Positions 1 through 64,000 of a stretch of 64,000 nt of DNA are shown here, piece after piece (position 1 is the stretch's first letter; every line of letters starts with the position of its first letter). The notes beneath the pieces were generated by a model. The model was not told where the DNA came from. It searched no databases and saw nothing but the letters and a program-made list of their open reading frames with translations. The stretch lies in the IMG/VR virus record IMGVR_UViG_3300007516_000015, positions 1-64,000 of that record; one strand, written 5' to 3'. The DNA is from a virus. Position numbers and translations under genes: made by a program.

Positions 1-2
1 AT

Positions 3-2924
3 ATGTTACTACAACTTCCAGACCAAGTTAAAAATGAATTTAAAAAAGCTTTCTTTGATTTTGTTATTAGTTCTAAATGGAAAGATGTTAAAAACTCATT
101 AGAAATAATAACAGGTGATGACGCTACTTGGGTTAATAAATGGTATTTAACACCTACTTATACCACAATTAATGATGAAGAAGCTATTTTTAAAAATACG
201 ATAAAAACAAATTATAAAACTGAAAACTATTCAATAATAACAAGAGTTGGTAATGACGATATCGATACAAAATATAATTATGTAACTGAACTTAAAGATA
301 ATTCTGCTGCTGTAAATTTTATTTTAGGGTTGATAAACGAAGAAGTTTTAATATCAAACAATACGTATAAAATTTGGAACCAAGAAAGAGTTGCAAATAA
401 CGAGACAACTAGTCGTGGTGCGGTTAGCTTTTCTAAATCTGATTTTGAACTTTATATAAATAAAGTTAAAAGTCTTCTACAGGTAGATACTAGAACACAG
501 GAAGAAAAACAAAAAGAAAAAGCTAATAAAATTTTCGGAACTGATAAACAAAACGTCATCAAATTCCAATTATATAGAACATGTAAAAATATTTATGATA
601 AATGGATTGGTGGTACAACCAGCCCTGATAAAATAATTTTCAGAAATGGTTTACCAAGAAGAAATGGTTTAGATGTTGAATTAGCAAAACAAAGAGCTAT
701 AACTAAAAATGGTAATTCGACACCTACTTTGATTGATAGCTTTAGATTTGTAACTAGGTCTTTTACAGATATCGGTGACGATTTTTATGTAAACCCTAAA
801 AATATAGTTAATAGCCTAAAAGAAAATCCAGGTTCAAGTTTTTATGACGTAGTAACGTCATTACTTTCTGACAATCAATTTAATTTTATTGCTTTACCCA
901 ACTATATCAATTACGATGATTATAACGAATTAAAAACAATATTTGAACCAGTATCTACCATTGATTCGTTTGGTGCTGGTACAACTGGGCCAGCCTTTGT
1001 TTGTGTATATGTTGGCCAAACATCTAAACATTTAGATATGAGTAATTCTTATTATGAACAAGATGGAATTGATTTCCAATGTGATAAGGATAACAACTTG
1101 AAAAAAATAAACGCTAAAGATTTTCTCGAAGATAAAAAACCTTATGAAAACAATGTTGCTGTTTTTTCAGTTAATTATAGTCAACAAAACCAAAATATTT
1201 TTAAAGATATAACCTTAGACCAAAATGAATTTACTGAAACAAATGAATCACTAAAAGTTATTGACGAAATAGCTAACAAAGGTGCTGAAAATAGAACAAC
1301 TATAGGTGGTCAAAACCTATACGATGTTTATTCTGTTAGAAGTTACACAGCAGGTGTTGAAATGATGGGTAATGCTATGATTCAACCTATGATGTATTTT
1401 CAATTAAATAATATTCCAATGTTTCATGGTGCTTATCTTATCACACACGTTAAACATGCTATCAAACCTAATAGTATGTTAACTAACTTCACTGGGGTTA
1501 GGGTAAGAAATATAGAAACACCTATGTTGGATACATCGTTATTATATATGCCTTTATTAGATAGTTTATTAGCGAGTGAGTCATACGGAACGAAATCAGT
1601 TGATTCTTCGGTTTTTTCAAATTCGCAATATCTAAATAAATCTTTTTTCCCTATTATAGCAACGTTGATTGAAAATGGTTCTATAAACGGAAATATTGAA
1701 CATGGTAATATAACTACTTCAAAAATAATAGTACCAACAGGTATTAAAATTACGATTAGCCCAGAAAGAAAAATTAAATTAATAAAAGAAGCTTCAGATT
1801 CTTTGACTGAGATGTTAGGTGATTGGGTTGATTGGATGATTGAAAATCAATTTACAGGTAACAAGGGTTCTTTTGCTCATATCACTAGTGCTTTTAGAAC
1901 CCAACAAGACCAAAAAGAAGTTAGTCATCAACATGGTAAAAATGCGGCAAAAGAAGGTACTTCTAACCATAGTTGGGGTATAGCTATCGATTTTCAATTC
2001 TTTAAAAAGAATGGTGAGAAAATTGAAATGTATGATAATGGGGAACCAAACATTAAAGTCGGTTATGACTTAAATGAAAACGAATCTTTGGTTTGGTTAT
2101 TAGAAAATTCATACACTTATGGTTGGATTATACCAGAAAAATTAAGAGATAACACTTTATCGGAAGAATTTTGGCATTTTGAATATCATGGTAAATCAGC
2201 TAAGTGTATTCTTAACAACAAACCTGTAATCAAAGGTAAACAAATTGATACAACAAGAATTTATAACCCAATTGTTAAAAACCCTAAAGATAAAGACGGG
2301 AAAGAGGCTGTTTATACTTCATGTACACCAGTAAAAATTAAAGGGCCGAAAAGATTAGACGGTACCGAACAAGATTTCTCAGATTATTTTATTGGAAATT
2401 CGGCTGACTATTGGTCGTTGGTAGCTATATGTGCTTTAGAAAACGACTCAAATCAAGGGAGATGTGATGTTGCACAATCAATTTATAATCGATTGGAATC
2501 AGGTGTTTATGGTTACTCAACAATCAAGGGGTTAATTTTAGCAAATAAGCAATACGAACCAGTTTCAAGAGCTAAAGAAGAATTTAGATTAATAAAAGAT
2601 AGACAAACAGCTATAAGAGCTTTTGCTAAAGCTAAAAATACAAGTACTCAAATTGCTGATGCTAAAATTTTGGAAACGGAAGTTGCTATAAATACTTCTA
2701 GTATGGTCCTTTCATCTAAAAATTTCGTTGGTGGGAGAACAGATTTCTACTCATCCTCTATTAAAAATCGTTATCCAGAAAAAGGAAGACTCGCAGCTGC
2801 TGTTGGAGTTAATGTTGAAAGGAATAATCAAATATTTGGGTGGTTTGTTGGTCCTGGGTCAAAGGAATATGGTAGTACCAACCCACAACCAGCTAATGAA
2901 CCAAACTTTGATGATATAACTTAA
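3..2924 (+). CDS. Tail/baseplate hub protein fused to VanY-type M15 peptidase and SleB-like wall hydrolase
   Basis: Probably the central tail hub protein that penetrates the cell wall, comparable in role to T4 gp27/gp5. Residues 1 to about 560 resemble a hub or late-control-D-like domain, with a conserved-looking stretch around residues 445-500 (MGNAMIQPMMYFQL, MFHGAYLITHVKH). Residues about 590-735 form a D-Ala-D-Ala carboxypeptidase-like M15 domain: HITSAFRTQQ, the zinc motif SNHSWGIAID and EFWHFEYHG. Residues about 800-950 match a SleB/hydrolase-2 fold (WSLVAICALENDSNQG, DVAQSIYNRL, TIKGLI), with Glu in ALEND as likely catalytic acid. The frame is open to the window edge, so the first Met is probably internal and the gene truncated at its 5' end. 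The hydrolase domains are fairly sure; the hub assignment is inferred from position and architecture. Confidence 0.72.
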   Translation: MLLQLPDQVKNEFKKAFFDFVISSKWKDVKNSLEIITGDDATWVNKWYLTPTYTTINDEEAIFKNTIKTNYKTENYSIITRVGNDDIDTKYNYVTELKDNSAAVNFILGLINEEVLISNNTYKIWNQERVANNETTSRGAVSFSKSDFELYINKVKSLLQVDTRTQEEKQKEKANKIFGTDKQNVIKFQLYRTCKNIYDKWIGGTTSPDKIIFRNGLPRRNGLDVELAKQRAITKNGNSTPTLIDSFRFVTRSFTDIGDDFYVNPKNIVNSLKENPGSSFYDVVTSLLSDNQFNFIALPNYINYDDYNELKTIFEPVSTIDSFGAGTTGPAFVCVYVGQTSKHLDMSNSYYEQDGIDFQCDKDNNLKKINAKDFLEDKKPYENNVAVFSVNYSQQNQNIFKDITLDQNEFTETNESLKVIDEIANKGAENRTTIGGQNLYDVYSVRSYTAGVEMMGNAMIQPMMYFQLNNIPMFHGAYLITHVKHAIKPNSMLTNFTGVRVRNIETPMLDTSLLYMPLLDSLLASESYGTKSVDSSVFSNSQYLNKSFFPIIATLIENGSINGNIEHGNITTSKIIVPTGIKITISPERKIKLIKEASDSLTEMLGDWVDWMIENQFTGNKGSFAHITSAFRTQQDQKEVSHQHGKNAAKEGTSNHSWGIAIDFQFFKKNGEKIEMYDNGEPNIKVGYDLNENESLVWLLENSYTYGWIIPEKLRDNTLSEEFWHFEYHGKSAKCILNNKPVIKGKQIDTTRIYNPIVKNPKDKDGKEAVYTSCTPVKIKGPKRLDGTEQDFSDYFIGNSADYWSLVAICALENDSNQGRCDVAQSIYNRLESGVYGYSTIKGLILANKQYEPVSRAKEEFRLIKDRQTAIRAFAKAKNTSTQIADAKILETEVAINTSSMVLSSKNFVGGRTDFYSSSIKNRYPEKGRLAAAVGVNVERNNQIFGWFVGPGSKEYGSTNPQPANEPNFDDIT

Positions 2925-2926
2925 CG

Positions 2927-2957
2927 TTGCTAATTAGTAAAAATATTGGTATCTTTA
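2927..2957 (+). promoter_or_regulatory. Bacteroidota-type promoter (TTG-N20-TATCTTTA)
   Basis: TTG at 2927-2929 and TATCTTTA at 2950-2957 are separated by 20 nt. The next start codon is at 2962, only 4 nt after the -7 box, so the transcript should be leaderless or almost so. The flank GTTGCTAATT is repeated at the promoter before the gene at 45244. Confidence 0.6.
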
Positions 2958-2961
2958 CAAG

Positions 2962-3597
2962 ATGGTTGCCAATATTTTCTCAAAAACTAGTATAGATGTA
3001 CCTTTCGACTTTAATGTTGTATCATCTTTTGATGATGCGATAGAAGGACTACCTACTTTGATAATTGGATATGATTATGTTAATGAGCATTACCCAGATT
3101 TCGATATCACCAATATCCATTTAGGGGGTAATTTATATTGGACATTTAAAAAAAACGAGAAACGTGATAAATTAGAAAAAGATTTAAGGTGGTTCATAAC
3201 AAAAGTATATACTGATTTAATAAATGATTTATCTTACATTTTTATCGACCCTATCCAGTATAATAGAAAAACGTTGGTGAAAATAATTAGAAAAATATAT
3301 TCACTCGAATATAAGGTAAGTTATTTTAATGAAGAGATGGTGTACATTTATGGTGGTAAATTTATCTTTGGTGTTAACCTAAAACTGTTGAAATATATGG
3401 GTTTAGACGTGGAAAAAATTAAATTTAAAATTAAGAACATAAGTGACGTTTTTTTAGATGATAAAGAGATACTTATTGAATATAAGAGCACAATATCTTC
3501 ACTTGATAATAAAGTTAGATATATACCGTTTTTATACTTGATAAGAAATGGAAAAAACAATACTTCTAGCGTCTTTCATCTTTCCAGAGAGAGTTGA
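2962..3597 (+). CDS. Hypothetical protein, 211 aa
   Basis: I recognise no family. The protein is mixed alpha/beta by eye, rich in Lys, Ile and Tyr, with no signal peptide or membrane segment. It begins 4 nt after a promoter -7 box, and its last 50 nt overlap the start of the next gene in another frame. The ATG at 2962 is chosen because the promoter sits directly before it. The early-type promoter suggests expression soon after infection, although the gene lies between a tail hub gene and putative virion genes. The overlap suggests translational coupling with the 133-residue protein that follows. Confidence 0.6.
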   Translation: MVANIFSKTSIDVPFDFNVVSSFDDAIEGLPTLIIGYDYVNEHYPDFDITNIHLGGNLYWTFKKNEKRDKLEKDLRWFITKVYTDLINDLSYIFIDPIQYNRKTLVKIIRKIYSLEYKVSYFNEEMVYIYGGKFIFGVNLKLLKYMGLDVEKIKFKIKNISDVFLDDKEILIEYKSTISSLDNKVRYIPFLYLIRNGKNNTSSVFHLSRES

Positions 3598-3949
3598 ATG
3601 GTTTCTTGGTTACCTTGAGGCTAGATTCTCTATTACCAAAGATAAAGTTTTTTGTTATAAAAACCTTGATGATGAATCAAAGGTTATTATAACATTTAAA
3701 ATTGTTATGCAAGAAGGTAATAAGTTAAACCTTAAAGAATTATTTCCAAGTGCTGTCCCTATTCATAAAAAAGGTAATGCGTTATATACTATAAACGCTT
3801 TAAATAAACTGATTGATAAAACTCATGTTTCAGAAACTGGTATTATTGATTACAAATCAATAAAAATAAATTGGGATGAATATCAGAATAAAATCATATT
3901 AATCGATAATAAAGAACTAGCCATTTTCAGTATAGAAAGGGTTTTTTGA
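3548..3949 (+). CDS. Hypothetical protein, 133 aa
   Basis: Unrecognised soluble protein. Start: the first ATG (3548) gives a 50-nt overlap with the preceding gene. There is no early in-frame alternative that avoids the overlap without losing the hydrophobic N-terminal strand-helix region (TILLASFIFPERVEWFLGYL). The last third contains alternating hydrophobic strands, for example IILIDNKELAIFSI. It is probably co-expressed and coupled with the upstream gene. A separate late-type motif follows it at 3960, so the next two genes are likely a different transcription unit. Confidence 0.55.
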   Translation: MEKTILLASFIFPERVEWFLGYLEARFSITKDKVFCYKNLDDESKVIITFKIVMQEGNKLNLKELFPSAVPIHKKGNALYTINALNKLIDKTHVSETGIIDYKSIKINWDEYQNKIILIDNKELAIFSIERVF

Positions 3950-3959
3950 TAGTTCCATT

Positions 3960-3968
3960 ATATTTATA
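3960..3968 (+). promoter_or_regulatory. Candidate late promoter motif ATATTTATA
   Basis: ATATTTATA lies 30 nt before the ATG at 3999 with no TTG at the early-promoter distance. The same motif recurs before other virion genes (33523, 40079, 40110, 54522). Confidence 0.4.
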
Positions 3969-3998
3969 TAAAAGATAACAAGACTTTAAATATAAGTT

Positions 3999-4181
3999 AT
4001 GGAAAATAAAACCCCAATAGAAAAAAAAGAAGCTTTGAAAAAAGCTTTGAACTCTATGTTAGACGAAAATTCAGATGTGGATTGTTCAACAGGTGTTTGT
4101 GTTATAAAAGGTGATAAAAGCCTAGTAGAACGCATTAACAAAAAAATAATAACAGAAGACGGTAGACAACTATTATTTTAA
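3999..4181 (+). CDS. Small hypothetical protein, 60 aa
   Basis: A 60-residue charged protein with an N-terminal amphipathic helix (KKEALKKALNSML), a short Cys pair (DCSTGVC) and the C-terminal segment KKIITEDGRQLLF. It is followed without any gap by the next gene: its stop codon ends at 4181 and the next ATG begins at 4182. A late-type motif lies 30 nt upstream. It is probably made with the acidic 264-residue protein downstream. Its function is unknown. The IITE segment resembles the (L/I)xE pattern cleaved by T4-type prohead protease, which is only suggestive. Confidence 0.6.
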   Translation: MENKTPIEKKEALKKALNSMLDENSDVDCSTGVCVIKGDKSLVERINKKIITEDGRQLLF

Positions 4182-4976
4182 ATGAAAAAGAACTTTAACC
4201 AAGCTTTATTAAACGAAGAAATTAAAAAATTCATGTTTCTTACTGAATATGATTTTTATCAAGAAAAAAAAGAAACTCCAGAATACAAAGACCTTCTTTT
4301 AGGTGATGAACCAATGATAGAAGCGGATGACGCACCTTCAGATTTAGAACCTGAAGACCAAGTTGATAGCGCAGCTGGAAACATCGCGTCAGATTTAGGT
4401 ATAGACGATGCTAACCCTGAAGGTGGTGAAGAAGGTGGTGAAGAAATGGGTAACACCCCAGAACCTGATGCAAACGCTGAAGAAATTCCAGCACCAGAAC
4501 CAACTCCACCGCCAATTCCAGAACCACAAAGTGATGATGTGGAAGTAGATGTTACATCTTTGGTACAAGGTTCTGAAGAGGCTAAAGAATCTGCTGATAT
4601 TGCGGCTAAAAATAGCCAAATGCTTTTACAAAAATTAACCGATTTGGAAAATAGAATGGCAAAAATGGCTGTTCTTTCAGATAAAATTGAAGGGCTTGAA
4701 CAAGAAATTGTGAAAAGAAACCCAACACCAGTTGAAAAAATGGAAATGAGAACAGTTAGCTCTGCCCCGTTTAACCAAAAATTAACTGATTATTGGGCAA
4801 ACAAAGAAGGTGCTTATGATGTTATGAATAACGAGAAGAAACCTAAAGAGTATGTTCTAACAAAAGATGATGTAGATTCTTCATATAGTGCTGCTGGAAT
4901 TAAAAATAGTTTTTCAGTGGATAAAAACCCATACGAAGAAGAATCAACCGAAGATTATTACGAAGAAGAAATGTAA
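4182..4976 (+). CDS. Acidic, proline-rich putative virion protein, 264 aa
   Basis: The protein starts with a basic/hydrophobic N-terminus (LLNEEIKKFMFLTEYDFY). A long acidic Pro/Glu-rich disordered region follows (about residues 30-120), then a predicted coiled coil (about 125-180; AAKNSQMLLQKLTDLENRMA, then KIEGLEQEIV). The tail is acidic and ends EDYYEEEM. Acidic disordered proteins with coiled coils in T4-like phages are often head scaffold, core or internal proteins, so that is my best guess; no family is recognised. An FLTE site near residue 25 could be a prohead protease target. The gene ends just before a strong terminator at 4984. Confidence 0.55.
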   Translation: MKKNFNQALLNEEIKKFMFLTEYDFYQEKKETPEYKDLLLGDEPMIEADDAPSDLEPEDQVDSAAGNIASDLGIDDANPEGGEEGGEEMGNTPEPDANAEEIPAPEPTPPPIPEPQSDDVEVDVTSLVQGSEEAKESADIAAKNSQMLLQKLTDLENRMAKMAVLSDKIEGLEQEIVKRNPTPVEKMEMRTVSSAPFNQKLTDYWANKEGAYDVMNNEKKPKEYVLTKDDVDSSYSAAGIKNSFSVDKNPYEEESTEDYYEEEM

Positions 4977-4983
4977 ATTAAAG

Positions 4984-5007
4984 AACCCCAAATTGGGGTT
5001 TTTTTGT
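4984..5007 (+). terminator. Rho-independent terminator
   Basis: Stem AACCCC/GGGGTT with a short AAATT-type loop (4984-5000) is followed by a run of T. It closes the unit that ends at 4976. Confidence 0.85.
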
Positions 5008-5117
5008 TTTATATGGGTTTTTTTATTTGGTTTAGTTGTATCATAAATTAAATTTCGGTAAGTTTGAAAAAATAAATATTATACGAACTTTAATTCGTGA
5101 AATAGAGTAAATTTTAC

Positions 5118-5148
5118 TTGACTTTTCTCAGATTCTATAGTATATTTG
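5118..5148 (+). promoter_or_regulatory. Bacteroidota-type promoter (TTG-N20-TATATTTG) for the replication block
   Basis: TTG at 5118-5120 and the consensus -7 box TATATTTG at 5141-5148 are 20 nt apart. Transcription should start near 5153-5156, giving an A-rich leader of about 45 nt before the ssDNA-binding protein gene. The 223-nt gap 4977-5199 holds only this promoter and the upstream terminator. Confidence 0.75.
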
Positions 5149-5199
5149 TAATATTAGAATTAAGAAAATAACAACTATATATAAATAAAACAAACAAAA

Positions 5200-6108
5200 A
5201 TGAGTGTACAAAATAACGCTTTGGCGGCAATGCTAGAACAGTATGAAACCAATAACAAACCGAAGTATGAAAAGAGAACAGATAAGGTTTTTGACCTTAA
5301 AAATTACTTCACAACTTACCTACCTAAAGGTACTGTTTCATTAACAAAAACAATTAGAATACTACCAACAGCAGACGGTTCATCTCCATTTGTTGAGATG
5401 CATGGACATAAAATCAAAATTGATGGTGAATGGAAAACATTTCCATGTTTAAAACATGAGAAAAATGAACCATGTCCGTTTTGTGAAGCACGTGAAGCTT
5501 TATTGGCTACTGGTAGTGAAACAGATAAAGAATTGGCTAAAACATACAACACTAGGTTGATGTATATTGTTAAAGTAATTGACCGAGATGATGAAGAACA
5601 TGGTGTTAAATTTTGGAGATTTAATCACAATTACAAAAAAGAAGGTAATTTGGATAAAATTCAAGCTGTAATAAGGGCTATTAAAAAAGATATCACTAAC
5701 CCAGAAATTGGACGTGACCTTTCTTTAACAATAAATAAAAACGATGAAATCACTGTAGTTTCTGGTGTTGCATCTTTAGACCCTTCGCCATTATCTGAAG
5801 ACCCAAAACAAGCTGCTGAATGGATGGCTGATGACAGAACTTGGAGAAGTGTGTATGCTGAAAAAAACTATGATTATTTATTAATAGTTGTAAAAGGTGG
5901 TGTTCCAGTTTGGGATAAAACCGCTAATTGTTTTGTTGACAAAAACAGTACAGCAGCTGTTAAAACCGAAACCAATGCTTTGGATACGGAATTAACTATG
6001 GGTGTTGAAAACGTAAAGTCTAACATTATCGCATCTACTACTGAAACAGTCACTTCAAGTGTTGAATCAACTGTAGAGGATGAAGTTGATGACGATTTAC
6101 CGTTCTAA
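5200..6108 (+). CDS. 32: gp32-like single-stranded DNA-binding protein
   Basis: Coats single-stranded DNA during replication and recombination and organises the replisome. The gp32 features seen are an N-terminal basic segment, a zinc-binding cluster (Cys83, His86, Cys92, Cys95 in PCLKH and PCPFC, perhaps with an upstream His) inside an OB-like core, and an acidic C-terminus. Its 302 residues match T4 gp32 (301). The final residues are VDDDLPF, very like the C-terminal tip of bacterial SSB rather than that of T4 gp32. It stands first in the replication block behind a strong early-type promoter and is followed by a terminator-like hairpin and the uvsX homologue. Confidence 0.88.
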   Translation: MSVQNNALAAMLEQYETNNKPKYEKRTDKVFDLKNYFTTYLPKGTVSLTKTIRILPTADGSSPFVEMHGHKIKIDGEWKTFPCLKHEKNEPCPFCEAREALLATGSETDKELAKTYNTRLMYIVKVIDRDDEEHGVKFWRFNHNYKKEGNLDKIQAVIRAIKKDITNPEIGRDLSLTINKNDEITVVSGVASLDPSPLSEDPKQAAEWMADDRTWRSVYAEKNYDYLLIVVKGGVPVWDKTANCFVDKNSTAAVKTETNALDTELTMGVENVKSNIIASTTETVTSSVESTVEDEVDDDLPF

Positions 6109-6130
6109 ACTATTTAATGGTTTTAATAAT

Positions 6131-6159
6131 AAAAAAAGGTGAGAGATTGCCTTTTTTTA
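6131..6159 (+). terminator. Possible weak terminator or attenuator
   Basis: An A-run plus GG pairs with CC plus a T-run around a 10-nt loop (6131-6159). The stem has few G-C pairs, so partial termination after gene 32 is more likely than complete. That would fit a higher need for SSB than for downstream proteins. Confidence 0.45.
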
Positions 6160-6191
6160 TTCCAAAATAATAAAAATTAAAAAGTGTAGTT

Positions 6192-7295
6192 ATGGCTAAA
6201 AAACCAGAAAAGAAACAAATTGAGAAAAAAGCGTTTGATGCTGAAAGTTTCTTACTATCAGAAGGATTAAATACTGAACCTGAAGATAAAGAATTAAGTT
6301 GGATACCGTTAAGTAAAGCTTGGCATGATGCTATTAAATTACCTGGGTTTCCTAGGGGTTATGTTTCTTTGGTTAGAGGTTTTTCAAATACTGGTAAATC
6401 AACGGCTTTCTATGAAGCGATTGTAGGTGCTCAAAAAATAGGTGACTACCCTATAGTTATTGAAACTGAAGGAAATTGGAATGCTAACCACGCGAAAATG
6501 GTTGGTGTTAAATTTATAGAAGTTACTGACGAAGAAACTGGTGAAATTAAATTAAAACCAGATGGTTTTTTATTAATTAGAAATCAAGATTTGTTTGCCA
6601 GATATAAAAATTACTGTCATAAAGAGAGTAAAATGAAAGCCACACAAACTCGTAACCAACCAGTTATAGAGGATGTAGCTCTCTTTATGGAAGAGATGAT
6701 AAAAAAACAAACAGATGGTATTTTACCAAAAAATCTTTGTTTTCTATGGGATTCAATAGGTACTTTAAATGGTTATCAATCAGCAACAGCTAACGGTAGA
6801 AATGCTCAATGGAATGCTGGTGCTATGAATGTTTTTGGTACGATTGTTAATTTTTTAATTCCTTCATCAAGAGCGATAGATAGTGAATTTACCAACACAT
6901 TCATTTGTGTTCAAAAAATTTGGTTAGATAACATGAACGGTAGTGTTATCAAACATAAAGGTGGTGAATTTATGTATTACAATTGTCGTTTAAATGTTCA
7001 CTTAGGTGGTGTGTTAACACATGGGACAACTAAACTTAAAGCAACTTCTTTAGGACAAGATTTCCAGTATGGTACTGAGGCTAAAATCAAATGTGATAAA
7101 AACCATGTTAATGGTATAGAAAAGATGGGTAAAATTGCATCAACACCTTTTGGGTATGTTAACCCAGATGAGTTAGATGAATGGAAAAAAACACATCGTC
7201 AATTTATTCATGATTCATTAAATGTAACTTATGAAGTTGATGTGAAGTTCGACCAAGAAGATGGAACGTTTGACTCTGACGATATCAGAGTTTAA
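6192..7295 (+). CDS. uvsX: UvsX/RecA-like recombinase
   Basis: ATP-dependent strand-exchange protein that forms filaments on ssDNA and drives recombination-dependent replication. The RecA core is visible: Walker A GFSNTGKST at residues 63-71, Walker B-like hydrophobic stretch ending in Asp (LCFLWDS) near residues 181-187, then the DNA-binding loop region. The C-terminus is acidic (DQEDGTFDSDDI). At 367 residues it is close to T4 UvsX (391). Placement after gene 32 and before RNase H fits a replication/recombination operon. The start ATG at 6192 follows an AAAAAGTGTAGTT leader without a Shine-Dalgarno site. Confidence 0.9.
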   Translation: MAKKPEKKQIEKKAFDAESFLLSEGLNTEPEDKELSWIPLSKAWHDAIKLPGFPRGYVSLVRGFSNTGKSTAFYEAIVGAQKIGDYPIVIETEGNWNANHAKMVGVKFIEVTDEETGEIKLKPDGFLLIRNQDLFARYKNYCHKESKMKATQTRNQPVIEDVALFMEEMIKKQTDGILPKNLCFLWDSIGTLNGYQSATANGRNAQWNAGAMNVFGTIVNFLIPSSRAIDSEFTNTFICVQKIWLDNMNGSVIKHKGGEFMYYNCRLNVHLGGVLTHGTTKLKATSLGQDFQYGTEAKIKCDKNHVNGIEKMGKIASTPFGYVNPDELDEWKKTHRQFIHDSLNVTYEVDVKFDQEDGTFDSDDIRV

Positions 7296-7311
7296 TATAG
7301 TATTAACCCTT

Positions 7312-7319
7312 TAATTTTG
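7312..7319 (+). promoter_or_regulatory. Possible -7 box (TAATTTTG) directly before rnh
   Basis: TAATTTTG matches TAnnTTTG and ends 5 nt before the ATG at 7325, the spacing seen at the leaderless-type promoters here. However, no TTG lies 19-20 nt upstream, only TTT, so it may be weak or fortuitous. Confidence 0.3.
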
Positions 7320-7324
7320 TTTAA

Positions 7325-8383
7325 ATGAACAAAAGACCACCAAGAACTGGTGAAGTAGTTCTTAAAAGAAAAAATACCTTGCTGGTTGATGGGTCAGCAT
7401 TGTTTAAACAATCATTCAACGGTGCTAAAGACCAATACAACCATTTTGGTTGTCATATAGGTGGTCTATTAGCTTTCTTAACAACATTAAGGATGGTGTT
7501 AGAGAATGATTTATACCATAGAGTTTACGTTTTTTGGGATGGAACTTTCAGTGGGAAACTTAGATATAATATTTACCAACCGTATAAAAGTGGTCGAGGT
7601 AAAGATTATATCAATGGCACACAACCTACTGACGAGAGTGAATTAAACCAAAGAAAACTTCTTTGGGAATACCTAAATGAAATGTATGTAAGACAAATAA
7701 AAGATGAGGTCGTTGAAGGTGATGATTTTATAGCTTACTATTGTCTAAATAAAACCCCGAATGAAAGAATTACAATCATTTCAAATGACCGTGATTTTTT
7801 ACAACTATTATCTGATGATATTCGAATCTATTTTCTAGATATGAAAGTTTATGTCACGATAGACAATTACCTTGAATACCCAAAGAAATTCAAATTTCAT
7901 CAAAGCAATTCAGTTTTAATGAAAACAATGGTTGGTGATTCAAGTGATAGTATCAAGGGGATAAGTCGATTAGGTGAAGATACATTAATTAAATATTTCC
8001 CAGAACTAAAAGAAAGAAAAGTTAGTTTAAATGAAATAATTGATAGTGCTAAAAAACAACAAGAAGAAAGGGTTAATAATAAAAAAAAACCACTTGCGGT
8101 ATTTCAAAATATCATCAATGGTATTACTGATGGTCCTCAAAAGGAAAAAATTTATGAGATAAATGAATGTCTTGTCAATCTAAGTAAACCAATGATGACC
8201 AAAGATGCTATAGAGTCTTTAGAACAGTTAATGGAAGGGACTTTAGATTCATCGGGTCGCGAATTAAAAAACGTTTTCACTATGATGAAACGAGATGGAT
8301 TAAATCACGCTTTGGGAAATAGAAGATACGAAAGTTTCTTAGAACCATTCAAGAAGCTAATACCAAGAGAAATTAATTTTTAA
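7325..8383 (+). CDS. rnh: RNase H / FEN-family 5'-3' nuclease (T4 Rnh-like)
   Basis: Removes RNA primers and flaps from lagging-strand fragments. The 5'-nuclease (PIN/FEN) fold shows acidic metal ligands in order: LLVDGSALF (Asp near residue 22), VYVFWDG, EVVEGDDFIAYY, TIISNDRDFLQLL, and the helix-hairpin-helix segment MVGDSSDSIKGI. A length of 352 residues is near T4 RNase H (305) with a longer C-terminus. It lies 29 nt after uvsX. A bacterial Pol I-type 5' nuclease domain is the alternative name for the same activity. Confidence 0.85.
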   Translation: MNKRPPRTGEVVLKRKNTLLVDGSALFKQSFNGAKDQYNHFGCHIGGLLAFLTTLRMVLENDLYHRVYVFWDGTFSGKLRYNIYQPYKSGRGKDYINGTQPTDESELNQRKLLWEYLNEMYVRQIKDEVVEGDDFIAYYCLNKTPNERITIISNDRDFLQLLSDDIRIYFLDMKVYVTIDNYLEYPKKFKFHQSNSVLMKTMVGDSSDSIKGISRLGEDTLIKYFPELKERKVSLNEIIDSAKKQQEERVNNKKKPLAVFQNIINGITDGPQKEKIYEINECLVNLSKPMMTKDAIESLEQLMEGTLDSSGRELKNVFTMMKRDGLNHALGNRRYESFLEPFKKLIPREINF

Positions 8384-8405
8384 ACAAACAAATAAATAAA
8401 CAAAC

Positions 8406-8897
8406 ATGGAAACAAAAACAACATCATTTGATTTTAAGAAAATGGAAGAACAACGTTTTGAATTTATCTTATATATCAATAATCACATTATTTGTCAAAG
8501 ATTCTTTCATATAAGAGACTTTAATGAAGCGTCACCTAAATCACTTGAAATAAAACATTTAATGGATTCTATTTGTGGGACAAATATAAACGAATTCGGA
8601 CAAATGGGTATCATTCCAAACCACTTAAAAAAGAAATCAGTAGATTACGTGTGGGATACTTATAACCCATATGCTGAGGGTGAAGACCGTATACAAAGAA
8701 ATGGAGGCGATAAAATTGATAACTTTCAATTTGAGTTAAGAATTGATAAGAAAATGGTTGGTAAATCAATCTTCTCTGGAAATTTATTTCCACCAAAGGT
8801 TAGGTACGCTGTGGATATCAAGGAAATTATTCCTTCTATAATGAGCGAAATTAGAGCTTATTTAAGTCAAAAAAATTATACAAATGTGGTCGCTTAA
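8406..8897 (+). CDS. Unknown replication-block protein, 163 aa
   Basis: No family recognised. It is a soluble alpha/beta protein with an N-terminal strand-rich part (RFEFILYINNHIICQRFF) and a C-terminal helix (IIPSIMSEIRAYL). It stands between rnh and the replicative helicase gene, where a helicase loader or replisome accessory factor would be plausible, but it does not visibly resemble T4 gp59 (217 aa). The ATG follows the A-rich leader AAATAAATAAACAAAC, typical of Bacteroidota starts. The stop codon lies in the loop of a perfect terminator hairpin. Confidence 0.65.
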   Translation: METKTTSFDFKKMEEQRFEFILYINNHIICQRFFHIRDFNEASPKSLEIKHLMDSICGTNINEFGQMGIIPNHLKKKSVDYVWDTYNPYAEGEDRIQRNGGDKIDNFQFELRIDKKMVGKSIFSGNLFPPKVRYAVDIKEIIPSIMSEIRAYLSQKNYTNVVA

Positions 8898-8911
8898 GCG
8901 ACCATTTTTTT
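8887..8911 (+). terminator. Rho-independent terminator containing the stop codon
   Basis: TGGTCGC TTAA GCGACCA (8887-8904) is a perfect inverted repeat followed by seven T. The TAA stop of the upstream gene is inside the loop, so ribosomes finishing translation would cover the hairpin. Confidence 0.88.
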
Positions 8912-8955
8912 AGTGTTAAAATAACATTTTTTAAAAATGACGAGGTAAAAATTGA

Positions 8956-10392
8956 ATGGCAAAAATAAATAAAGATACATTAGAATACCTTGGGAATGAT
9001 TATCAATATAGGTTGATAGCTCAAATATTATCGGATTCAAAATTTGGTAACTCTATAATTGATATTGTAGACCCAAATTATTTTCAAGAACCATATTTAA
9101 GGGTTGTTGCCGCTATAATAAAAGAAGCTAAGGAAAAAGATGATATCATTCCAGACATTGGTGGTCTTAGAATTCGTATTCTTGATGATGTGTCAAATGA
9201 CATGCAACAAAAGTATGCTATTAGAGAATTAGAGAAGATAAGTCAAGCTAGTTTACAAGATACTTTCAAAGTTCAAGATATTGCTATGAAATTTTGTAAG
9301 CAACAAGAATTAAAAAAATCTATCAAAGAAATCCAAAGTATTATTGATAAGGGTGATATTAATGACTATGATGAATGTGAAGCTATTTTAAAGAAAGCAC
9401 TTGAATACGGCCACGTAAAAGACGAGGGTATGGATATCTTTGATAATATCAAAGATGTGTTACGTGAAGATTTTAGAAACCCAATTAGAACAGGTATTAA
9501 TGGTTTAGATGAATACATGGATGGTGGTTTATCTAAAGGTGAGTTAGCTGTTATCTTAGCACCTTTTGGTACTGGTAAAACCACGATGATAACCAAAATA
9601 GCTAACACAGCTATGAACGATGGTTATAAAGTACTTCAAATATTTTTCGAAGATAACCCAAAAGTTATTCAACGAAAACACTTGGCTTGTTGGAGTGGTA
9701 TTGAATTGAATTCTTTATCGCAACACCAAGCAGAAGTTTTCGAGTTATGTCAAGAAAAAATGTCATTACCTAAAGAAGGTAAAGGTATTCTTAAGCTTAA
9801 AAAATTCCCAAGTGATGGTACTACAATACCAATGATTCGACAATATATTAGAAAACTAATAGCACAAGGTTTTAAACCAGATATTGTTTTATTAGATTAT
9901 ATTGATTGTGTACAACCATCAAAAACTTTTGCTGATGCAAACATTGGTGAAGGAAGTGTTATGAGACAATTTGAATCGATGTTGGATGAGCTGGATATGG
10001 CTGGTTGGACTGCGATTCAAGGTAATAGAAGTTCGATAGGTGCAGCGGTTGTTGAAGCCAATCAAATTGGAGGTTCTATTAAAAAGGGTCAAATTGGCCA
10101 CTTTATTGTTTCAATAGCAAAAACGTTAGACCAAAAAGAAGATGGAACCGCTACCATGGCAATTCTTAAATCAAGATTTGGTAAAGATGGGGTTATTTTT
10201 GAAGATATAACTTTTGATAACGCTAAAATACAAATAGATATGGGTCAAAGTAGAGGTCCTAGAACAAGAGGTGAATTTAAACAAGACATTAAAGAATCAA
10301 ATCAAGCAAGAGTTAATTCGGTTCTAGATGCAATGAAAAATAGAAAAGAAACTTTAATTTCCGAAGTTCCTAAAGAAACTGATAATCTCTAA
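8956..10392 (+). CDS. 41: DnaB-type replicative helicase (T4 gp41-like)
   Basis: Hexameric 5'-3' helicase that unwinds the fork and works with primase. An N-terminal helical domain (residues 1-150) precedes a RecA-type motor domain: [20 protein letters not shown] is the standard entry. Walker [11 protein letters not shown] is near residues 200-209, a Walker B strand ends in DYID (near 315), and sensor residues follow ([13 protein letters not shown]). Size 478 residues matches T4 gp41 (475) and DnaB (471). The gene follows a terminator, so it may depend on readthrough or on an unrecognised promoter in 8905-8955. nrdB follows after 22 nt. Confidence 0.9.
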
Positions 10393-10414
10393 TAATTATA
10401 TTAAACAATTAAAA

Positions 10415-11368
10415 ATGTACGAACCAATTTTAACACCAAATGAAGACAGATTTGTTATATTTCCGATTCAACACCAAGATTTATGGGCTTATTATGACCT
10501 AGTTAAAGAGGCTATGTGGACAGAAAAAGAAATTGACTTATCTAAAGATTTAGACCACTGGAATAATAAGCTAACTGATAACGAAAGGTTTTTTATTAAA
10601 AACGTTTTAGCATTCTTTGCGGCTTCTGATGGAATTGTAAACGAAAACTTAGCTGAAAATTTTTTAAAAGAAGTTCAATATACTGAAGCAAAATTTTTCT
10701 ATGGTTTCCAAATTATGATGGAAAACATACATAGTCATATGTACTCATTGTTAATTGACACATATATCAAAGATACCAAAGAAAGAAATGAGTGTTTTAA
10801 AGCTATTGAGTTTATGGCACCAGTAAAGAAAAAAGCTGAGTGGGCCTTGAAATGGATTGAATCTGAATCTTTTGCTGAAAGACTAGTTGCTTTTGCTGCT
10901 GTTGAGGGTATATTTTTCTCTGGGTCTTTTTGTAGTATTTTTTATCTTAAGTCAAGAGGTTTAATGCCTGGACTTTGTGATAGTAATGCCTTTATTTCTA
11001 GGGACGAAGCTTTACATTGTGATTTTGCTATTCATTTATTGAACAACCATATTGTTCATAAACCATCATCAGAAAGAATTAGAGAAATTCTTTTATCGGC
11101 TTTAGAAATTGAAAAAGAATTCATCACTGAATCTTTACCTGTTTCACTTATTGGGATGAATTCAGAATTAATGAAACAATATCTGGAATTTGTTGTTGAC
11201 GGTTTATTACATCAATTAGAATGTGAAAAAGAATTCAACACTAAAAACCCGTTTGATTTTATGAATCAAATCGCTTTAAAAACAAAACAAAACTTTTTTG
11301 AGGGTCGTTCAACAGAATATAAATCAGCTGATTTAAGTGGTGCGATATCGTTCGATGAGGAAATTTAA
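10415..11368 (+). CDS. nrdB: Ribonucleotide reductase class Ia, beta subunit
   Basis: Carries the di-iron/tyrosyl radical cofactor that starts reduction of ribonucleotides by NrdA. The ligand set is complete: Asp72, Glu103, His106 and the radical Tyr110 (ENIHSHMY), a second helix pair with Glu in VEGIFF, and Glu/His in RDEALHCDF. The length of 317 residues is slightly short against T4 NrdB (388) and Escherichia coli NrdB (376). The last residues ([10 protein letters not shown]) are the usual acidic tail that docks on NrdA. nrdA follows after 13 nt, so the subunits are probably co-translated from one mRNA. Confidence 0.93.
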
Positions 11369-11381
11369 TAAAATATAAAAT

Positions 11382-13526
11382 ATGAAAATAACGAAAAGAA
11401 ACGGTAGTAAAATTGATTTCAACCCAAATAAAATTTTAACTAGAATAAAAAAACAATCCGAAGGGTTAAAAGTAAATGCGGATGAGGTGTTCATTAAAGT
11501 AACACAAGGTATAGCTGATGAAATGACAACGAATGAATTAGATGATTTGATTTCAGTGGTTTCCGAATCGTTGGCGATGAATCATCCAGATTATTCAAAA
11601 TTAGCTGCGAATATATCAATTTCAAAACTTCATAAAGAAACAGAGGATTCTTTCATGAAAGCAACTAAAAAATTATACAACGCTGGGTTGTTAAACAATT
11701 TTTATTATAATAAGGTAAAAGAGAATATTGAATTGATTGAATCAGTGATTAATTATAAGAGAGATTTTCATTTTGATTATTTTGGTTGGTCTTCATTGAA
11801 AAATATTTACTTGTTAAAACTAAAAGATGGTGTTATAATTGAAAGACCTCAACATATGTATGTTAGGGTCGCGCTTATGGTGACAAATACACCAGAAGAT
11901 TTTATTGAAAAATACAATGATTTGAGTTTCCAGAGAGAAAGCCCAGCAACACCACTTAAAATGAATGTTGGGACAAATATAGGTCAAATCGCTTCATGTA
12001 ATTTATCCATAGTTACCGATGATTCAACAGAAGGGTTACTAGATATTTTAGGAAGAATAGCTATTTCTTCATCAAAGGCTGAGGGTATTGGATTAGCTGT
12101 ATCTAATATTCGTTCAAAAGAAAATAACGTAGGGAATTCAGATGGTAAAGCTGGTGGCGTTTTAAAATATCTTAAGGTTGTTAACGAAACACTTAGATTT
12201 TGGAACCAACGAGGTAAAAGACCAGGTTCAGCCGCTGTCTACATCGAACCATGGCACAAAGATATTTTTGATGTCCTAGATATGAGGAAAAAAACAGGTG
12301 ATGAAACACTTAGAGCTCGTGATTTATTTTCAGCTCTTTGGATTTCTGATAATTTCATGAAAGCTGTAGAAACGAATGGTGATTGGTATCTATTTTGCCC
12401 TCACGACATCAAATCAGCTGGTTTAAAGCCTTTTTACGAGATTTATGGTGCTGAGTTCGAAAAAGAATATAATTTGGCCGTAGAAATGGGTTTAGGGGTT
12501 AAAATAAAAGCACATGACTTGTGGATAAAAATTATTGAATCACAAATTGAAACAGGTATGCCTTACATGTGTTTTAAGGACCACAGTAATAGTAAATCAA
12601 ACCAAAAAAACATGGGTATGATTCATTCTAGTAATTTGTGTGCTGAAATTATGGAAGTAACTGATTATGAAACTACTGCGATATGTACTCTTACTAGTAT
12701 TCCAGTTCAAAAATTTGTAATAGATAAAAAATATAGTTTCTTTGAGTTAGGTAGGGTAACCCGTTCAATAACAAAGTCATTAAATATTGCTATTGAAATT
12801 AACGATTACTCAACACCAGAAGGTAGGAAAGGTGGGTTAGAGCAAAGAGCTTTAGGAATAGGCATTCAAGGTTTGGCTGATGTGTTTGCTATGTTAAGAC
12901 TTCCATTTGTTTCAGAAGAAGCTAGAACTCTTAACAGAAATATTTTTGAGACGATATATTATAATGCTTTAAGACAGTCATGTGATTTGGCTAAAGAATC
13001 TGGTGAAACATATTCTGGTTATGAAGGTTCTCCTATATCTCAAGGTATCTTCCAGTGGGAAATGTGGGGGATAACAGAAGATAAGTTATCTGGTATGTAT
13101 GATTGGAATGAATTACGAGAAGATATATTAAAATATGGTGTTAGAAATTCATTAACAACATGTTGTCCCCCAACAGCGAGTTGTCAAGTTATTGACACTA
13201 GGATTCACACTGAAAATGGTGTGAAATCATTTAAAGATATGCTAAAAGAAAATGATATTAATTGGGAATCATTAGAGGGTACTAACATACAACAATGGAT
13301 AACCCTAAAACCATTTAATGTAAAAACAACTGATGGTTATGAAGAAGTTAATAAGATAAAATATAATGGATATTCTACAGTATATCAAATTGAAATGGAA
13401 GATGGTTCTATTTTTGAAGCAACATCAAACCATAAATTCAAAGTAAAAAGAAATGATAAAGAAATATGGGTTGAGGTTAGTGATTTAACCACCACGGACG
13501 ATATATTAAATATTTTTGAAAAATAG
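11382..13526 (+). CDS. nrdA: NrdA N-terminal part fused to N-half of a split intein
   Basis: First piece of the catalytic alpha subunit of class Ia ribonucleotide reductase. Residues 1-95 form the ATP-cone allosteric domain. The active-site barrel follows, with the first redox Cys in ASCNLSIV, the NLCAEI motif carrying the thiyl Cys and Glu, and the second region TAICTLTSIPV. The host sequence stops at residue 600 within PPTAS. Cys601 begins an intein N-half of 114 residues: splice block A CQVIDTRI and block B SIFEATSNHKF. The frame then ends at 13526. The remainder of NrdA is encoded at 14630, joined to an intein C-half. This is an intact split-intein precursor, not a pseudogene. Confidence 0.9.
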   Translation: MKITKRNGSKIDFNPNKILTRIKKQSEGLKVNADEVFIKVTQGIADEMTTNELDDLISVVSESLAMNHPDYSKLAANISISKLHKETEDSFMKATKKLYNAGLLNNFYYNKVKENIELIESVINYKRDFHFDYFGWSSLKNIYLLKLKDGVIIERPQHMYVRVALMVTNTPEDFIEKYNDLSFQRESPATPLKMNVGTNIGQIASCNLSIVTDDSTEGLLDILGRIAISSSKAEGIGLAVSNIRSKENNVGNSDGKAGGVLKYLKVVNETLRFWNQRGKRPGSAAVYIEPWHKDIFDVLDMRKKTGDETLRARDLFSALWISDNFMKAVETNGDWYLFCPHDIKSAGLKPFYEIYGAEFEKEYNLAVEMGLGVKIKAHDLWIKIIESQIETGMPYMCFKDHSNSKSNQKNMGMIHSSNLCAEIMEVTDYETTAICTLTSIPVQKFVIDKKYSFFELGRVTRSITKSLNIAIEINDYSTPEGRKGGLEQRALGIGIQGLADVFAMLRLPFVSEEARTLNRNIFETIYYNALRQSCDLAKESGETYSGYEGSPISQGIFQWEMWGITEDKLSGMYDWNELREDILKYGVRNSLTTCCPPTASCQVIDTRIHTENGVKSFKDMLKENDINWESLEGTNIQQWITLKPFNVKTTDGYEEVNKIKYNGYSTVYQIEMEDGSIFEATSNHKFKVKRNDKEIWVEVSDLTTTDDILNIFEK

Positions 13527-13550
13527 TTGGTGGTTTATCGGTTTGGTTGG

Positions 13551-13558
13551 TATTTATA
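13551..13558 (+). promoter_or_regulatory. Late-type motif TATTTATA before the endonuclease gene
   Basis: TATTTATA lies 13 nt before the ATG at 13572, with a TTG 21 nt upstream (13527-13529). It may let the nuclease be transcribed independently of nrdA. Confidence 0.3.
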
Positions 13559-13571
13559 GCTAAAGAAAATT

Positions 13572-14633
13572 ATGAAAAATTTACCAACCAAACCATCACC
13601 ATTCAAAATTGAGTATTGGTTAAAAAAAGGTTTTAGTAACGATGAATCTATTGAAAAAGTCAGGATACATAGGTTAAAATGTATTAGAACTTTAGAGTCA
13701 TTTATTTATAACCATGGAGAGATAAACGGGTTATTAAAATTTAAAGAATTTTGTGATAAAAGTAAACATACGTTAGAAAGTTTTATGAAAAAATATGGTA
13801 AGGAAGATGGTAAATTAAAGTGGGATGCTTATTTAAAAACTAAAGATTCGAATAGTGAAAAATGGGCCTTAAAGAAATCAAATGGTGATGTTTATAAAGC
13901 TAATGAAATTTTAAAAGAACGTAAAAAAAATGTTATTGTGACGTTAGATAAATTAATAATAAAATATAATGATATTGAATTAGCTAAAGAAAAATTAAAA
14001 GATATAAATAAAAGAAAAGATAGTTCATCTCTAAAATATTTTATAAAAAAAACAAACGGGGATTTAAAATTAGCTACTATATTATATAAAGAACGCTCAT
14101 TAAAAAAAGATTGTATGAGTATTAATTTTTTCCTTAAAAAGACAAACGGGGATTTAAAATTAGCTAAAGACTTACAAGTTAGTGAGTTAAACAGAAGAAA
14201 TATTAGTTTTTGTATAGCATCTAAAGAATCTTTAGTTTATTTTATACCACTATATAAATATTTACGTAAAAATGGTTTTAAGCGAAGTGACATATTTTTA
14301 GGTGTTAATGGTTCATATGAATATAAGTTACACGATGTTGATAAAAATATAACGTTCTCTTATGATTTTACAGTCCCATCATTAGGTTTAATTATCGAAT
14401 ATCATGGTGAAAAATTTCATCCAAATATCAAAAAATATGGTGTTAATAAATTAAGGGAAAATAGATGGGGTAAACACTTTAGATTAGATTTAGATAAAAG
14501 CATCTTAAAAGACAAAACTAAAAAAGAATTAGCTATAACAAATAACTTTGAATATATTGAGTTATGGTCATCTGATTCAGAAGAAATAAATAAAGAGAAA
14601 ATAATTAAATTTTTAAAAATAAATAAGTTATGA
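13572..14633 (+). CDS. Vsr-like (EDxHD-type) homing endonuclease
   Basis: Free-standing nuclease gene between the two halves of fractured nrdA; probably promotes spread of the insertion by cutting uninterrupted nrdA. The N-terminal two thirds hold several helix-turn repeats with the recurring patterns KYGKEDGKLKW and KTNGDLKLA, likely DNA-recognition units. The catalytic part is near residues 255-290: YDFTVPSLGLIIEYHGEKF followed by HPN, the Vsr/EDxHD signature, then ENRWGKHFRLDLDKS. Length is 353 residues. Lys content is higher than in the neighbouring genes. The gene overlaps the IntC-NrdA gene by 4 nt (ATGA), so both may be translated by coupling. Confidence 0.8.
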   Translation: MKNLPTKPSPFKIEYWLKKGFSNDESIEKVRIHRLKCIRTLESFIYNHGEINGLLKFKEFCDKSKHTLESFMKKYGKEDGKLKWDAYLKTKDSNSEKWALKKSNGDVYKANEILKERKKNVIVTLDKLIIKYNDIELAKEKLKDINKRKDSSSLKYFIKKTNGDLKLATILYKERSLKKDCMSINFFLKKTNGDLKLAKDLQVSELNRRNISFCIASKESLVYFIPLYKYLRKNGFKRSDIFLGVNGSYEYKLHDVDKNITFSYDFTVPSLGLIIEYHGEKFHPNIKKYGVNKLRENRWGKHFRLDLDKSILKDKTKKELAITNNFEYIELWSSDSEEINKEKIIKFLKINKL

Positions 14634-15238
14634 AAATAAAAACTATAATTAAGGGTGATATAAAACCTACTTGGGATATTGAGGTTCCTAATGTTAATCA
14701 TTATATCATGGAAAATGGGTGTGTAAGTCATAATTCAGCTCGTGTTATTGGTTCAAACGAAGCTTTTGAACCGTTCACATCTAATTTATATGTTAGAAGA
14801 GTAACTGGTGGTGAATTTGCTATGGTAAACAAACATTTAGTTAGGGAATTGGAAAACGAGGGGTTATGGAATAGAGAGATGTTAAATGAATTAATTAAAA
14901 ACGATGGTAGTGTTCAAAATATTCCATCAATAAGTCAAGAATTAAAAGATATTTTTAAAACAGTTTGGGAAATATCACAAAAATCTCTTATTGAAATGTC
15001 TGCTGAAAGAGGTCCGTTCATCGACCAATCACAGAGTCTAAATATTTTCTTTCAAACACCAACTGTCGGTAAATTAACAACATCACATATGTTGGGGTGG
15101 AAATTAGGTTTAAAAACAGGTCAATATTATTTGAGAAGTCAACCAGTTGAAATGAAGTCTAAACACTTGGCTATTGATTTAACAACAAAACAAAAATCGA
15201 TAGATAGTCAATTCGAATGTTTCGGTTGTTCTTCGTAG
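14630..15238 (+). CDS. nrdA: C-half of split intein fused to NrdA C-terminal part
   Basis: Residues 1-35 are the intein C-half: block F TWDIEVPNVNHYIMENG and block G CVSHN, with penultimate His and terminal Asn. Ser36 is the +1 nucleophile. Residues 36-202 continue NrdA directly from residue 600 of the upstream product (SARVIGSNEAFEPFTSNLYV) and end with the redox-active pair FECFGCSS that is recharged by thioredoxin or glutaredoxin. Trans-splicing would give a 767-residue NrdA, close to T4 NrdA (754). The ATG at 14630 overlaps the endonuclease stop by 4 nt. A strong terminator follows at 15283. Confidence 0.9.
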   Translation: MKIKTIIKGDIKPTWDIEVPNVNHYIMENGCVSHNSARVIGSNEAFEPFTSNLYVRRVTGGEFAMVNKHLVRELENEGLWNREMLNELIKNDGSVQNIPSISQELKDIFKTVWEISQKSLIEMSAERGPFIDQSQSLNIFFQTPTVGKLTTSHMLGWKLGLKTGQYYLRSQPVEMKSKHLAIDLTTKQKSIDSQFECFGCSS

Positions 15239-15282
15239 TCACAACTGAGATTACACCACGTTATAGTATAAGTTAAATATTC

Positions 15283-15306
15283 AAAGGCCCTAATAGGGCC
15301 TTTTTT
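15283..15306 (+). terminator. Rho-independent terminator after nrdA
   Basis: AAAGGCCC pairs with GGGCCTTT around a 5-nt loop (15283-15303) and is followed by T residues. It separates the nucleotide genes from the baseplate block. Confidence 0.88.
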
Positions 15307-15341
15307 ATTTGCGTATTTACTTACAAAAATAGTTTAGTACC

Positions 15342-15350
15342 ATATTTATG
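15342..15350 (+). promoter_or_regulatory. Candidate late promoter motif ATATTTATG
   Basis: Lies 50 nt before the gene 25 homologue, right after a terminator, and at the head of the baseplate block. It differs at the last base from ATATTTATA seen before other virion genes. No TTG at early-promoter distance. Confidence 0.35.
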
Positions 15351-15400
15351 TAAAAATAAAGAATATAAAACTTTTATATTCAAAACTAAAACAGAAAACT

Positions 15401-15787
15401 ATGGCTAATGGTCGTTTTATAAACATAAACTACCCCTTCAAAGATAGTAAACAAGGTTTTTTTATCGATTTAAACGCTGATGATAAATCAGCGATAAAAG
15501 CTGACCTCATGCATTTAATCCTAACTATTAAAGGTCAAAGATTGTATAACCCAGATTTTGGTACAAATTTAATGAGGTTTATTTTTGAACCAAGTGACGG
15601 TTTCACATTTGAAAAAATAAAAGAAGAAATAACTACTCAAGTAAAAAAATACTTACCAAACCTAGATATAACAGTTATATCTGTTGAGCAATCAACGGAA
15701 AATGATTATGCTGCGGTTTTAAGACTTGATTATACAATAACAGATGATGTGTTTACGACATCAGATTTCGTAATAATAAACATTTAA
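15401..15787 (+). CDS. 25: Baseplate wedge protein gp25-like
   Basis: Small baseplate wedge component that bridges wedge and sheath in contractile tails. The gp25/GpW-like signature is visible in residues 20-60: SAIKADLMHLILTIKGQR then LYNPDFGTNLMRFIFEP. The sheath-like handshake strands follow near the C-terminus. Its 128 residues match T4 gp25 (132). The next gene, gp6-like, starts 2 nt after the stop, the same gene order as in many contractile systems (gp25 then gpJ/gp6). Confidence 0.9.
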   Translation: MANGRFININYPFKDSKQGFFIDLNADDKSAIKADLMHLILTIKGQRLYNPDFGTNLMRFIFEPSDGFTFEKIKEEITTQVKKYLPNLDITVISVEQSTENDYAAVLRLDYTITDDVFTTSDFVIINI

Positions 15788-15788
15788 T

Positions 15789-17609
15789 ATGGCAAATACA
15801 GGTATAAACTACACGTCACGTAATTTCGCAGATATAAGAACTGACTTAATAAATATGGTTAAGAAATATTATCCAGATATTTTTAACGACTATAATGATG
15901 CATCTGTTGGTATGATGCTTTTAGAATTAAATGCTGGTGTTGGAGATATGTTGTCACTCAATACAGATAGAATGTTTCAAGAAACACAAATAGATTATGC
16001 TCAAGAAAGAAGTTCTATATTATCTATGGCTAGAACATTTGGTTTAAAAATCCCAGGAAAAAGACCAAGTGTAAGCATCGTAGATTTTTCGGTAATAATA
16101 CCACCACTAGGTGATACTTTCGATATTTCTTATTGCCCAATTATAAGAGCTGGTTCTCAAGTAACTGGTGCTGGAAAAGTTTTTGAAACATCAAACGATA
16201 TCGATTTCAGTGACCCATTTACAACAGGTGGGATACCAAATAGATTAGTTATACCTAACTTTAACGCCAATAGTATACTATTAAACTATACAATAACAAA
16301 AAGAGAAATCGTTATTAACGGATTTACAAAGATATTCAAAAGAGTTATTACTTCAAGTGACATAAAACCATTTTTAGAAATAATATTACCAGATAATAAC
16401 GTTATATCGGTTGATTCTATCATTAGTTTAGAAGGAACCAACTTTACACAAATACCCTCAGCTGATAATTTTATTAATTCATCAATAAGATGGTATGAAA
16501 TGGATGCTTTGGCTGAAAGCCAAGTTTTTATCCAAGATAATTTTACCATTAGTGACAATGCTGGTATAAAACCAGGAAAATGGATAACAACAACTAAAAA
16601 ATTCATTAGAGAATATACAGATTTAGGTTTTACCAAATTAATTTTAGGTGGTGGTAGTCAAGACATAAGCAGTTTATGTGATTTCGGCTCTAATAAAGCA
16701 TTGGTTAATCAAATAGGTGATTTTATTAATAACATGTCACTAGGTGAAACACCAACAGCAAATACATCCATGTTTATTAAATATAGAGTTGGTGGGGGTG
16801 CTGATACAAATTTGGGTACTGGTGTATTAACAAATTTAGGTACCGTAGATATGTCGGTTAATGGATTAAATGTTGCGATAAATAATGCTGTTAAAGCTTC
16901 TTTGGTTGTAAACAATAATTTCCCAGCTTTGGGTGGTAGAAATGAACCAAGCGTTGAGGAAGTTAGGAATTTAGTTCGTTATAATTTCTCATCACAAAAT
17001 AGATGCGTATTAATTAAGGATTATCAAGCTAGAATTAGTTTGATGCCTGGAGAATTTGGTGTGCCTTTTAGATGTGGGGTGTTTGAAAACCAAAATAAGA
17101 TTCAAATTTATATTTTAGGGTTAAATGCTGATACAAAACTTGATAACTCATCAACTAGTACCCTAAGAGATAATATAGCTAATTATTTATCTGATTATAG
17201 AATGTTAAATGACTATGTTTTTGTCACAAACGGAAAGGTTATTAACCTTGCTTTTGAAATTGATGTGTATATCGATAAGAAAAGCCCTAAGTCACAAATA
17301 ATAAGTCAAATAATTACTGATGTTCAGACTTATATGAACATAAATAAATTTCAAATGGGTGAAAATGTTTATTTATCACCATTGGTTGAAACAATAAATA
17401 ATGTTGGTGGTGTTTTAAACGTAATCGATGTGAGAATCTTCAATAAAGTAGGAGATGGTTATAGTTTAAATGAAATATCTCAACCATATTTAGATGCGAC
17501 AACTAGACAAGTAGATATTTCTTTTGACTACACACTTTACGGTGACCCGATAAGTATGTTTGAAATCAAATTCCCTAATGTGGATATCAAGGTTAGAGTT
17601 AAAGGGTAA
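15789..17609 (+). CDS. 6: Baseplate wedge protein gp6/J-like
   Basis: Core wedge protein that forms the ring of the baseplate. Baseplate-J/gp6 features: the N-terminal segment INYTSRNFADIRTDLINMVK, the helix ASVGMMLLELNAGVGDMLSL, and the C-terminal part with repeated beta-alpha units (NKIQIYILGL, VINLAFEIDVYIDKKSPKSQ, YLSPLVETINNVGGV). Length 606 residues compares with T4 gp6 at 660. It sits directly after the gp25 homologue. A candidate late motif follows its stop. Confidence 0.9.
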   Translation: MANTGINYTSRNFADIRTDLINMVKKYYPDIFNDYNDASVGMMLLELNAGVGDMLSLNTDRMFQETQIDYAQERSSILSMARTFGLKIPGKRPSVSIVDFSVIIPPLGDTFDISYCPIIRAGSQVTGAGKVFETSNDIDFSDPFTTGGIPNRLVIPNFNANSILLNYTITKREIVINGFTKIFKRVITSSDIKPFLEIILPDNNVISVDSIISLEGTNFTQIPSADNFINSSIRWYEMDALAESQVFIQDNFTISDNAGIKPGKWITTTKKFIREYTDLGFTKLILGGGSQDISSLCDFGSNKALVNQIGDFINNMSLGETPTANTSMFIKYRVGGGADTNLGTGVLTNLGTVDMSVNGLNVAINNAVKASLVVNNNFPALGGRNEPSVEEVRNLVRYNFSSQNRCVLIKDYQARISLMPGEFGVPFRCGVFENQNKIQIYILGLNADTKLDNSSTSTLRDNIANYLSDYRMLNDYVFVTNGKVINLAFEIDVYIDKKSPKSQIISQIITDVQTYMNINKFQMGENVYLSPLVETINNVGGVLNVIDVRIFNKVGDGYSLNEISQPYLDATTRQVDISFDYTLYGDPISMFEIKFPNVDIKVRVKG

Positions 17610-17634
17610 GGTTTCCTTATACCGTTAAAACCTT

Positions 17635-17644
17635 ATATTTAATA
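17635..17644 (+). promoter_or_regulatory. Candidate late promoter motif ATATTTAATA
   Basis: Lies 11 nt before the ATG at 17656. The same ten bases occur 3 nt before the ATG at 29124. Confidence 0.35.
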
Positions 17645-17655
17645 AAAATTTTAAT

Positions 17656-17958
17656 ATGAGCTGCGATTGTAAAAACGAAACTGTTAATAAAACAGAAATC
17701 AAGTCAACAAAGACAATAAGTAATTATATATTGAAAACAATAATTTTCTTATTGTTTTTGGTTATTTTACCAATAGTTGTTGTTGCGATAATATGGATAG
17801 TATTTAAAATGTTAGTTTTAAGTGAATCAATTGATATAAAATCTATTTTGATGTCTCTATATGGTAAAATAAAAAAGACGCAAGACGATGATGATGAAGT
17901 ATCTGAAGACGACTTATATATGGTGGATGTTGAGGATATAACAAATAAGAAATTTTAA
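17656..17958 (+). CDS. Small membrane protein, 100 aa
   Basis: A cytosolic Cys-containing N-terminus (SCDCKNE), one long hydrophobic segment at about residues 28-58 (IIFLLFLVILPIVVVAIIWI and following), and an acidic C-terminus (DDDDEVSEDDLYMVDVED). The membrane stretch is long enough for one or two closely spaced passes. No signal peptidase site is evident. It stands between baseplate and large tail genes, starting 4 nt before the next gene, so it is probably expressed late. Possible roles include lysis timing or assembly at the membrane; the sequence does not decide. Confidence 0.6.
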   Translation: MSCDCKNETVNKTEIKSTKTISNYILKTIIFLLFLVILPIVVVAIIWIVFKMLVLSESIDIKSILMSLYGKIKKTQDDDDEVSEDDLYMVDVEDITNKKF

Positions 17959-17961
17959 GAA

Positions 17962-20900
17962 ATGTCAAATACAATAAGAATAAGAACAACACCTAACGGA
18001 AATGACAAATATTTAAAAGTTAATTTAGAACAAGATTTTGATTTTATTGAAATTCTTTCTTTAAATATTTCTCAGGAAGACGCATATCGACAATTCTGTT
18101 CAGATTATGGTGTTGTTGTTGGTAGGGTTCTAGTTAATAGCGGATTTGGTGTCCCAAACGCCAAGGTTAGTGTATTTATCCCTATTGATGAAGTTGATAA
18201 ACAAAACCCAACAATTAGAGGGTTGTATCCTTACGAATTAATCACAGATAAAGATTATCGAGGGATTCGTTATAATTTATTACCAAATCAATCTGAAACA
18301 AATAATAATTGTTTTACACCAGTAGGTACATTCCCAACAAAAAGGGGAGTCCTTGATAATGACATAGTAACAAATATTTATTGTAAGTATTATAAATTTA
18401 CAACAACAACAAATTATGCTGGTGATTTTATGATTTTCGGTGTTCCAATTGGGACATATACAATTCATGTTGATGCTGATATATCAGATATTGGTATCGT
18501 TTCACAACGACCATATGATTTGGTTAGACAGGGCACACCAGAGAAATTATTCGATAGTCCGACTAAATTTATGGGTGGGACGAACATAGATAAATTACCC
18601 CAAATTAAAACAGCTAATATTGGTGTAAACGTACAACCGTTTTGGGGTGATTTAGAGAATTGTCAAGTAGGTATCACCCGTGTGGATGTTGACTTAAATT
18701 ATTCAATCCAACCATCAGCTATTTTTTTCGGAAGTATCTTTGGAGACCAAGACAAGAATAGTGTGAGTAAAAACTGTAGGCCAAGAAAAGGTTTAGGTGA
18801 ATTATGTGAACAAGTAACTAGTGAGGGTTCTGTTGAAATGATTAGATATTCTTTCGATGGTGAAATTGAAGATTTTTCAGTTCAAGGTGGTAGAGTTATT
18901 GATGAAGATGGTACTTGGGCTTATCAAATACCTATGAACTTAGATTATTTTGTTACAGCTGAAGATGGTACCTTTATTCCATCAAATGACCCAAATATTG
19001 GACTCCCAACTAGGTCTAAAGTAAGATTTAGAATAGGTATGGATGAAACTGGTGGTGAAGGTAGGCTTAGAACTAGGGCGAAGTATTTGGTACCGAATAA
19101 CCCAAAAATTGTTAGTGAGATTGATTATAATTTTAATGAAAAAACCAAAGATTCAAGTTTCAAAAATTTATATTGGAATAAAATCTATAGTATTTCAAGT
19201 TTCATTCCTAGATATCAACCAAATAAAAGTGTTGGTAATAGAAATATAACTGCAATTAAAAATGTTGATGGGTGTGTCGGTGATAAGAATCCGTTTCCTT
19301 ACAACAGAGTTGATACAGATGTGAACCCTATATTCTCATATTTTTGTATTATAATATCAATAATAAACTATATAGTTTTTATTATAAACGCTGTTATTAT
19401 AGGAGCAATCAATGGTATAATTGGTGCGCTAAATCTTATTATAAATTTTGTTGGTGGAACACCTGTACCTTTGGTTGCTTGTATTACGGTAGGGTGTCCT
19501 ACGGATAACGGTGTGGTGCAATTTGCACCTGGGTGTGGTGTAGAATCCACAGCGTATTTTAGGGAAGGGTTGTCCGATTGTATAGCTTTTAGTATGGCCA
19601 AATCTTTAAACATGTATAAATTTGATTTTTATAATGATTGGGTAAACGGTACATTGTATTCGTTTTTATTAAAATATAAAAAGAGAAAAAAGGGTAATGA
19701 AAAATTTTGTGAATATGATTGTGGAGACTTTTTAGGTTACCCTGATTATAGTGGGGTTGACGAAAATGAAAATAACATCCCAGATAATGATTGTAACAAT
19801 CAATACTTGTTAGACACTATGTACCCAGTAGGTAGTAATAACAATCAAAATGAAGCTACTGTCACAGGTATAATTAGAGAGGGTTTAATAAAGAAATTAG
19901 ATGATGAGTTTTATTATGCTTCAACAAATCACAAGGTAACACAAAAATTATTTGCAACTGATATTATTTGTCTTGGTTCAGTTTTTGAATGTGATTGGCA
20001 AGGCTTCCCTAATTTATACAAATTTTTAACACCTACAAGTTATAATTTACCGCCAGATATACAACAAATGAGTTCTGATGGTACTCAAATATTAGAAACT
20101 GGTATTGTAGATGTTGGTGACGCTCCTGGTTTATTATTTTCAGTTAATTGTTTAGGTCTTCATGTTGATAACACACAAGCGTTAAATTTCAGACATATTT
20201 GTGAAATTTTAGTCGATTCAGACGCAGCGACTGAAGCACCTGACGGTACGATTATCTCCCAAGCAGATGGTGTTATTAGTTCTGATGAAATAAGTGTTGA
20301 TGGAAAGTTTTTTAGAAATTCTTTTCTATATCTTAATAGTGACTCAACACCTGATAACGAATACATTCCACTAACAACATTAAATAGTGATTTTAACACA
20401 TTCAATCTACCATTTTATGACTTTACATCGTTACAAAATAACCCACAAGATTACATAGATTTTAGAGGTTATCCTGAGTATGGTGGAAACTACACTTTTT
20501 ATGACCAACCAGAACATTCATTTTTTATGTATTTTGGTTCTGTACCAGGAAAAAGTTCAGTTGAAAAACTTTTACAACGTTATTTTGGTACTTGTAAATT
20601 GGTTAAAAAACAAACACTATTTTTAGATTTAATAGTAACTCCAGATTCAAACAATGATTCAAGTGGTGGTATTATATTCGAAATAATTGGTGGCCATGGG
20701 CCTTACACATATACAGTTTTTTCATCTAATGGTTATTCTTTTGATGGAACTGTAGATACAACACCACCTATAGTTGAACTAACAGGGTTAGCTGTTGGTA
20801 CGTATATCATTACTATTGTTGATTTTTTCGGGTTCACAACGACTCAAACTGTTGTGGTTGCTGGTCCACCACCATTATTTTGTAATGTTTTTGTATCAAA

Positions 20901-21918
20901 CAACTCTACATCATTGGTTTCATTTGATGGTCAAATAACAGCTAATATTGGTGGTGGTTTACAACCTTATTCTTATTCTCTTTTAAATTCTTTAGGTGGG
21001 CAAATTAGTTCTGGTATTATTAATTCAGCTCCGTTGATAATAGATGGTTTAGGTGTTGATTTAATTGGTTATACTCTAACAATAACAGATGTAGAAATGA
21101 ATTCTTGTTCAACAACAGGGTTATCGATTGTAGGTCAAGAGTCTTTAGTTGTACTATCTTCAAAAATAGATACCGATTGTTATAACCAAGGGAATGGTCA
21201 GATATCTTTAAGTGTTTATGGTGGTGTAACACCATATACAATAACAACAACTGGACCTAATGGTTATTTTAGTGGTTTGTTAAATATGTTCAGTTTAGGC
21301 GGTGGTAATTACGTTACAACAGTTGTTGACAATGCTGGTTCTTCAGTATCAATAACAACAACAGTTAATTCATCAAACCCACAACTGACTATAGTTCCAG
21401 CACCTTTAGAAGTTTTAAATAGGCAATGTCTTACCAATACACATAGAATCTCGTTTAATATTACGGCTGGTTTATCTTATGGTGATAATGCTTATATTTC
21501 ATATAAATTAGATAATGATGCTTGGGAAAACGTTACTTTATTTTTTCCTGGGTCATCAAATGATATGGTTTTATCGATACCTAATGTAATGTTGTCTACA
21601 GATATTAAAATTAGATTTAGTAACACTCCAACATACGATTGTTATAGTAATACAATAACAATTACTAAACCTCAAGTAGCGTTACCAACACAAGCGTTAA
21701 ATGGTAGTATTTTAACAACTGTTTTCAGCGGTGTATATAATCACACTATCACGGTAACTGGTGGAATTGGAGTTGTAACTAATAATCCGCTTACAATACC
21801 GTTTACATATAATCAACCAACACAAACTTCGGTTGCTACTATAACAAATTCTCCATCACCAATAATAACAACAACAATAACAGATAGCGTTGGCTGTCAA
21901 ATAGTAATAACAGGTTAA
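17962..21918 (+). CDS. Large tail protein with carboxypeptidase-regulatory-like and SprB-like domains, 1318 aa
   Basis: Probably a baseplate or tail-tip structural protein. The N-terminal part (residues 1-200) contains a beta-sandwich resembling carboxypeptidase-regulatory domains (VVVGRVLVNSGFGVPNAKVS). Residues about 455-505 are strikingly hydrophobic (YFCIIISIINYIVFIINAVI and beyond), like membrane segments. Residues about 890-1140 hold SprB-like repeats, each with GG-x-PY strands and a T-D-x-x-G/C end (GGLQPYSYSL; GYTLTITDVEMNSC; GGVTPYTITT). The C-terminal 180 residues look like further beta domains. It is the first of a run of large tail genes and ends 1 nt before the next start. Exact role unknown. 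Confidence 0.65.
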   Translation: MSNTIRIRTTPNGNDKYLKVNLEQDFDFIEILSLNISQEDAYRQFCSDYGVVVGRVLVNSGFGVPNAKVSVFIPIDEVDKQNPTIRGLYPYELITDKDYRGIRYNLLPNQSETNNNCFTPVGTFPTKRGVLDNDIVTNIYCKYYKFTTTTNYAGDFMIFGVPIGTYTIHVDADISDIGIVSQRPYDLVRQGTPEKLFDSPTKFMGGTNIDKLPQIKTANIGVNVQPFWGDLENCQVGITRVDVDLNYSIQPSAIFFGSIFGDQDKNSVSKNCRPRKGLGELCEQVTSEGSVEMIRYSFDGEIEDFSVQGGRVIDEDGTWAYQIPMNLDYFVTAEDGTFIPSNDPNIGLPTRSKVRFRIGMDETGGEGRLRTRAKYLVPNNPKIVSEIDYNFNEKTKDSSFKNLYWNKIYSISSFIPRYQPNKSVGNRNITAIKNVDGCVGDKNPFPYNRVDTDVNPIFSYFCIIISIINYIVFIINAVIIGAINGIIGALNLIINFVGGTPVPLVACITVGCPTDNGVVQFAPGCGVESTAYFREGLSDCIAFSMAKSLNMYKFDFYNDWVNGTLYSFLLKYKKRKKGNEKFCEYDCGDFLGYPDYSGVDENENNIPDNDCNNQYLLDTMYPVGSNNNQNEATVTGIIREGLIKKLDDEFYYASTNHKVTQKLFATDIICLGSVFECDWQGFPNLYKFLTPTSYNLPPDIQQMSSDGTQILETGIVDVGDAPGLLFSVNCLGLHVDNTQALNFRHICEILVDSDAATEAPDGTIISQADGVISSDEISVDGKFFRNSFLYLNSDSTPDNEYIPLTTLNSDFNTFNLPFYDFTSLQNNPQDYIDFRGYPEYGGNYTFYDQPEHSFFMYFGSVPGKSSVEKLLQRYFGTCKLVKKQTLFLDLIVTPDSNNDSSGGIIFEIIGGHGPYTYTVFSSNGYSFDGTVDTTPPIVELTGLAVGTYIITIVDFFGFTTTQTVVVAGPPPLFCNVFVSNNSTSLVSFDGQITANIGGGLQPYSYSLLNSLGGQISSGIINSAPLIIDGLGVDLIGYTLTITDVEMNSCSTTGLSIVGQESLVVLSSKIDTDCYNQGNGQISLSVYGGVTPYTITTTGPNGYFSGLLNMFSLGGGNYVTTVVDNAGSSVSITTTVNSSNPQLTIVPAPLEVLNRQCLTNTHRISFNITAGLSYGDNAYISYKLDNDAWENVTLFFPGSSNDMVLSIPNVMLSTDIKIRFSNTPTYDCYSNTITITKPQVALPTQALNGSILTTVFSGVYNHTITVTGGIGVVTNNPLTIPFTYNQPTQTSVATITNSPSPIITTTITDSVGCQIVITG

Positions 21919-21919
21919 A

Positions 21920-23692
21920 ATGGAGAGATTTATACAAAGATTAAACGCTGAAACGTCTAAGAAATTAGTTAATGTAGATACTTTTTTAAAATTAAATTTA
22001 GATGCTAAACAAAGATTGCTTCCACCGAGCTCAATAAATAAAGTGGTAAATGCTGATGAAAGATTTAATGAAGAAAGACAAAAGGGTAGTTTTTATAGAA
22101 TACTAGGTACTATAAACTCAACATCAACAAACGCTTTGTTTAATCTTGCTGACGGTCAAATGGCTGATGAATTTACTTGGGCTGGATTTAATTATAGCAA
22201 TGCTGAAAATGAATTTAGATTTTTAGACTCTATCTACCCAAATGTTGTTTCAAAATATTTAAAGGAAAAAGATGGTTGGTTCGGTTACTTTGAACCAGAC
22301 GTTAATAAAGCTGATTTTTGCAATTTTTATGATATGGAACCAAAAAGAGAGCGTTTTTCATTTATTTCAGATATATCTCCTTTTCATGCGTTAGACAATT
22401 TACCAATTAAAAATTGGGAACTTACAATAACTTACCCAGTAAGTGTTGATAGTGGACATACTATGGTTAATAATGGTCTTATGATAATTGATTCATCTCA
22501 AGCTGATGTTTCAAATAGACCTATGACAGCAATCGGAATGGGTTGTTTTCACAACTTAAATATTGGTGATATTGTTAATATAAGTGGAACGAATGGTTAC
22601 GATGGTGAACACGTAGTTATTAGAACTGGTTTGGATAATGGTGATTTAAAAGCGTATTATTTTGTGATAGATGTCCCTCCAATGGGTTCCGTTTCTTTTA
22701 ATTCAAGGATGAAAAGAACATTTGGTGGTATTGAATCAATTTATTATTTTAGGAAATTTAGAAAAATAAAAACCAGAAACTCTCAATTCATAAAAGAAGG
22801 TGATTATGAATCTTACAAACTTGCTTTTAGTGAAAATTATTTTTCAGATGTTATTTCACAGTTTTCGTTTAATGAGGATATAGATATTAGTGAGTTAGTT
22901 GATAACTTAGGCCGACCTTTAAGTGAATTATATTTAACCATTATAAAGACTGATAGTAATAATCTTTTCAGTAATGTTTCTTCTGGAATAGAAACTCCTT
23001 TTATCCCAATATTAAACACTAGTGATTTTAATATTTACTTAGTAGATATACCAGTTATAAATAGAATCCATAATGGTGGTGCTTCACCATTTCAATCACA
23101 CAACCCGTTAGAAAATGATGTTACGATTTCTGGTGGGATTACAAATAGTAATGAATTTTACGGGGATTTGGTTGAATACAATTCAAATGAAGTAAAAGAA
23201 ACTATTTTAGCAGATGTCTCTCATAGATTTAACACCGTTAACAGGGAAACACCTTCTCAAGTTATTACATACAACGTAACGAACGGAACCAACGGAGTTG
23301 CCCCAACACTTCAAACAATCAATTTGGGACCAAGACAAGAAGGTTATATATATAAACCACATCATTTAATAAAGATAAGGGAACTTTCTAGTTATGTTGA
23401 ACAAGGTGACCAATTTACCGTTGGCATACCAAATTATGCTATTGATTTAAACGATGGTAGATTCCTGTGGCGAGATATGTTAGATATTGGGTTTAATCAA
23501 ACGGATGAATTTCCTTTGGATTATCCTTTTTTAAATGGTTGTCATTATATGTATGATAATTATTGTTTTACAGTTAGAAGACAAGACCCGTTTAATAATT
23601 GGGATTTGTACTATTCGAAATTTCCAGCAGACCCAATAGGGGAAAGAACAACAAACAAATTTGATTTTAATTCAGCAGAAGATGTTTGTTAA
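21920..23692 (+). CDS. Tail/baseplate structural protein, 590 aa
   Basis: No recognised family. The N-terminus (MERFIQRLNAETSKKLVNVD, a helix) is followed by mixed beta-rich sequence with many aromatic residues (EFTWAGFNY, DGWFGYFEPD), and the C-terminus contains YMYDNYCFTVRR. It lies between the 1318-residue protein (1 nt upstream) and a 283-residue structural protein, inside an unbroken row of tail genes. No signal peptide or membrane segment. Position and composition support a virion role, probably in baseplate periphery or fibre attachment. Confidence 0.55.
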   Translation: MERFIQRLNAETSKKLVNVDTFLKLNLDAKQRLLPPSSINKVVNADERFNEERQKGSFYRILGTINSTSTNALFNLADGQMADEFTWAGFNYSNAENEFRFLDSIYPNVVSKYLKEKDGWFGYFEPDVNKADFCNFYDMEPKRERFSFISDISPFHALDNLPIKNWELTITYPVSVDSGHTMVNNGLMIIDSSQADVSNRPMTAIGMGCFHNLNIGDIVNISGTNGYDGEHVVIRTGLDNGDLKAYYFVIDVPPMGSVSFNSRMKRTFGGIESIYYFRKFRKIKTRNSQFIKEGDYESYKLAFSENYFSDVISQFSFNEDIDISELVDNLGRPLSELYLTIIKTDSNNLFSNVSSGIETPFIPILNTSDFNIYLVDIPVINRIHNGGASPFQSHNPLENDVTISGGITNSNEFYGDLVEYNSNEVKETILADVSHRFNTVNRETPSQVITYNVTNGTNGVAPTLQTINLGPRQEGYIYKPHHLIKIRELSSYVEQGDQFTVGIPNYAIDLNDGRFLWRDMLDIGFNQTDEFPLDYPFLNGCHYMYDNYCFTVRRQDPFNNWDLYYSKFPADPIGERTTNKFDFNSAEDVC

Positions 23693-23722
23693 ATACTTAT
23701 AATAAATTAAAAACATTAAACG

Positions 23723-24574
23723 ATGGTTCTTAACAGATATCAAATAAATTTAAACACATTTCCTAGCGGTTCAACTACTACGTATTTTACTATACCTATA
23801 AATCTTGAATACCAACTAGTGGACCAGAATGATATTGTTAAAAGAATTTTTGTTGACGTTGAAACTGAAAAAGCTATAAACCCAATAATTGATTACGAAA
23901 AAATAAGATTTTCACCTTCTGGGTTAACTGATAATATAATTGACAAAATAGTTTACAACGTTATTTTAACTGGTGGAACAACTTATGCTGATATAGGGTT
24001 TGATAATGATGATATAAAGTTTCAAAAAGAAACATTTAAACAAACGTTTTTAAAATTAAATTTCTATGATTCAGACAACCCACTTAATCAAAATTTGGTT
24101 TCTAATGTTACATTATTTTCGGAATTAAAACCAGCTGATTTACATCAAATAAATAGTTCAATTGGTTTTATAGGCCAAACACTCCCAGCGTCTCAAATAC
24201 CTTTATCGTTTGTTTTAGGTAGTTCAATTTATAACCCGAATTCATTTGCACAAGGTTTTTTTCTTTATGATTATAAAGATGAAATAAATGTAGGTGATTC
24301 TAAATATCTATACATGAGAGCTAGTTTTAAAAACGCCAAAAATGGTGTGAGTACAAACTTAATGGTTAAATTAAACGCACAACCTATAGATACCCTAATC
24401 CATGAATTGTATACTAGGTATGTAATGGTTAGGACTGATAATGGGTATTTTTATCAAATAGATGACACATACCAAGGTAATTTGGGTACTACGGGGTCAA
24501 ATAACATAACCTATGACTATAATTCGATACTGAATTCAGTTACAGTCAACCTTTATCAAATATTAGCATTATAA
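23723..24574 (+). CDS. Tail structural protein, 283 aa
   Basis: Unrecognised beta-rich protein; the first 60 residues (RYQINLNTFPSGSTTTYFTI) look like an assembly domain. It is followed by a 1-nt stop/start overlap (TAATG at 24572-24576) with the next gene, so the two are translationally coupled and may form a complex. Their similar size and beta-rich composition fit paired baseplate wedge or connector components. No catalytic motif seen. Confidence 0.55.
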   Translation: MVLNRYQINLNTFPSGSTTTYFTIPINLEYQLVDQNDIVKRIFVDVETEKAINPIIDYEKIRFSPSGLTDNIIDKIVYNVILTGGTTYADIGFDNDDIKFQKETFKQTFLKLNFYDSDNPLNQNLVSNVTLFSELKPADLHQINSSIGFIGQTLPASQIPLSFVLGSSIYNPNSFAQGFFLYDYKDEINVGDSKYLYMRASFKNAKNGVSTNLMVKLNAQPIDTLIHELYTRYVMVRTDNGYFYQIDDTYQGNLGTTGSNNITYDYNSILNSVTVNLYQILAL

Positions 24575-25449
24575 TGGAAGTAATTAAACGTAAAATTTTA
24601 CTAGAAAATAGTATTGATAGAACCAATAGTAAGACATGGGGTGCTTTAACAGCGGATACATTTTACATTAATGTTTTTTTAACACAAACTATGGATGATG
24701 GAGGTATTTTTACCGACATTGAATACATTGATGCCGATATTTCTAACTCAACTTTAATAGATTATACAATTTTAACCGATAAATTAACCTCTAGTGGTCT
24801 AACTTTTCCGTTTATGTATACACAAACACCATATTTAACATCTTCGGCTAATATGTTTGAAGATATAACACTTAGATTCCCTTCAAATAATGAAATAGAT
24901 TATTATAATTCATTAAATTTAGTAATTACTGGGTTAACGGATAGTAAAATTGAAGATGTTAAATCATATGATGAAAATGAAAGGTATAAAATAGGTTTTG
25001 ACATGCAAACCGAAGACTATATTAACTATAATAATATTAATGTCTCTAGTGTAAGTCGAGTTATATCAACAACTGAACCTATGTTGTATGTTTTCGACAC
25101 ATCAAACGATATAAACATGGGGTTAGACACTCAAATACATGGGTTACAATACAAAGATTATTCGGGTAACACTATGGTTATTGGTATAGATGGAGTAAAT
25201 AATGGTATACCCCTAACTACTCTTAGGTATATAGGTGAAGGTCAAAATGAAACAAACACTTCTTTATCAGCTTTAACCAAAGAAGAATACTTCTTTGGTA
25301 TTATTTCCCCACCAGAAATTAAAAACGATGTATTTATAGAAAGAGGGGTTATTTCAGTATTGGAACCTCATTTAAGGTTATCAGAAATAAAGAACTTAGG
25401 TGAATTAAGTAGATATGGTAACGGGTATTATAATTTAATAAAACAATAG
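24574..25449 (+). CDS. Tail structural protein, 291 aa
   Basis: Unrecognised protein starting within the stop codon of the preceding gene. It opens with the basic stretch MEVIKRKILLENSIDRTNSK, then threonine- and aspartate-rich beta sequence, and ends in a helix (LRLSEIKNLGELSRYGNGYY). No Cys-rich or enzymatic motifs. Its role is inferred only from its position in the tail gene run. It could be a fibre-attachment or baseplate adaptor protein. Confidence 0.5.
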   Translation: MEVIKRKILLENSIDRTNSKTWGALTADTFYINVFLTQTMDDGGIFTDIEYIDADISNSTLIDYTILTDKLTSSGLTFPFMYTQTPYLTSSANMFEDITLRFPSNNEIDYYNSLNLVITGLTDSKIEDVKSYDENERYKIGFDMQTEDYINYNNINVSSVSRVISTTEPMLYVFDTSNDINMGLDTQIHGLQYKDYSGNTMVIGIDGVNNGIPLTTLRYIGEGQNETNTSLSALTKEEYFFGIISPPEIKNDVFIERGVISVLEPHLRLSEIKNLGELSRYGNGYYNLIKQ

Positions 25450-25488
25450 ACTTTGGTTAAATCAAGGTTACATTAATAAATAAAAAAC

Positions 25489-26412
25489 ATGGCAACAGGA
25501 ACATACGGAATAATTAGACCAGCGGATATAACACCAGAAGATGTGGAAATTTTTTATCATTTCACACCTTCTAGAGATAAAATAGGAAATACTTCGTTGA
25601 TTAAATTAAATTCAAATGAAGTATTATTCAAAATGGATAACCCCAATAAAACACAGTCTAATATAACTGGACCAGAATTATTTGGTGGGATGTATACTTT
25701 AAAATTACCAGTGGCCAATTTTGGGACAAAAGGGTTTTATACGATAATAATAAAACCAATAGAGATTAGAACCAAGATTGTTGATGTTGGTGTTTTATCG
25801 GCATTTCCAGATACAAACGGGCTTTTATTTGATTTAACTTTAATTCCTCAAAACCTTTTATCAAGATTTGAAAATAATGGTTTAGTTGGTTATAGAGTTG
25901 AATATTTAAATACAACATCATCAGCACCAGATGCCAAGATAAACAATTTTTTCAGGGTTATAACATCAAATAATAGGGCCGAACCAGTGAATCAGAATTT
26001 AACAAATAGTAATCAAAAAGCTATTCGTTACAGGTTCAATGATAACTCATCGCTATCTTTTTGTACTGTTTCTCCGTCTTCAGCGTCAAACGTAAAACCT
26101 AACGCTTTACCGTTTATTGGCCAACCAAATCAAGAAGTGATAATAACAAACACATTCTTCAATCCTTTCATGTTAGAGGTGGAGATGGTTCAACACGATA
26201 TAGAAACTTTAGCTTTTGCTATGTTCGGAAACCAAACAAAAAGTCTTGAAGATGGGATTTATACAATTTATAATTTCAACAACGATATTTATAAACAATA
26301 CGATTTATACGAAATAAAAGATAGATTCAGCGGAAAACCTTTATTTGAAGTAAGACAACAAAGAACAGCAATTGATTTTAATAAAACATTTACAGCAGTA
26401 ACAACAGTATAA
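25489..26412 (+). CDS. Tail structural protein, 307 aa
   Basis: The start is preceded by the A-rich leader AATAAATAAAAAAC. The sequence is beta-rich in the first two thirds (GTYGIIRPADITPEDVEIFY; GFYTIIIKPIEIRT), followed by a short segment (SLEDGIYTIYNFNNDIYKQY) and a C-terminal strand region. I do not recognise a named family. It is 6 nt before the 891-residue Tail_P2_I-like protein and probably part of the same subassembly, such as a baseplate-to-fibre connector. Confidence 0.5.
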   Translation: MATGTYGIIRPADITPEDVEIFYHFTPSRDKIGNTSLIKLNSNEVLFKMDNPNKTQSNITGPELFGGMYTLKLPVANFGTKGFYTIIIKPIEIRTKIVDVGVLSAFPDTNGLLFDLTLIPQNLLSRFENNGLVGYRVEYLNTTSSAPDAKINNFFRVITSNNRAEPVNQNLTNSNQKAIRYRFNDNSSLSFCTVSPSSASNVKPNALPFIGQPNQEVIITNTFFNPFMLEVEMVQHDIETLAFAMFGNQTKSLEDGIYTIYNFNNDIYKQYDLYEIKDRFSGKPLFEVRQQRTAIDFNKTFTAVTTV

Positions 26413-26418
26413 CATACA

Positions 26419-29094
26419 ATGAGTAGCAACAATAAGGTAAAGGTAGTAGGGTACGCACAAAAACTTTCTTTTAATAATGGTATAGAATATTCAAATTTCT
26501 CACCAGATTTAGTGGGGTTACAATTAGCGAGTAATGGTGGCACACCATTATTTACTATGGGTAGTTTTTCTATTACAACCAACTTGGACCCTAAGTTGGA
26601 TAAATACTACAATGTATCTAAGTTTTCAAATTTTATTACCTTATCTGATTTAAACGTAAGTTTAAATGAAACAGCTACGTTGTTATCAGATAATGCTGGG
26701 GTTTATTTAAATTTAGATAAGCGAAAACTTGATTATTATGCTTTATTTGGTTCTTTGAGCGAATATATAAGAGTTGCTTTGGAGGAAATAATAATAAATT
26801 GGCCAGCATCTTTATATATAACACCAAATGCTCAAACAGCTGCTGGTCAAACATTCAATGGATATACAGTACGAGATTATACACATGATATTTTAACCAA
26901 TACTTCTAAATTTAATCTAAATACCAATTTTATATTAAATAAATTCGGGATAAACTATACAACGACTGGAAGTTTATTAAATACTTTTAATGAATCAAAT
27001 CCTCTAAGGAATTTAACACAAAATTACGAATCTTATGTTATTTTACATAACGGAACTGAATTCCCTATTGTTGGTTTTACTGCATCTACAAATAATATAA
27101 ATGATTTTATTTATTTACAAGTAGATGGAGACCCATTTTCTGGTACTCAAGTAGATTTATATGTTAATTACCATATTAAACCAAACAAACTTAAAGAAGA
27201 ACAGTTTTTTAATACATTACCAGATTTTCAAGCTTACTTATTGAATAGGCAAATAATACCTAGATATACAGCTACGTTTAATTATCCGATTAAATCAGAT
27301 AGTGGTATTATTTTATATATTTCAACTAATTTAACTTGGCCAGTATCTGATGGTTATAATATAGACTTCGACACTACAGAATACATTGATTATGCTTTTT
27401 CATTATCTGAACTTGCTGATTCAAACGACAATAATTCAAGTAAATTAATGAATAGATTCTTGGTTTCTGAATCAATATCGTCATTTGATACAATTCCAAT
27501 ACATTTATCTGATTTACATCAAGATACCTCTGGTGGTAAAGTTAATAAAACACTACAAATTTATGGTGTTGAATTTGATGAGATTAATCGATATATAACA
27601 GGTATTAAATTTGCCAACACAGTAACTTACAATAAACAAGATAACACCCCAGATATCTATTTAAAAAATATTGCTAGGGTGATGGGTTGGGAGTTAGTTT
27701 CATCAGTTTTAGAGAACGATTTATTAGCTAATTACGTTACTTCAGCTCCATCCACATATTCTGGCTACACAGTAGGGTTAACACCTGTTGAAGCAGATGT
27801 TGAACTATGGAGACGAATAATACTTAACAGTCCTTGGTTATGGAAATCAAAAGGTGCTAGAAAATCTATTGAGTTTTTACTTAAATTTATAGGTGCCCCT
27901 CAAGGTCTTGTTAATTTTAATGAATATATTTATAAAGCTGAAGCACCTATTGATATTGAGTTATTTAAACAAATATTGGTGTTAAATGGTTTAGAAGATG
28001 ATATTTCAATTTACCCAATTGATGAAGAAGGTTATCCAAGACCTTTACCGAATACACCAGATATGTATTTCCAAAACAACGGTTTATGGTATCGTGAAAC
28101 TGGTGGTTCTGGTTCTACTGTAGATATTTTAGTTGGAAACAACCCACATGTTGGTCCTTACGATAAAGGATTTAAATATATTAATCAGTTTAATAAACTT
28201 ATCCCGAATTTCTCAGCGGTTACAGTTAGTTCAATAACTACAACCATCAACACGACTAATTTATATACGAATTATGATTTAGGTAGTTTTAATGAAGGGG
28301 TATCGACTGAAACAATAGTTGATACTGTTGAAATTTTAAGTGATAGTGGTGAAAATTTTAGTGATTGTGTGGTGTTTATACCATCAATTGAATTGGACCC
28401 TAACCCATCTCTAGTTTTAAATGATTGTGGTTGTGAAACACCAACCAGTGATAATATTTTAAGTCTTTGTGTTCAAACAAATTCTGGTCAAAATATACCA
28501 GAACCACAACAATGTGATGATTTAGCGATACCCCCCACACCAAACACTTTTGATAGTGGAATGTACACTTTTAGTTATTTTCAATATAACCAAGATGGTT
28601 CTATTTTTACAGCCTCAAATTCATCACCTATGATAAATAAAACAATATATGGAAATCCAGAATGTTGTAAATTGGTTAACGGAATACCTTTTCTTTATGA
28701 TGATATAGAAGATGGTGTTCTAATAAATTCAGGTTATATTTGTTGTGATACAACAGCTAATCGATGTGGGTGTGTAATTGCTTGTAATTGGGTAAATTCA
28801 CTAAACCCGATTTACTTACCAGAATTATCAGATACATTTAGTGGACCACAAGAACAATATTTACAATTTACCAAAGAAAATGGTTCAATGGCTGTTGTAA
28901 CACCAGATGGTTGTAACTGTGTTAGTGATTACACAGTTTCAGTTCCTAACGTTCTTGACCCGTTTACAGGTCAAATAGGTGTAGGTTGTCAGTTAACACA
29001 GTTAGGTATTCTTGCGTTGATAAATGGTAATGGAAATGCGTTATCAACAATCTATACGAATAGAAGTCTTGGTATATTATCATGTTTTGATTAA
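26419..29094 (+). CDS. Baseplate protein with P2 gpI-like domain and Cys-rich C-terminus, 891 aa
   Basis: Residues about 395-515 resemble the tail protein I (P2 gpI) family, which links the baseplate to tail fibres: IARVMGWELV, then TPVEADVELWRRIILNSPWL and KSKGARKSIEFLLKFIGAP. The first 390 residues are beta-rich. Residues about 645-891 are unusually rich in cysteine for a virion protein (NDCGCETP, PECCKLVNG, YICCDTTANRCGCVIACNW), suggesting disulphides or metal sites. It is followed by another Cys-rich tail protein. The gpI-like assignment is by motif reading, moderate certainty. Confidence 0.6.
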   Translation: MSSNNKVKVVGYAQKLSFNNGIEYSNFSPDLVGLQLASNGGTPLFTMGSFSITTNLDPKLDKYYNVSKFSNFITLSDLNVSLNETATLLSDNAGVYLNLDKRKLDYYALFGSLSEYIRVALEEIIINWPASLYITPNAQTAAGQTFNGYTVRDYTHDILTNTSKFNLNTNFILNKFGINYTTTGSLLNTFNESNPLRNLTQNYESYVILHNGTEFPIVGFTASTNNINDFIYLQVDGDPFSGTQVDLYVNYHIKPNKLKEEQFFNTLPDFQAYLLNRQIIPRYTATFNYPIKSDSGIILYISTNLTWPVSDGYNIDFDTTEYIDYAFSLSELADSNDNNSSKLMNRFLVSESISSFDTIPIHLSDLHQDTSGGKVNKTLQIYGVEFDEINRYITGIKFANTVTYNKQDNTPDIYLKNIARVMGWELVSSVLENDLLANYVTSAPSTYSGYTVGLTPVEADVELWRRIILNSPWLWKSKGARKSIEFLLKFIGAPQGLVNFNEYIYKAEAPIDIELFKQILVLNGLEDDISIYPIDEEGYPRPLPNTPDMYFQNNGLWYRETGGSGSTVDILVGNNPHVGPYDKGFKYINQFNKLIPNFSAVTVSSITTTINTTNLYTNYDLGSFNEGVSTETIVDTVEILSDSGENFSDCVVFIPSIELDPNPSLVLNDCGCETPTSDNILSLCVQTNSGQNIPEPQQCDDLAIPPTPNTFDSGMYTFSYFQYNQDGSIFTASNSSPMINKTIYGNPECCKLVNGIPFLYDDIEDGVLINSGYICCDTTANRCGCVIACNWVNSLNPIYLPELSDTFSGPQEQYLQFTKENGSMAVVTPDGCNCVSDYTVSVPNVLDPFTGQIGVGCQLTQLGILALINGNGNALSTIYTNRSLGILSCFD

Positions 29095-29110
29095 AAAAAG
29101 AATAAAAAAG

Positions 29111-29120
29111 ATATTTAATA
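29111..29120 (+). promoter_or_regulatory. Candidate late promoter motif ATATTTAATA
   Basis: Ends 3 nt before the ATG at 29124; identical to the motif at 17635. If it is a promoter, the mRNA would start at or just inside the coding region, so its role is uncertain here. Confidence 0.28.
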
Positions 29121-29123
29121 AAA

Positions 29124-32100
29124 ATGGCAACAGTAAATCAATGTTATAGTAGCTCAGATATTTCTACACTTGGTGGGGTGATAAACCAAAATCAAGATGG
29201 TAGTGTGTCTGTTTTCATACCAAATAATCAAGGTAATTTAATCCCCGTTATTTTAACAAAACCTTGCTGTTTAGGGTTAAATAGTAGCTATACTTTTGAT
29301 GTATTCAATCAGAAATGCCGTTGGTCAACATCAACAACGAATTGTGGGCTCGATGATGTGTTTAAAATTATTTTAAACCCAGAGGGTAATGACGGAACAA
29401 TATTTAATTTTAATAGTGATAAAGATTGTGTTTTAAATGTTGAATTTGATTTTCTTTTTAAAATAAAATGTGAAACACTAAACCAAATATTAATAGATGG
29501 TGCTAATTTAGATTATTCTAATATAGCACCAGAATTAGTTAGTCAAATATCTGATTTACAAATAACTATAGAACAAAAAAATGTCGAGTGTCAAGGTATA
29601 TCTAATCAAATAGTTTTATTGAACGAACAGATACTAAATTCAAGTTATTCAATAGCTTGTGATTTAGAGGATGAAACTAGTACACCACCAACTAGTGGTA
29701 AAGTAATTTCTTTTGGTGAAACTGGTTTTGGACTTACAACAGACTTAGGAAGTGGTAAATTAGGTTCCAACACTACAGGTCGTTCTTCTGGTCTTATAAC
29801 AAACGCTGGTTTATCAACAATATATTGTATTCAAGAACCAGATGGTTTATTAGCTTGGGCGAATATATTAGGACCTATAAATTATCAAAATTTTTTGAAC
29901 GGTGACTTAGATTCATATAGTTGTTCTCAAGTACAAGAATTAGTATTGTTAAACACATCGGTTATAAATAACGGTGGTCAACCATTATTAATAATTTGTG
30001 AAACACCTTTAGGTGGTAAAACTAATTTAATTTCTCAATTGGATATTTTGTTAATTTCACAAATAAATTGTCAAACACAATTAGATGTTTTGATTTTTAA
30101 TCTGGGTGTGTTACAAGATAATTTAAGTACTGAATTATCAAATTCATGTATAAGACCTATCGACATGTTTGAATCATTGAATGTTTCAATGATTGTAGAA
30201 GTTTTAAGTGGGGCAACTTATGAAACAGTATATGAGGATGTAGACTTTTTTCCAGTGATAGGTTTTGGTTTATTATATAATTATTTATTCCAAAATGAGC
30301 CTAGTGGTTTTTATGTATGTGGTGATTCAAATTGTGTTCCCATGTTTTTAAATGCTGAAGGTCAAGAGCAAAGCAATACAAATATTTGTAATAATGTTGT
30401 AAATAGTCTTTATAATAGTTTATATGAAGAATCTAATTTAAGTGGTGTGACAAATGGTTCCGCAATTTTCCCAACAACTATATCAAATAGTGCTTTCACC
30501 TCTACATGGTTACAATATCAAACAACGATAGAGGATGAATCAATATTATCGTTATTAAATGATAATAAGATAAAAATAGGGTTAAAAATAAACAATACTT
30601 GTGGTGATATTTGTATTTTATTAGATAACATAAAACTAAATAAAATTTGCACTACGGTAAAAGAACGAAAACTATTTGTAACATCATCACCTGGGTTTGA
30701 GTTAGATAAAATAAGAGATAATAAAAAATCTTGGGTTAGAAATGATACTTTGGTTAATAGAAATTTTGAAATTTTGAATGCTAATTCTTTTAACCCTATT
30801 AGACAAACAAATTATAACGTTGAAGACGATAGGTTAGTAATAAACACAAAAGAAATTGATTTAGATATTAGTTTAGCTTCAGCTATAGTTACAGATGTTT
30901 GGTGTTATTTAGTAGATAACCCTTGTTTATTAACTGGTTATACTTATTGTGACCCATGTTATCAATGTTCATATAAACAATTCCAAGATTTTGAATGTGT
31001 TGAGTTCCAAGATGACATACCTTATGAATTCCAAGATGGGGATACAAATTTTGGTGGTGGTAATTTAGTTGTTTTTCAAAACTCAAATATTTGTCAATAT
31101 ATTAACACAATAAGCGCAACAACTTACGGTTCTTTTGATACAGCATACACAGGGTCTATTTCTTCTTCATATGGTATTTTAGGTACTTTATTTTATAAAA
31201 GCGGTTTAACTGGAAATCTACCATACACACAATACTCTAGTGGTATCTCGGACTCAACTAATGTTATTGTTTCTGAAAATATTTTAGTTAATACAGGTAC
31301 CCTTTGGGGTAATGGTAGGTTAAATAACGCTGGTATTTGGGCGACAGCTGGGGCTGCAAACCCTAATTTACCAACAAATGAGTGGATTGGTTTTTCTAAA
31401 TGTATTGAATTACCAACATCAGGTGTTTATTCAATTGGTCTTGCAGCTGATAACAGGGTTAAGCTTAAGATTAATGGGGAGTTATTTTATTTTGCTAATG
31501 ATGGTTTAATATCAACAAACTTTACTCACTGGAGAATATTTGAAGTAACACTTAGCGGTGGAACAAACGTAATTGAAATGGAAGGTTATAATGATAACTC
31601 AAACGCATCGTTCGCTGCCGAGATTTATCAAGCAGATATTAATACTTTAGCTGCTATGACTGGAACGACTCAATTATCAGGTGTTACGATATTTACAACA
31701 AGAGATTTCAGATATGAAACAAACGGAAATATACCTATTGAATTTGATTTGGGTGAAACTTCTGGTTATTCATGTCCAACAGGGTATTTCTTGAACACAT
31801 GTGTTTTACCATATACTTGCGACCAAATAATATATTCTGCTTGCCCACCAACAGTTTCAGTTAGTTGTTGTGGTGATAATCAAATAAAATTTGATAATCT
31901 ATTATCTCAACCATTATCTGGTATAACAGTAATTGAAGATTTCGAATATTATATTTCTTCAGAATTAATCGATGCTAAAAATAGACAAACAATATCTTCT
32001 TACCCAACGCTTAGAGCACTGTATGAAAGATATATGAACAGTTCAGCTTATTGCGGTACACAAAGCTCAGGATTTGACTATTTTTCAATGGATAAATTTG

Positions 32101-33176
32101 CTAATTTAGTTGGTGATTATTGGGTTGATATTATTGAACAAGTTATTCCATCTACAACAATTTGGGGTAGTGTTAAAATATATTCAAACAATATATTCGA
32201 CCAACAAAAATTCAAATATAAAACTCACTCAACTTTATTGTGTGAAAACCCTTTCTTGGGTGTTTTAGTACCAAGCCCAATTAATTGGACCATTGGTCAA
32301 ACACAATTTGTTGATGTTTCAATAACAAAACTACAAACACCTTTTGAAAACAATGTAAAAATTGTTTACGAATCACCAACAATATGTAACGAATTACATG
32401 TTGTACAAATGAACTTTGGTTCTGAATTTATTGGGACTGTTAATGTTGTAGATTCAAACACTTATTTATGTGAAACACAAACATCAGTAATAACTGAGTG
32501 TTTCTTAACTGCATCAATATCATTAACTGGTTTTAGTGCGTCAGCAATTGTTATCGGAGCTAATGGCCCGATAAATTATCTTTGGAGCAACGGAGATACC
32601 AACCCAACAACTACATTTAGTAGTTTAGGTGTTTATTCTTTAGAGGTTACAGACGATAGTTGTTGTTCTTACATAGTGTCGTTTGAAATTCCAACACTTA
32701 AAGCTTGTTGGTATTCATTACCTGATACTATTAGTTGGTTAGAAAATGGTTTCAATGTGTTTGGTGTACCAAGCTATATCTATACATTAGAGTCTATGGT
32801 TATTAACGGTACTGAACAAATGATTGGTACCCCACCAAGTTATACGTTAACTAGTGATATTTTAAACACCTTCTCAACTCCAACTGGCCCATCATATACC
32901 AACTTTGTTGAGTTTTTAAACAACGCATTTGTTGAGTTAGGTTTGATAAATTACAGGGCCCAAATTTCATTATATAATACTGAAAACCCTTTTGATGACA
33001 ACGAGTATAAAGGTTTCTATATAGTTAGACCAGAAGTAGATATCTTTAATTTGTATATTGGTGAAATTGGTAATGTCGATACTATATTTACTGAAAGTGG
33101 TTTAGGGAATTTCCCAGCTTATAGGTTTAGTAATTGTGCTGGAATAAGATTAACAAATGGAATCGTTAATGAATAA
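29124..33176 (+). CDS. Large Cys-rich tail protein with sugar-binding-like domain and SprB-like repeat, 1350 aa
   Basis: Probably a fibre or distal baseplate protein. A helical segment near residues 140-175 (SDLQITIEQKNVECQGISNQ) may be a coiled coil. Residues about 656-899 form a beta-sandwich-like domain (IGFSKCIELPTSGVYSIGLA; GGTNVIEMEGYN) that is repeated closely in the 747-residue protein at 37822. Residues about 1120-1190 look like one SprB-like unit (GANGPINYLWSNGDTNP; SLEVTDDSC). Cysteine pairs are frequent (CDPCYQCSYKQF, SVSCCGDNQ). The stop codon overlaps the next start by 1 nt. PA14-like or galactose-binding folds are the best structural guess for the repeated domain. Confidence 0.6.
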   Translation: MATVNQCYSSSDISTLGGVINQNQDGSVSVFIPNNQGNLIPVILTKPCCLGLNSSYTFDVFNQKCRWSTSTTNCGLDDVFKIILNPEGNDGTIFNFNSDKDCVLNVEFDFLFKIKCETLNQILIDGANLDYSNIAPELVSQISDLQITIEQKNVECQGISNQIVLLNEQILNSSYSIACDLEDETSTPPTSGKVISFGETGFGLTTDLGSGKLGSNTTGRSSGLITNAGLSTIYCIQEPDGLLAWANILGPINYQNFLNGDLDSYSCSQVQELVLLNTSVINNGGQPLLIICETPLGGKTNLISQLDILLISQINCQTQLDVLIFNLGVLQDNLSTELSNSCIRPIDMFESLNVSMIVEVLSGATYETVYEDVDFFPVIGFGLLYNYLFQNEPSGFYVCGDSNCVPMFLNAEGQEQSNTNICNNVVNSLYNSLYEESNLSGVTNGSAIFPTTISNSAFTSTWLQYQTTIEDESILSLLNDNKIKIGLKINNTCGDICILLDNIKLNKICTTVKERKLFVTSSPGFELDKIRDNKKSWVRNDTLVNRNFEILNANSFNPIRQTNYNVEDDRLVINTKEIDLDISLASAIVTDVWCYLVDNPCLLTGYTYCDPCYQCSYKQFQDFECVEFQDDIPYEFQDGDTNFGGGNLVVFQNSNICQYINTISATTYGSFDTAYTGSISSSYGILGTLFYKSGLTGNLPYTQYSSGISDSTNVIVSENILVNTGTLWGNGRLNNAGIWATAGAANPNLPTNEWIGFSKCIELPTSGVYSIGLAADNRVKLKINGELFYFANDGLISTNFTHWRIFEVTLSGGTNVIEMEGYNDNSNASFAAEIYQADINTLAAMTGTTQLSGVTIFTTRDFRYETNGNIPIEFDLGETSGYSCPTGYFLNTCVLPYTCDQIIYSACPPTVSVSCCGDNQIKFDNLLSQPLSGITVIEDFEYYISSELIDAKNRQTISSYPTLRALYERYMNSSAYCGTQSSGFDYFSMDKFANLVGDYWVDIIEQVIPSTTIWGSVKIYSNNIFDQQKFKYKTHSTLLCENPFLGVLVPSPINWTIGQTQFVDVSITKLQTPFENNVKIVYESPTICNELHVVQMNFGSEFIGTVNVVDSNTYLCETQTSVITECFLTASISLTGFSASAIVIGANGPINYLWSNGDTNPTTTFSSLGVYSLEVTDDSCCSYIVSFEIPTLKACWYSLPDTISWLENGFNVFGVPSYIYTLESMVINGTEQMIGTPPSYTLTSDILNTFSTPTGPSYTNFVEFLNNAFVELGLINYRAQISLYNTENPFDDNEYKGFYIVRPEVDIFNLYIGEIGNVDTIFTESGLGNFPAYRFSNCAGIRLTNGIVNE
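31093..31820 (+). repeat. Duplicated beta domain, copy 1
   Basis: About 240 codons closely similar to 38013-38757 in both protein and DNA, with long identical stretches such as the codons for TNVIEMEGYN and IGFSKCIELPTSG. This indicates a fairly recent duplication or ongoing recombination. Confidence 0.8.
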
Positions 33177-33520
33177 TGGAAAAGATAATTAGAAAAAACA
33201 GAGAACGAGAGAATAGAGGTGTTTTAAAAGATTTTTTTGATTTACCGATTTCAATACAAAACGATTTTTTTGTCATCAAAAAAACTTTTCAGGAAGAATT
33301 TGGTGATAGCTTAAATCTATGTGTTTTTGGTAGTTTTTATTGGGGCTTTTGGGATGATTTATCAGATTATGATTTAAAAATTGATTACGTATTCAACAAT
33401 TTTAAACCAGATTCAAGAATTGAAAAAATAAAAGAAATAAAAGAAAAACTAGCTGAAATACTAAATAAAAAAATTGATGTGTTAATAATGCGTGGTGATA
33501 ACGGAATTTTAATTCCTTAG
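33176..33520 (+). CDS. Minimal nucleotidyltransferase (MNT-like)
   Basis: A 114-residue protein of the DNA polymerase beta-like nucleotidyltransferase superfamily. It has the core motif VFGSFYWGFWDDLSDYDLKI: GSxxxG at residues 52-57 and the metal-binding SDYD at residues 63-66. A third acidic strand (KIDVLIM) lies near the C-terminus. In bacteria such small proteins are often MNT partners of HEPN toxins that nucleotidylate their partner; others modify tRNA or proteins. No HEPN gene is adjacent. It is inserted between two tail fibre genes, overlapping the upstream stop by 1 nt. The family is fairly certain; the substrate is unknown. Confidence 0.75.
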   Translation: MEKIIRKNRERENRGVLKDFFDLPISIQNDFFVIKKTFQEEFGDSLNLCVFGSFYWGFWDDLSDYDLKIDYVFNNFKPDSRIEKIKEIKEKLAEILNKKIDVLIMRGDNGILIP

Positions 33521-33522
33521 CT

Positions 33523-33531
33523 ATATTTATA
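33523..33531 (+). promoter_or_regulatory. Candidate late promoter motif ATATTTATA
   Basis: Located 12 nt before the ATG of the long fibre gene, inside the only gap of the tail gene run at this point. No TTG 19-20 nt upstream. Confidence 0.42.
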
Positions 33532-33543
33532 AATAAAAAGAAA

Positions 33544-36500
33544 ATGATTTTAACTAGCAGAGAAATTTATTCAGGTGCAAGTCGTTACGACTTAATTCAT
33601 ATTGTTGTAACTGGAGATACAACTCAAAACCCAAGCGGTAGTTCTTTTGCTATCCCTATTGGTTTTATTATAGATTTAATACCACCAAACACTGGAACTA
33701 CACTCCCAGATACTTATTGGGTATCAGGTTCTACTGGTGTTAATTCACTAAAAACAATAAATGATACATCGATAGATGCCACGGGTGATTATTCATTAGC
33801 CGAAGGTAGTAACACAACAGCGATTGGTATGTCAAGTCATGCTGAAGGTAATAGCACAACAGCGGGTGGTATCAACAGCCACGCTGAGGGTGATAGAACA
33901 ACAGCTAGTGGTAACTCAAGTCATGCTGAAGGTAATTTATCGGTAGCGATTGGTGATGCAAGCCATGCTGAAGGTTTTGCAACAAGAGCAAGCGGTGTTG
34001 GTAGCCATGCTCAAGGTTTTTCAACAATAGCTTCAGGTTCATCAAGTCATGCTGAAGGTACGAACACAAGAGCAATTGGAATTGCTAGTCATGCTGAAGG
34101 TAACCATACAATAGCGAGTGGTGACAATAGTCATGCTGAAGGTGATAGAACAATAGCTAGTGGTGATTACAGTCACTCTGAAGGTAGTAATACAGATGCT
34201 TTAGGTAGGGCAAGTCATACTGAAGGTGCCAACACAATAGCTGGTGGTGATTATAGTCATGCTGGTGGTATTAGTTCTATTGCAAGTGGTAACACTAGTT
34301 TTGTACACGGTAGTGGTAGTACAGCTGTTGGTAATGGAACTATTGTTTTGGGTGATAACATAATAGGAAACACCCCAAATACAACTTATGTTAATTTATT
34401 AAATATAAAGGAATTGGCTAGTGGTTCTAGTATAATTAATTTGGGGTTAGATATAAATGGATATGTGGTAGTTGGCTCAAGTGGTGGTACCTCAACTGGT
34501 AGTACAACATTTAGTGGTGGTACTATTAATGGCCCAACTATTTTCACAAATGGTCTAACTGCAAACACATTTAGCGCGACAACATACTTAGGTTTGCCTC
34601 TGGATATAATGGTTACAGGTGGTACATATTCGGCTGGAACAGCCGTGTTTACTAACAATACAGGTGGTACCTTTGACGTTGCTGGATTTAGTACTGGTGG
34701 AACCTCATATTGGACATCTGGTTCAACTGGTAATTTCTCTTTGAAAACAATAAATGATACATCGGTAGATGCTACAGGTAATTATGCGTTAGCTGAAGGT
34801 CGCGCTACGTTAGCTTCTGGTCCTATTAGTCATGCTGAAGGTAATAGTACACTAGCTTCTGGTCAATCAAGTCATGCTGAAGGTCAAGAAACAACAGCTA
34901 GTGGTTTAGCAAGTCACGCTGAAGGTGGTAACACAACAGCTATTGGTGTTACAAGTCACGCTGAAGGTCAGCTAACTATAGCCCAAGGTGATGGAAGTCA
35001 TGCTGAAGGTAGTGGTACAACAGCGAGTGGTAATTTTAGTCATGCTGAAGGTAATTTTACAGTAGCCTCTGGGACAAGTAGTCATGCTGAAGGTCTTAAC
35101 ACAAGAGCTGGTGGTATAAGAAGCCATGCTGAAGGTAATAGTACAACAGCTAGTGGTATTAATAGCCACGCAGAAGGTGGTGGTTCAATAGCCTCTAATT
35201 TTAACTCCCACGCTGAAGGTGGCGACACGACAGCGAGTGGTATAGCAAGTCATACCGAAGGTGTTTTTACAGTAGCGTCTGGGATAAATAGTCATGCTGA
35301 AGGTTCGGGTACAACAGCTAGTAGTTTTCAATCACATGCTGGTGGTTGGGGGTCAATTGCTTCAGGGACAAATAGTTTCGTCCATGGAAGTGGTTCAACG
35401 GCTAGTGGTGATAATAGTTTTGCGGAAGGTAATACTACAACAGCTAGTGGTATTAATAGTCATGCAGAAGGTCAACTAACTATAGCGACTGGCACCACAA
35501 GTCATGCGGAAGGGCTTTTAACACTAGCAACTAATCAAGCAAGCCACGCTGAAGGTACAGCAACAACATCTAGTGGGCAATCAAGCCACTCTGAAGGTCA
35601 ATCTACAACAGCAAGTGGTAATTTTTCACACGCTGAAGGTAATTTGAGTATAGCTAGTGGTACGTCAAGCCATGCAGAAGGTAATAGAACAGTAGCTTCT
35701 GGGTTAAGAAGTCACTCTGAGGGACAACAATCAACAGCGAGTGGTTTAATAGCCCACGCTGAAGGTTTTACAACAACAGCAAGTGGTGATTACAGTCACT
35801 CTGAAGGTGGTTTTACATTAGCTTTTGGTCCTTTTAGTCATGCTGAAGGTAGTAGCACAACAGCAAGTGGTGACAATAGTCACGCTGAAGGTGATGGTAC
35901 TATAGCTAGTGGTAATTACAGTCATACTGAAGGTTTTTCAACAATAGCGAGTGGTAATACATCTCATGCTGAAGGTAATACTACAACAGCGGGTGGTGAT
36001 TTTAGTCATGCTGAAGGTAATTTTACAGTAGCTTCAGGTGCGTCAAGTCATGCTGAAGGTCAAGAATCAACAGCTAGTGGTCCTTTCAGCCATGCTGAAG
36101 GTGCTAACACAACAGCAAATGCTCAAGCAAGTCATGCTGAAGGTCAAGTCACGGTAGCTAGTGGCGATTACAGTCATGCTGAAGGTAATTTTACAGTAGC
36201 CTCTGGGACAAGTAGTCATGCTGAAGGTCTTAATACAATAGCAGGTGGTATAAGAAGTCATGCTGAAGGTACTAGTACAACAGCTAGTGGTACTAATAGC
36301 CACACAGAAGGTAGTGGTACAACAGCTAGTGGTATATCAAGTCATGCCCAAGGTAACCATACAATAGCTTCTGGTAATTTTAGTCACGCTGAAGGTCAAT
36401 CTACTATAGCAAATGGTGATTTTACCCACGCTGAAGGTAATGCTACAATAGCTAGTGGTAACTTTAGTCATGCTGAAGGTAGTGGTACAACAGCGAGTGG

Positions 36501-37578
36501 TAACTCAAGTCATGCTGAAGGTAATTTATCGGTAGCTATTGGTGATGGAAGCCACGCTGAAGGTGATTTTTCGACAGCGATTGGTGAATTTAGTCACGCT
36601 GAAGGTGGTAGAACAACAGCGAGTGGTATCAGAAGTCATGCCGAAGGTAGTAGTACAACAGCGGTTGGTGATAGAAGTCATGCTGAAGGTAATAGAACGA
36701 CAGCTATTGGTTTTGTTAGTCACGCTGAAGGTGGTAACACGATAGCGATTGGAGATGCTAGTCACGCTGAAGGTAGTCAAACGATAGCGAGTGGAGAATC
36801 TAGCCATGCTGAAGGTTTTTCAACAGTAGCAAATGGTCCTGCAAGTCATGCTGAAGGTGATAGTACAACAGCGATTGGTGATAATAGCCACGCTGAAGGT
36901 AGTAACACAACAGCGAGTGGTGTGTCAAGTCACGCTGAAGGGCAATTAACAGTAGCAAATGGTGATTTTACCCACGCTGAAGGTAATGCTACAATAGCTA
37001 GTGGTAACTTTAGTCATGCTGAAGGTAGTGGTACAACAGCGAGTGGCGATTACAGTCATGCTAGTGGTAATAAAACAACAGCTAGTGGTCTAGCAAGTCA
37101 TAGTGAAGGTAGTAGTACAATAGCTTCTGGTAATTTTAGTCATGTTGAAGGTAATTTATCGGTAGCTATTGGTGATGGAAGCCACGCTGAAGGGCTCAAT
37201 ACAACAGCAAGTGGAATTGCTAGTCATGCTGAAGGTAGTGGTACAACAGCGAGTGGTAACAATAGTCATGCTGAAGGTAGTGGTACAACAGCAGTTGGTG
37301 TTGGAAGTCATGCTGGTGGTAGTGAATGTGTTGCGAGTGGTGATACTAGTTTTGTACACGGTAGTGGTAGTACAGCTCTTGGTGAATCTACAATAGTTTT
37401 AGGGGATGCTATAACAGGAACATCAGCGAATACAGTTTATGTAGCACCATTGGTTTTAGCAAGACTAACAACAGCACAAATAACCGCATTAACAGCGGAA
37501 AACGGTATGATGGTTTACGATACAACAACTAATAAATTTAGGGGGTATGAAAACGGTGCTTGGGCAAATTTGATATAA
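33544..37578 (+). CDS. Long tail fibre/adhesin of about 75 YadA-head-like 14-residue repeats, 1344 aa
   Basis: Likely a trimeric fibre that binds the host surface. An N-terminal attachment domain (residues 1-75) is followed by two repeat blocks with consensus SHAEGxxTxASGxx: about 13 units near residues 80-265 and about 62 near residues 412-1285. The blocks share the same entry (SLKTINDTSIDATG / SLKTINDTSVDATG) and the same capping unit (SFVHGSGSTA). The period of 14 residues matches YadA/Hep_Hag head repeats, which form a left-handed trimeric beta-roll. The C-terminus (NGMMVYDTTTNKFRGYENGA) is a common fibre tip ending. No intramolecular chaperone or enzymatic domain is visible. The block between (residues 265-410) is a short linker-like beta domain. 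Confidence 0.85.
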   Translation: MILTSREIYSGASRYDLIHIVVTGDTTQNPSGSSFAIPIGFIIDLIPPNTGTTLPDTYWVSGSTGVNSLKTINDTSIDATGDYSLAEGSNTTAIGMSSHAEGNSTTAGGINSHAEGDRTTASGNSSHAEGNLSVAIGDASHAEGFATRASGVGSHAQGFSTIASGSSSHAEGTNTRAIGIASHAEGNHTIASGDNSHAEGDRTIASGDYSHSEGSNTDALGRASHTEGANTIAGGDYSHAGGISSIASGNTSFVHGSGSTAVGNGTIVLGDNIIGNTPNTTYVNLLNIKELASGSSIINLGLDINGYVVVGSSGGTSTGSTTFSGGTINGPTIFTNGLTANTFSATTYLGLPLDIMVTGGTYSAGTAVFTNNTGGTFDVAGFSTGGTSYWTSGSTGNFSLKTINDTSVDATGNYALAEGRATLASGPISHAEGNSTLASGQSSHAEGQETTASGLASHAEGGNTTAIGVTSHAEGQLTIAQGDGSHAEGSGTTASGNFSHAEGNFTVASGTSSHAEGLNTRAGGIRSHAEGNSTTASGINSHAEGGGSIASNFNSHAEGGDTTASGIASHTEGVFTVASGINSHAEGSGTTASSFQSHAGGWGSIASGTNSFVHGSGSTASGDNSFAEGNTTTASGINSHAEGQLTIATGTTSHAEGLLTLATNQASHAEGTATTSSGQSSHSEGQSTTASGNFSHAEGNLSIASGTSSHAEGNRTVASGLRSHSEGQQSTASGLIAHAEGFTTTASGDYSHSEGGFTLAFGPFSHAEGSSTTASGDNSHAEGDGTIASGNYSHTEGFSTIASGNTSHAEGNTTTAGGDFSHAEGNFTVASGASSHAEGQESTASGPFSHAEGANTTANAQASHAEGQVTVASGDYSHAEGNFTVASGTSSHAEGLNTIAGGIRSHAEGTSTTASGTNSHTEGSGTTASGISSHAQGNHTIASGNFSHAEGQSTIANGDFTHAEGNATIASGNFSHAEGSGTTASGNSSHAEGNLSVAIGDGSHAEGDFSTAIGEFSHAEGGRTTASGIRSHAEGSSTTAVGDRSHAEGNRTTAIGFVSHAEGGNTIAIGDASHAEGSQTIASGESSHAEGFSTVANGPASHAEGDSTTAIGDNSHAEGSNTTASGVSSHAEGQLTVANGDFTHAEGNATIASGNFSHAEGSGTTASGDYSHASGNKTTASGLASHSEGSSTIASGNFSHVEGNLSVAIGDGSHAEGLNTTASGIASHAEGSGTTASGNNSHAEGSGTTAVGVGSHAGGSECVASGDTSFVHGSGSTALGESTIVLGDAITGTSANTVYVAPLVLARLTTAQITALTAENGMMVYDTTTNKFRGYENGAWANLI
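33780..34335 (+). repeat. 42-nt coding repeat array, block 1 (about 13 units)
   Basis: Degenerate 42-nt units encoding SHAEGxxTxASGxx; ends in a capping unit encoding SFVHGSGSTAVG followed by a strand-rich exit. Confidence 0.88.
34780..37395 (+). repeat. 42-nt coding repeat array, block 2 (about 62 units)
   Basis: Same unit as block 1. Some multi-unit stretches are identical in DNA at two places: about 85 nt at 36415-36499 recurs at 36960-37044, and about 45 nt at 35050 recurs at 36187. This shows unequal recombination or gene conversion within the array. Confidence 0.88.
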
Positions 37579-37579
37579 T

Positions 37580-37822
37580 ATGCCAGAATTAATTAAAAAT
37601 ATAGAAGCCTATTCAGTTGATATTTTATCAAATGATATTACATTGGTTAAAAGTGTCTCAGGGGAAATCCAACAGGAAGACTATATAAATATGGGTGGTT
37701 TTATAGGTTATCTACAAAACTTAAGTAGAGCTGAAAAAACATCAGCACTAACAAAACCATTGTTATATGGTTTAAAAAACACTAAATTTTTACCGATTAA
37801 AACTTTAAATATAGATTACTAA
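37580..37822 (+). CDS. Small hypothetical protein, 80 aa
   Basis: Begins 1 nt after the fibre gene and its stop overlaps the next start by 1 nt. The sequence contains short strands (YSVDILSNDITLVKSVSG) and a helical part (MGGFIGYLQNLSRAEKTSAL). No known family. The position between two fibre genes suggests a fibre assembly factor, chaperone or small attachment protein; this is inference from context only. Confidence 0.55.
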   Translation: MPELIKNIEAYSVDILSNDITLVKSVSGEIQQEDYINMGGFIGYLQNLSRAEKTSALTKPLLYGLKNTKFLPIKTLNIDY

Positions 37823-40065
37823 TGAGGTACCAAGAACTGATATATATACAAAATGAACATAGTGGTGTTAGAAATAAAGATATTTTAAATGTCAATATGA
37901 GTTCCGATATGTGTATTTTTCGCGCACCAGAATTCGAAATAAGTGGTGCTAGTAAAATAGATTGTAGTTGTAGTTGCACACCAGATTACACCTTATTAGA
38001 AGGTGGTATTTGTCAGTTTGTTGAAATAACTGGTGCAACTATAAATGGTACTATTTTAACCGCTTATACTGGTTCTGTGTCAACTGGATACGATAATTTA
38101 GGTACCAAATTTTTTAATCAAGAATTAACAGGTGTTTTACCATACACCCTTACAAATGCAGGTGTGTTAATCGATGGTAATTTAACAACCATTTCTGAAG
38201 ATATTTTAGTTAATACAGGTAACCTTTGGGATTCTAATGGTTCATCTAGTAATGGTAGGTTAAATAACACTGGTATTTGGGCAACAGCTGGAGCTCCATT
38301 ATCAAACGAACCAGTTGGTTCGTGGATTGGTTTTTCTAAATGTATTGAGTTACCAACATCAGGTACTTATTCGGTTGGTCTTGCCGCTGATAACTTAACT
38401 AGATTTAAGATTAACGGTGAATTATTTTATACAGTAACTGGGTCAACTTCTACAGCTTTTCAATATTGGTCAATATTTGAGATAACTTTAAGTGCTGGAA
38501 CAAACGTAATTGAAATGGAAGGTTATAATATTAGTGGCCAAGCTTCGTTTGGTGCTGAAATTTACCAATCTACAATTAGTAATTTAACTGGGTTAACAAC
38601 AACTAGTGATTTAGATAGGTTTACTATTTTTACAACAAAAGATTTTAGGTATGAAACAAATGGAAATTTCCCTGTTGAATTTCAATTAGGAGATTTATCT
38701 GGGTATTCATGTCCAAGCGGGTATTTTTTAAATACTTGTGGTACTGGCTTTACTTGTTCTATTTTAATAGAAAGTGGTTGTACAATTCCAACAGGTGAGT
38801 ATTATGTAATAAATGACGAAACAACAATACCCTTTGATTTTAATTTTACTGGTAATGTGGAAACATTCTCAGCAAACAACGCGACTTTTAATTATGAAGT
38901 CTACAAATTTAATGCAAATTCTCAAACATTTACACTGCCACCTATTTATAAATCAGAAAATTTTGAATATTCTGGGTTTAGTAGCACAAGTGCAATAACA
39001 CAAAACATCCCAGTTAATAGTTTAGGTTTAGATGGTCAATATTTGATAAAAGGTTATTATAAATTCAATGCTTGTACTAACTTTCTTAATAAATTAGGAA
39101 AAACTGTTAATACATTATCTTTTATCAAAGGAAAAGAATATGATTTATATGATGAAGATTTAGATTTTTATTTCACAGCTTTTAAAGGAGCTGATAAACC
39201 CATAATTTTAAATAACGGAACCAATTCTCCGTCAGCTAACAAACTTTTTCAACAAACAATTTTACCCGAAGATAACCAGACTAATATAATCATAACAAAT
39301 AGTTATGATGGTTATTTTATTTTAACTTCAAATGGGATTGTTTTAACCCCAACATTAGATTTTACATTTACTGGTAATGTTGTCACTCTAATCACACCAG
39401 CTACAAGTGGCGATGTGATAACAGTTTCTTACACAACACTTGGTGGTGAAACAAGATTAATGGGTGATAACATCTACATTACATCACCTATAGTTAGTGG
39501 GGTAACAGGTAATCAAGGTTCTGGTTCTACGTATTTTAACACTGACGAAGGAAAATATGAAATATACACTTCAATAACACCTGAAGATGGTGGGGATATC
39601 CTAGTTATGATTAATGGTGTCGTGTTAGCGACTGGTATCGATTTTTATCAATCAATTTCTGACTCTAAGAGAATAATCCTTGTGGGTGACCTATTAATCG
39701 GTGATGAAATAGCTATTGTTTATTTTCCAATTACCAACACTGTGAACGGGTTACTAACTAATAGGCCAACTATTTCGTGGGAGATAGAAACAGAACCACA
39801 ATTAGTTAATGGTTTGTTTACCCTAGAAGTAAGTACTGGTAACACTTTTACTACATTATATAGTGGTATGACCCAACCTTATGTCGTTGGTCAAACGGGT
39901 TATTATGATAGATTTATTGCTCAGGGTGAAATAGGTACAATATTATATTATCGAGTCAAAAATGAAAAAAATTATATTAATTTATGTGGTAGTGTGATGA
40001 ATGATATTAAATATAGTGATATCATTCCGATAACAATTCAAACTAATTCAATAAATTCTTATTAA
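37822..40065 (+). CDS. Tail protein sharing the duplicated beta domain, 747 aa
   Basis: Residues about 64-312 are the second copy of the domain found in the 1350-residue protein (IGFSKCIELPTSGTYSVGLA; GTNVIEMEGYN). It is preceded by the Cys cluster CSCSCTP. Further on are two copies of a fibre-type strand module (GYFILTSNGIVLTPTLDFTF and GDILVMINGVVLATGIDFYQ, each followed by a GDxIxVxY-like strand). A fibronectin-III-like end follows (PTISWEIETEPQLVNGLFTL). This modular build suggests a fibre or receptor-binding protein that may attach at an equivalent site to its paralogous domain. Confidence 0.6.
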   Translation: MRYQELIYIQNEHSGVRNKDILNVNMSSDMCIFRAPEFEISGASKIDCSCSCTPDYTLLEGGICQFVEITGATINGTILTAYTGSVSTGYDNLGTKFFNQELTGVLPYTLTNAGVLIDGNLTTISEDILVNTGNLWDSNGSSSNGRLNNTGIWATAGAPLSNEPVGSWIGFSKCIELPTSGTYSVGLAADNLTRFKINGELFYTVTGSTSTAFQYWSIFEITLSAGTNVIEMEGYNISGQASFGAEIYQSTISNLTGLTTTSDLDRFTIFTTKDFRYETNGNFPVEFQLGDLSGYSCPSGYFLNTCGTGFTCSILIESGCTIPTGEYYVINDETTIPFDFNFTGNVETFSANNATFNYEVYKFNANSQTFTLPPIYKSENFEYSGFSSTSAITQNIPVNSLGLDGQYLIKGYYKFNACTNFLNKLGKTVNTLSFIKGKEYDLYDEDLDFYFTAFKGADKPIILNNGTNSPSANKLFQQTILPEDNQTNIIITNSYDGYFILTSNGIVLTPTLDFTFTGNVVTLITPATSGDVITVSYTTLGGETRLMGDNIYITSPIVSGVTGNQGSGSTYFNTDEGKYEIYTSITPEDGGDILVMINGVVLATGIDFYQSISDSKRIILVGDLLIGDEIAIVYFPITNTVNGLLTNRPTISWEIETEPQLVNGLFTLEVSTGNTFTTLYSGMTQPYVVGQTGYYDRFIAQGEIGTILYYRVKNEKNYINLCGSVMNDIKYSDIIPITIQTNSINSY
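38013..38757 (+). repeat. Duplicated beta domain, copy 2
   Basis: Partner of 31093-31820; the copies keep the same residue order and end with the Cys motif GYSCP-x-GYFLNTC. Confidence 0.8.
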
Positions 40066-40078
40066 TATTGACTATTCG

Positions 40079-40118
40079 ATATTTATAATTAAAATTAAGT
40101 TAAAACAATATATTTATA
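40079..40118 (+). promoter_or_regulatory. Two tandem late-type motifs (ATATTTATA twice)
   Basis: ATATTTATA at 40079-40087 and again at 40110-40118, 35 nt and 4 nt before the ATG at 40123. Only the upstream copy leaves room for an untranslated leader. Confidence 0.42.
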
Positions 40119-40122
40119 AAAT

Positions 40123-42276
40123 ATGAGTTACATTATTAACAGCACAGACCCATTCGTTAGCATCAAGTTAACAGAAAAAGGAAGAGAACAATTGGCTCTA
40201 GGTCAACTTAATTTCGCGTTTTGGGGAGTTGGGGATTCTGAAATAAATTATGGTAGAGAAGCAATAGTTGATGCAAACCCAACTGATGTAACACTTTCTG
40301 CTAGTAGTAAAGTTTTAAGACCAGTTGACCGACAACCAAATATTAAGTATTTTATCACACCTAGTAATTCTAATTCTCAGTATCAATTAATTGATGCCTC
40401 AAATATGAACGTAGTTAAGGCTATAGTTAATAATGGAGCTATCGAAAGAGGGTTTTTTTCAGCTGGTACTTCAGCATATACAACAAACTTAAGTGATGAT
40501 TTAACACCATACAACCAAGTGATAAATAATTCTGGGATTACGGGTAGTACTGAAATAGTTGTAACTAATTCTGGTTTAATTTCAGTAGGAGATTATATTC
40601 TATTCAAACTTAGTAACGATGTCTTAGGACCTCTCCCAACTAATAATACGATAAGTGCTATACCAAATTTATGGTTTAAAGTACAAGGTATCGTTGGTAC
40701 TACTTTAACACTAGATAGAAATCTACCGAATTATTCATCGTTTACTGGAACATCGAGTTTTATTATTTATAAAGGTGGTGAAGTTTATGAAACAATTGGT
40801 TTAGGTAACACTACGGCTTATTGGGATTCTGGTACTTTATCCTTTAATTCAAATGTTAATGTTACATGTCATGATGTACCAGTTTGGAACATGAACAATG
40901 TTTGGTGTGAGAACATGGCTGGAATGAGCGCAGCTACACTTTATGAAGATTATACCAAGTTTGGTTCTTATCAATATTTAGGAACTAAAAACCCATATTT
41001 AGAATATTTGTGTGAAAACAGCGCAAATACGGTAAACTTCAACTGTAATGGTCCAGGTATAAGCTATCCCGATGAAGTAACCAAATCAGTTTCAATTATT
41101 CATTATACAAACAACACTATTTCAAATAATTATGGTGAATTTTTATTTGTCGATGCAACCAACGATAAAATAGTTAAAGTTCATATACCAAACCTTATGT
41201 ACCATAGAAGTGGTTTTGCCACTGGCAGTGGTACTACGATGGGTATGACATTTATAGCTTCAGGTGCAACACAATTTATCGGTGATAGTGATATCCAATA
41301 TATCGATTTAATTGAACACCCAGATAATATTTTATCAGGTAATACTTCTTTGATTGTTGGTAAGGTATTACCACAATATAAGATGGTTATTTTTGATGAC
41401 GATGAAATAGTCGCTGCTATTTCATATAAATCTAACAGAAATTGGACTTTACCTGAATTAGCTGCAAATATTGTAGCTCCAAGCGGTGGAACATCAACAG
41501 GTGTTTTAGCACCTAATAAAACAATTTATTTAACATACAGTCTTGAAAATTCAGGAATAACTAGTGGGTTAACAAGTAGTTTACCTTGTCAAAACTATGT
41601 AAAGGTGACAAATAATACATCAACTGGAAAGGATATAACTTTTAGAATAGCAACAACTGATTTACTTCCATACATGCGAAAAATTGAAGATGTTTCTTAT
41701 GATGGTTATGGTTTTTATGGTGATACATTTAGATTATTATATCAAATTGTTGATGATTCAACAACAAGACCAGATTCAGGTGCTTGGAAATCATATGATT
41801 TCACATCTACTGGTATAACAACGACTACAGGTGAAACAATCGACCCAATTTTATTAGAAAGTCAAACCCCAGGAGGTTTCGATTGTGGTGTTTCAACTGG
41901 TTTCATATTAGATTTAATAAAAGATGGGTTATCAACACCGTTTAATTTAATCCCATTATTAAATATGGCCCCAAACAACCAACCAAATAATTTACAATTT
42001 GGAGATGAAAGATTTTTTTATGGAAACATAGAAACATTCATTGGTGCTACAATTTATAAAACAATTTTCGATGTAAGGGTTAATGGTAGTCAATTTGACA
42101 CAACAACCAACCCTACTAGAAGTTCTGACCCAACAACCAACCCACCATTAATAAGAATTAGTGATGTGGGAATTTATGATATAAGTCAAAATTTGGTTTG
42201 TATTGGTAAACTTAGCACACCAGTTAAATTGGTCGCTGGCAACACTATAATGCTTGAATTAAGCATGGATTTTTAA
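40123..42276 (+). CDS. Distal tail protein with conserved KLTxxGR N-terminus, 717 aa
   Basis: The N-terminal 60 residues (VSIKLTEKGREQLALGQLNF, then WGVGDSEINYG) match a motif seen in many phage tail proteins of large myoviruses, and are shared with the 400-residue protein downstream (paralogue). The remainder is beta-rich, and the C-terminus resembles the downstream protein's end (PPLIRISDVGIYDISQNLV versus DTPRISEIGLFDDLGNLI). No enzymatic motif. Probably both form related structural units such as fibre or whisker components. Expression probably starts from the late-type motifs just upstream. Confidence 0.65.
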   Translation: MSYIINSTDPFVSIKLTEKGREQLALGQLNFAFWGVGDSEINYGREAIVDANPTDVTLSASSKVLRPVDRQPNIKYFITPSNSNSQYQLIDASNMNVVKAIVNNGAIERGFFSAGTSAYTTNLSDDLTPYNQVINNSGITGSTEIVVTNSGLISVGDYILFKLSNDVLGPLPTNNTISAIPNLWFKVQGIVGTTLTLDRNLPNYSSFTGTSSFIIYKGGEVYETIGLGNTTAYWDSGTLSFNSNVNVTCHDVPVWNMNNVWCENMAGMSAATLYEDYTKFGSYQYLGTKNPYLEYLCENSANTVNFNCNGPGISYPDEVTKSVSIIHYTNNTISNNYGEFLFVDATNDKIVKVHIPNLMYHRSGFATGSGTTMGMTFIASGATQFIGDSDIQYIDLIEHPDNILSGNTSLIVGKVLPQYKMVIFDDDEIVAAISYKSNRNWTLPELAANIVAPSGGTSTGVLAPNKTIYLTYSLENSGITSGLTSSLPCQNYVKVTNNTSTGKDITFRIATTDLLPYMRKIEDVSYDGYGFYGDTFRLLYQIVDDSTTRPDSGAWKSYDFTSTGITTTTGETIDPILLESQTPGGFDCGVSTGFILDLIKDGLSTPFNLIPLLNMAPNNQPNNLQFGDERFFYGNIETFIGATIYKTIFDVRVNGSQFDTTTNPTRSSDPTTNPPLIRISDVGIYDISQNLVCIGKLSTPVKLVAGNTIMLELSMDF

Positions 42277-42286
42277 TTAAAACAAT

Positions 42287-43489
42287 ATGGGATTTATTAC
42301 ATCAGCAAACACACTTTCATTAATAGCTAAACTAACGCCACTAGGAAGACAAAGAATTGTTTCAACAAACAATTCTTTGATATCATCATTTTCTTTAGGT
42401 GATTCAGATGCAAATTATAACGTACCTTTATTTTTGATAAACGGGCAAATACCAACTATTTCTGGTAGTAGAGGTGCTACATCATCTATTAGCAATAGTA
42501 GTTCACGAGCTATTTCTATGAAAAGTCAGTTGTTTGTAAACACCACTGGCTCTTTAAAAAAATCGGTAGAAAAACAATCTTCATTTATTTCATTAGAAAC
42601 TATACCAAATGGGGTGATAACTTTAGATTATAGAAATTTAACTAGAAATTTAATCGATAGAGATAATTTTAATTCAGATAGTTTGGTTAATTTATTCTAT
42701 TCTTTTGGTTTACCATTAAACACAATTCAAGATACTATTTTTTCTGGTACCCCTTATTCAAATGGTGGGTATTCAGATACAGCATTAAGCGGTATTGCAC
42801 AAACAAATATATTAGTCATTGGAATTAATAATTCAAACTACGGGGAAACTATTGATGGTAAAACAATAAGAGTCGAACTACCAACAACAGGTGGAACCTA
42901 CACTATTTATAGTACTTTTCAAAATAAAGGTCTGTCAAGACAAACAGAAGATGCGAATATAAGAGATTCTTCAAGAATAACATCACCATTTGGTGATAAT
43001 ATTGCGATGCTTGTTTCTGACGATATAATGAGACCAAATGGTGGTTCCCCTTCATTAAGTTGGAGTACTGGTTTTGGTACAATCAAACCGTTCAGTGTAA
43101 ACGCTAAAGAACTTTACAATTTACAAACAAACACAAACCTTGGTCTTACAGCTGATACAGTTGTTGGAATAGCTTATTTAGATAAAGGATTTTTGGTTAT
43201 TACTAACCAAGCAATTGTAAATAACTACACTCAAGATTTTAGCTCAGCAACTACGGTAACTCTTAATAGTGTTTCAACAGCTATTTACCAAAACATTACA
43301 TGTTTGGCCAATAGAGGTGAATTTGGTTCTTCATTAAATTCGACTTTTTCTAGTTCTGATACACCTAGAATTAGTGAAATTGGTTTATTTGACGATTTGG
43401 GTAATTTAATTGCTTTAGCTAAAACTGACCGTCATGTTACCAAGAACGTTAATGAATTTAAAGCTTTCAATATAAAAATTAATCTTTAA
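42287..43489 (+). CDS. Paralogous distal tail protein, 400 aa
   Basis: Shares the N-terminal pattern (LIAKLTPLGRQRIV, then SLGDSDANYN) and the C-terminal ISEIGLFD pattern with the 717-residue protein 10 nt upstream, so the two arose by duplication. Strand-rich with no Cys. No membrane segment or enzyme motif. It is the last gene of the tail block; the following gap 43490-43535 shows no clear terminator. Confidence 0.65.
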   Translation: MGFITSANTLSLIAKLTPLGRQRIVSTNNSLISSFSLGDSDANYNVPLFLINGQIPTISGSRGATSSISNSSSRAISMKSQLFVNTTGSLKKSVEKQSSFISLETIPNGVITLDYRNLTRNLIDRDNFNSDSLVNLFYSFGLPLNTIQDTIFSGTPYSNGGYSDTALSGIAQTNILVIGINNSNYGETIDGKTIRVELPTTGGTYTIYSTFQNKGLSRQTEDANIRDSSRITSPFGDNIAMLVSDDIMRPNGGSPSLSWSTGFGTIKPFSVNAKELYNLQTNTNLGLTADTVVGIAYLDKGFLVITNQAIVNNYTQDFSSATTVTLNSVSTAIYQNITCLANRGEFGSSLNSTFSSSDTPRISEIGLFDDLGNLIALAKTDRHVTKNVNEFKAFNIKINL

Positions 43490-43535
43490 CCATTTACCTT
43501 TTACACTATCTAACTAGATTGATACAAAAAGAAAT

Positions 43536-44201
43536 ATGGAAAAATTAAATAAGGGTGCTATCGATAACGTAAGCTACATTCTTTCACTAGATGTTTCAAC
43601 TTCAACAATAGGGATTTCATTATTTGAAGACTTAGGTGATAAAGGTGAATTAAAACTTTTACACCATGTTAGTCCTAAAGTAAAACCACAACCAGAAACC
43701 AAAATGGAAGAGTTGTTTAGGAAAGTTGAGATTTTTGAAAAAGAATTCCTTACTAATTATACTGATTTTGGTATTACCAAAGTGATAATTGAGGAACCTC
43801 TTCTTCAATCAAACAATGTTTACACAATAGCAACTCTTTTACGTTTTAATGGTATGATATCAAAATCTGTTTATGACACTATTGGGGTTGTACCAGACTT
43901 CATATCTTCTTATGATGCTCGTAAGTATGCCTTTCCAGAATTAATGGGTGTTAGACGCTTTAAAAAAGACGGTACACCCTTAGCTGAAAAACAGATAGCA
44001 AAAAACACACCAGTTTTATTTGGGGAATATGATTTTACTGTAGATAAAAAATATGTGATTTTTGAGAAAGTTTGTGATTTAGAACCACAAATAACTTGGT
44101 TCTATGATAAACACAACAAACTTAAAAAAGAAAATTTTGATATGAGCGATGCATATGTTTGTGGATTAGCTTATATGAAAAAACAAGGTCTTTGGAAATA
44201 A
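43536..44201 (+). CDS. RuvC-like Holliday junction resolvase
   Basis: Probably cuts four-way junctions and branched DNA before packaging, the job of endonuclease VII in T4. The RNase H-like fold of RuvC is visible: first catalytic Asp19 in ILSLDVSTSTIGIS, Glu86/Glu87 in KVIIEEPLL, and the C-terminal acidic pair Asp202/Asp205 in FDMSDAYVCGLAY. Length is 221 residues against about 170 for bacterial RuvC; the insertion lies between residues 110 and 190. It opens the second replication/recombination block; no promoter with both elements was found before it. Family assignment is good, activity inferred. Confidence 0.75.
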   Translation: MEKLNKGAIDNVSYILSLDVSTSTIGISLFEDLGDKGELKLLHHVSPKVKPQPETKMEELFRKVEIFEKEFLTNYTDFGITKVIIEEPLLQSNNVYTIATLLRFNGMISKSVYDTIGVVPDFISSYDARKYAFPELMGVRRFKKDGTPLAEKQIAKNTPVLFGEYDFTVDKKYVIFEKVCDLEPQITWFYDKHNKLKKENFDMSDAYVCGLAYMKKQGLWK

Positions 44202-44209
44202 GTTTAAAC

Positions 44210-44239
44210 TTGTGCTTTGAGAATTTTTTAGTATATTTG
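44210..44239 (+). promoter_or_regulatory. Promoter TTG-N19-TATATTTG, leaderless type
   Basis: TTG 44210-44212 and TATATTTG 44232-44239. The primase ATG is at 44244, 4 nt after the box, so transcription should start at or next to the A of the start codon. Confidence 0.68.
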
Positions 44240-44243
44240 CGAT

Positions 44244-45206
44244 ATGTCACATGTGCTATTAGTCGATATTCTTGAAGGTTTCCTTGGTGAACATAGAAAA
44301 CATAACGAAGATTCTGGTCAAGTTTCTTTTGATTGTCCAGCTTGTTCAGAAGATAAAGGTCTGATAGATAGTGGTGATGGAAAGGGTAATTTAGAAATAA
44401 ATTATGATAAGGGGGTTTTTAGGTGTTGGAGTTGTCACGATGTTAACAACATGCATGGTCCAATACTTAAACTCCTTAAACGTTATGGTTCGCCTAAAAA
44501 TACTAGGGATTACTTACTTGTTAAACCTGACGCTAATATTATATCGAATAGAGAACGAGAAAAAATAATAGTAGAAATACCTGAAGGGTATAAAGAGTTG
44601 TCAAAATGTACAGTTAAAGACTATAAATCAGATGTAGCTTTAGATTATTTACACAAACGTGGTATTACTGATGAAATAATTAAAGAATTTAAAATAGGGT
44701 ATACGATAAATGGAGATTATAATAACAGAGTAATCATACCATCTTTTAGTTCAGACGGAGTTCTTAATTATTTTGTTGCGCGATGGTTTTTAAATAAGAA
44801 AACTGGGTTAAAATATTTAAACCCGCAAGCTGAAAAAGAAGAAATTATTTTTGGTGAAAGTAAATTAAATTTCGATTCAACAATATACATAGTTGAAGGT
44901 GTTACCGACCATATTGTTACACCAAATTCAGTTCCTTTATTAGGAAAATATATAAATGATAAATTAATAGAAATGCTACACGATAACGCTATGGGTTTTA
45001 TTGTTATAGTTCTTGATGGTGATGCTTTTGAGGATGCTAAAAATTTATACCAGAAACTAAACTTTGGTGATTTGATGGGGAGGGTGAAAATTGTTTCGTG
45101 CCCAGATGGTTACGACCCATCAAAAATTCATCAATTGTTAGGTGCCAAAGGAATTACTAAATTATTAATGGGTGCTAGGTTCCTAAAAGAGTCTGAGGAA
45201 AGATAA
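44244..45206 (+). CDS. 61: DnaG-type primase (T4 gp61-like)
   Basis: Synthesises RNA primers on the lagging strand with the helicase encoded at 8956. Zinc-binding domain: Cys31, Cys34, Cys61 and Cys64 (FDCPAC and FRCWSC). Toprim domain: IVEGVTD near residues 215-221 with catalytic Glu, and VLDGDAFEDA near residues 256-265 with the metal-binding Asp pair. Length 320 residues, near T4 gp61 (342). The first Met is favoured because the promoter box ends 4 nt before it and no other Met precedes the zinc ligands. Confidence 0.88.
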   Translation: MSHVLLVDILEGFLGEHRKHNEDSGQVSFDCPACSEDKGLIDSGDGKGNLEINYDKGVFRCWSCHDVNNMHGPILKLLKRYGSPKNTRDYLLVKPDANIISNREREKIIVEIPEGYKELSKCTVKDYKSDVALDYLHKRGITDEIIKEFKIGYTINGDYNNRVIIPSFSSDGVLNYFVARWFLNKKTGLKYLNPQAEKEEIIFGESKLNFDSTIYIVEGVTDHIVTPNSVPLLGKYINDKLIEMLHDNAMGFIVIVLDGDAFEDAKNLYQKLNFGDLMGRVKIVSCPDGYDPSKIHQLLGAKGITKLLMGARFLKESEER

Positions 45207-45209
45207 TAG

Positions 45210-45240
45210 TTGCTAATTTTATCAAAAAAGAGTATCTTTA
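45210..45240 (+). promoter_or_regulatory. Promoter TTG-N20-TATCTTTA, leaderless type
   Basis: TTG 45210-45212 and TATCTTTA 45233-45240, ATG at 45244. Element sequence and flank GTTGCTAATT match the promoter at 2927. Confidence 0.65.
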
Positions 45241-45243
45241 GAT

Positions 45244-46026
45244 ATGTCTAAAATTCAACAATGGGTTGGGCCTGTATATTTAGAGCCTATCCAACATAAA
45301 TACCATCATAGAGAAACAGGTAAGATATATAAATCTGTTACAACAACATTATCTTCGATAGAACCGCATTTTGACGTGGAGGGTGTTTCAATGGCTATAT
45401 CTAAACAACCTGACAAGGTAAAACAAGAACGTTATATAGGTCTTTCCCAACAAGAAATAATTGACTATTGGCAAATGCTAAATGATGATGCTAATATATA
45501 CGGAACCAATGTTCATAATATAGTAGAAAATTATTTATTAGCTAATAAATGGTATTTTCCACCAGATAATGATGAAGGAGTTTTTGAACAAAAAGTTATT
45601 GATGGTTATGATGCCTTAAAAATAGATGAAGGGGTTGCTATGTGGCCTGAAAGAATCTTATTTTCAAGCGAATATGAACTGGCTGGAACATCTGATTTAA
45701 TAATTGATATTAATGATATTTTCTTCGATGTGGGTGATTATAAAACAAACAGAGTGTTTAATTTTTTTAACCCATATGGTTATGAAACATTGTTAAAACC
45801 TTTTGAACATTTACAAGCGTGTCAATGGTCTATTTATACGCTACAACTTAGCGTATATGCCTACTTATATGAACTAGAGTTTCCTAAAAGAAAATGTAGA
45901 CAAATATACGTTTTATATTGGGATAAGACTTTAGAAGAATTCAAAAAGATACAAATTATGTATCTAAAAAAAGAAGCTAAACAAATTATTGAAATGCATT
46001 ATTACAATGTGATGAAAAATTCGTAA
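45244..46026 (+). CDS. PD-(D/E)XK nuclease (RecB/Cas4-like)
   Basis: DNA exonuclease-like protein of the PD-(D/E)XK superfamily. Core signature: ELAGTSDLIIDI at about residues 143-154 (Asp in TSD), then FFDVGDYKTNR at about 160-170 (Asp-x-Lys), preceded by a helix with GTNVHNIVENYL (about 87-98) and followed by the Gln/Tyr helix WSIYTLQLSVYAYLYE. Length 260 residues is usual for phage Cas4/RecB-like nucleases. It lies between primase and gp47 and probably takes part in end processing for recombination or in degrading host DNA. Exact substrate unknown. Confidence 0.8.
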   Translation: MSKIQQWVGPVYLEPIQHKYHHRETGKIYKSVTTTLSSIEPHFDVEGVSMAISKQPDKVKQERYIGLSQQEIIDYWQMLNDDANIYGTNVHNIVENYLLANKWYFPPDNDEGVFEQKVIDGYDALKIDEGVAMWPERILFSSEYELAGTSDLIIDINDIFFDVGDYKTNRVFNFFNPYGYETLLKPFEHLQACQWSIYTLQLSVYAYLYELEFPKRKCRQIYVLYWDKTLEEFKKIQIMYLKKEAKQIIEMHYYNVMKNS

Positions 46027-46048
46027 AGAATCTGGTGTGTTAAACTTG

Positions 46049-46079
46049 TTGTGATTTTCGGTTTTTTTAGGTATATTTG
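46049..46079 (+). promoter_or_regulatory. Promoter TTG-N20-TATATTTG before gene 47
   Basis: TTG 46049-46051 and TATATTTG 46072-46079. Predicted start near 46084, leaving a short A-rich leader of about 10 nt before the ATG at 46094. Confidence 0.7.
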
Positions 46080-46093
46080 TAAAAAAAACTAAA

Positions 46094-47008
46094 ATGCCAA
46101 TAAAAAAGGTAATACATTTAGCTGATATCCATATCAGAACGTATAGAATGCATAGTGAATATAAAGAATCGTTTATAACACTATTTGATGAAATAACCAA
46201 AGCTATTGAGGGTTATCAACGAGATGAAGTTCGTATAATAATAGTTGGTGATTTAGTTCATCAAAAAATTATCATATCAAACGAGCAATTAATTTTGGGT
46301 ACTTGGTTTTTAAGAAAATTAGAAGCTATAGCTCCTGTTGTAATAATTGCTGGTAACCATGATTTATTAGAAAACAATAAAGACCGTATGGATAGTATAA
46401 GCCCAATGGTTCAATTCCTCCCAAATGAAAATATAAACTTTTTTAAAGAGTCTAAATGTTATCTTGATGATAATATAGTATGGTGTGTTTATTCAATATT
46501 TGAAGAAAACAAAACCCCGAACATAGAAAGTGCTAGATTAGAATTTGGTGACGACAAAACGTATATTGGGTTATTTCACGCACCACTAATAAACGCCAAA
46601 ACTGATATTGGTTATGAATTTGACCACGGAGCAGGGTTAGATATATTCGAAGGTTGTGATATGGTGATGTTAGGTGATATACACAAACGTCAAATTTTTA
46701 TCCACAAACAAACCATGGAAGTTGATAAAGAAAACTTAGAAAGATATATAAAAATTGGTTGGGTTGTTGATGATGATAAGAACTCTGCAAAAATTAACAT
46801 TAAAAAAGTAATACCAATATGTTATAGTGGTAGCCTTATTCAACAAGATTTTGGTGAAAACGTTACCAAACATGGTTTTCTTATGTGGGATATTGAAACC
46901 AAAACATTTACTGAGTATGATATCGAAAACAAATATTCTCTTTATCAATTTAAGATAAAGTCTTTAGACGATTTAGATGCTAATGCTGAAAAAATAACAA
47001 ATTTATAA
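46094..47008 (+). CDS. 47: gp47-like nuclease subunit (Mre11/SbcD family)
   Basis: Metal-dependent phosphoesterase that forms the recombination nuclease with gp46. Motifs in order: HLADIHIRT (residues 7-15), GDLVHQK (near 50), GNHDLLENN (near 87), LFHAPL and VMLGDIHKRQ (near 190-200). Length 304 residues, T4 gp47 is 339. Zinc/manganese ligands Asp, His, Asn are all present. The gp46 partner gene follows after two small genes, as T4 46 and 47 are also neighbours with a small gene between them. Confidence 0.9.
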   Translation: MPIKKVIHLADIHIRTYRMHSEYKESFITLFDEITKAIEGYQRDEVRIIIVGDLVHQKIIISNEQLILGTWFLRKLEAIAPVVIIAGNHDLLENNKDRMDSISPMVQFLPNENINFFKESKCYLDDNIVWCVYSIFEENKTPNIESARLEFGDDKTYIGLFHAPLINAKTDIGYEFDHGAGLDIFEGCDMVMLGDIHKRQIFIHKQTMEVDKENLERYIKIGWVVDDDKNSAKINIKKVIPICYSGSLIQQDFGENVTKHGFLMWDIETKTFTEYDIENKYSLYQFKIKSLDDLDANAEKITNL

Positions 47009-47018
47009 TAAAAATAAA

Positions 47019-47300
47019 ATGAGCGAAGAGACAACTGAAGGTAAGGGTGTTACAATAAAAGAGTTAAAAAATTTTTTAACTAGTTTACCCAAAGAATTTG
47101 ATAATTTCGGAATGGTAAATGGAGAATATGCTGGAACCGAAGACGATGGTTTTTATGTGAGATTGGATAAACCAATTACGCATTTAGAAATAGATGAAAA
47201 AACTGGAGAATTTTTACTATTAAATCAATCAGCAGAAGAAGTAAATACAATTATCGATATCATAACTAAAACAGATGGAGATTCCAAAGGAAATAAATAA
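47019..47300 (+). CDS. Small hypothetical protein, 93 aa
   Basis: Acidic protein with an N-terminal helix (VTIKELKNFLTSLPKEFDNF) and the strand-rich centre GFYVRLDKPITHLEIDEKTG. Its first half resembles small proteins of phages that begin with a leucine-rich helix followed by a short acidic beta hairpin; no firm family. It sits between genes 47 and 46, overlaps the next gene by 26 nt, and is probably translated with them. It may be a regulatory or accessory subunit of the nuclease, by context only. Confidence 0.5.
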   Translation: MSEETTEGKGVTIKELKNFLTSLPKEFDNFGMVNGEYAGTEDDGFYVRLDKPITHLEIDEKTGEFLLLNQSAEEVNTIIDIITKTDGDSKGNK

Positions 47301-47595
47301 TGAAATCTGGGATTATTGTAGGGTAAATAACATCACCAACGTTGATGCTTTTATTTTAAAACTAATCAAACAAGGGTTTACCATTGAAAAATTCGGTTCT
47401 GTTCCGATGACCAATGTTGTTGAGAAAATCATTGAAGTTGAAAAGATTATCGAAGTTCCGATTAACGTTAACGATAATGAGTGGTATAAAAAATTCAATG
47501 AGTTATTAGTTAGTAATGAAAAATTAAAAAATGATTATTCCTTATTATTAAAAAAAGGAGAAGAAACAAAAAAAGATTTATATGGTGAAAGATAG
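47275..47595 (+). CDS. Small coiled-coil protein, 106 aa
   Basis: Begins inside the preceding gene and ends 14 nt inside gene 46, so it is coupled to both. The N-terminal half (EINNEIWDYCRVNNITNVDA) resembles a small helical dimerisation or ribbon-helix-type domain. The middle carries a hydrophobic heptad stretch (NVVEKIIEVEKIIEVPI), and the C-terminus a charged helix (FNELLVSNEKLKNDYSLLL). Function unknown. The ATG at 47275 keeps the N-terminal helix; a start further downstream would remove it. Confidence 0.5.
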   Translation: MEIPKEINNEIWDYCRVNNITNVDAFILKLIKQGFTIEKFGSVPMTNVVEKIIEVEKIIEVPINVNDNEWYKKFNELLVSNEKLKNDYSLLLKKGEETKKDLYGER

Positions 47596-49951
47596 TATAG
47601 AAACAAAAATAGAAGTTTCACAATATGGTAAAATTCGAGTTATTTGGGATGATAGACCTGAAAATTATTCAAAAGCGAATAAAATAAGAATCAGAAATCA
47701 TTTTGCAAATAAATATAATATTAGTAAGGATGATGTTAATGTAATTTATCGGCCAGTCACATTTAACTCCAAAGGTGAAGCTATTGAAATTACTGGTTCC
47801 AATATAGAAAATATAATGGATATCAACTACCAAAGAGCTTTAATGAAGGAGTTAATACTTAGAGATGGTAAACAGGTAGATTTCAATAGAATTATAGCCT
47901 TAGATGATAAAGTTAATAATGAATTAAATATCGATTTAACAATCTCTCAACATAAAAGATGGAGTGTAAAATGGATAATGGTTGATAATTTTTTATCATT
48001 TGGTGAAAACAATTTTTTATCTTTTAGCAAACTAAAAGGGCTTACGGTTGTTAATTCTATTCCTGGAAATCAGGGTGGGAAAACAACAATAACCATTGAT
48101 GCTATAAAATTTTTATTGCATGGAACAACAACAAAAACTGATAAAAATGAAGATGTTTTTAATATTTTCACGGATAAAAATTTGTTGGTCGTGAGAGGAA
48201 TGATTGAAGTAGATAATGAGGAAATTATTATTGAAAGAAAATTGAGGCGTAGTGCCAATAAAAGCGGTGGGTGGACCGTAACTAATAAAATAAACTACTT
48301 CAAGATATTACCTGACGGTGAAGAAGAAGTATTGAATGATGAAGACGCTAAAAAGACTACTATAAAAATAAAAGAAACTATTGGTAGTGAAAAAGATTTC
48401 GAGATGTTGGTTTTGGCAACTGAAGCAAATCTAGATGATTTAATTGGGTTAACAACAACTGAGTCTGGTAAGACCTTAACTAGAATGATTGGTTTGGAAG
48501 TTATCGAAATGAAAGAAGCGATAGTTAGAACCATGTTTAATGATTTTTCTAAAAAGAAGAAATCAAATGAATATGATGTTGTCTCATTAACCAATGATAT
48601 AGTACAACATGAGGATAATATTTTAAAAGGTGAAAACCTTGAAGAGCTTTTAAGAACTAGATTATCTGAAACAAAAAATGAAATTGGTGTTTTAAATCTA
48701 GAAAACGACAAGTTATTAAATAGCAAATCAAAAATCGATGTTGAAATCTCAACACTAAATCCTTCTAAATTAGAAGAAGAAATTTCTGTTTTGATAACTA
48801 AAGGTATTGATTTGAAAAAGCAAATGGATGAGTTAGCTTTGAAGATTGCTGAAATTGGTTTAATAAATTTTGATGAAGACCTTCATCATTCATTAACGAA
48901 ATCTTATTCAAAATCTCTTGGTGAAAAAATTGTGAAAGAATCTGAAATTAAACGTCTGGAGCTCGTGGTTCAAGGTTTAGTCGATGGGGGTGTTTGTCAA
49001 TCTTGTAATCGTAAACTCGATGATGTTGATAACACTGAACATATTAATAAACATAATTTAGAAATTTCTAACGTAAATATTGAGTTAGTTAATGTAGAAA
49101 CCCTTATAAATAATACCGAGATAGAGTTAAATAAGTTGAATCTTATAAAACAAAATGTTGATTCTAAAAATCGATTAGAGTTAAATAAAGACAGAATAGA
49201 AGTAGAGGTTAATGGTTTAAGAAATAATGTTGTTGGTAAAAAGAATGATTTAAAAAAATATAATCTTAATCTAGAGGGTATTGAGTTTAACAAAAGAGTT
49301 GAAATTGCCGTCTCTAAAGTTAAAACAGATTTAGTTGTTTTAGAACACACAAAAGATGAAACGATAACTAGAATTGAGCGAGTTGTTTCAGACACGAAAA
49401 ACCAAAGGGATGAAATAGTTGTGAAAACAAAACTAATTGATGTTATTAAAAAAGAAGAAGAGGTTGATAGGATTTATAAAATTTATATTGAATTAGTTGG
49501 TAAAAAAGGCATCAGTAAATTAGTGTTACGTTCAATTCTCCCGATAATAAATTCTGAATTATGTAGATTGCTGGAAGATGTTTGTGATTTTGAAGTTGAG
49601 ATATTTATAGATGACAAAAATGACGTTAAGTTCTTATTAAATAAAGATAACACCTCTAAACTTCTTAAATCTGGTAGTGGAATGGAAAAAACAGCCGCTA
49701 GTTTAGCTTTAAGAGCTGTTTTGGGTAAATTATCAACTCTACCTATGCCAAATTTCATAACTTTTGATGAGGTCCTTGGTAAGATAGCACCTCAGAACAT
49801 TGATAAATTAAAAGGGTTATTTGATAAAATAAAAGACATGTATGATATTGTTTTTCTAGTAACTCACAATGATTTAGTCAAAGATTGGTCGGATAAAATA
49901 GTTACGGTTGTTAAAGAAAACAACGTTTCTAAGATTAATATATTTGGTTAA
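47582..49951 (+). CDS. 46: gp46-like ATPase subunit (Rad50/SbcC family) with N-terminal extension
   Basis: ATPase that works with gp47 to resect DNA ends. Walker A GNQGGKTTITI lies at about residues 160-170. Long coiled coils surround the zinc hook CQSC (about residues 472-475, VCQSCNRKL). The ABC signature SGSGMEKTAASLAL (near 697-710), Walker B FITFDEVLG (near 723) and the LVTHND switch (near 759) follow. In SbcC/gp46 proteins Walker A is normally near residue 30-40. Here about 125 extra residues precede it (IEVSQYGKIRVIWDDRPENY, IRIRNHFANKYNISKDDVNV), forming an unknown small domain. Total 789 residues against 560 in T4. Confidence 0.9.
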   Translation: MVKDSIETKIEVSQYGKIRVIWDDRPENYSKANKIRIRNHFANKYNISKDDVNVIYRPVTFNSKGEAIEITGSNIENIMDINYQRALMKELILRDGKQVDFNRIIALDDKVNNELNIDLTISQHKRWSVKWIMVDNFLSFGENNFLSFSKLKGLTVVNSIPGNQGGKTTITIDAIKFLLHGTTTKTDKNEDVFNIFTDKNLLVVRGMIEVDNEEIIIERKLRRSANKSGGWTVTNKINYFKILPDGEEEVLNDEDAKKTTIKIKETIGSEKDFEMLVLATEANLDDLIGLTTTESGKTLTRMIGLEVIEMKEAIVRTMFNDFSKKKKSNEYDVVSLTNDIVQHEDNILKGENLEELLRTRLSETKNEIGVLNLENDKLLNSKSKIDVEISTLNPSKLEEEISVLITKGIDLKKQMDELALKIAEIGLINFDEDLHHSLTKSYSKSLGEKIVKESEIKRLELVVQGLVDGGVCQSCNRKLDDVDNTEHINKHNLEISNVNIELVNVETLINNTEIELNKLNLIKQNVDSKNRLELNKDRIEVEVNGLRNNVVGKKNDLKKYNLNLEGIEFNKRVEIAVSKVKTDLVVLEHTKDETITRIERVVSDTKNQRDEIVVKTKLIDVIKKEEEVDRIYKIYIELVGKKGISKLVLRSILPIINSELCRLLEDVCDFEVEIFIDDKNDVKFLLNKDNTSKLLKSGSGMEKTAASLALRAVLGKLSTLPMPNFITFDEVLGKIAPQNIDKLKGLFDKIKDMYDIVFLVTHNDLVKDWSDKIVTVVKENNVSKINIFG

Positions 49952-49974
49952 TCCAATATAAGGTAGTACCTTTG
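49944..49974 (+). promoter_or_regulatory. Promoter TTG-N20-TACCTTTG
   Basis: TTG 49944-49946, TACCTTTG 49967-49974, 16 nt before the ATG at 49991; overlaps the end of gene 46. Confidence 0.65.
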
Positions 49975-49990
49975 TATAAATTGATGTAAA

Positions 49991-50500
49991 ATGAAGTTTA
50001 GAAATTATTGTATAGTTATTATGGGGACCACCAAGGGTGTGCTTAGTGAAATCACTAAAATTAGTGAGGGTCAACCAAATGTATTAGATGCCAAAGGTAT
50101 TCTAATCGCCACATTTTCTTCAATCGCTAACGTGGGTGAATTAACTGAATGGTTTATAGAGAATAATAGGAATTTTTTGCTTTTCGAGTTAAATGAAAAA
50201 AATTCTGGTTTCAACATATCAAAAATTGATATTCATGAGGGGTTATTTGGTTTTTTAAAAAGCTTGGATACCGATGAAATGGATAAGATGTTTACCCAAG
50301 GTTTGGAGGTGGAGTCAACAGTTGTTGAAAGTAAGTCTAAACCTTTACGTGATTCTTTAACAGAGAATAAATTAGATAGGGAGGAAATTGAAAAGATGGG
50401 GACCAAGGATAAGGAAAAGTTGTTGGATGAGTTGATAGAATCTGGGTTAGAAAATTTGTCGATAAAAGATAAAGAATTATTACCATTATTAACGAAATAA
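49991..50500 (+). CDS. Hypothetical protein, 169 aa
   Basis: No recognised family. The N-terminal half is an alpha/beta domain (FRNYCIVIMGTTKGVLSEIT; NVLDAKGILIATFSSIANVG; NRNFLLFELNEKNSGFNISK). The C-terminal half is a long charged helix-rich tail (TENKLDREEIEKMGTKDKEK). It has its own early-type promoter and precedes the sigma factor gene, so early expression and a regulatory role are plausible. The separate promoter of the sigma gene argues against obligatory co-expression. Confidence 0.55.
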   Translation: MKFRNYCIVIMGTTKGVLSEITKISEGQPNVLDAKGILIATFSSIANVGELTEWFIENNRNFLLFELNEKNSGFNISKIDIHEGLFGFLKSLDTDEMDKMFTQGLEVESTVVESKSKPLRDSLTENKLDREEIEKMGTKDKEKLLDELIESGLENLSIKDKELLPLLTK

Positions 50501-50513
50501 ACCTCTAAAACAC

Positions 50514-50544
50514 TTGACTTTTAGGGAAAAAAGAACTATATTTA
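50514..50544 (+). promoter_or_regulatory. Promoter TTG-N20-TATATTTA before the sigma factor gene
   Basis: TTG 50514-50516 and TATATTTA 50537-50544. The -7 part runs on as TATATTTATA, so it also matches the late-type motif. The sigma gene could therefore be read by both host and phage holoenzyme. Confidence 0.6.
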
Positions 50545-50585
50545 TAAAACAAAATAACGAAAAAGACGAATAGTATGTAAAATTA

Positions 50586-51416
50586 ATGAGTAAAAAATAT
50601 GTAAATTTCGATGTTGATGACAGCATTGCAAAATATTTTAAAGATGTAAGGAAATCAGTTATTTTAACTCCTTCTGAGGAATTAGAATTAGCTATAAGAA
50701 TTAAAAATGGGGAACAATCTGCTATAGATAGATTAGTCAATTCAAATTTGAAGTTTGTTGTTTCGATAGCGAAAGATTATCAAGGCCAAGGGTTACCATT
50801 ATCAGATTTGATAAATGAAGGTAATTATGGTTTAATAAAGGCGGCAACTAGGTTTGACCACACCAAAGGTTTTAGATTCATTTCTTACGCTGTGTGGTGG
50901 GTTAGACAATCGATTATTCAAAGTTTAAACGACAACGCTAGAATAGTGAGGCTCCCAGCCAATATAATAAACAAATTATCATATTTAAACAAAGAAATTA
51001 TTAAATTTGAAGTTGAAAATGAAAGAGAACCAGTTTATGGTGAAATTTTCGGAAAAGACAATGAGATTGTAACTCTTTTACGTTTTCCAAAATGTGCTTC
51101 ATTAAACGATTTGATAAATGAAGATGGTGATGAGCTTATTGAATTAATACCTTCAGACACTGAAGGTGAAGACGCTATGATTGTTGATGAAAGAATCAAA
51201 AACGAAATAAATAAAGCCTTGTCAGTTCTCTCTGACAGAGAGAGGGAGATAATTGAATCTTATTTTGGGATAAATAGCCGTTTCGAATCGATGACTTTAG
51301 AAGCAATCGGTGAACGATATTCTCTAACCAAAGAAAGAATTCGACAAATAAAAGAGAAAGCAATAAGAAAATTAAGACATAACGCCCATAATTTACATGG
51401 TTTGATTGATGAATAA
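50586..51416 (+). CDS. RpoD-like sigma-70 factor
   Basis: Directs RNA polymerase to promoters. Region 1.2/2 is complete: a start like that of Bacteroidota RpoD, NLKFVVSIAKDYQGQGLPLS, DLINEGNYGLIKAA, then the -10 recognition helix FISYAVWWVRQSI (about residues 98-110). Region 3 follows. Region 4 has DREREIIESYFGI and the -35 recognition helix TLEAIGERYSLTKERIRQIK (near 240-259). Length 276 residues equals the short primary sigma of Bacteroidota (about 287, no region 1.1). T4-like phages usually encode the divergent gp55, so this is a host-type sigma, probably acquired from a host and possibly used for later phage promoters. A terminator follows. Confidence 0.9.
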   Translation: MSKKYVNFDVDDSIAKYFKDVRKSVILTPSEELELAIRIKNGEQSAIDRLVNSNLKFVVSIAKDYQGQGLPLSDLINEGNYGLIKAATRFDHTKGFRFISYAVWWVRQSIIQSLNDNARIVRLPANIINKLSYLNKEIIKFEVENEREPVYGEIFGKDNEIVTLLRFPKCASLNDLINEDGDELIELIPSDTEGEDAMIVDERIKNEINKALSVLSDREREIIESYFGINSRFESMTLEAIGERYSLTKERIRQIKEKAIRKLRHNAHNLHGLIDE

Positions 51417-51440
51417 AAAAGGGTAATTACCCTTTTTTTT
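51416..51440 (+). terminator. Rho-independent terminator after sigma gene
   Basis: A-run plus GGGTAA pairs with TTACCC plus T-run (centre 51421-51432), followed by more than ten T. Confidence 0.85.
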
Positions 51441-51450
51441 TTTATTTTAG

Positions 51451-51460
51451 ATATTTAATT
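51451..51460 (+). promoter_or_regulatory. Candidate late promoter motif ATATTTAATT
   Basis: Starts the lysis-associated block; 9 nt before the ATG at 51470. Variant of the ATATTTAATA motif. Confidence 0.3.
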
Positions 51461-51469
51461 AATACTTAT

Positions 51470-52636
51470 ATGAAGATAAAATTTAGTTATATAATGCTAG
51501 TTCTAGCGTTAGTTGTTGCTGGCTGTGCTGGTTATTTTTCTGTTTGGGGTTTAAGTCAATTATTCGCTGGTGCCAGTACTGCTGTTATAATAATGGCTAG
51601 TGGGTTAGAAGTTGGTAAAATTTTAACAACAACAGCTTTACATAAATATTGGAAAAAAATTGCTAGTGGTTTAAGGATTTATTTAACAATAAGTGTTGTT
51701 GTTTTAATGATTATTACCTCTGTTGGTATTTATGGGTTCCTCTCAAACGCTTACCAAACAACTGCTAATAAATTAGAAATTCAGAATGGTGAAATAACTG
51801 TTTTGTCTGGTAAACAAGATATTTTTACAAAGAGTATTGATAATAATCAAAAAATAGTTGAACAAAAAAACAAAAGAATAGACCAACTTTCAAGATTAAG
51901 AGATAACCAAGAAACACGTTTAGATAGTGCTGCTAGTAGTCGAAACAAGAATAACGCTAGGGCTGATATAAATAACGCTAATACAGAAATTCAAAAGTTA
52001 ACTACTGATATTGATAATTTAAATTCTAATAATAATATTCTATCAGATTCGGTTAATAAATACATAACAAAAATTTTAGAGGTAAATGCAAACAGCGGAG
52101 TTGCTGCGGAAATTGGTCCCCTAAAATATATCTCTGAATTAACAGGTGTATCTATGGGTAAAATCGTTAATTTTTTAATATTGCTATTAATATTTGTATT
52201 TGACCCATTAGCCGTTGCTTTGATTTTAATAACAAATAGAATATTCGAAATCGAGTCTGAAAACAAAGTAACACCTGAATTGGCCCCTGAAGAAACACCT
52301 GAATTGGTCCCTGAAGTAACGCCTGAATTGGTCCCTGAAGAGACCCCTGAAGAAACTACTGAAGAAATCCCTGAAGAGGCACCTGAAGAAACTCCTTCAA
52401 TAGCACCTTCAATAGCACCTTCAATAGCTCCCTCAGTAGTTCTTGAAGAAACACCTGAAACTCAACCTTGGGACTATAGGGATATGGATAAAATTATTGA
52501 TTCGACTGAAGAACCAACGATTAAAAAAGTAACCAATAAAGTTAAATTGGAAGACATACGAGAAATAAAAGAAAGAGGATATTCGGTTAAGGTTCCTTTA
52601 CCAAAAACAAATAATCTAATAGATAGATTTCAATAA
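51470..52636 (+). CDS. Multi-span membrane protein with coiled coil and EP-rich tail, 388 aa
   Basis: Three hydrophobic segments near residues 7-27, 31-50 and 68-90, a long charged helical region (about 95-215; coiled-coil-like, KQDIFTKSIDNNQKIVEQKN), a fourth membrane segment near 231-257 (FLILLLIFVFDPLAVALILI), then a Glu/Pro-rich repeat tail (about residues 265-330) and a short basic end. The design resembles hypothetical membrane proteins of large T4-like phages with no assigned function. The neighbouring amidase and spanin candidates suggest a role in envelope remodelling or lysis. It could also be a superinfection or membrane-anchor protein. Confidence 0.6.
   Translation: MKIKFSYIMLVLALVVAGCAGYFSVWGLSQLFAGASTAVIIMASGLEVGKILTTTALHKYWKKIASGLRIYLTISVVVLMIITSVGIYGFLSNAYQTTANKLEIQNGEITVLSGKQDIFTKSIDNNQKIVEQKNKRIDQLSRLRDNQETRLDSAASSRNKNNARADINNANTEIQKLTTDIDNLNSNNNILSDSVNKYITKILEVNANSGVAAEIGPLKYISELTGVSMGKIVNFLILLLIFVFDPLAVALILITNRIFEIESENKVTPELAPEETPELVPEVTPELVPEETPEETTEEIPEEAPEETPSIAPSIAPSIAPSVVLEETPETQPWDYRDMDKIIDSTEEPTIKKVTNKVKLEDIREIKERGYSVKVPLPKTNNLIDRFQ
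52268..52455 (+). repeat. Tandem short repeats encoding TPELVPEE-like and SIAP units
   Basis: In-frame near-repeats such as CCTGAATTGGTCCCTGAAG and ACACCTGAAGAAAC, then three SIAP units, encode the disordered tail of the membrane protein. Confidence 0.75.
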
Positions 52637-52638
52637 AA

Positions 52639-53250
52639 ATGATAATAGATGAAGAAACTTATAAGTTAGATAACACTAACTATGTACCAATAGAAATTAA
52701 AAAAACTAGAATAGTATTAGGCCACACATTCAATCATGATATGCGTCATTTTATCGGGTGGAAACATAGGTTTAATGGCCATTATAAGAAAACGGCTGCA
52801 TTTACTATAAGTTCATCTGGAAAAATATTCAAACATTTTAACCCTAAGTTTTATTCGAAATATTTTAAACAATATGATTTAAACACTAGAAGTATCGTTA
52901 TTTTATTAGAAAATGATGGTCACTTGATTAATGATTCTGAAAATAATCAGTTCATTACGTGGAATGGAGATATTTATAAGGACCAAACAAAGGTTGTTGA
53001 AAAGAAATGGAGAGCTCTAAATTATTGGGTCCCTTATTCTGAAGAGCAAATAGAGTCGGTAACCAATTTGGTTAAATCATTATGTGAAGAATTTGAGATT
53101 CCTTTATCGGCTATTAGTCATAACACTAAAGTTGAATATTTAGGCGGTTTTAACGGGGTGTTATATAAAAGTAACCTTGAAAAATATCATACTGATTTAA
53201 ACCCTTCTTGGGATTGTGAATTATTTAAAAAAAACATAGAAAAAAAATGA
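52639..53250 (+). CDS. N-acetylmuramoyl-L-alanine amidase-like endolysin (Amidase_2 type)
   Basis: Likely cleaves the amide bond between MurNAc and the peptide stem of peptidoglycan. The Amidase_2-like pattern includes the first zinc His29 in IVLGHTFNH, the central strand TRSIVILLENDGHL, and the C-terminal ligand pair His184/Asp186 in YHTDLNPSW. Length 203 residues fits. It has no signal peptide and starts 2 nt after the membrane protein gene; its last codons overlap the next gene by 4 nt. With a GH19 lysozyme/chitinase-like protein downstream, the phage probably has two different wall hydrolases besides the hub domains. Confidence 0.7.
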   Translation: MIIDEETYKLDNTNYVPIEIKKTRIVLGHTFNHDMRHFIGWKHRFNGHYKKTAAFTISSSGKIFKHFNPKFYSKYFKQYDLNTRSIVILLENDGHLINDSENNQFITWNGDIYKDQTKVVEKKWRALNYWVPYSEEQIESVTNLVKSLCEEFEIPLSAISHNTKVEYLGGFNGVLYKSNLEKYHTDLNPSWDCELFKKNIEKK

Positions 53251-53708
53251 AAGAAAAAATAAATGAACACGATATGACCAAAAATATGATGAATATCATT
53301 AGAAGTGGTTTTAAAGTTAAATTAGTTACTGAGAATGCTAACCAAGGTCAAACAGCACCATCACCGAGTCAAGGAGATAGTGGGGACACTATTGATGTTA
53401 GCAAAGGTGATGCAGTTTTTAATGATGAATATAAAAAATTATCTGAGATTGTAGACCCAAGTATTGAAATCACTAATTTCAAGATTTATGTTGTTGATAA
53501 AAATTGTGTTATAGAGGGGACTTTATTAAGTAACAAAGCAACTTTTAAAATGGAATTAACTACTGATGAAGCTTTAATCGACACTGGTAGTATTGGTTTA
53601 AATGATGACAATAATGAAATTTTGCGAAAACTCCAAGGTTACTTCAAGAACTGGAAGAATGAGTGGGCTAAAAAAATAACAACTGAATATAATCAAAGGC
53701 GAGACTAA
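53247..53708 (+). CDS. Hypothetical protein, 153 aa
   Basis: Overlaps the amidase stop (4 nt) and the next start (1 nt). After a basic N-terminus containing FKVKLVTENANQGQ there is a Gly/Ser/Pro-rich linker (APSPSQGDSGD). A beta-rich domain follows (ITNFKIYVVDKNCVIEGTLL, NKATFKMELTTDEALIDTGS), with a final amphipathic helix. The LVTE segment resembles the (L/I)xE processing pattern found at the start of other virion candidates here. It may be a virion protein or lysis accessory; no family recognised. Confidence 0.5.
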   Translation: MKEKINEHDMTKNMMNIIRSGFKVKLVTENANQGQTAPSPSQGDSGDTIDVSKGDAVFNDEYKKLSEIVDPSIEITNFKIYVVDKNCVIEGTLLSNKATFKMELTTDEALIDTGSIGLNDDNNEILRKLQGYFKNWKNEWAKKITTEYNQRRD

Positions 53709-54088
53709 TGAAAAAAAGTAAAATCGATTTTAAAACAATTTTTATAATTATATTAAGTTTTGGTTTAATCTTAAGTTTTATTTTTGGTCAAAGAAGTAAG
53801 ATTGATTATAAAAAAGATGAATTAAAAGGTCTTCATAAAAAGAATGAAGAGCTGAGTTCTAAAAACGATAGTTTACGACTTATCAACGGAGCCTTGGGTA
53901 AACAATTAGTTGAAGTAGATAAACAGATTCAAGCTAGTGAATCTTTATTAGTCAAAACAGAATTAAAATTAAATAATCTAAAGCAAAAAAGAAATGAAAC
54001 ATCTAATCGTGTTAATAAGTTGTCTCCTACTGGGGTTTCAATTGAATTGTCAAACTTTATTGAAAGACAGAAAAGTCCAAATCGTTGA
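53708..54088 (+). CDS. Candidate inner-membrane spanin subunit, 126 aa
   Basis: One N-terminal membrane segment (about residues 10-27, TIFIIILSFGLILSFIFG) with a basic start, then a periplasmic coiled coil (KGLHKKNEELSSKNDSLRLI and on to residue 110). This is the layout of an Rz-type inner-membrane spanin. It overlaps the next gene by 95 nt in another frame, as nested spanin pairs often do, and sits directly downstream of the amidase. The alternative is a non-lysis coiled-coil anchor. Spanin function is inferred from topology and context. Confidence 0.5.
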   Translation: MKKSKIDFKTIFIIILSFGLILSFIFGQRSKIDYKKDELKGLHKKNEELSSKNDSLRLINGALGKQLVEVDKQIQASESLLVKTELKLNNLKQKRNETSNRVNKLSPTGVSIELSNFIERQKSPNR

Positions 54089-54461
54089 AATAAATGGTGA
54101 TTCACTTCTTCAACTAAGTATTGAAGACGGTAGAATCCTATTAAGGGCTGTTTTAGACGGTGAAATAGCTAATAGTTTAATACATGTTTATACAACAAGA
54201 GATAGTGTTAATAAATCAACAATAGGGTTATTGGAAGATAAAATAACTATTTTACAAGATAAGAATTCTAATCAAGTTTTGATAATCAATAATCTAGAAA
54301 ACATAAAAAACAATAAAGATGGTGAAATTCTCATTTTAAATGATACTATCTTAACCCAAAAAAAAGATATTAGGAAACAAAAACTAATTAAAAAAATAGC
54401 TTTAATTGGGACCGTTGTTTTACCAGTTGCAACACTATTACTCATACTTGGCCTGAAATAA
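53994..54461 (+). CDS. Candidate spanin partner or unimolecular spanin, 155 aa
   Basis: Begins within the preceding gene. Signal-like N-terminus MKHLIVLISCLLLGFQLNCQ with possible lipidation Cys10 (LISC) or Cys19 (QLNC). A periplasmic helical domain follows (about residues 70-130, LEDKITILQDKNSNQVLIIN), and then a C-terminal membrane segment (about 135-154, IALIGTVVLPVATLLLILGL). A lipoprotein signal plus C-terminal membrane anchor is the topology of one-protein spanins that link outer and inner membranes. If Cys is not lipidated, it would be a simple two-span membrane protein. A terminator follows. Confidence 0.5.
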   Translation: MKHLIVLISCLLLGFQLNCQTLLKDRKVQIVEINGDSLLQLSIEDGRILLRAVLDGEIANSLIHVYTTRDSVNKSTIGLLEDKITILQDKNSNQVLIINNLENIKNNKDGEILILNDTILTQKKDIRKQKLIKKIALIGTVVLPVATLLLILGLK

Positions 54462-54488
54462 GGATAAATTTAGTATAATACAAAATAA

Positions 54489-54512
54489 AGCCCTACTAGG
54501 GTTTTTTTTGGT
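54489..54512 (+). terminator. Rho-independent terminator
   Basis: GCCCTA-C-TAGGG hairpin (about 54490-54501) followed by eight T. Confidence 0.8.
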
Positions 54513-54521
54513 TTAATACAT

Positions 54522-54530
54522 ATATTTATA
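54522..54530 (+). promoter_or_regulatory. Candidate late promoter motif ATATTTATA
   Basis: Between a terminator and the ATG at 54547 (16 nt), no TTG at early-promoter distance. Confidence 0.42.
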
Positions 54531-54546
54531 TAGAAATACCAACATA

Positions 54547-54783
54547 ATGAATTTAAAAGAAGACTTAACTAAATCCGATGTTTCCAAAGAAATAAAAATT
54601 TTTATGGGTACTAGTGAATTTGAAGCTAAAATTCAAAAGATAGTTAAGGATAGAATCAAAAATGAAAAGGATTTAGAGGATAAAGTAGTTGAAATAGCGA
54701 AAAATGTTGTTGTTCAACTATATAAAACTCTTTGGATAAAAAGAGCTACTTGGATGAATAATTTAACCAATAAAAGTAATTAA
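54547..54783 (+). CDS. Small hypothetical protein, 78 aa
   Basis: Charged, helical protein (TSEFEAKIQKIVKDRIKNEK; VVEIAKNVVVQLYKTLWIKR) without Cys, followed immediately by the next gene (stop ends 54783, ATG at 54784). Starts after a terminator and late-type motif, so it leads the virion-associated unit 54547-58122. No family recognised. It could be a small head or core component. Confidence 0.55.
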   Translation: MNLKEDLTKSDVSKEIKIFMGTSEFEAKIQKIVKDRIKNEKDLEDKVVEIAKNVVVQLYKTLWIKRATWMNNLTNKSN

Positions 54784-56223
54784 ATGAAGAAAATAAAAAT
54801 TACCGAAAGGCAAGCTAAAATCTTGGGAATTAAAAAAGGTACGAAGTCTTTGAAAGAGGATAAAATCTCTGTTGTCAAGATAACCAAAGAACAATATAAT
54901 AGGATTTTTGCGTCTGGTTTAATAAAAGAAAACAATGTAAATCGAGTTGAACCAGAAGCTATTGCTAGTGATGGTTTCAAAAATGAAATAATTGAGCTCG
55001 TAAAATTTTTATATCGCGAGAATAAAGACTTATCACCATATTGGGAACAACATGGTTTAAGTTATGATGAAATTTGTAAAGTTTTAACTAGTAAAAATAT
55101 CCTTATCAGTAAGAATGGTAAACATGAAATATCTAAATCTCTAGGAAGTCCAGAACAAGCTCTTAGCACTCTAGAATCGACTTTAAAGAGTTTGATAGGT
55201 GAAGATGAAGAAATAGAAACTGAAGCGGTAAACGTACCCTATGGAGCTGAGAATGACTCAAACGCTCCTGTCAACCAAGAAACAAATTATTCAAAACCAA
55301 CAATACCAAATTCAGAACCGTTAAAGGTTATATTGTATAACCGTGAAATGGCTATATTAAAAGGTGCCGATGGTTCATATTATGCTTTCTTTTACGACTC
55401 AGTAGACCGAAACGATTTTGCTCAATATGCCGAACGAGAAGAAACATTGGTTGGGAAAGATGATACTGGAGACCCAGATATTGAATTTGGTGACTTTGAA
55501 ATAAATAATGACGTAATACAAGGGTATGTCAACGATAATTTAGTTAATCTATCAAAAGGTGAAGGGTTACAAGCTTGGGAACAAGGTATTGATATTGTTA
55601 GGATTGATTCTGAATTAAAACAAGAATTGATTTCAATGTATGATAAGAATAAACAAATTTCAAACATATTAGGTTCAATACAAGAAAATTCTGACGAATT
55701 CTCTCAAGCTTTCGAACCAACAAAACAAGCTTTCGTTAAATCTCCAGAGGCACAAACACCAGAAAAGGCTAATATATTAGCAAAATTAAAATCTAATAGA
55801 AAAGGTGAAGAAGATAGAAGAAACGCTGAAAAAGACACACCATCAGAATTTGAAATTGATGAAACAACTACAGCTGCGTCTTCTGGGTCTTTTACACCAC
55901 CATTAGGAATGACAAGAGGTAAATTAGATACTGGTGTTCCTGTCGTTCGTGAAACAACAACACAATCAGCTGGAAATTATCAATATGATGCAAACGCTTT
56001 ACCAGGAATAAATAGAGATGGTTCTTTCAAAGAAACCAAACAAACAAAAGCTCAAAAAAACACTCAATGGGCTGGTGGTTCTTTTGTAGATTTTAATGAT
56101 TGTACCAAATTAAATAACAAAGTAGCTGGAACTGGTTGTAGTCAGGGTGGTGTAGATAATGTTGTAAAACTAAAGAAAAGTAGTGGTAATATCAACGCAC
56201 CATCACTTAAAAGCGGTAAATAA
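54784..56223 (+). CDS. Acidic putative virion-associated protein, 479 aa
   Basis: Basic N-terminus (MKKIKITERQAKILGIKKGT, similar to short leader domains of other proteins here), a helical region (about residues 60-130), an acidic linker, and a globular region (about 180-270; LKVILYNREMAILKGADGSY, YAFFYDSVDRNDFA). A long charged tail with several Thr/Pro stretches follows, and the end contains the Cys pair CTKLNNKVAGTGCSQGG. No known family. A virion or internal-head role is guessed from its neighbour, a 617-residue acidic repeat protein, and from the late-type upstream motif. Confidence 0.5.
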   Translation: MKKIKITERQAKILGIKKGTKSLKEDKISVVKITKEQYNRIFASGLIKENNVNRVEPEAIASDGFKNEIIELVKFLYRENKDLSPYWEQHGLSYDEICKVLTSKNILISKNGKHEISKSLGSPEQALSTLESTLKSLIGEDEEIETEAVNVPYGAENDSNAPVNQETNYSKPTIPNSEPLKVILYNREMAILKGADGSYYAFFYDSVDRNDFAQYAEREETLVGKDDTGDPDIEFGDFEINNDVIQGYVNDNLVNLSKGEGLQAWEQGIDIVRIDSELKQELISMYDKNKQISNILGSIQENSDEFSQAFEPTKQAFVKSPEAQTPEKANILAKLKSNRKGEEDRRNAEKDTPSEFEIDETTTAASSGSFTPPLGMTRGKLDTGVPVVRETTTQSAGNYQYDANALPGINRDGSFKETKQTKAQKNTQWAGGSFVDFNDCTKLNNKVAGTGCSQGGVDNVVKLKKSSGNINAPSLKSGK

Positions 56224-56243
56224 TGACTTTAAACAAAACTAAG

Positions 56244-56253
56244 ATATTTATTA
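56244..56253 (+). promoter_or_regulatory. Candidate late promoter motif ATATTTATTA
   Basis: 16 nt before the ATG at 56269; a variant of the motif found before other virion genes. Confidence 0.32.
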
Positions 56254-56268
56254 ATAAATTAACCTGAA

Positions 56269-58122
56269 ATGAATAAGATGAAGATAAAAAATTACCTTAC
56301 AGAAACTTTTATAAGTGAAGAATCTAGCCCAGCGATAGCTTTAAACACAAAGATTAGAAAAGATAATTCTAAGGTTAATAAAGCTGGAGTTAAAGCTGTT
56401 GAGAAAGATTCTTTAGATTACAATAAGAGTCTTAAACAAGACAAAGAAACTTCAAAGATGGCACCGAATAAATTCAATTATAATGATGACTTTGAAAATG
56501 AATATCATGATGAAATGGAAATCATGAATGGCCAAGAAATGATTCAATATGATAGAAAACCTAATTCTGAATTTATCAAAAGAGCTGAAGAAGCAATTGT
56601 TGGTAGTTCAAACATGGGTAATAACCCAGAATGGGCGAACGTTGTTCCAAAACAACAAGGGTTTGAAGGTCCTGATTTTGGAAAAAACTTGGTTAAAAAA
56701 ATAAAAGACTCTGTTAAGAAGAGAAACGACCAAACTCCAACAATTAACCTTAGAGGGCAAAACATTCAAGCTGACCTTGAAGATACAGGAAATAGACCTT
56801 ATGCTATTCAAGAAAATTTACTAAATAATAACAATAAAACACCACAAATAAAAGAATCGATGAAAAGACTTAGATTTAAAAATGAATTCAAAGGGTTAGG
56901 AAATGCTTTGAAACTTATACCAGAAGGTTACAAAGTAGATAACAAACAATTCGAAATGACTGACGGTAATGAAACCTACAAAATCCGTTGGGAAGGAAAT
57001 CTTTCTGAAGGTAAAGCAGTTATTTTAACAGCTGCCGATAAAACATTGGTTAATGAAGATATAAAAAGAATGAGAGAGTTATTCGGATACAAATCTCAAG
57101 ATACTTTAGGACTTGTTAAAGGTAACGCTAGAATCAACGAAAATAAAATTTTCAACGATATTTTAACTAAATCGAAAAGCCTTTTTAACGAAGGTGAAGA
57201 TATAGAATCAGCTAAAACTGAAAAAGGTAATTGGGAAGAAAAAACAAAGAAAGCTCCAGAGGCTACCAAACACATCCAAGGGACTACTTCAACTGATAAA
57301 GGTACCAAAGCACCAAAAGCTAAAGAAGGTGACGCTAGTAAGGCTGTTTCACAGGCTCCAGAAGCTAAGAAACACATAGAAAGCGGTAAATCTAAAGGAA
57401 CAGCAACAAAACCCAAAGAAGGTAATTGGGATGATGTTTCTGGTGGTGAAAAAATGATGGATATCAACGTTCCAACACCAAAAGAAGGTAAGTGGGAAGA
57501 TATTACAATAACTCAAGCCCCAGAAGCAACGAAACATATCGAAGGAACTACTTCAACTGACAAAGGTACCAAAGCACCAGCACCTAAACAAGGTTATTGG
57601 GAAGACGCTTCAATAAAGCAGTCTGCTGAAGCTAAAAAACACCTTCAAATAACAGAATCTGAAATGACTGATGAAGATTTGAAGAAACAAATTGAAGAGG
57701 ATATGATGAAAATGGCTGAATCACCAGTAAGAGAAGTAGAAGGTGAAGAAGAGGAAGAAGCAGAAACAGAAGATTCATGGAATAAGTCTGACGATGAAGA
57801 TGAATCTTCAGAAGTAGAACCAAGTGGAAGTGATGTTTCATCATCTGTACCAATGGATAATGATGATGACGATGATGATGATATTTCGGTCCCATCTCCA
57901 ATGTCAGCACCTAAACAAAGTGTAGCACCTCAATTGTTATTTAGCCCATCAAAAGGAATTTATTGGATTAAAGGCCCAAGTCTTCCACCAAACGGTATGG
58001 AAGTTCCAGCTGAATATATGTCTATCGCTTCAGATAGTACTAAAAAAGCTTCAGAAAAAGCTGCTTTGATTATCCAAAAAATGGATGAAATGGGTGGTGA
58101 AGAAGAGTTAGGTGGAATGTAA
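56269..58122 (+). CDS. Acidic repeat-bearing putative virion protein, 617 aa
   Basis: Starts MNKMKIKNYLTETFISEESS, where LTE could be a prohead-protease site. Residues 1-320 are mostly charged and helical. Residues about 325-450 carry imperfect repeats of the pattern APEATKHIQGTTSTDKGTKA followed by K-x-G-x-WED. A highly acidic region follows (EGEEEEEAETEDS; DNDDDDDDDI), and a compact C-terminal domain (LLFSPSKGIYWIKGPSLPP; KAALIIQKMDEMGGEEELGG). Such acidic proteins are typical of internal or scaffold components in T4-like heads, but no homologue is recognised. A strong terminator follows. Confidence 0.5.
   Translation: MNKMKIKNYLTETFISEESSPAIALNTKIRKDNSKVNKAGVKAVEKDSLDYNKSLKQDKETSKMAPNKFNYNDDFENEYHDEMEIMNGQEMIQYDRKPNSEFIKRAEEAIVGSSNMGNNPEWANVVPKQQGFEGPDFGKNLVKKIKDSVKKRNDQTPTINLRGQNIQADLEDTGNRPYAIQENLLNNNNKTPQIKESMKRLRFKNEFKGLGNALKLIPEGYKVDNKQFEMTDGNETYKIRWEGNLSEGKAVILTAADKTLVNEDIKRMRELFGYKSQDTLGLVKGNARINENKIFNDILTKSKSLFNEGEDIESAKTEKGNWEEKTKKAPEATKHIQGTTSTDKGTKAPKAKEGDASKAVSQAPEAKKHIESGKSKGTATKPKEGNWDDVSGGEKMMDINVPTPKEGKWEDITITQAPEATKHIEGTTSTDKGTKAPAPKQGYWEDASIKQSAEAKKHLQITESEMTDEDLKKQIEEDMMKMAESPVREVEGEEEEEAETEDSWNKSDDEDESSEVEPSGSDVSSSVPMDNDDDDDDDISVPSPMSAPKQSVAPQLLFSPSKGIYWIKGPSLPPNGMEVPAEYMSIASDSTKKASEKAALIIQKMDEMGGEEELGGM
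57230..57645 (+). repeat. Internal protein repeats (APEATKHI / KEGxWED)
   Basis: Three to four imperfect units encoding PEATKHI-(E/Q)GTTSTDKGTKAP and KEG(N/K)W(E/D)D; two units are nearly identical in DNA (around 57252 and 57516). Confidence 0.7.
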
Positions 58123-58145
58123 TAAAAGAAAATAATTAAACAAAT

Positions 58146-58173
58146 AAAACCCCAGATATCTGGGGTTTTTTGT
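58146..58173 (+). terminator. Rho-independent terminator with CCCCAGATATCTGGGG core
   Basis: Perfect 24-nt palindrome (58146-58169) followed by T. The same 16-nt core is reused in the terminator at 60786. Confidence 0.9.
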
Positions 58174-58221
58174 TTTTTAGGGTATTTATTGTTAAATAAC
58201 ATTTATTTAATAATAAAACAC

Positions 58222-58836
58222 ATGAGTTTAATTAAATTACAAGAAAAAATAGGTGCAAAAGCTGATGGTTCTTTTGGTCCAGCAACTTTAAAAGCGATAG
58301 CCGCTTATTATAAAATGTCACCAGAAAGAGCTGCCCATTTTTGTGGTCAAATATCACATGAAACTGGTGGTTTTAGAGTTTTCGATGAAAACTTGAGTTA
58401 TAGCAGTACTGGGTTAAAAAAAACCTTCGGGAAATATTTTCCAAAAGATTTATCTGAATCATATGCCAGACAACCGATTAAAATAGCTTCTAGAGTTTAC
58501 GCTAATAGAATGGGTAACGGAAACGAAGCCTCACAAGATGGGTGGAAATTCAGAGGAAGAGGTGCAATCCAAACAACTGGTAAATCAAACTATAAAGCTT
58601 TTTCCGACTCTATTAAAATGCCTATTATAATGATAAATCCTGATTTGGTTGCCAACGAATATTCATTTGAATCAGCTATTTTCTTTTTTGAAAAAAATAA
58701 TTTATGGGCCATTGCTGACAAAGGGGTTAACCCAAAAACAATCCTTTCAATAACAAAAAGAATAAATGGTGGTACGAATGGGTTGGCTGATAGAGAATCT
58801 TTAACCAACAGATATTATGGGTGGTTAAAAGCGTAA
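58222..58836 (+). CDS. GH19 chitinase/lysozyme-like endolysin
   Basis: Likely glycoside hydrolase that cuts peptidoglycan glycan strands for lysis. GH19 features: catalytic Glu in AHFCGQISHETGGF (near residues 44-57), ENLSYSSTGL, and the loop GWKFRGRGAIQTTGKSNYKA. The N-terminal segment KLQEKIGAKADGSFGPATLK looks like a short peptidoglycan-binding-type stretch. I choose the ATG at 58222 (MSLIKLQ) rather than 58189: it has an A-rich leader (ATAATAAAACAC) and removes a 11-residue hydrophobic lead-in that no family member needs. Length 204 residues. Confidence 0.82.
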   Translation: MSLIKLQEKIGAKADGSFGPATLKAIAAYYKMSPERAAHFCGQISHETGGFRVFDENLSYSSTGLKKTFGKYFPKDLSESYARQPIKIASRVYANRMGNGNEASQDGWKFRGRGAIQTTGKSNYKAFSDSIKMPIIMINPDLVANEYSFESAIFFFEKNNLWAIADKGVNPKTILSITKRINGGTNGLADRESLTNRYYGWLKA

Positions 58837-58873
58837 TGCTTTATTTTTGTACAGAAATTAGTATAATAATAAA

Positions 58874-59344
58874 ATGGATAATAACGATAAAAATAGAAAA
58901 TTTTTAGATTATATAAAAAACCCTATGACCAAAGAAAGTATCGCAGTAATTTACGATGCTAATAACATAAAATTTGAAAAATGTGAACTTTATAGTGATT
59001 TTATACAATCCTTGTTATTAATAGCTTTTGACACCTATATGGGTGATGAGGTAACAAGTTTAGTTGAACAAACAAACCATTTTAAATGGTCTTGGGAGAA
59101 AAACTTGTCTAATTTTAGGCAAGAAGGTATCATCTTCGAGAACCCTAATTTATATGAATATTTTTTGGAATTTATGCTTGAAGTTTTTTATTCAATAGAT
59201 AAATTAGAAGAAAACTCCACTGTTGATAGTTCATTAATTTTATGGGTGAATATCTTTGAGTATGGTAAATTAAAGACTCGTTCTGAGATGGATACGTTTG
59301 TAGAGATATACCAAATTTTTGAAAAATCACTCATAATAAAGTAA
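58874..59344 (+). CDS. Hypothetical acidic protein, 156 aa
   Basis: Helical, acidic protein with no recognised family. Leading charged region, then helices rich in Leu and Phe (YSDFIQSLLLIAFDTYMGDE; EYFLEFMLEVFYSIDKLEEN). No membrane segment or signal peptide. It has its own 37-nt gap after the endolysin gene and begins an accessory gene series of short, weakly conserved-looking ORFs. Possibly a host-takeover or anti-defence protein, purely by location. Confidence 0.5.
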   Translation: MDNNDKNRKFLDYIKNPMTKESIAVIYDANNIKFEKCELYSDFIQSLLLIAFDTYMGDEVTSLVEQTNHFKWSWEKNLSNFRQEGIIFENPNLYEYFLEFMLEVFYSIDKLEENSTVDSSLILWVNIFEYGKLKTRSEMDTFVEIYQIFEKSLIIK

Positions 59345-59393
59345 AAAAACGATTTAGGGTTTATTTTTGAAAATAAAGCGTTAGTTTTACCAC

Positions 59394-59630
59394 ATGAACA
59401 CAGAAAAATTATTTAATATTCTTATTTCAGAATACAATTTGAGTATTGTAAAACTAGAATATGATTTAGAAAGAGCTGTTAACTCTGAAGATACCGAAAT
59501 AGAAAAAAAAACAAAAAAAATTGAAAATATCTTAAGTAAGATAGTAAATAAAGAAAGTTGTTTAGCTAAATTAATATCGATGCTACCAACCAATAACAAA
59601 AAACAAATAAAAACAAAAACAAATGACTAA
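59394..59630 (+). CDS. Small charged helical protein, 78 aa
   Basis: Helical, Lys/Glu-rich sequence (NILISEYNLSIVKLEYDLER) with a basic tail (NNKKQIKTKTND). It overlaps the histone H1-like gene by 8 nt and was probably translated with it. No family recognised. A box resembling TAGTTTTA lies 4 nt before the ATG, but without an upstream TTG at the right distance. Confidence 0.5.
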   Translation: MNTEKLFNILISEYNLSIVKLEYDLERAVNSEDTEIEKKTKKIENILSKIVNKESCLAKLISMLPTNNKKQIKTKTND

Positions 59631-59799
59631 ATTTAACGAATTAAAAGAATTGGTTGCTAAACTAGAAGAAGATGCAATTAAGTTTTACGAAAAAGACAAT
59701 AAAGCAGCTGGTGTTAGATTAAGAAAAGGTCTACAGGAAATCAAAAGTTTATCACAAGCATTAAGAGTTGATGTTTCTAACAAGAAAAAAGAAGATTAA
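59623..59799 (+). CDS. Histone H1-like protein (Hc1-type), 58 aa
   Basis: Small DNA-binding chromatin protein of the kind found in Bacteroidota. It matches the typical Hc1-like pattern across its length: FNELKELVAKLEEDAIKFYE, then KAAGVRLRKGLQEIKSLSQA and the basic end VSNKKKED. It has the characteristic Lys/Glu helical pair and almost no hydrophobic core beyond the helix faces. It is likely to coat or compact DNA, or to interfere with host nucleoid proteins. It overlaps the upstream gene by 8 nt. I recognise the family from memory of Bacteroidota HC1 proteins; no search was made. Confidence 0.78.
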   Translation: MTKFNELKELVAKLEEDAIKFYEKDNKAAGVRLRKGLQEIKSLSQALRVDVSNKKKED

Positions 59800-59801
59800 C
59801 A

Positions 59802-60014
59802 ATGATTATAGAAATAATGAATAGGGTTTTAATAATGGTTTTCATTTTATCAAATTTGGTAATTTTTAGACACTTTTATTATTTGATTCAAGCATTCCTA
59901 ACATCAACCGAAGAGGTTCCAGTCAAATATAGGTTATCCCAAAGAAGTTTACTTTTTTTAGGTATAGCAATTAGTTATATTTTATCAACAATCTTTACGG
60001 GAATAAATTTTTAA
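59802..60014 (+). CDS. Small membrane protein, 70 aa (possible holin)
   Basis: Two hydrophobic segments near residues 7-27 (RVLIMVFILSNLVIFRHFYY) and 48-66 (RSLLFLGIAISYILSTIFTG), with a polar turn between (STEEVPVKYRLSQ). Small size and two spans fit a class II holin, but small membrane proteins of other roles look the same. It lies between the histone-like gene and an acidic repeat protein rather than next to the endolysins. Confidence 0.5.
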   Translation: MIIEIMNRVLIMVFILSNLVIFRHFYYLIQAFLTSTEEVPVKYRLSQRSLLFLGIAISYILSTIFTGINF

Positions 60015-60017
60015 AAT

Positions 60018-60791
60018 ATGTCAAACATACAAAAAACTTTAGATTCACTACAACCATATGTTATCGGTATTAGATATTTGGATGGTGTAGTCTTAGTAGA
60101 TGCTGTCTTCAAAGAAGGTTGGGCGGTCCCAGACGAACCCAATATCAAGAAAGCTAAAGGTAATGATGAAATGAATTACTATATGATTTTTAGTGATACA
60201 CCTGAAATTGGTTTGGATGAGCTTTTAAACTATGTCGAACGAATTATAAAACTAAACCAAGAACGTGAGAAGAAACATGATTTATTACGTCAAAAAGTTA
60301 ATGAACTTAAAGAGGTGTTTAAAAAGAATCCACTCACTAAACTTTCAAGGTTAAAATTTAGTTTCGAAGATGAAGATTTAACACCTAAATTAGATGATTT
60401 TGACGTAGATTTTGATTTAGAGGAAATTGTACAACCTAAAATCGTACAACCTAAAATAGCTGAAGAACCTTTTGTGGAAGAACCTTTTGTGGAAGAACCT
60501 TTTGTGGAAGAAATAATAGATGGCCCAAAAGTTAATGGTTTTGATTACCTAGATGAAGATGGGAACCCAATTGTGATGTCTGAATTGGAATTGGAAATGA
60601 TAGAAGAAGAAAATAGAGCTGCTAGGAATCTAAAAATGACGAGTAAGAAAACTCCATCAACTAAAATAGAGCTACCACCGAAAAGAAAACTCCAGATGGA
60701 AACTAGTGGTTCGGAATATGAATCCGAGCGTGAATCCGAGTGTGAATGTGGGCCTGAGGAAGCTTGTGAGAAATGTATTGATAGAAAATAA
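60018..60791 (+). CDS. Acidic protein with VEEPF repeats, 257 aa
   Basis: N-terminal alpha/beta domain (residues 1-80; YVIGIRYLDGVVLVDAVFKE, EIGLDELLNYVERIIKL), then a highly acidic disordered region. Three EPFVE units in a row (about residues 149-164) are encoded by 15-nt tandem repeats near 60465-60515. The end has a Cys-rich tail (CECGPEEACEKCIDRK). No family recognised. The first domain resembles small phage proteins of unknown role. The stop codon lies inside a 40-nt palindrome that serves as terminator. Confidence 0.55.
   Translation: MSNIQKTLDSLQPYVIGIRYLDGVVLVDAVFKEGWAVPDEPNIKKAKGNDEMNYYMIFSDTPEIGLDELLNYVERIIKLNQEREKKHDLLRQKVNELKEVFKKNPLTKLSRLKFSFEDEDLTPKLDDFDVDFDLEEIVQPKIVQPKIAEEPFVEEPFVEEPFVEEIIDGPKVNGFDYLDEDGNPIVMSELELEMIEEENRAARNLKMTSKKTPSTKIELPPKRKLQMETSGSEYESERESECECGPEEACEKCIDRK
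60465..60515 (+). repeat. 15-nt tandem repeat (about 3 units) encoding EPFVE
   Basis: GAACCTTTTGTGGAA repeated in tandem, in frame, within the acidic protein gene. Confidence 0.8.
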
Positions 60792-60825
60792 TATAAACCC
60801 CAGATATCTGGGGTTTATATTATTT
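60786..60825. terminator. Bidirectional terminator: 40-nt perfect palindrome
   Basis: Symmetrical A/T-rich arms around the core CCCCAGATATCTGGGG, the same core as at 58146. It ends the plus-strand acidic protein gene (stop at 60789-60791) and the minus-strand membrane protein gene (stop at 60822-60820). Both stop codons are inside the palindrome. Confidence 0.9.
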
Positions 60826-61149
60826 AATTTCTAAGTATTCTTGAAGTGTGTGGACCAACCAAACACCACCAGAAGATAGTAATCCGTTTAACAAGGTCAT
60901 CAAATATAAATTCTCAACACCAATAGAGCCAAGTGGAGTTAAACTACCATAACCTAAGTAGCTCATCATTAAACTAACCACAAAACCCATCCAAGTCCCT
61001 AGACACATAAAACAGCTAAATAATTTATGGAGGCTATAACCCCCAGTACCAAAAATAGCTAAAAAGTTTCTAAAACCTAGAAAGATAGAACCGTAAATCA
61101 AATTGTTACAAGCTCCGTAACAAATCAATATGAAAATAAGTGTTGCCAT
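60820..61149 (-). CDS. Membrane protein, DUF1360-like, 109 aa
   Basis: The only convincing minus-strand gene. Starts MATLIFILICYGACNNLIYG with a membrane segment, then FRNFLAIFGTGGYSLHKLFS followed by CFMCLGTWMGFVVSLMM, and a last span (NLYLMTLLNGLLSSGGVWLV). The CxxC-plus-Trp element resembles DUF1360 membrane proteins found in phages and bacteria. I choose the Met whose codon is at 61149-61147 rather than 61179, because a minus-strand promoter (TTG 61186-61184, TATATTCG 61163-61156) would begin transcription just before it and would overlap a longer coding region. Role unknown; possibly superinfection exclusion. Confidence 0.6.
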   Translation of the reverse strand: MATLIFILICYGACNNLIYGSIFLGFRNFLAIFGTGGYSLHKLFSCFMCLGTWMGFVVSLMMSYLGYGSLTPLGSIGVENLYLMTLLNGLLSSGGVWLVHTLQEYLEIK

Positions 61150-61173
61150 AAGAGTCGAATATATGTATATTTG
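61143..61173 (+). promoter_or_regulatory. Plus-strand promoter TTG-N20-TATATTTG
   Basis: TTG 61143-61145, TATATTTG 61166-61173; serves the genes from 61208 onward. It overlaps the opposing promoter on the minus strand. Confidence 0.7.
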
Positions 61174-61186
61174 TAACATATGTCAA
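61156..61186 (-). promoter_or_regulatory. Minus-strand promoter TTG-N20-TATATTCG, near-leaderless
   Basis: On the minus strand TTG is at 61186-61184 and TATATTCG at 61163-61156, 20 nt apart; the chosen ATG follows after 6 nt. One base differs from TAnnTTTG. It shares most of its bases with the divergent plus-strand promoter, so the two probably compete. Confidence 0.55.
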
Positions 61187-61194
61187 TATTTATG
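61186..61194 (+). promoter_or_regulatory. Late-type motif ATATTTATG downstream of the early promoter
   Basis: 13 nt before the ATG at 61208 and just after the predicted start of the early transcript; may give a second, later start. Confidence 0.28.
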
Positions 61195-61207
61195 ATAAAG
61201 ATATGGT

Positions 61208-61378
61208 ATGAAATTAAACATAAAATTAAGGTTGAAAGAGGGTTTAAATCAAATAATCAACTGTAAAAAATGTGAATGGTCTTGGAAAAAATCTGAAAGT
61301 GGACCAGATATGTATTTTTGTCATAAATGTGGGCAAGATAATACACCAGATAATATAACCGAAAAATCAAAAAAATGA
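61208..61378 (+). CDS. Small zinc-ribbon protein, 56 aa
   Basis: Two CxxC pairs form a likely zinc ribbon: CKKCEW near residues 19-24 and CHKCGQDN near 38-45, preceded by a Lys/Leu-rich start (KLNIKLRLKEGLNQI). The pattern CxxCxWSWK...CHKCG is common in small phage proteins. The gene is short and sits right after the promoter region at 61143-61173. It overlaps the next gene by 4 nt (ATGA). It may bind nucleic acid or protein partners; its function is unknown. Confidence 0.7.
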   Translation: MKLNIKLRLKEGLNQIINCKKCEWSWKKSESGPDMYFCHKCGQDNTPDNITEKSKK

Positions 61379-61614
61379 AAGAAGAGTTTAGATACTTAAC
61401 CCCAACTGAAGTTAAAAATGAAATTAGGTCAGAGTTGGATTTTATAAAAAGCGAAACCAATACCACTTCAGTTAATAAAAGCAATTTTGTTAACCAAATT
61501 AAAAAAGGTTTGGGTGATGAGATTAAAACAAAGGGTAGGCAAGTAACAATAATAAAAAAAACCAAGACACAAAAAATAGTAGAATGGTTTACAAAGATTT
61601 TTACAAAATTTTAA
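61375..61614 (+). CDS. Small basic protein, 79 aa
   Basis: Starts within the previous stop (ATGA overlap). Helical N-terminus (RYLTPTEVKNEIRSELDFIK) and a basic tail (KGRQVTIIKKTKTQKIVEWF). No family recognised. Expected to be expressed with the zinc-ribbon protein and the 74-residue protein that follows after 1 nt. Confidence 0.5.
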   Translation: MKEEFRYLTPTEVKNEIRSELDFIKSETNTTSVNKSNFVNQIKKGLGDEIKTKGRQVTIIKKTKTQKIVEWFTKIFTKF

Positions 61615-61615
61615 A

Positions 61616-61840
61616 ATGAATTACGAACAACTTATTCAAACCGTTTCATCAATTGTTGAAGATGAAAGAATTCAAAAAATTGGGTTAACTCTAACCTATC
61701 AATTGCATGAATTAGAACATAATGGTATAAGCGAATCCATTTACAACAAACTTAACCCATTTTCAGTTGATTTCACCCCATCTGATGAATTCGAAGTTAT
61801 GTTGGGTGGAGTTCTTGTTAAGTTCAAGAAAAAATTGTAA
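61616..61840 (+). CDS. Small hypothetical protein, 74 aa
   Basis: Soluble helix-plus-strand protein (YEQLIQTVSSIVEDERIQKI; DEFEVMLGGVLVKFKKKL). Its TAA stop (61838-61840) is also the first three bases of the -7 box of the RNase HII promoter. Unknown function, third gene of the small unit starting at 61208. Confidence 0.5.
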   Translation: MNYEQLIQTVSSIVEDERIQKIGLTLTYQLHELEHNGISESIYNKLNPFSVDFTPSDEFEVMLGGVLVKFKKKL

Positions 61841-61845
61841 CTTTG
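61815..61845 (+). promoter_or_regulatory. Promoter TTG-N20-TAACTTTG, leaderless type
   Basis: TTG 61815-61817 and TAACTTTG 61838-61845, ATG of the RNase HII gene at 61850 after TTGA. The -7 box shares TAA with the stop of the upstream gene. Confidence 0.68.
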
Positions 61846-61849
61846 TTGA

Positions 61850-62464
61850 ATGGCAAAAGATAAAAAAATTTTAGAAGACTGGCCAAACTATAACCTTGTC
61901 GCTGGACTTGATGAAGTGGGTAGGGGTTGTGGTGCTGGACCTATCGTCACGGCAGCTGTAATAATGCCCAAAGCTTTTAACTCACCATTTATCAGAGATT
62001 CAAAGAAACTATCCGAGGCTCAAAGAAATGTAGCTTATAAGCTCATCTTAGACAACGCCATTTCTGTTTCTTGTTGTGCAGGGTCGGTTAGTGAGATTGA
62101 TTCGTTAGGAATCAACTTAGCGACATTTAAAACCATGCATCAGTGTATAGATGGTTTGGTGATAAAACCAGAATATATTTTGGTCGATGGAATCACATGG
62201 GAACCTTACACAGGGACAAACGCTGACAACACAAAAGTAAGTCTAATCCCAAAGGGGGATGACACCTACACATGTATCGCTGCTGCCGCTATTGTGGCCA
62301 AAGTGAGGCGCGATGAATACATGTGTAAAATCCATGCGTTGTTTCCGCGATACAATTGGGGTTCGAATAAAGGTTATTTAACACCAGACCATATTTCTGT
62401 TTTGAAGGAGATAGGGGTGAGTAGATATCATAGGAAACTTTATGTGAGGAATTTTGTGAAATAA
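61850..62464 (+). CDS. rnhB: Ribonuclease HII
   Basis: Cuts RNA in RNA-DNA hybrids and single ribonucleotides in DNA. RNase HII motif GLDEVGRG at residues 19-26 (Asp21, Glu22), third acidic residue Asp113 in ILVDGITW, and the fourth region AAAAIVAKVRRDEYM near residues 143-157 (CIAAAAIVAKV). Length 204 residues agrees with bacterial RNase HII. It adds to the FEN-type RNase H at 7325, so two distinct primer or ribonucleotide removal activities are encoded. Its own promoter places it in the early class. Confidence 0.92.
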   Translation: MAKDKKILEDWPNYNLVAGLDEVGRGCGAGPIVTAAVIMPKAFNSPFIRDSKKLSEAQRNVAYKLILDNAISVSCCAGSVSEIDSLGINLATFKTMHQCIDGLVIKPEYILVDGITWEPYTGTNADNTKVSLIPKGDDTYTCIAAAAIVAKVRRDEYMCKIHALFPRYNWGSNKGYLTPDHISVLKEIGVSRYHRKLYVRNFVK

Positions 62465-62466
62465 TT

Positions 62467-62496
62467 TTGTTATTTAAAAAATTATCCCTACTTTTG
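62467..62496 (+). promoter_or_regulatory. Promoter TTG-N19-TACTTTTG
   Basis: TTG 62467-62469 and TACTTTTG 62489-62496; start codon of the lipoprotein gene 10 nt later at 62507. Confidence 0.65.
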
Positions 62497-62506
62497 TATA
62501 AAATAA

Positions 62507-63061
62507 ATGAAAATGGATTCATCTAGAAAAAAAATTAAACGAGTTTTAACCGCAGTGGTTATCACTTTATGGTTTTTGATTGCTTTGTTGCTTATGATTT
62601 CATGTGGTAAAGAAATCACACCAGGAAATTACACTCTAGGTCAAGAACTACAAGATTCCTCAAATTGGCAATCAAACTACGTACCAGCTGGTGTTTTACC
62701 TAGTTTTGGAGTTGGTAACACCAACGAATTAACTGGAACAAAATGGGTTCTTGTTAGGTACAATATAGGAGGGTTTAATACTTTGTATCCTAACGATACT
62801 ATCATGTTTATTGAAAATAACCGTTATACGGTTAATAACAGCCCAATTTTTGACCATCGAACATATCAAATTTCAAACCTAGTTGGTTCACCAAATAAGT
62901 CATTATCATTGAATTTTTTCCCTACTTTTGGTGGTAGTATCTATTCTGGTCAAGTAGGTTAATTTTTCGTTTCTGACGGTTTTTCAAATGAAACTTATAT
63001 TAACTTTTCTGATTTATATAGCAACACAAACATAAATTCTTGGATTATTAGAATATTGTAA
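62507..63061 (+). CDS. Lipocalin-like lipoprotein with an in-frame TAA stop at 62960
   Basis: N-terminal region with basic residues, hydrophobic segment (about residues 12-32) and lipobox-like MISC before Gly-Lys-Glu, so a lipoprotein signal is likely. Then a lipocalin-like beta domain: TKWVLVRYNIGGFN, NDTIMFIENNRYTVNN, SLSLNFFPTFGG. The frame meets TAA at 62960-62962 after residue 151 but continues in the same frame for 32 sense codons (FFVSDGFSNETYINFSDLYS and on) to TAA at 63059-63061. The sense extension looks like the missing last strands of the domain. Possible readings are a nonsense mutation, stop-codon readthrough or a sequence error. Without readthrough the product is 151 residues. 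Confidence 0.6.
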
Positions 63062-63063
63062 TT

Positions 63064-63276
63064 ATGGAAATAAGAAAAATTTTACGAAAAAATATGCCGT
63101 TGTTTGTTAGAGAAATGATGGTTAGCGAATTAGATAAAACCAAATGTTCAACAAAATTTTTATCACATAATTTGAATGATGATACTATGGTTAACGTTAA
63201 ATGCCATGTAGATGGTGTTTTAGACTTACGTGGTAAGAAAGAGGAATACCGTATTATAGTTGCTGATAACTTTTAA
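63064..63276 (+). CDS. Small hypothetical protein, 70 aa
   Basis: Basic N-terminus (MEIRKILRKNMPLFVREMMV), then a short beta part (DTMVNVKCHVDGVLDLRGKK) and acidic end. No family recognised; Cys residues at 22 and about 44 are isolated. It starts 2 nt after the putative read-through end of the lipoprotein gene and is followed by the MazG-like gene. Confidence 0.45.
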   Translation: MEIRKILRKNMPLFVREMMVSELDKTKCSTKFLSHNLNDDTMVNVKCHVDGVLDLRGKKEEYRIIVADNF

Positions 63277-63296
63277 ACCCCAAGATGTAAAATACT

Positions 63297-63842
63297 ATGA
63301 AGTTTAAAAAACATAGAATCGTAACGGATAAATACCTAGGTTTTGAGTGTCAAGTATGGTATTTATGGTTTCCTTTTTGGGTTCCAATTAATTTAGGGAA
63401 CACACACAAGACTTTAGAAAAAGCAAAAAAGTTTATTGGGGAACCAGAAATAGTCTGGAGCTCCCGCGAATATAAGAACTTACCAAAAACACAAAACATG
63501 ACAATCATTGAAGAAATTAAGTTAGAAAGAGAAAAACAAGATGGTAAATGGGGTGAGCAAACACACCCTTGTTTAGACCAAACTTTACTAAATAGGGAAG
63601 GGGGTTGTACATCAGAGCGTATGTGTGAGAATTACGAAATACCATCTGAAACAAGAGCGAAATTTATGTGTGATAACTCATTTGAAAACGGGTCAGGAAC
63701 TTTCGCACATATAGCGGTTGAAGAACTCTCAGAAGTTATTAGTGAGTTCGACATCCATAAACGAAGAGAAGAATTAATCCAACTTACAGCTGTTTGTGTT
63801 GCTTGGATAGAATCTATCGATAGACAGATATTAGAAATGTAA
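63297..63842 (+). CDS. MazG-like NTP pyrophosphatase with N-terminal extra domain
   Basis: Residues about 68-181 resemble all-alpha NTP pyrophosphatases of the MazG/phage class: IKLEREKQDGKWGEQTHP, the metal-binding EExxE (Glu142, Glu143, Glu146 in VEELSEV), the second Glu pair Glu158/Glu159 and Asp175 in IESIDRQ. They probably hydrolyse non-canonical or signalling nucleotides. Residues 1-66 form an unrelated basic/aromatic domain (FECQVWYLWFPFWVPINLGN). An alternative start at Met68 would give a stand-alone enzyme; the upstream domain is in frame and the gap before it (20 nt) is normal, so I keep the long form. Confidence 0.65.
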   Translation: MKFKKHRIVTDKYLGFECQVWYLWFPFWVPINLGNTHKTLEKAKKFIGEPEIVWSSREYKNLPKTQNMTIIEEIKLEREKQDGKWGEQTHPCLDQTLLNREGGCTSERMCENYEIPSETRAKFMCDNSFENGSGTFAHIAVEELSEVISEFDIHKRREELIQLTAVCVAWIESIDRQILEM

Positions 63843-63845
63843 ACT

Positions 63846-64000
63846 ATGGAAATACAAGACATAATGAAAGCGTTGGCGATGAAAAAGATTTATACATCAA
63901 TGCAGTACGATTCTGAAAGAGACGAGATATATGTAGATTTAGAAACAAAAGCAAAAAGCCATCTTCATTTATATGAAGATGGAACCCTTAAAGGGAGATA
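63846..64000 (+). CDS. Partial ORF at window end
   Basis: Begins 3 nt after the MazG-like stop and stays open to the last base (at least 51 codons). Sequence MEIQDIMKALAMKKIYTSMQ with a strand pair after it (DEIYVDLETKAKSHLHLYED). The rest is outside the window, so no function can be stated. Confidence 0.4.
   Translation, partial: MEIQDIMKALAMKKIYTSMQYDSERDEIYVDLETKAKSHLHLYEDGTLKGR

What the first reader, a model, noticed from the sequence alone, without database searches (positions are those of the whole stretch)
13182..14734. Fractured nrdA: a split intein pair with a Vsr-like nuclease gene between the halves
NrdA is encoded in two separate genes. The first ends with an intein N-half starting at Cys601, the second begins with a 35-residue intein C-half before Ser+1. 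The join restores the conserved PTAS/SARVIGSNEAFEP sequence. The nuclease gene overlaps the second gene by 4 nt. Trans-splicing would be needed for ribonucleotide reductase, so an essential enzyme depends on a selfish element. The layout matches the rare fractured-gene class, here in a Bacteroidota phage and in nrdA. The halves look complete, so this may be a new fast-splicing split intein pair.
Basis: partly seen in the sequence, partly recalled or inferred. Interest (0 to 1): 0.82.

Follow-up and report, generated by a model that had tools for sequence, protein, structure and literature searches.

The report
Split ribonucleotide reductase gene with intein
A phage makes its DNA-building enzyme as two separate proteins that most likely stitch themselves together through a split intein, with a selfish DNA-cutting gene sitting in the gap; the layout is a known rare kind, but relatives here show nearly every step of how such a broken gene is gained, kept under control and then fixed.

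Summary
nrdA is two ORFs. The first ends in a 114-aa intein N-half starting at Cys601. The second begins with a 35-aa C-half ending His-Asn|Ser. A 353-aa nuclease gene lies between and overlaps the second ORF by 4 nt. The exteins join into a 767-aa class I NrdA at the active-site loop. The nuclease C-domain folds like Vsr and I-Bth0305I. This is the 'fractured gene' arrangement of Dassa 2009, which already included nrdA, so it is a new member of a known kind. Fast splicing is untested.

What goes further is the comparison with relatives. Occupied and empty alleles are scattered across one phage clade. One near-identical pair (L018/L063) differs by exactly this cassette; another (L069/L070) by a clean deletion inside the nuclease. 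Alleles with the nuclease eroded or gone stay fractured. The nuclease start lies in a strong hairpin enclosing a promoter-like TATTTAT. Hairpins with different stems occupy the same place at other fractured loci, matching the known T4 I-TevI control logic. Some relatives split nrdA into three proteins. Cultured Klebsiella jumbo phages carry related fractures, so the mechanism can be tested.

The parts
10415..11368 (+). nrdB (RNR small subunit), upstream neighbour
   Evidence: ORF; identified by its sequence and its place before nrdA
11382..13181 (+). NrdA N-extein, aa 1-600; carries the residues equivalent to human RRM1 C218, N427, C429, E431, C444 (C206, N418, C420, E422, C435)
   Evidence: TIGR02506 458 bits; alignment to 3hnc
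13182..13523 (+). Intein N-half (114 aa), Cys1 to Lys114, with a TxxH block (TSNH)
   Evidence: TIGR01445 over cut-off; 32-77% identical in other fractured loci; dN/dS 0.08-0.31
13528..13601 (+). Predicted RNA hairpin enclosing the nuclease start codon (arms 13528-13534/13540-13559 and 13570-13576/13582-13601)
   Evidence: -27.9 kcal/mol, z -5.8; hairpins with different stems at the same place in other loci
13551..13557 (+). TATTTAT, promoter-like motif within the hairpin
   Evidence: At -20 to -24 of the nuclease ATG in five of the loci tested, TATTTGT at -21 in L099; motif enriched in intergenic + strand
13572..14633 (+). Free-standing homing-endonuclease gene (353 aa): N-terminal helical repeats, C-terminal Vsr/EDxHD-like domain (14187-14630)
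   Evidence: phrog_9084 'homing endonuclease' 5.6e-7; C-domain model pLDDT 82, Foldseek best matches Vsr and I-Bth0305I
14630..14734 (+). Intein C-half (35 aa) ending ...GCVSHN
   Evidence: TIGR01443 over cut-off; 58-94% identical in other loci
14735..15238 (+). NrdA C-extein with stop, begins Ser+1; carries Tyr731-Tyr732 (human Y737/Y738) and the C-terminal CxxC (C762, C765)
   Evidence: PF02867 142 bits; alignment; motif positions

Best explanation
This is a mobile cassette (IntN - endonuclease gene - IntC) inserted precisely at the codon boundary PTAS|S of a phage class I nrdA. SHOWN by sequence: the gene is broken into two ORFs; the intein halves carry the splicing residues and are under purifying selection; the cassette is present or absent at the same nucleotide in near-identical sister phages; and the fracture persists when the endonuclease gene is deleted. 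INFERRED: the two proteins are translated separately, IntN and IntC associate, and protein trans-splicing removes the intein and ligates NrdA 1-600 to 601-767. The site is the substrate phosphate-binding loop and the two halves hold complementary catalytic residues, so neither half should work alone. INFERRED: the Vsr-like nuclease cuts the uninterrupted nrdA of co-infecting phages and repair copies the cassette in. INFERRED: the nuclease gene is silenced on the nrdA read-through transcript because its start codon lies in a hairpin, and is expressed from a promoter nested in that hairpin whose transcript lacks the 5' arm, as in phage T4 I-TevI.
For: Split-intein profiles over cut-off. Junction restores the sequence of empty alleles. 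dN/dS between diverged alleles: IntN 0.08-0.31, IntC 0.03-0.24, also in lineages without the nuclease; nuclease 0.14-0.21 between window, L008 and L091. Occupied alleles scattered among empty ones: 6 changes on the tree, single clade rejected, AU p 3e-79. L018 vs L063: 94-100% nucleotide identity over 3 kb upstream and 94-98% over 600 nt downstream of an exact insertion. L069 vs L070: clean ~1 kb deletion inside the nuclease gene, fracture kept. Nuclease domain resembles Vsr (probability 0.97-0.99) and I-Bth0305I (0.92). Start-codon hairpins: 10 nucleases against 103 other gene starts, Mann-Whitney p 1.2e-5. A phage sigma factor gene at 50586-51416.
Against: No biochemistry: splicing, cleavage, promoter use and hairpin repression are all predictions. 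Foldseek E-values for the nuclease are only 0.03-0.06, and the profile search of PDB gives E 0.1-0.4. One nuclease of ten (L092) has only a weak start hairpin, and L073 lacks the nested motif. No I-TevI-like operator resembling the homing site was found. The 10 nucleases in the hairpin test are partly related to each other (L008/L091, L099/L054), so p is optimistic. The mobility evidence shows gain or loss of the cassette, not which of the two, nor that the nuclease drove it.
Confidence: 0.88

Rival explanations
1. The two NrdA pieces work by non-covalent assembly without splicing, as in Aeromonas phage Aeh1, where a mobE insertion splits nrdA and the enzyme is active in pieces.
For: Aeh1 precedent (PMC2988022). 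Nothing here shows splicing directly.
Against: As described in PMC2988022 and PMC3653736 the Aeh1 case is active in two pieces without splicing. Here both sides of the break carry intein halves that keep splicing residues and low dN/dS, even in alleles without the nuclease, and the break is inside the active-site phosphate loop (PTAS|S).
Confidence: 0.06
2. The cassette is passively inherited or spread by ordinary phage recombination; the nuclease is not (or no longer) a homing enzyme for this site.
For: L018 carries a 114-aa nuclease stub and still differs from near-identical L063 by presence of the cassette, so at least that polymorphism could be recombination or loss.
Against: Exact insertion point and scattered occupancy; full-length nucleases under purifying selection; nuclease reading frame and overlap with IntC kept in diverged loci.
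Confidence: 0.2
3. The arrangement is an assembly or sequencing artefact, or a decaying pseudogene.
For: Metagenome origin of the window.
Against: Recovered in other IMG/VR contigs and in diverged phages; purifying selection on all parts; equivalent arrangement in cultured Klebsiella phages phiKp_21 and KP13-7.
Confidence: 0.01
4. The hairpin over the nuclease start is a transcription terminator/attenuator or RNA-processing signal rather than a translation block with nested promoter.
For: T4 mobE has a terminator in its 5' coding region (PMC2988022).
Against: No U-run follows the stem in the window; the start codon lies inside it, and the loop side holds the same motif in loci with unrelated stems.
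Confidence: 0.25

Closest known systems
Fractured genes with split inteins and Vsr-like endonucleases (Dassa et al. 2009, NAR 37:2560; text not held, content from citing papers PMC3653736, PMC7090010, PMC12350094 and recall)
   Same: Conserved DNA-synthesis enzyme broken by a split intein with a free-standing, often Vsr-like, endonuclease gene in the gap; nrdA is one of the host genes; mainly phage.
   Different: Here a population series (empty, full, eroded, nuclease-free but still fractured), near-identical pairs for insertion and deletion, and nrdA split into three proteins in some relatives. Whether some of this is in Dassa 2009 could not be checked.
I-Bth0305I / EDxHD-Vsr homing endonucleases (3R3P; Vsr 1CW0, 1VSR)
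   Same: Predicted fold of the C-terminal domain; D, E and H columns invariant in the set.
   Different: Only about 14-17% identical; N-terminal helical repeats without a Pfam match; first Glu of the EDxHD name not invariant.
Contiguous NrdA mini-inteins of Campylobacter phages CP220 and PC14
   Same: Corresponding insertion site; homologous splicing domain (IntN of PC14 42% identical).
   Different: Not fractured by the intein; no nuclease inside the intein.
Klebsiella jumbo phages phiKp_21 and KP13-7 (Alcyoneusvirus)
   Same: Fractured nrdA at nearly the same position; IntC 64% and IntN 32% identical.
   Different: The gap holds an HNH-type ORF instead of a Vsr-like one; insertion about one codon earlier; KP13-7 has a second fracture with a GIY-YIG-type ORF.
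T4 I-TevI and Aeh1 mobE expression control (PMC2988022)
   Same: Start region in a stable hairpin with a promoter nested so that its own transcript escapes the hairpin.
   Different: Endonuclease in a group I intron or free-standing in T4-type phages; here inferred from sequence only, with unrelated stems, and without a detectable autorepressor operator.

Membership tests
Fractured gene (Dassa 2009) | Conserved enzyme gene broken into two ORFs | tested here: met
Fractured gene (Dassa 2009) | Split intein halves flank the break with splicing residues (Cys1, TxxH, HN|Ser+1) | tested here: met
Fractured gene (Dassa 2009) | Free-standing endonuclease gene in the gap | tested here: met
Fractured gene (Dassa 2009) | Protein trans-splicing | not testable with these tools
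   Only selection and conservation
EDxHD/Vsr-like homing endonuclease | Vsr-like fold of nuclease domain | tested here: met
   Best three Foldseek PDB matches are Vsr (two entries) and I-Bth0305I, probability 0.92-0.99, E 0.03-0.06
EDxHD/Vsr-like homing endonuclease | Conserved acidic/His catalytic residues | tested here: inconclusive
   D265, E276, H283 invariant in 10 sequences; the first Glu (E219) is replaced in several
EDxHD/Vsr-like homing endonuclease | Cleaves the uninterrupted allele and promotes its own copying | not testable with these tools
   Circumstantial: exact empty/occupied pairs and scattered occupancy
Class I NrdA | Catalytic Cys, Asn, Glu and radical-transfer Tyr residues present after joining | tested here: met
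   Alignment to human RRM1 3hnc
gp41-1 / NrdJ-1 ultrafast split inteins | Sequence kinship and fast kinetics | not tested
   No InBase held; phmmer of the joined intein against PDB lists only DnaE-type inteins, weakly
I-TevI-type expression control | Start region in a stable hairpin | tested here: met
   By prediction: z -5.8; set test
I-TevI-type expression control | Late promoter nested in the hairpin | tested here: inconclusive
   TATTTAT motif at -20 to -24 in most loci, enriched in intergenic + strand; late use not shown
I-TevI-type expression control | Operator resembling the homing site (autorepression) | tested here: not met
   No similarity above shuffles

The most novel reading that the evidence does not exclude
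Fracture acts as a one-way ratchet in this phage group. A split-intein cassette homes into nrdA with its own hairpin-locked, promoter-carrying nuclease; the nuclease later decays repeatedly, but the gene does not rejoin, so an enzyme stays permanently dependent on trans-splicing. Some phages build NrdA from three polypeptides and relatives also fracture the replicative helicase. The hairpins with nested promoters arose on unrelated stem sequences, so the control logic is under selection rather than merely inherited.
Probability: 0.5. Interest if true: 0.65.

Novelty: new member of a known kind. Interest (0 to 1): 0.52.

Why it matters
Natural split inteins without any nuclease (the kind used as protein-engineering tools) need an origin. 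Here one phage clade shows the intermediate steps at the same nucleotide: empty site, full cassette, eroded nuclease, nuclease gone with fracture kept. It gives near-isogenic pairs and cultured relatives in which homing, trans-splicing of an active-site loop and hairpin control can be tested. The IntN/IntC pairs are new candidates for orthogonal split inteins.

Tried and rejected
Search for the same intein in bacterial and archaeal genomes (genome contigs): none. Other inteins in the window's own record: none. I-TevI-style autorepressor operator: no signal. Full-length nuclease model with 5 sequences: confidence too low to use, replaced by the C-terminal domain. Profile search of viral contigs with the 9-sequence IntN alignment failed for lack of conserved stretches, replaced by a closer set. 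Idea that alleles without the nuclease might have rejoined into a contiguous intein: rejected, IntN still ends in a stop and IntC has its own start after a gap of about 34-56 nt. Dassa 2009 full text is not in the library, so overlap with its 'gene control elements' (recalled from its abstract) could not be checked. The host phylum (Bacteroidota) was not tested directly; it rests on nearest nrdA matches to Cellulophaga and Tenacibaculum phages.
Full report
Observation. The window lies in a 68,135-base IMG/VR phage record. The order is nrdB 10415-11368, nrdA-N+IntN 11382-13526, nuclease 13572-14633, IntC+nrdA-C 14630-15238, then baseplate genes. IntN begins at Cys601 (13182) after ...CCPPTAS; IntC is MKIKTIIKGDIKPTWDIEVPNVNHYIMENGCVSHN before SARVIGSNEAFEP. 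NCBIfam intein N- and C-terminal models pass their cut-offs. The same DNA is found at 99.98% in IMG/VR contigs 3300007722 and 3300027976 and at 99.5% in 3300007523.

The host protein. The joined 767 aa matches human RRM1 over residues 2-739 (719 bits). C206, N418, C420, E422 and C435 lie in the first protein; Tyr731-Tyr732 and the C-terminal CxxC lie in the second. These correspond in that alignment to human C218, N427, C429, E431, C444 and Y737/Y738 (residue roles: established knowledge of class I RNR). PTAS|S corresponds to human 603-607, the substrate phosphate loop (established knowledge). So the break sits in the active site and each piece lacks catalytic parts. That makes splicing, rather than Aeh1-style assembly in pieces (PMC2988022), the likelier route; it is an inference.

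The nuclease. PHROG 'homing endonuclease' is the best profile hit. A model of the C-terminal 148 residues from 10 relatives (pLDDT 82, pTM 0.78) has as its best three PDB matches Vsr (1CW0, 1VSR; probability 0.97, 0.99) and I-Bth0305I (3R3P, 0.92), with E-values of 0.03-0.06. D265, E276 and H283 are invariant; the first Glu is not.

Relatives at the same site. Eighty nrdA loci from viral contigs, and further loci found with the nuclease and IntN, were classified by tblastn and ORF reading. Empty: most, e.g. most of L013-L066. Full with nuclease: window, L008, L091 (contig ends within the nuclease), L069, L071, L073, L092, L098, L116. Nuclease eroded: L018/L006 (114-aa stub), L070, L115. Nuclease gone but still two ORFs: L005, L007/L009/L010/L060, L072. 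In the last group the gap between IntN stop and IntC start is about 34-56 nt. In a tree of 45 close exteins the seven occupied alleles are scattered: 6 changes, and holding them as one clade is rejected (AU p 3e-79; a first tree had been seen before this test). L018 and L063 are 94-100% identical over 3 kb upstream and 94-98% over 600 nt downstream and differ by the exact cassette. L069 and L070 are about 97-98.5% identical either side of a 1-kb deletion that removes the nuclease start, its hairpin and most of its gene while IntN and IntC stay intact. In the intein tree L005 sits with L008, L007 with window/L018, and L072 with L073, with moderate support, which suggests nuclease loss more than once.

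Selection. Nei-Gojobori dN/dS between diverged alleles is 0.08-0.31 for IntN and 0.03-0.24 for IntC, including pairs in which both alleles lack a working nuclease (L005, L007, L018); exteins 0.05-0.15; nuclease 0.14-0.21 among window, L008 and L091. Some synonymous distances are near saturation, so these are rough.

Control of the nuclease gene. The nuclease start codon lies in a hairpin at 13528-13601 (-27.9 kcal/mol, z -5.8, 0 of 200 shuffles). L008/L091, L098, L071/L069, L073, L116 and the nuclease of a fractured helicase (L099/L054) have hairpins at the same place with different stem sequences; L092 has only a weak one. The energy at 10 nuclease starts is lower than at 103 other starts (p 1.2e-5); the two most extreme controls outside the window are themselves starts of GIY-YIG-type ORFs in a neighbouring fracture. 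The motif TATTTAT (TATTTGT in L099) lies at -20 to -24 in window, L008, L091, L098, L071 and L099. TATATTTAT occurs 5 times in intergenic + strand and 0 times in intergenic - strand, against 0.2 expected by shuffling, and precedes other phage genes; a related form precedes the baseplate gene at 15401. The phage encodes a sigma factor. No comparable hairpin is predicted in L018, L007 and L005, where the nuclease is eroded or gone. This matches I-TevI control in T4, where only a nested late promoter gives a transcript free of the hairpin (PMC2988022). Promoter use, timing and repression were not measured.

Wider pattern. Other relatives have further breaks: a fracture at NL|C with a GIY-YIG-type ORF (L007, L018, L063), the same kind of ORF and fracture near NLC in L098 and L116, a nuclease-free fracture at NLC|S (L005), contiguous inteins (L058, L071, L116), a second fracture in L072, and a fractured helicase (L099, L054) whose homologue is intact in the window. 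Cultured Klebsiella phages phiKp_21 and KP13-7 carry a related fracture with an HNH-type ORF, and KP13-7 a second one. Campylobacter phages CP220 and PC14 carry contiguous mini-inteins at the corresponding site.

Verdict. The finding is correct and is a new member of a known kind. Its value lies in the comparative series and the hairpin pattern, which make the origin of permanently split inteins testable. Gaps: no biochemistry, no InBase comparison, Dassa 2009 not readable here.

Noticed in passing
L007 3752-4939, L018 3831-4616, L063 4628-5413: A second fracture of nrdA at NL|C with a GIY-YIG-type ORF between the halves, so NrdA would come from three polypeptides in L007 and L018 (two in L063).
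   Followed up: partly
L005 3416-5969: Nuclease-free fracture at NLC|S, one codon away from the NL|C site of other relatives; together with the PTAS fracture, nrdA is in three ORFs with no nuclease at either break.
   Followed up: partly
L116 417-7285; L071 349-6651: nrdA carrying contiguous large inteins as well as one or two fractures.
   Followed up: no
L099 2726-5819; L054 185-2729: DnaB-like helicase gene fractured by a split intein with a Vsr-like nuclease whose start also lies in a hairpin; the window's homologue at 8956-10392 is intact.
   Followed up: partly
L125 (Klebsiella phage KP13-7) 3-5350; L084 2998-6710: Cultured jumbo phages with fractured nrdA, pieces partly annotated as hypothetical proteins; KP13-7 has a further gap, possibly an intron, after KSCSQG and a second fracture.
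   Followed up: partly
L063 6676-7425: A GIY-YIG-type ORF joined to the start of the gp25-like baseplate gene.
   Followed up: no
window 3959, 33522, 40109, 50537, 54521: TATATTTAT upstream of several genes, a likely phage promoter motif; sigma factor gene at 50586-51416.
   Followed up: partly
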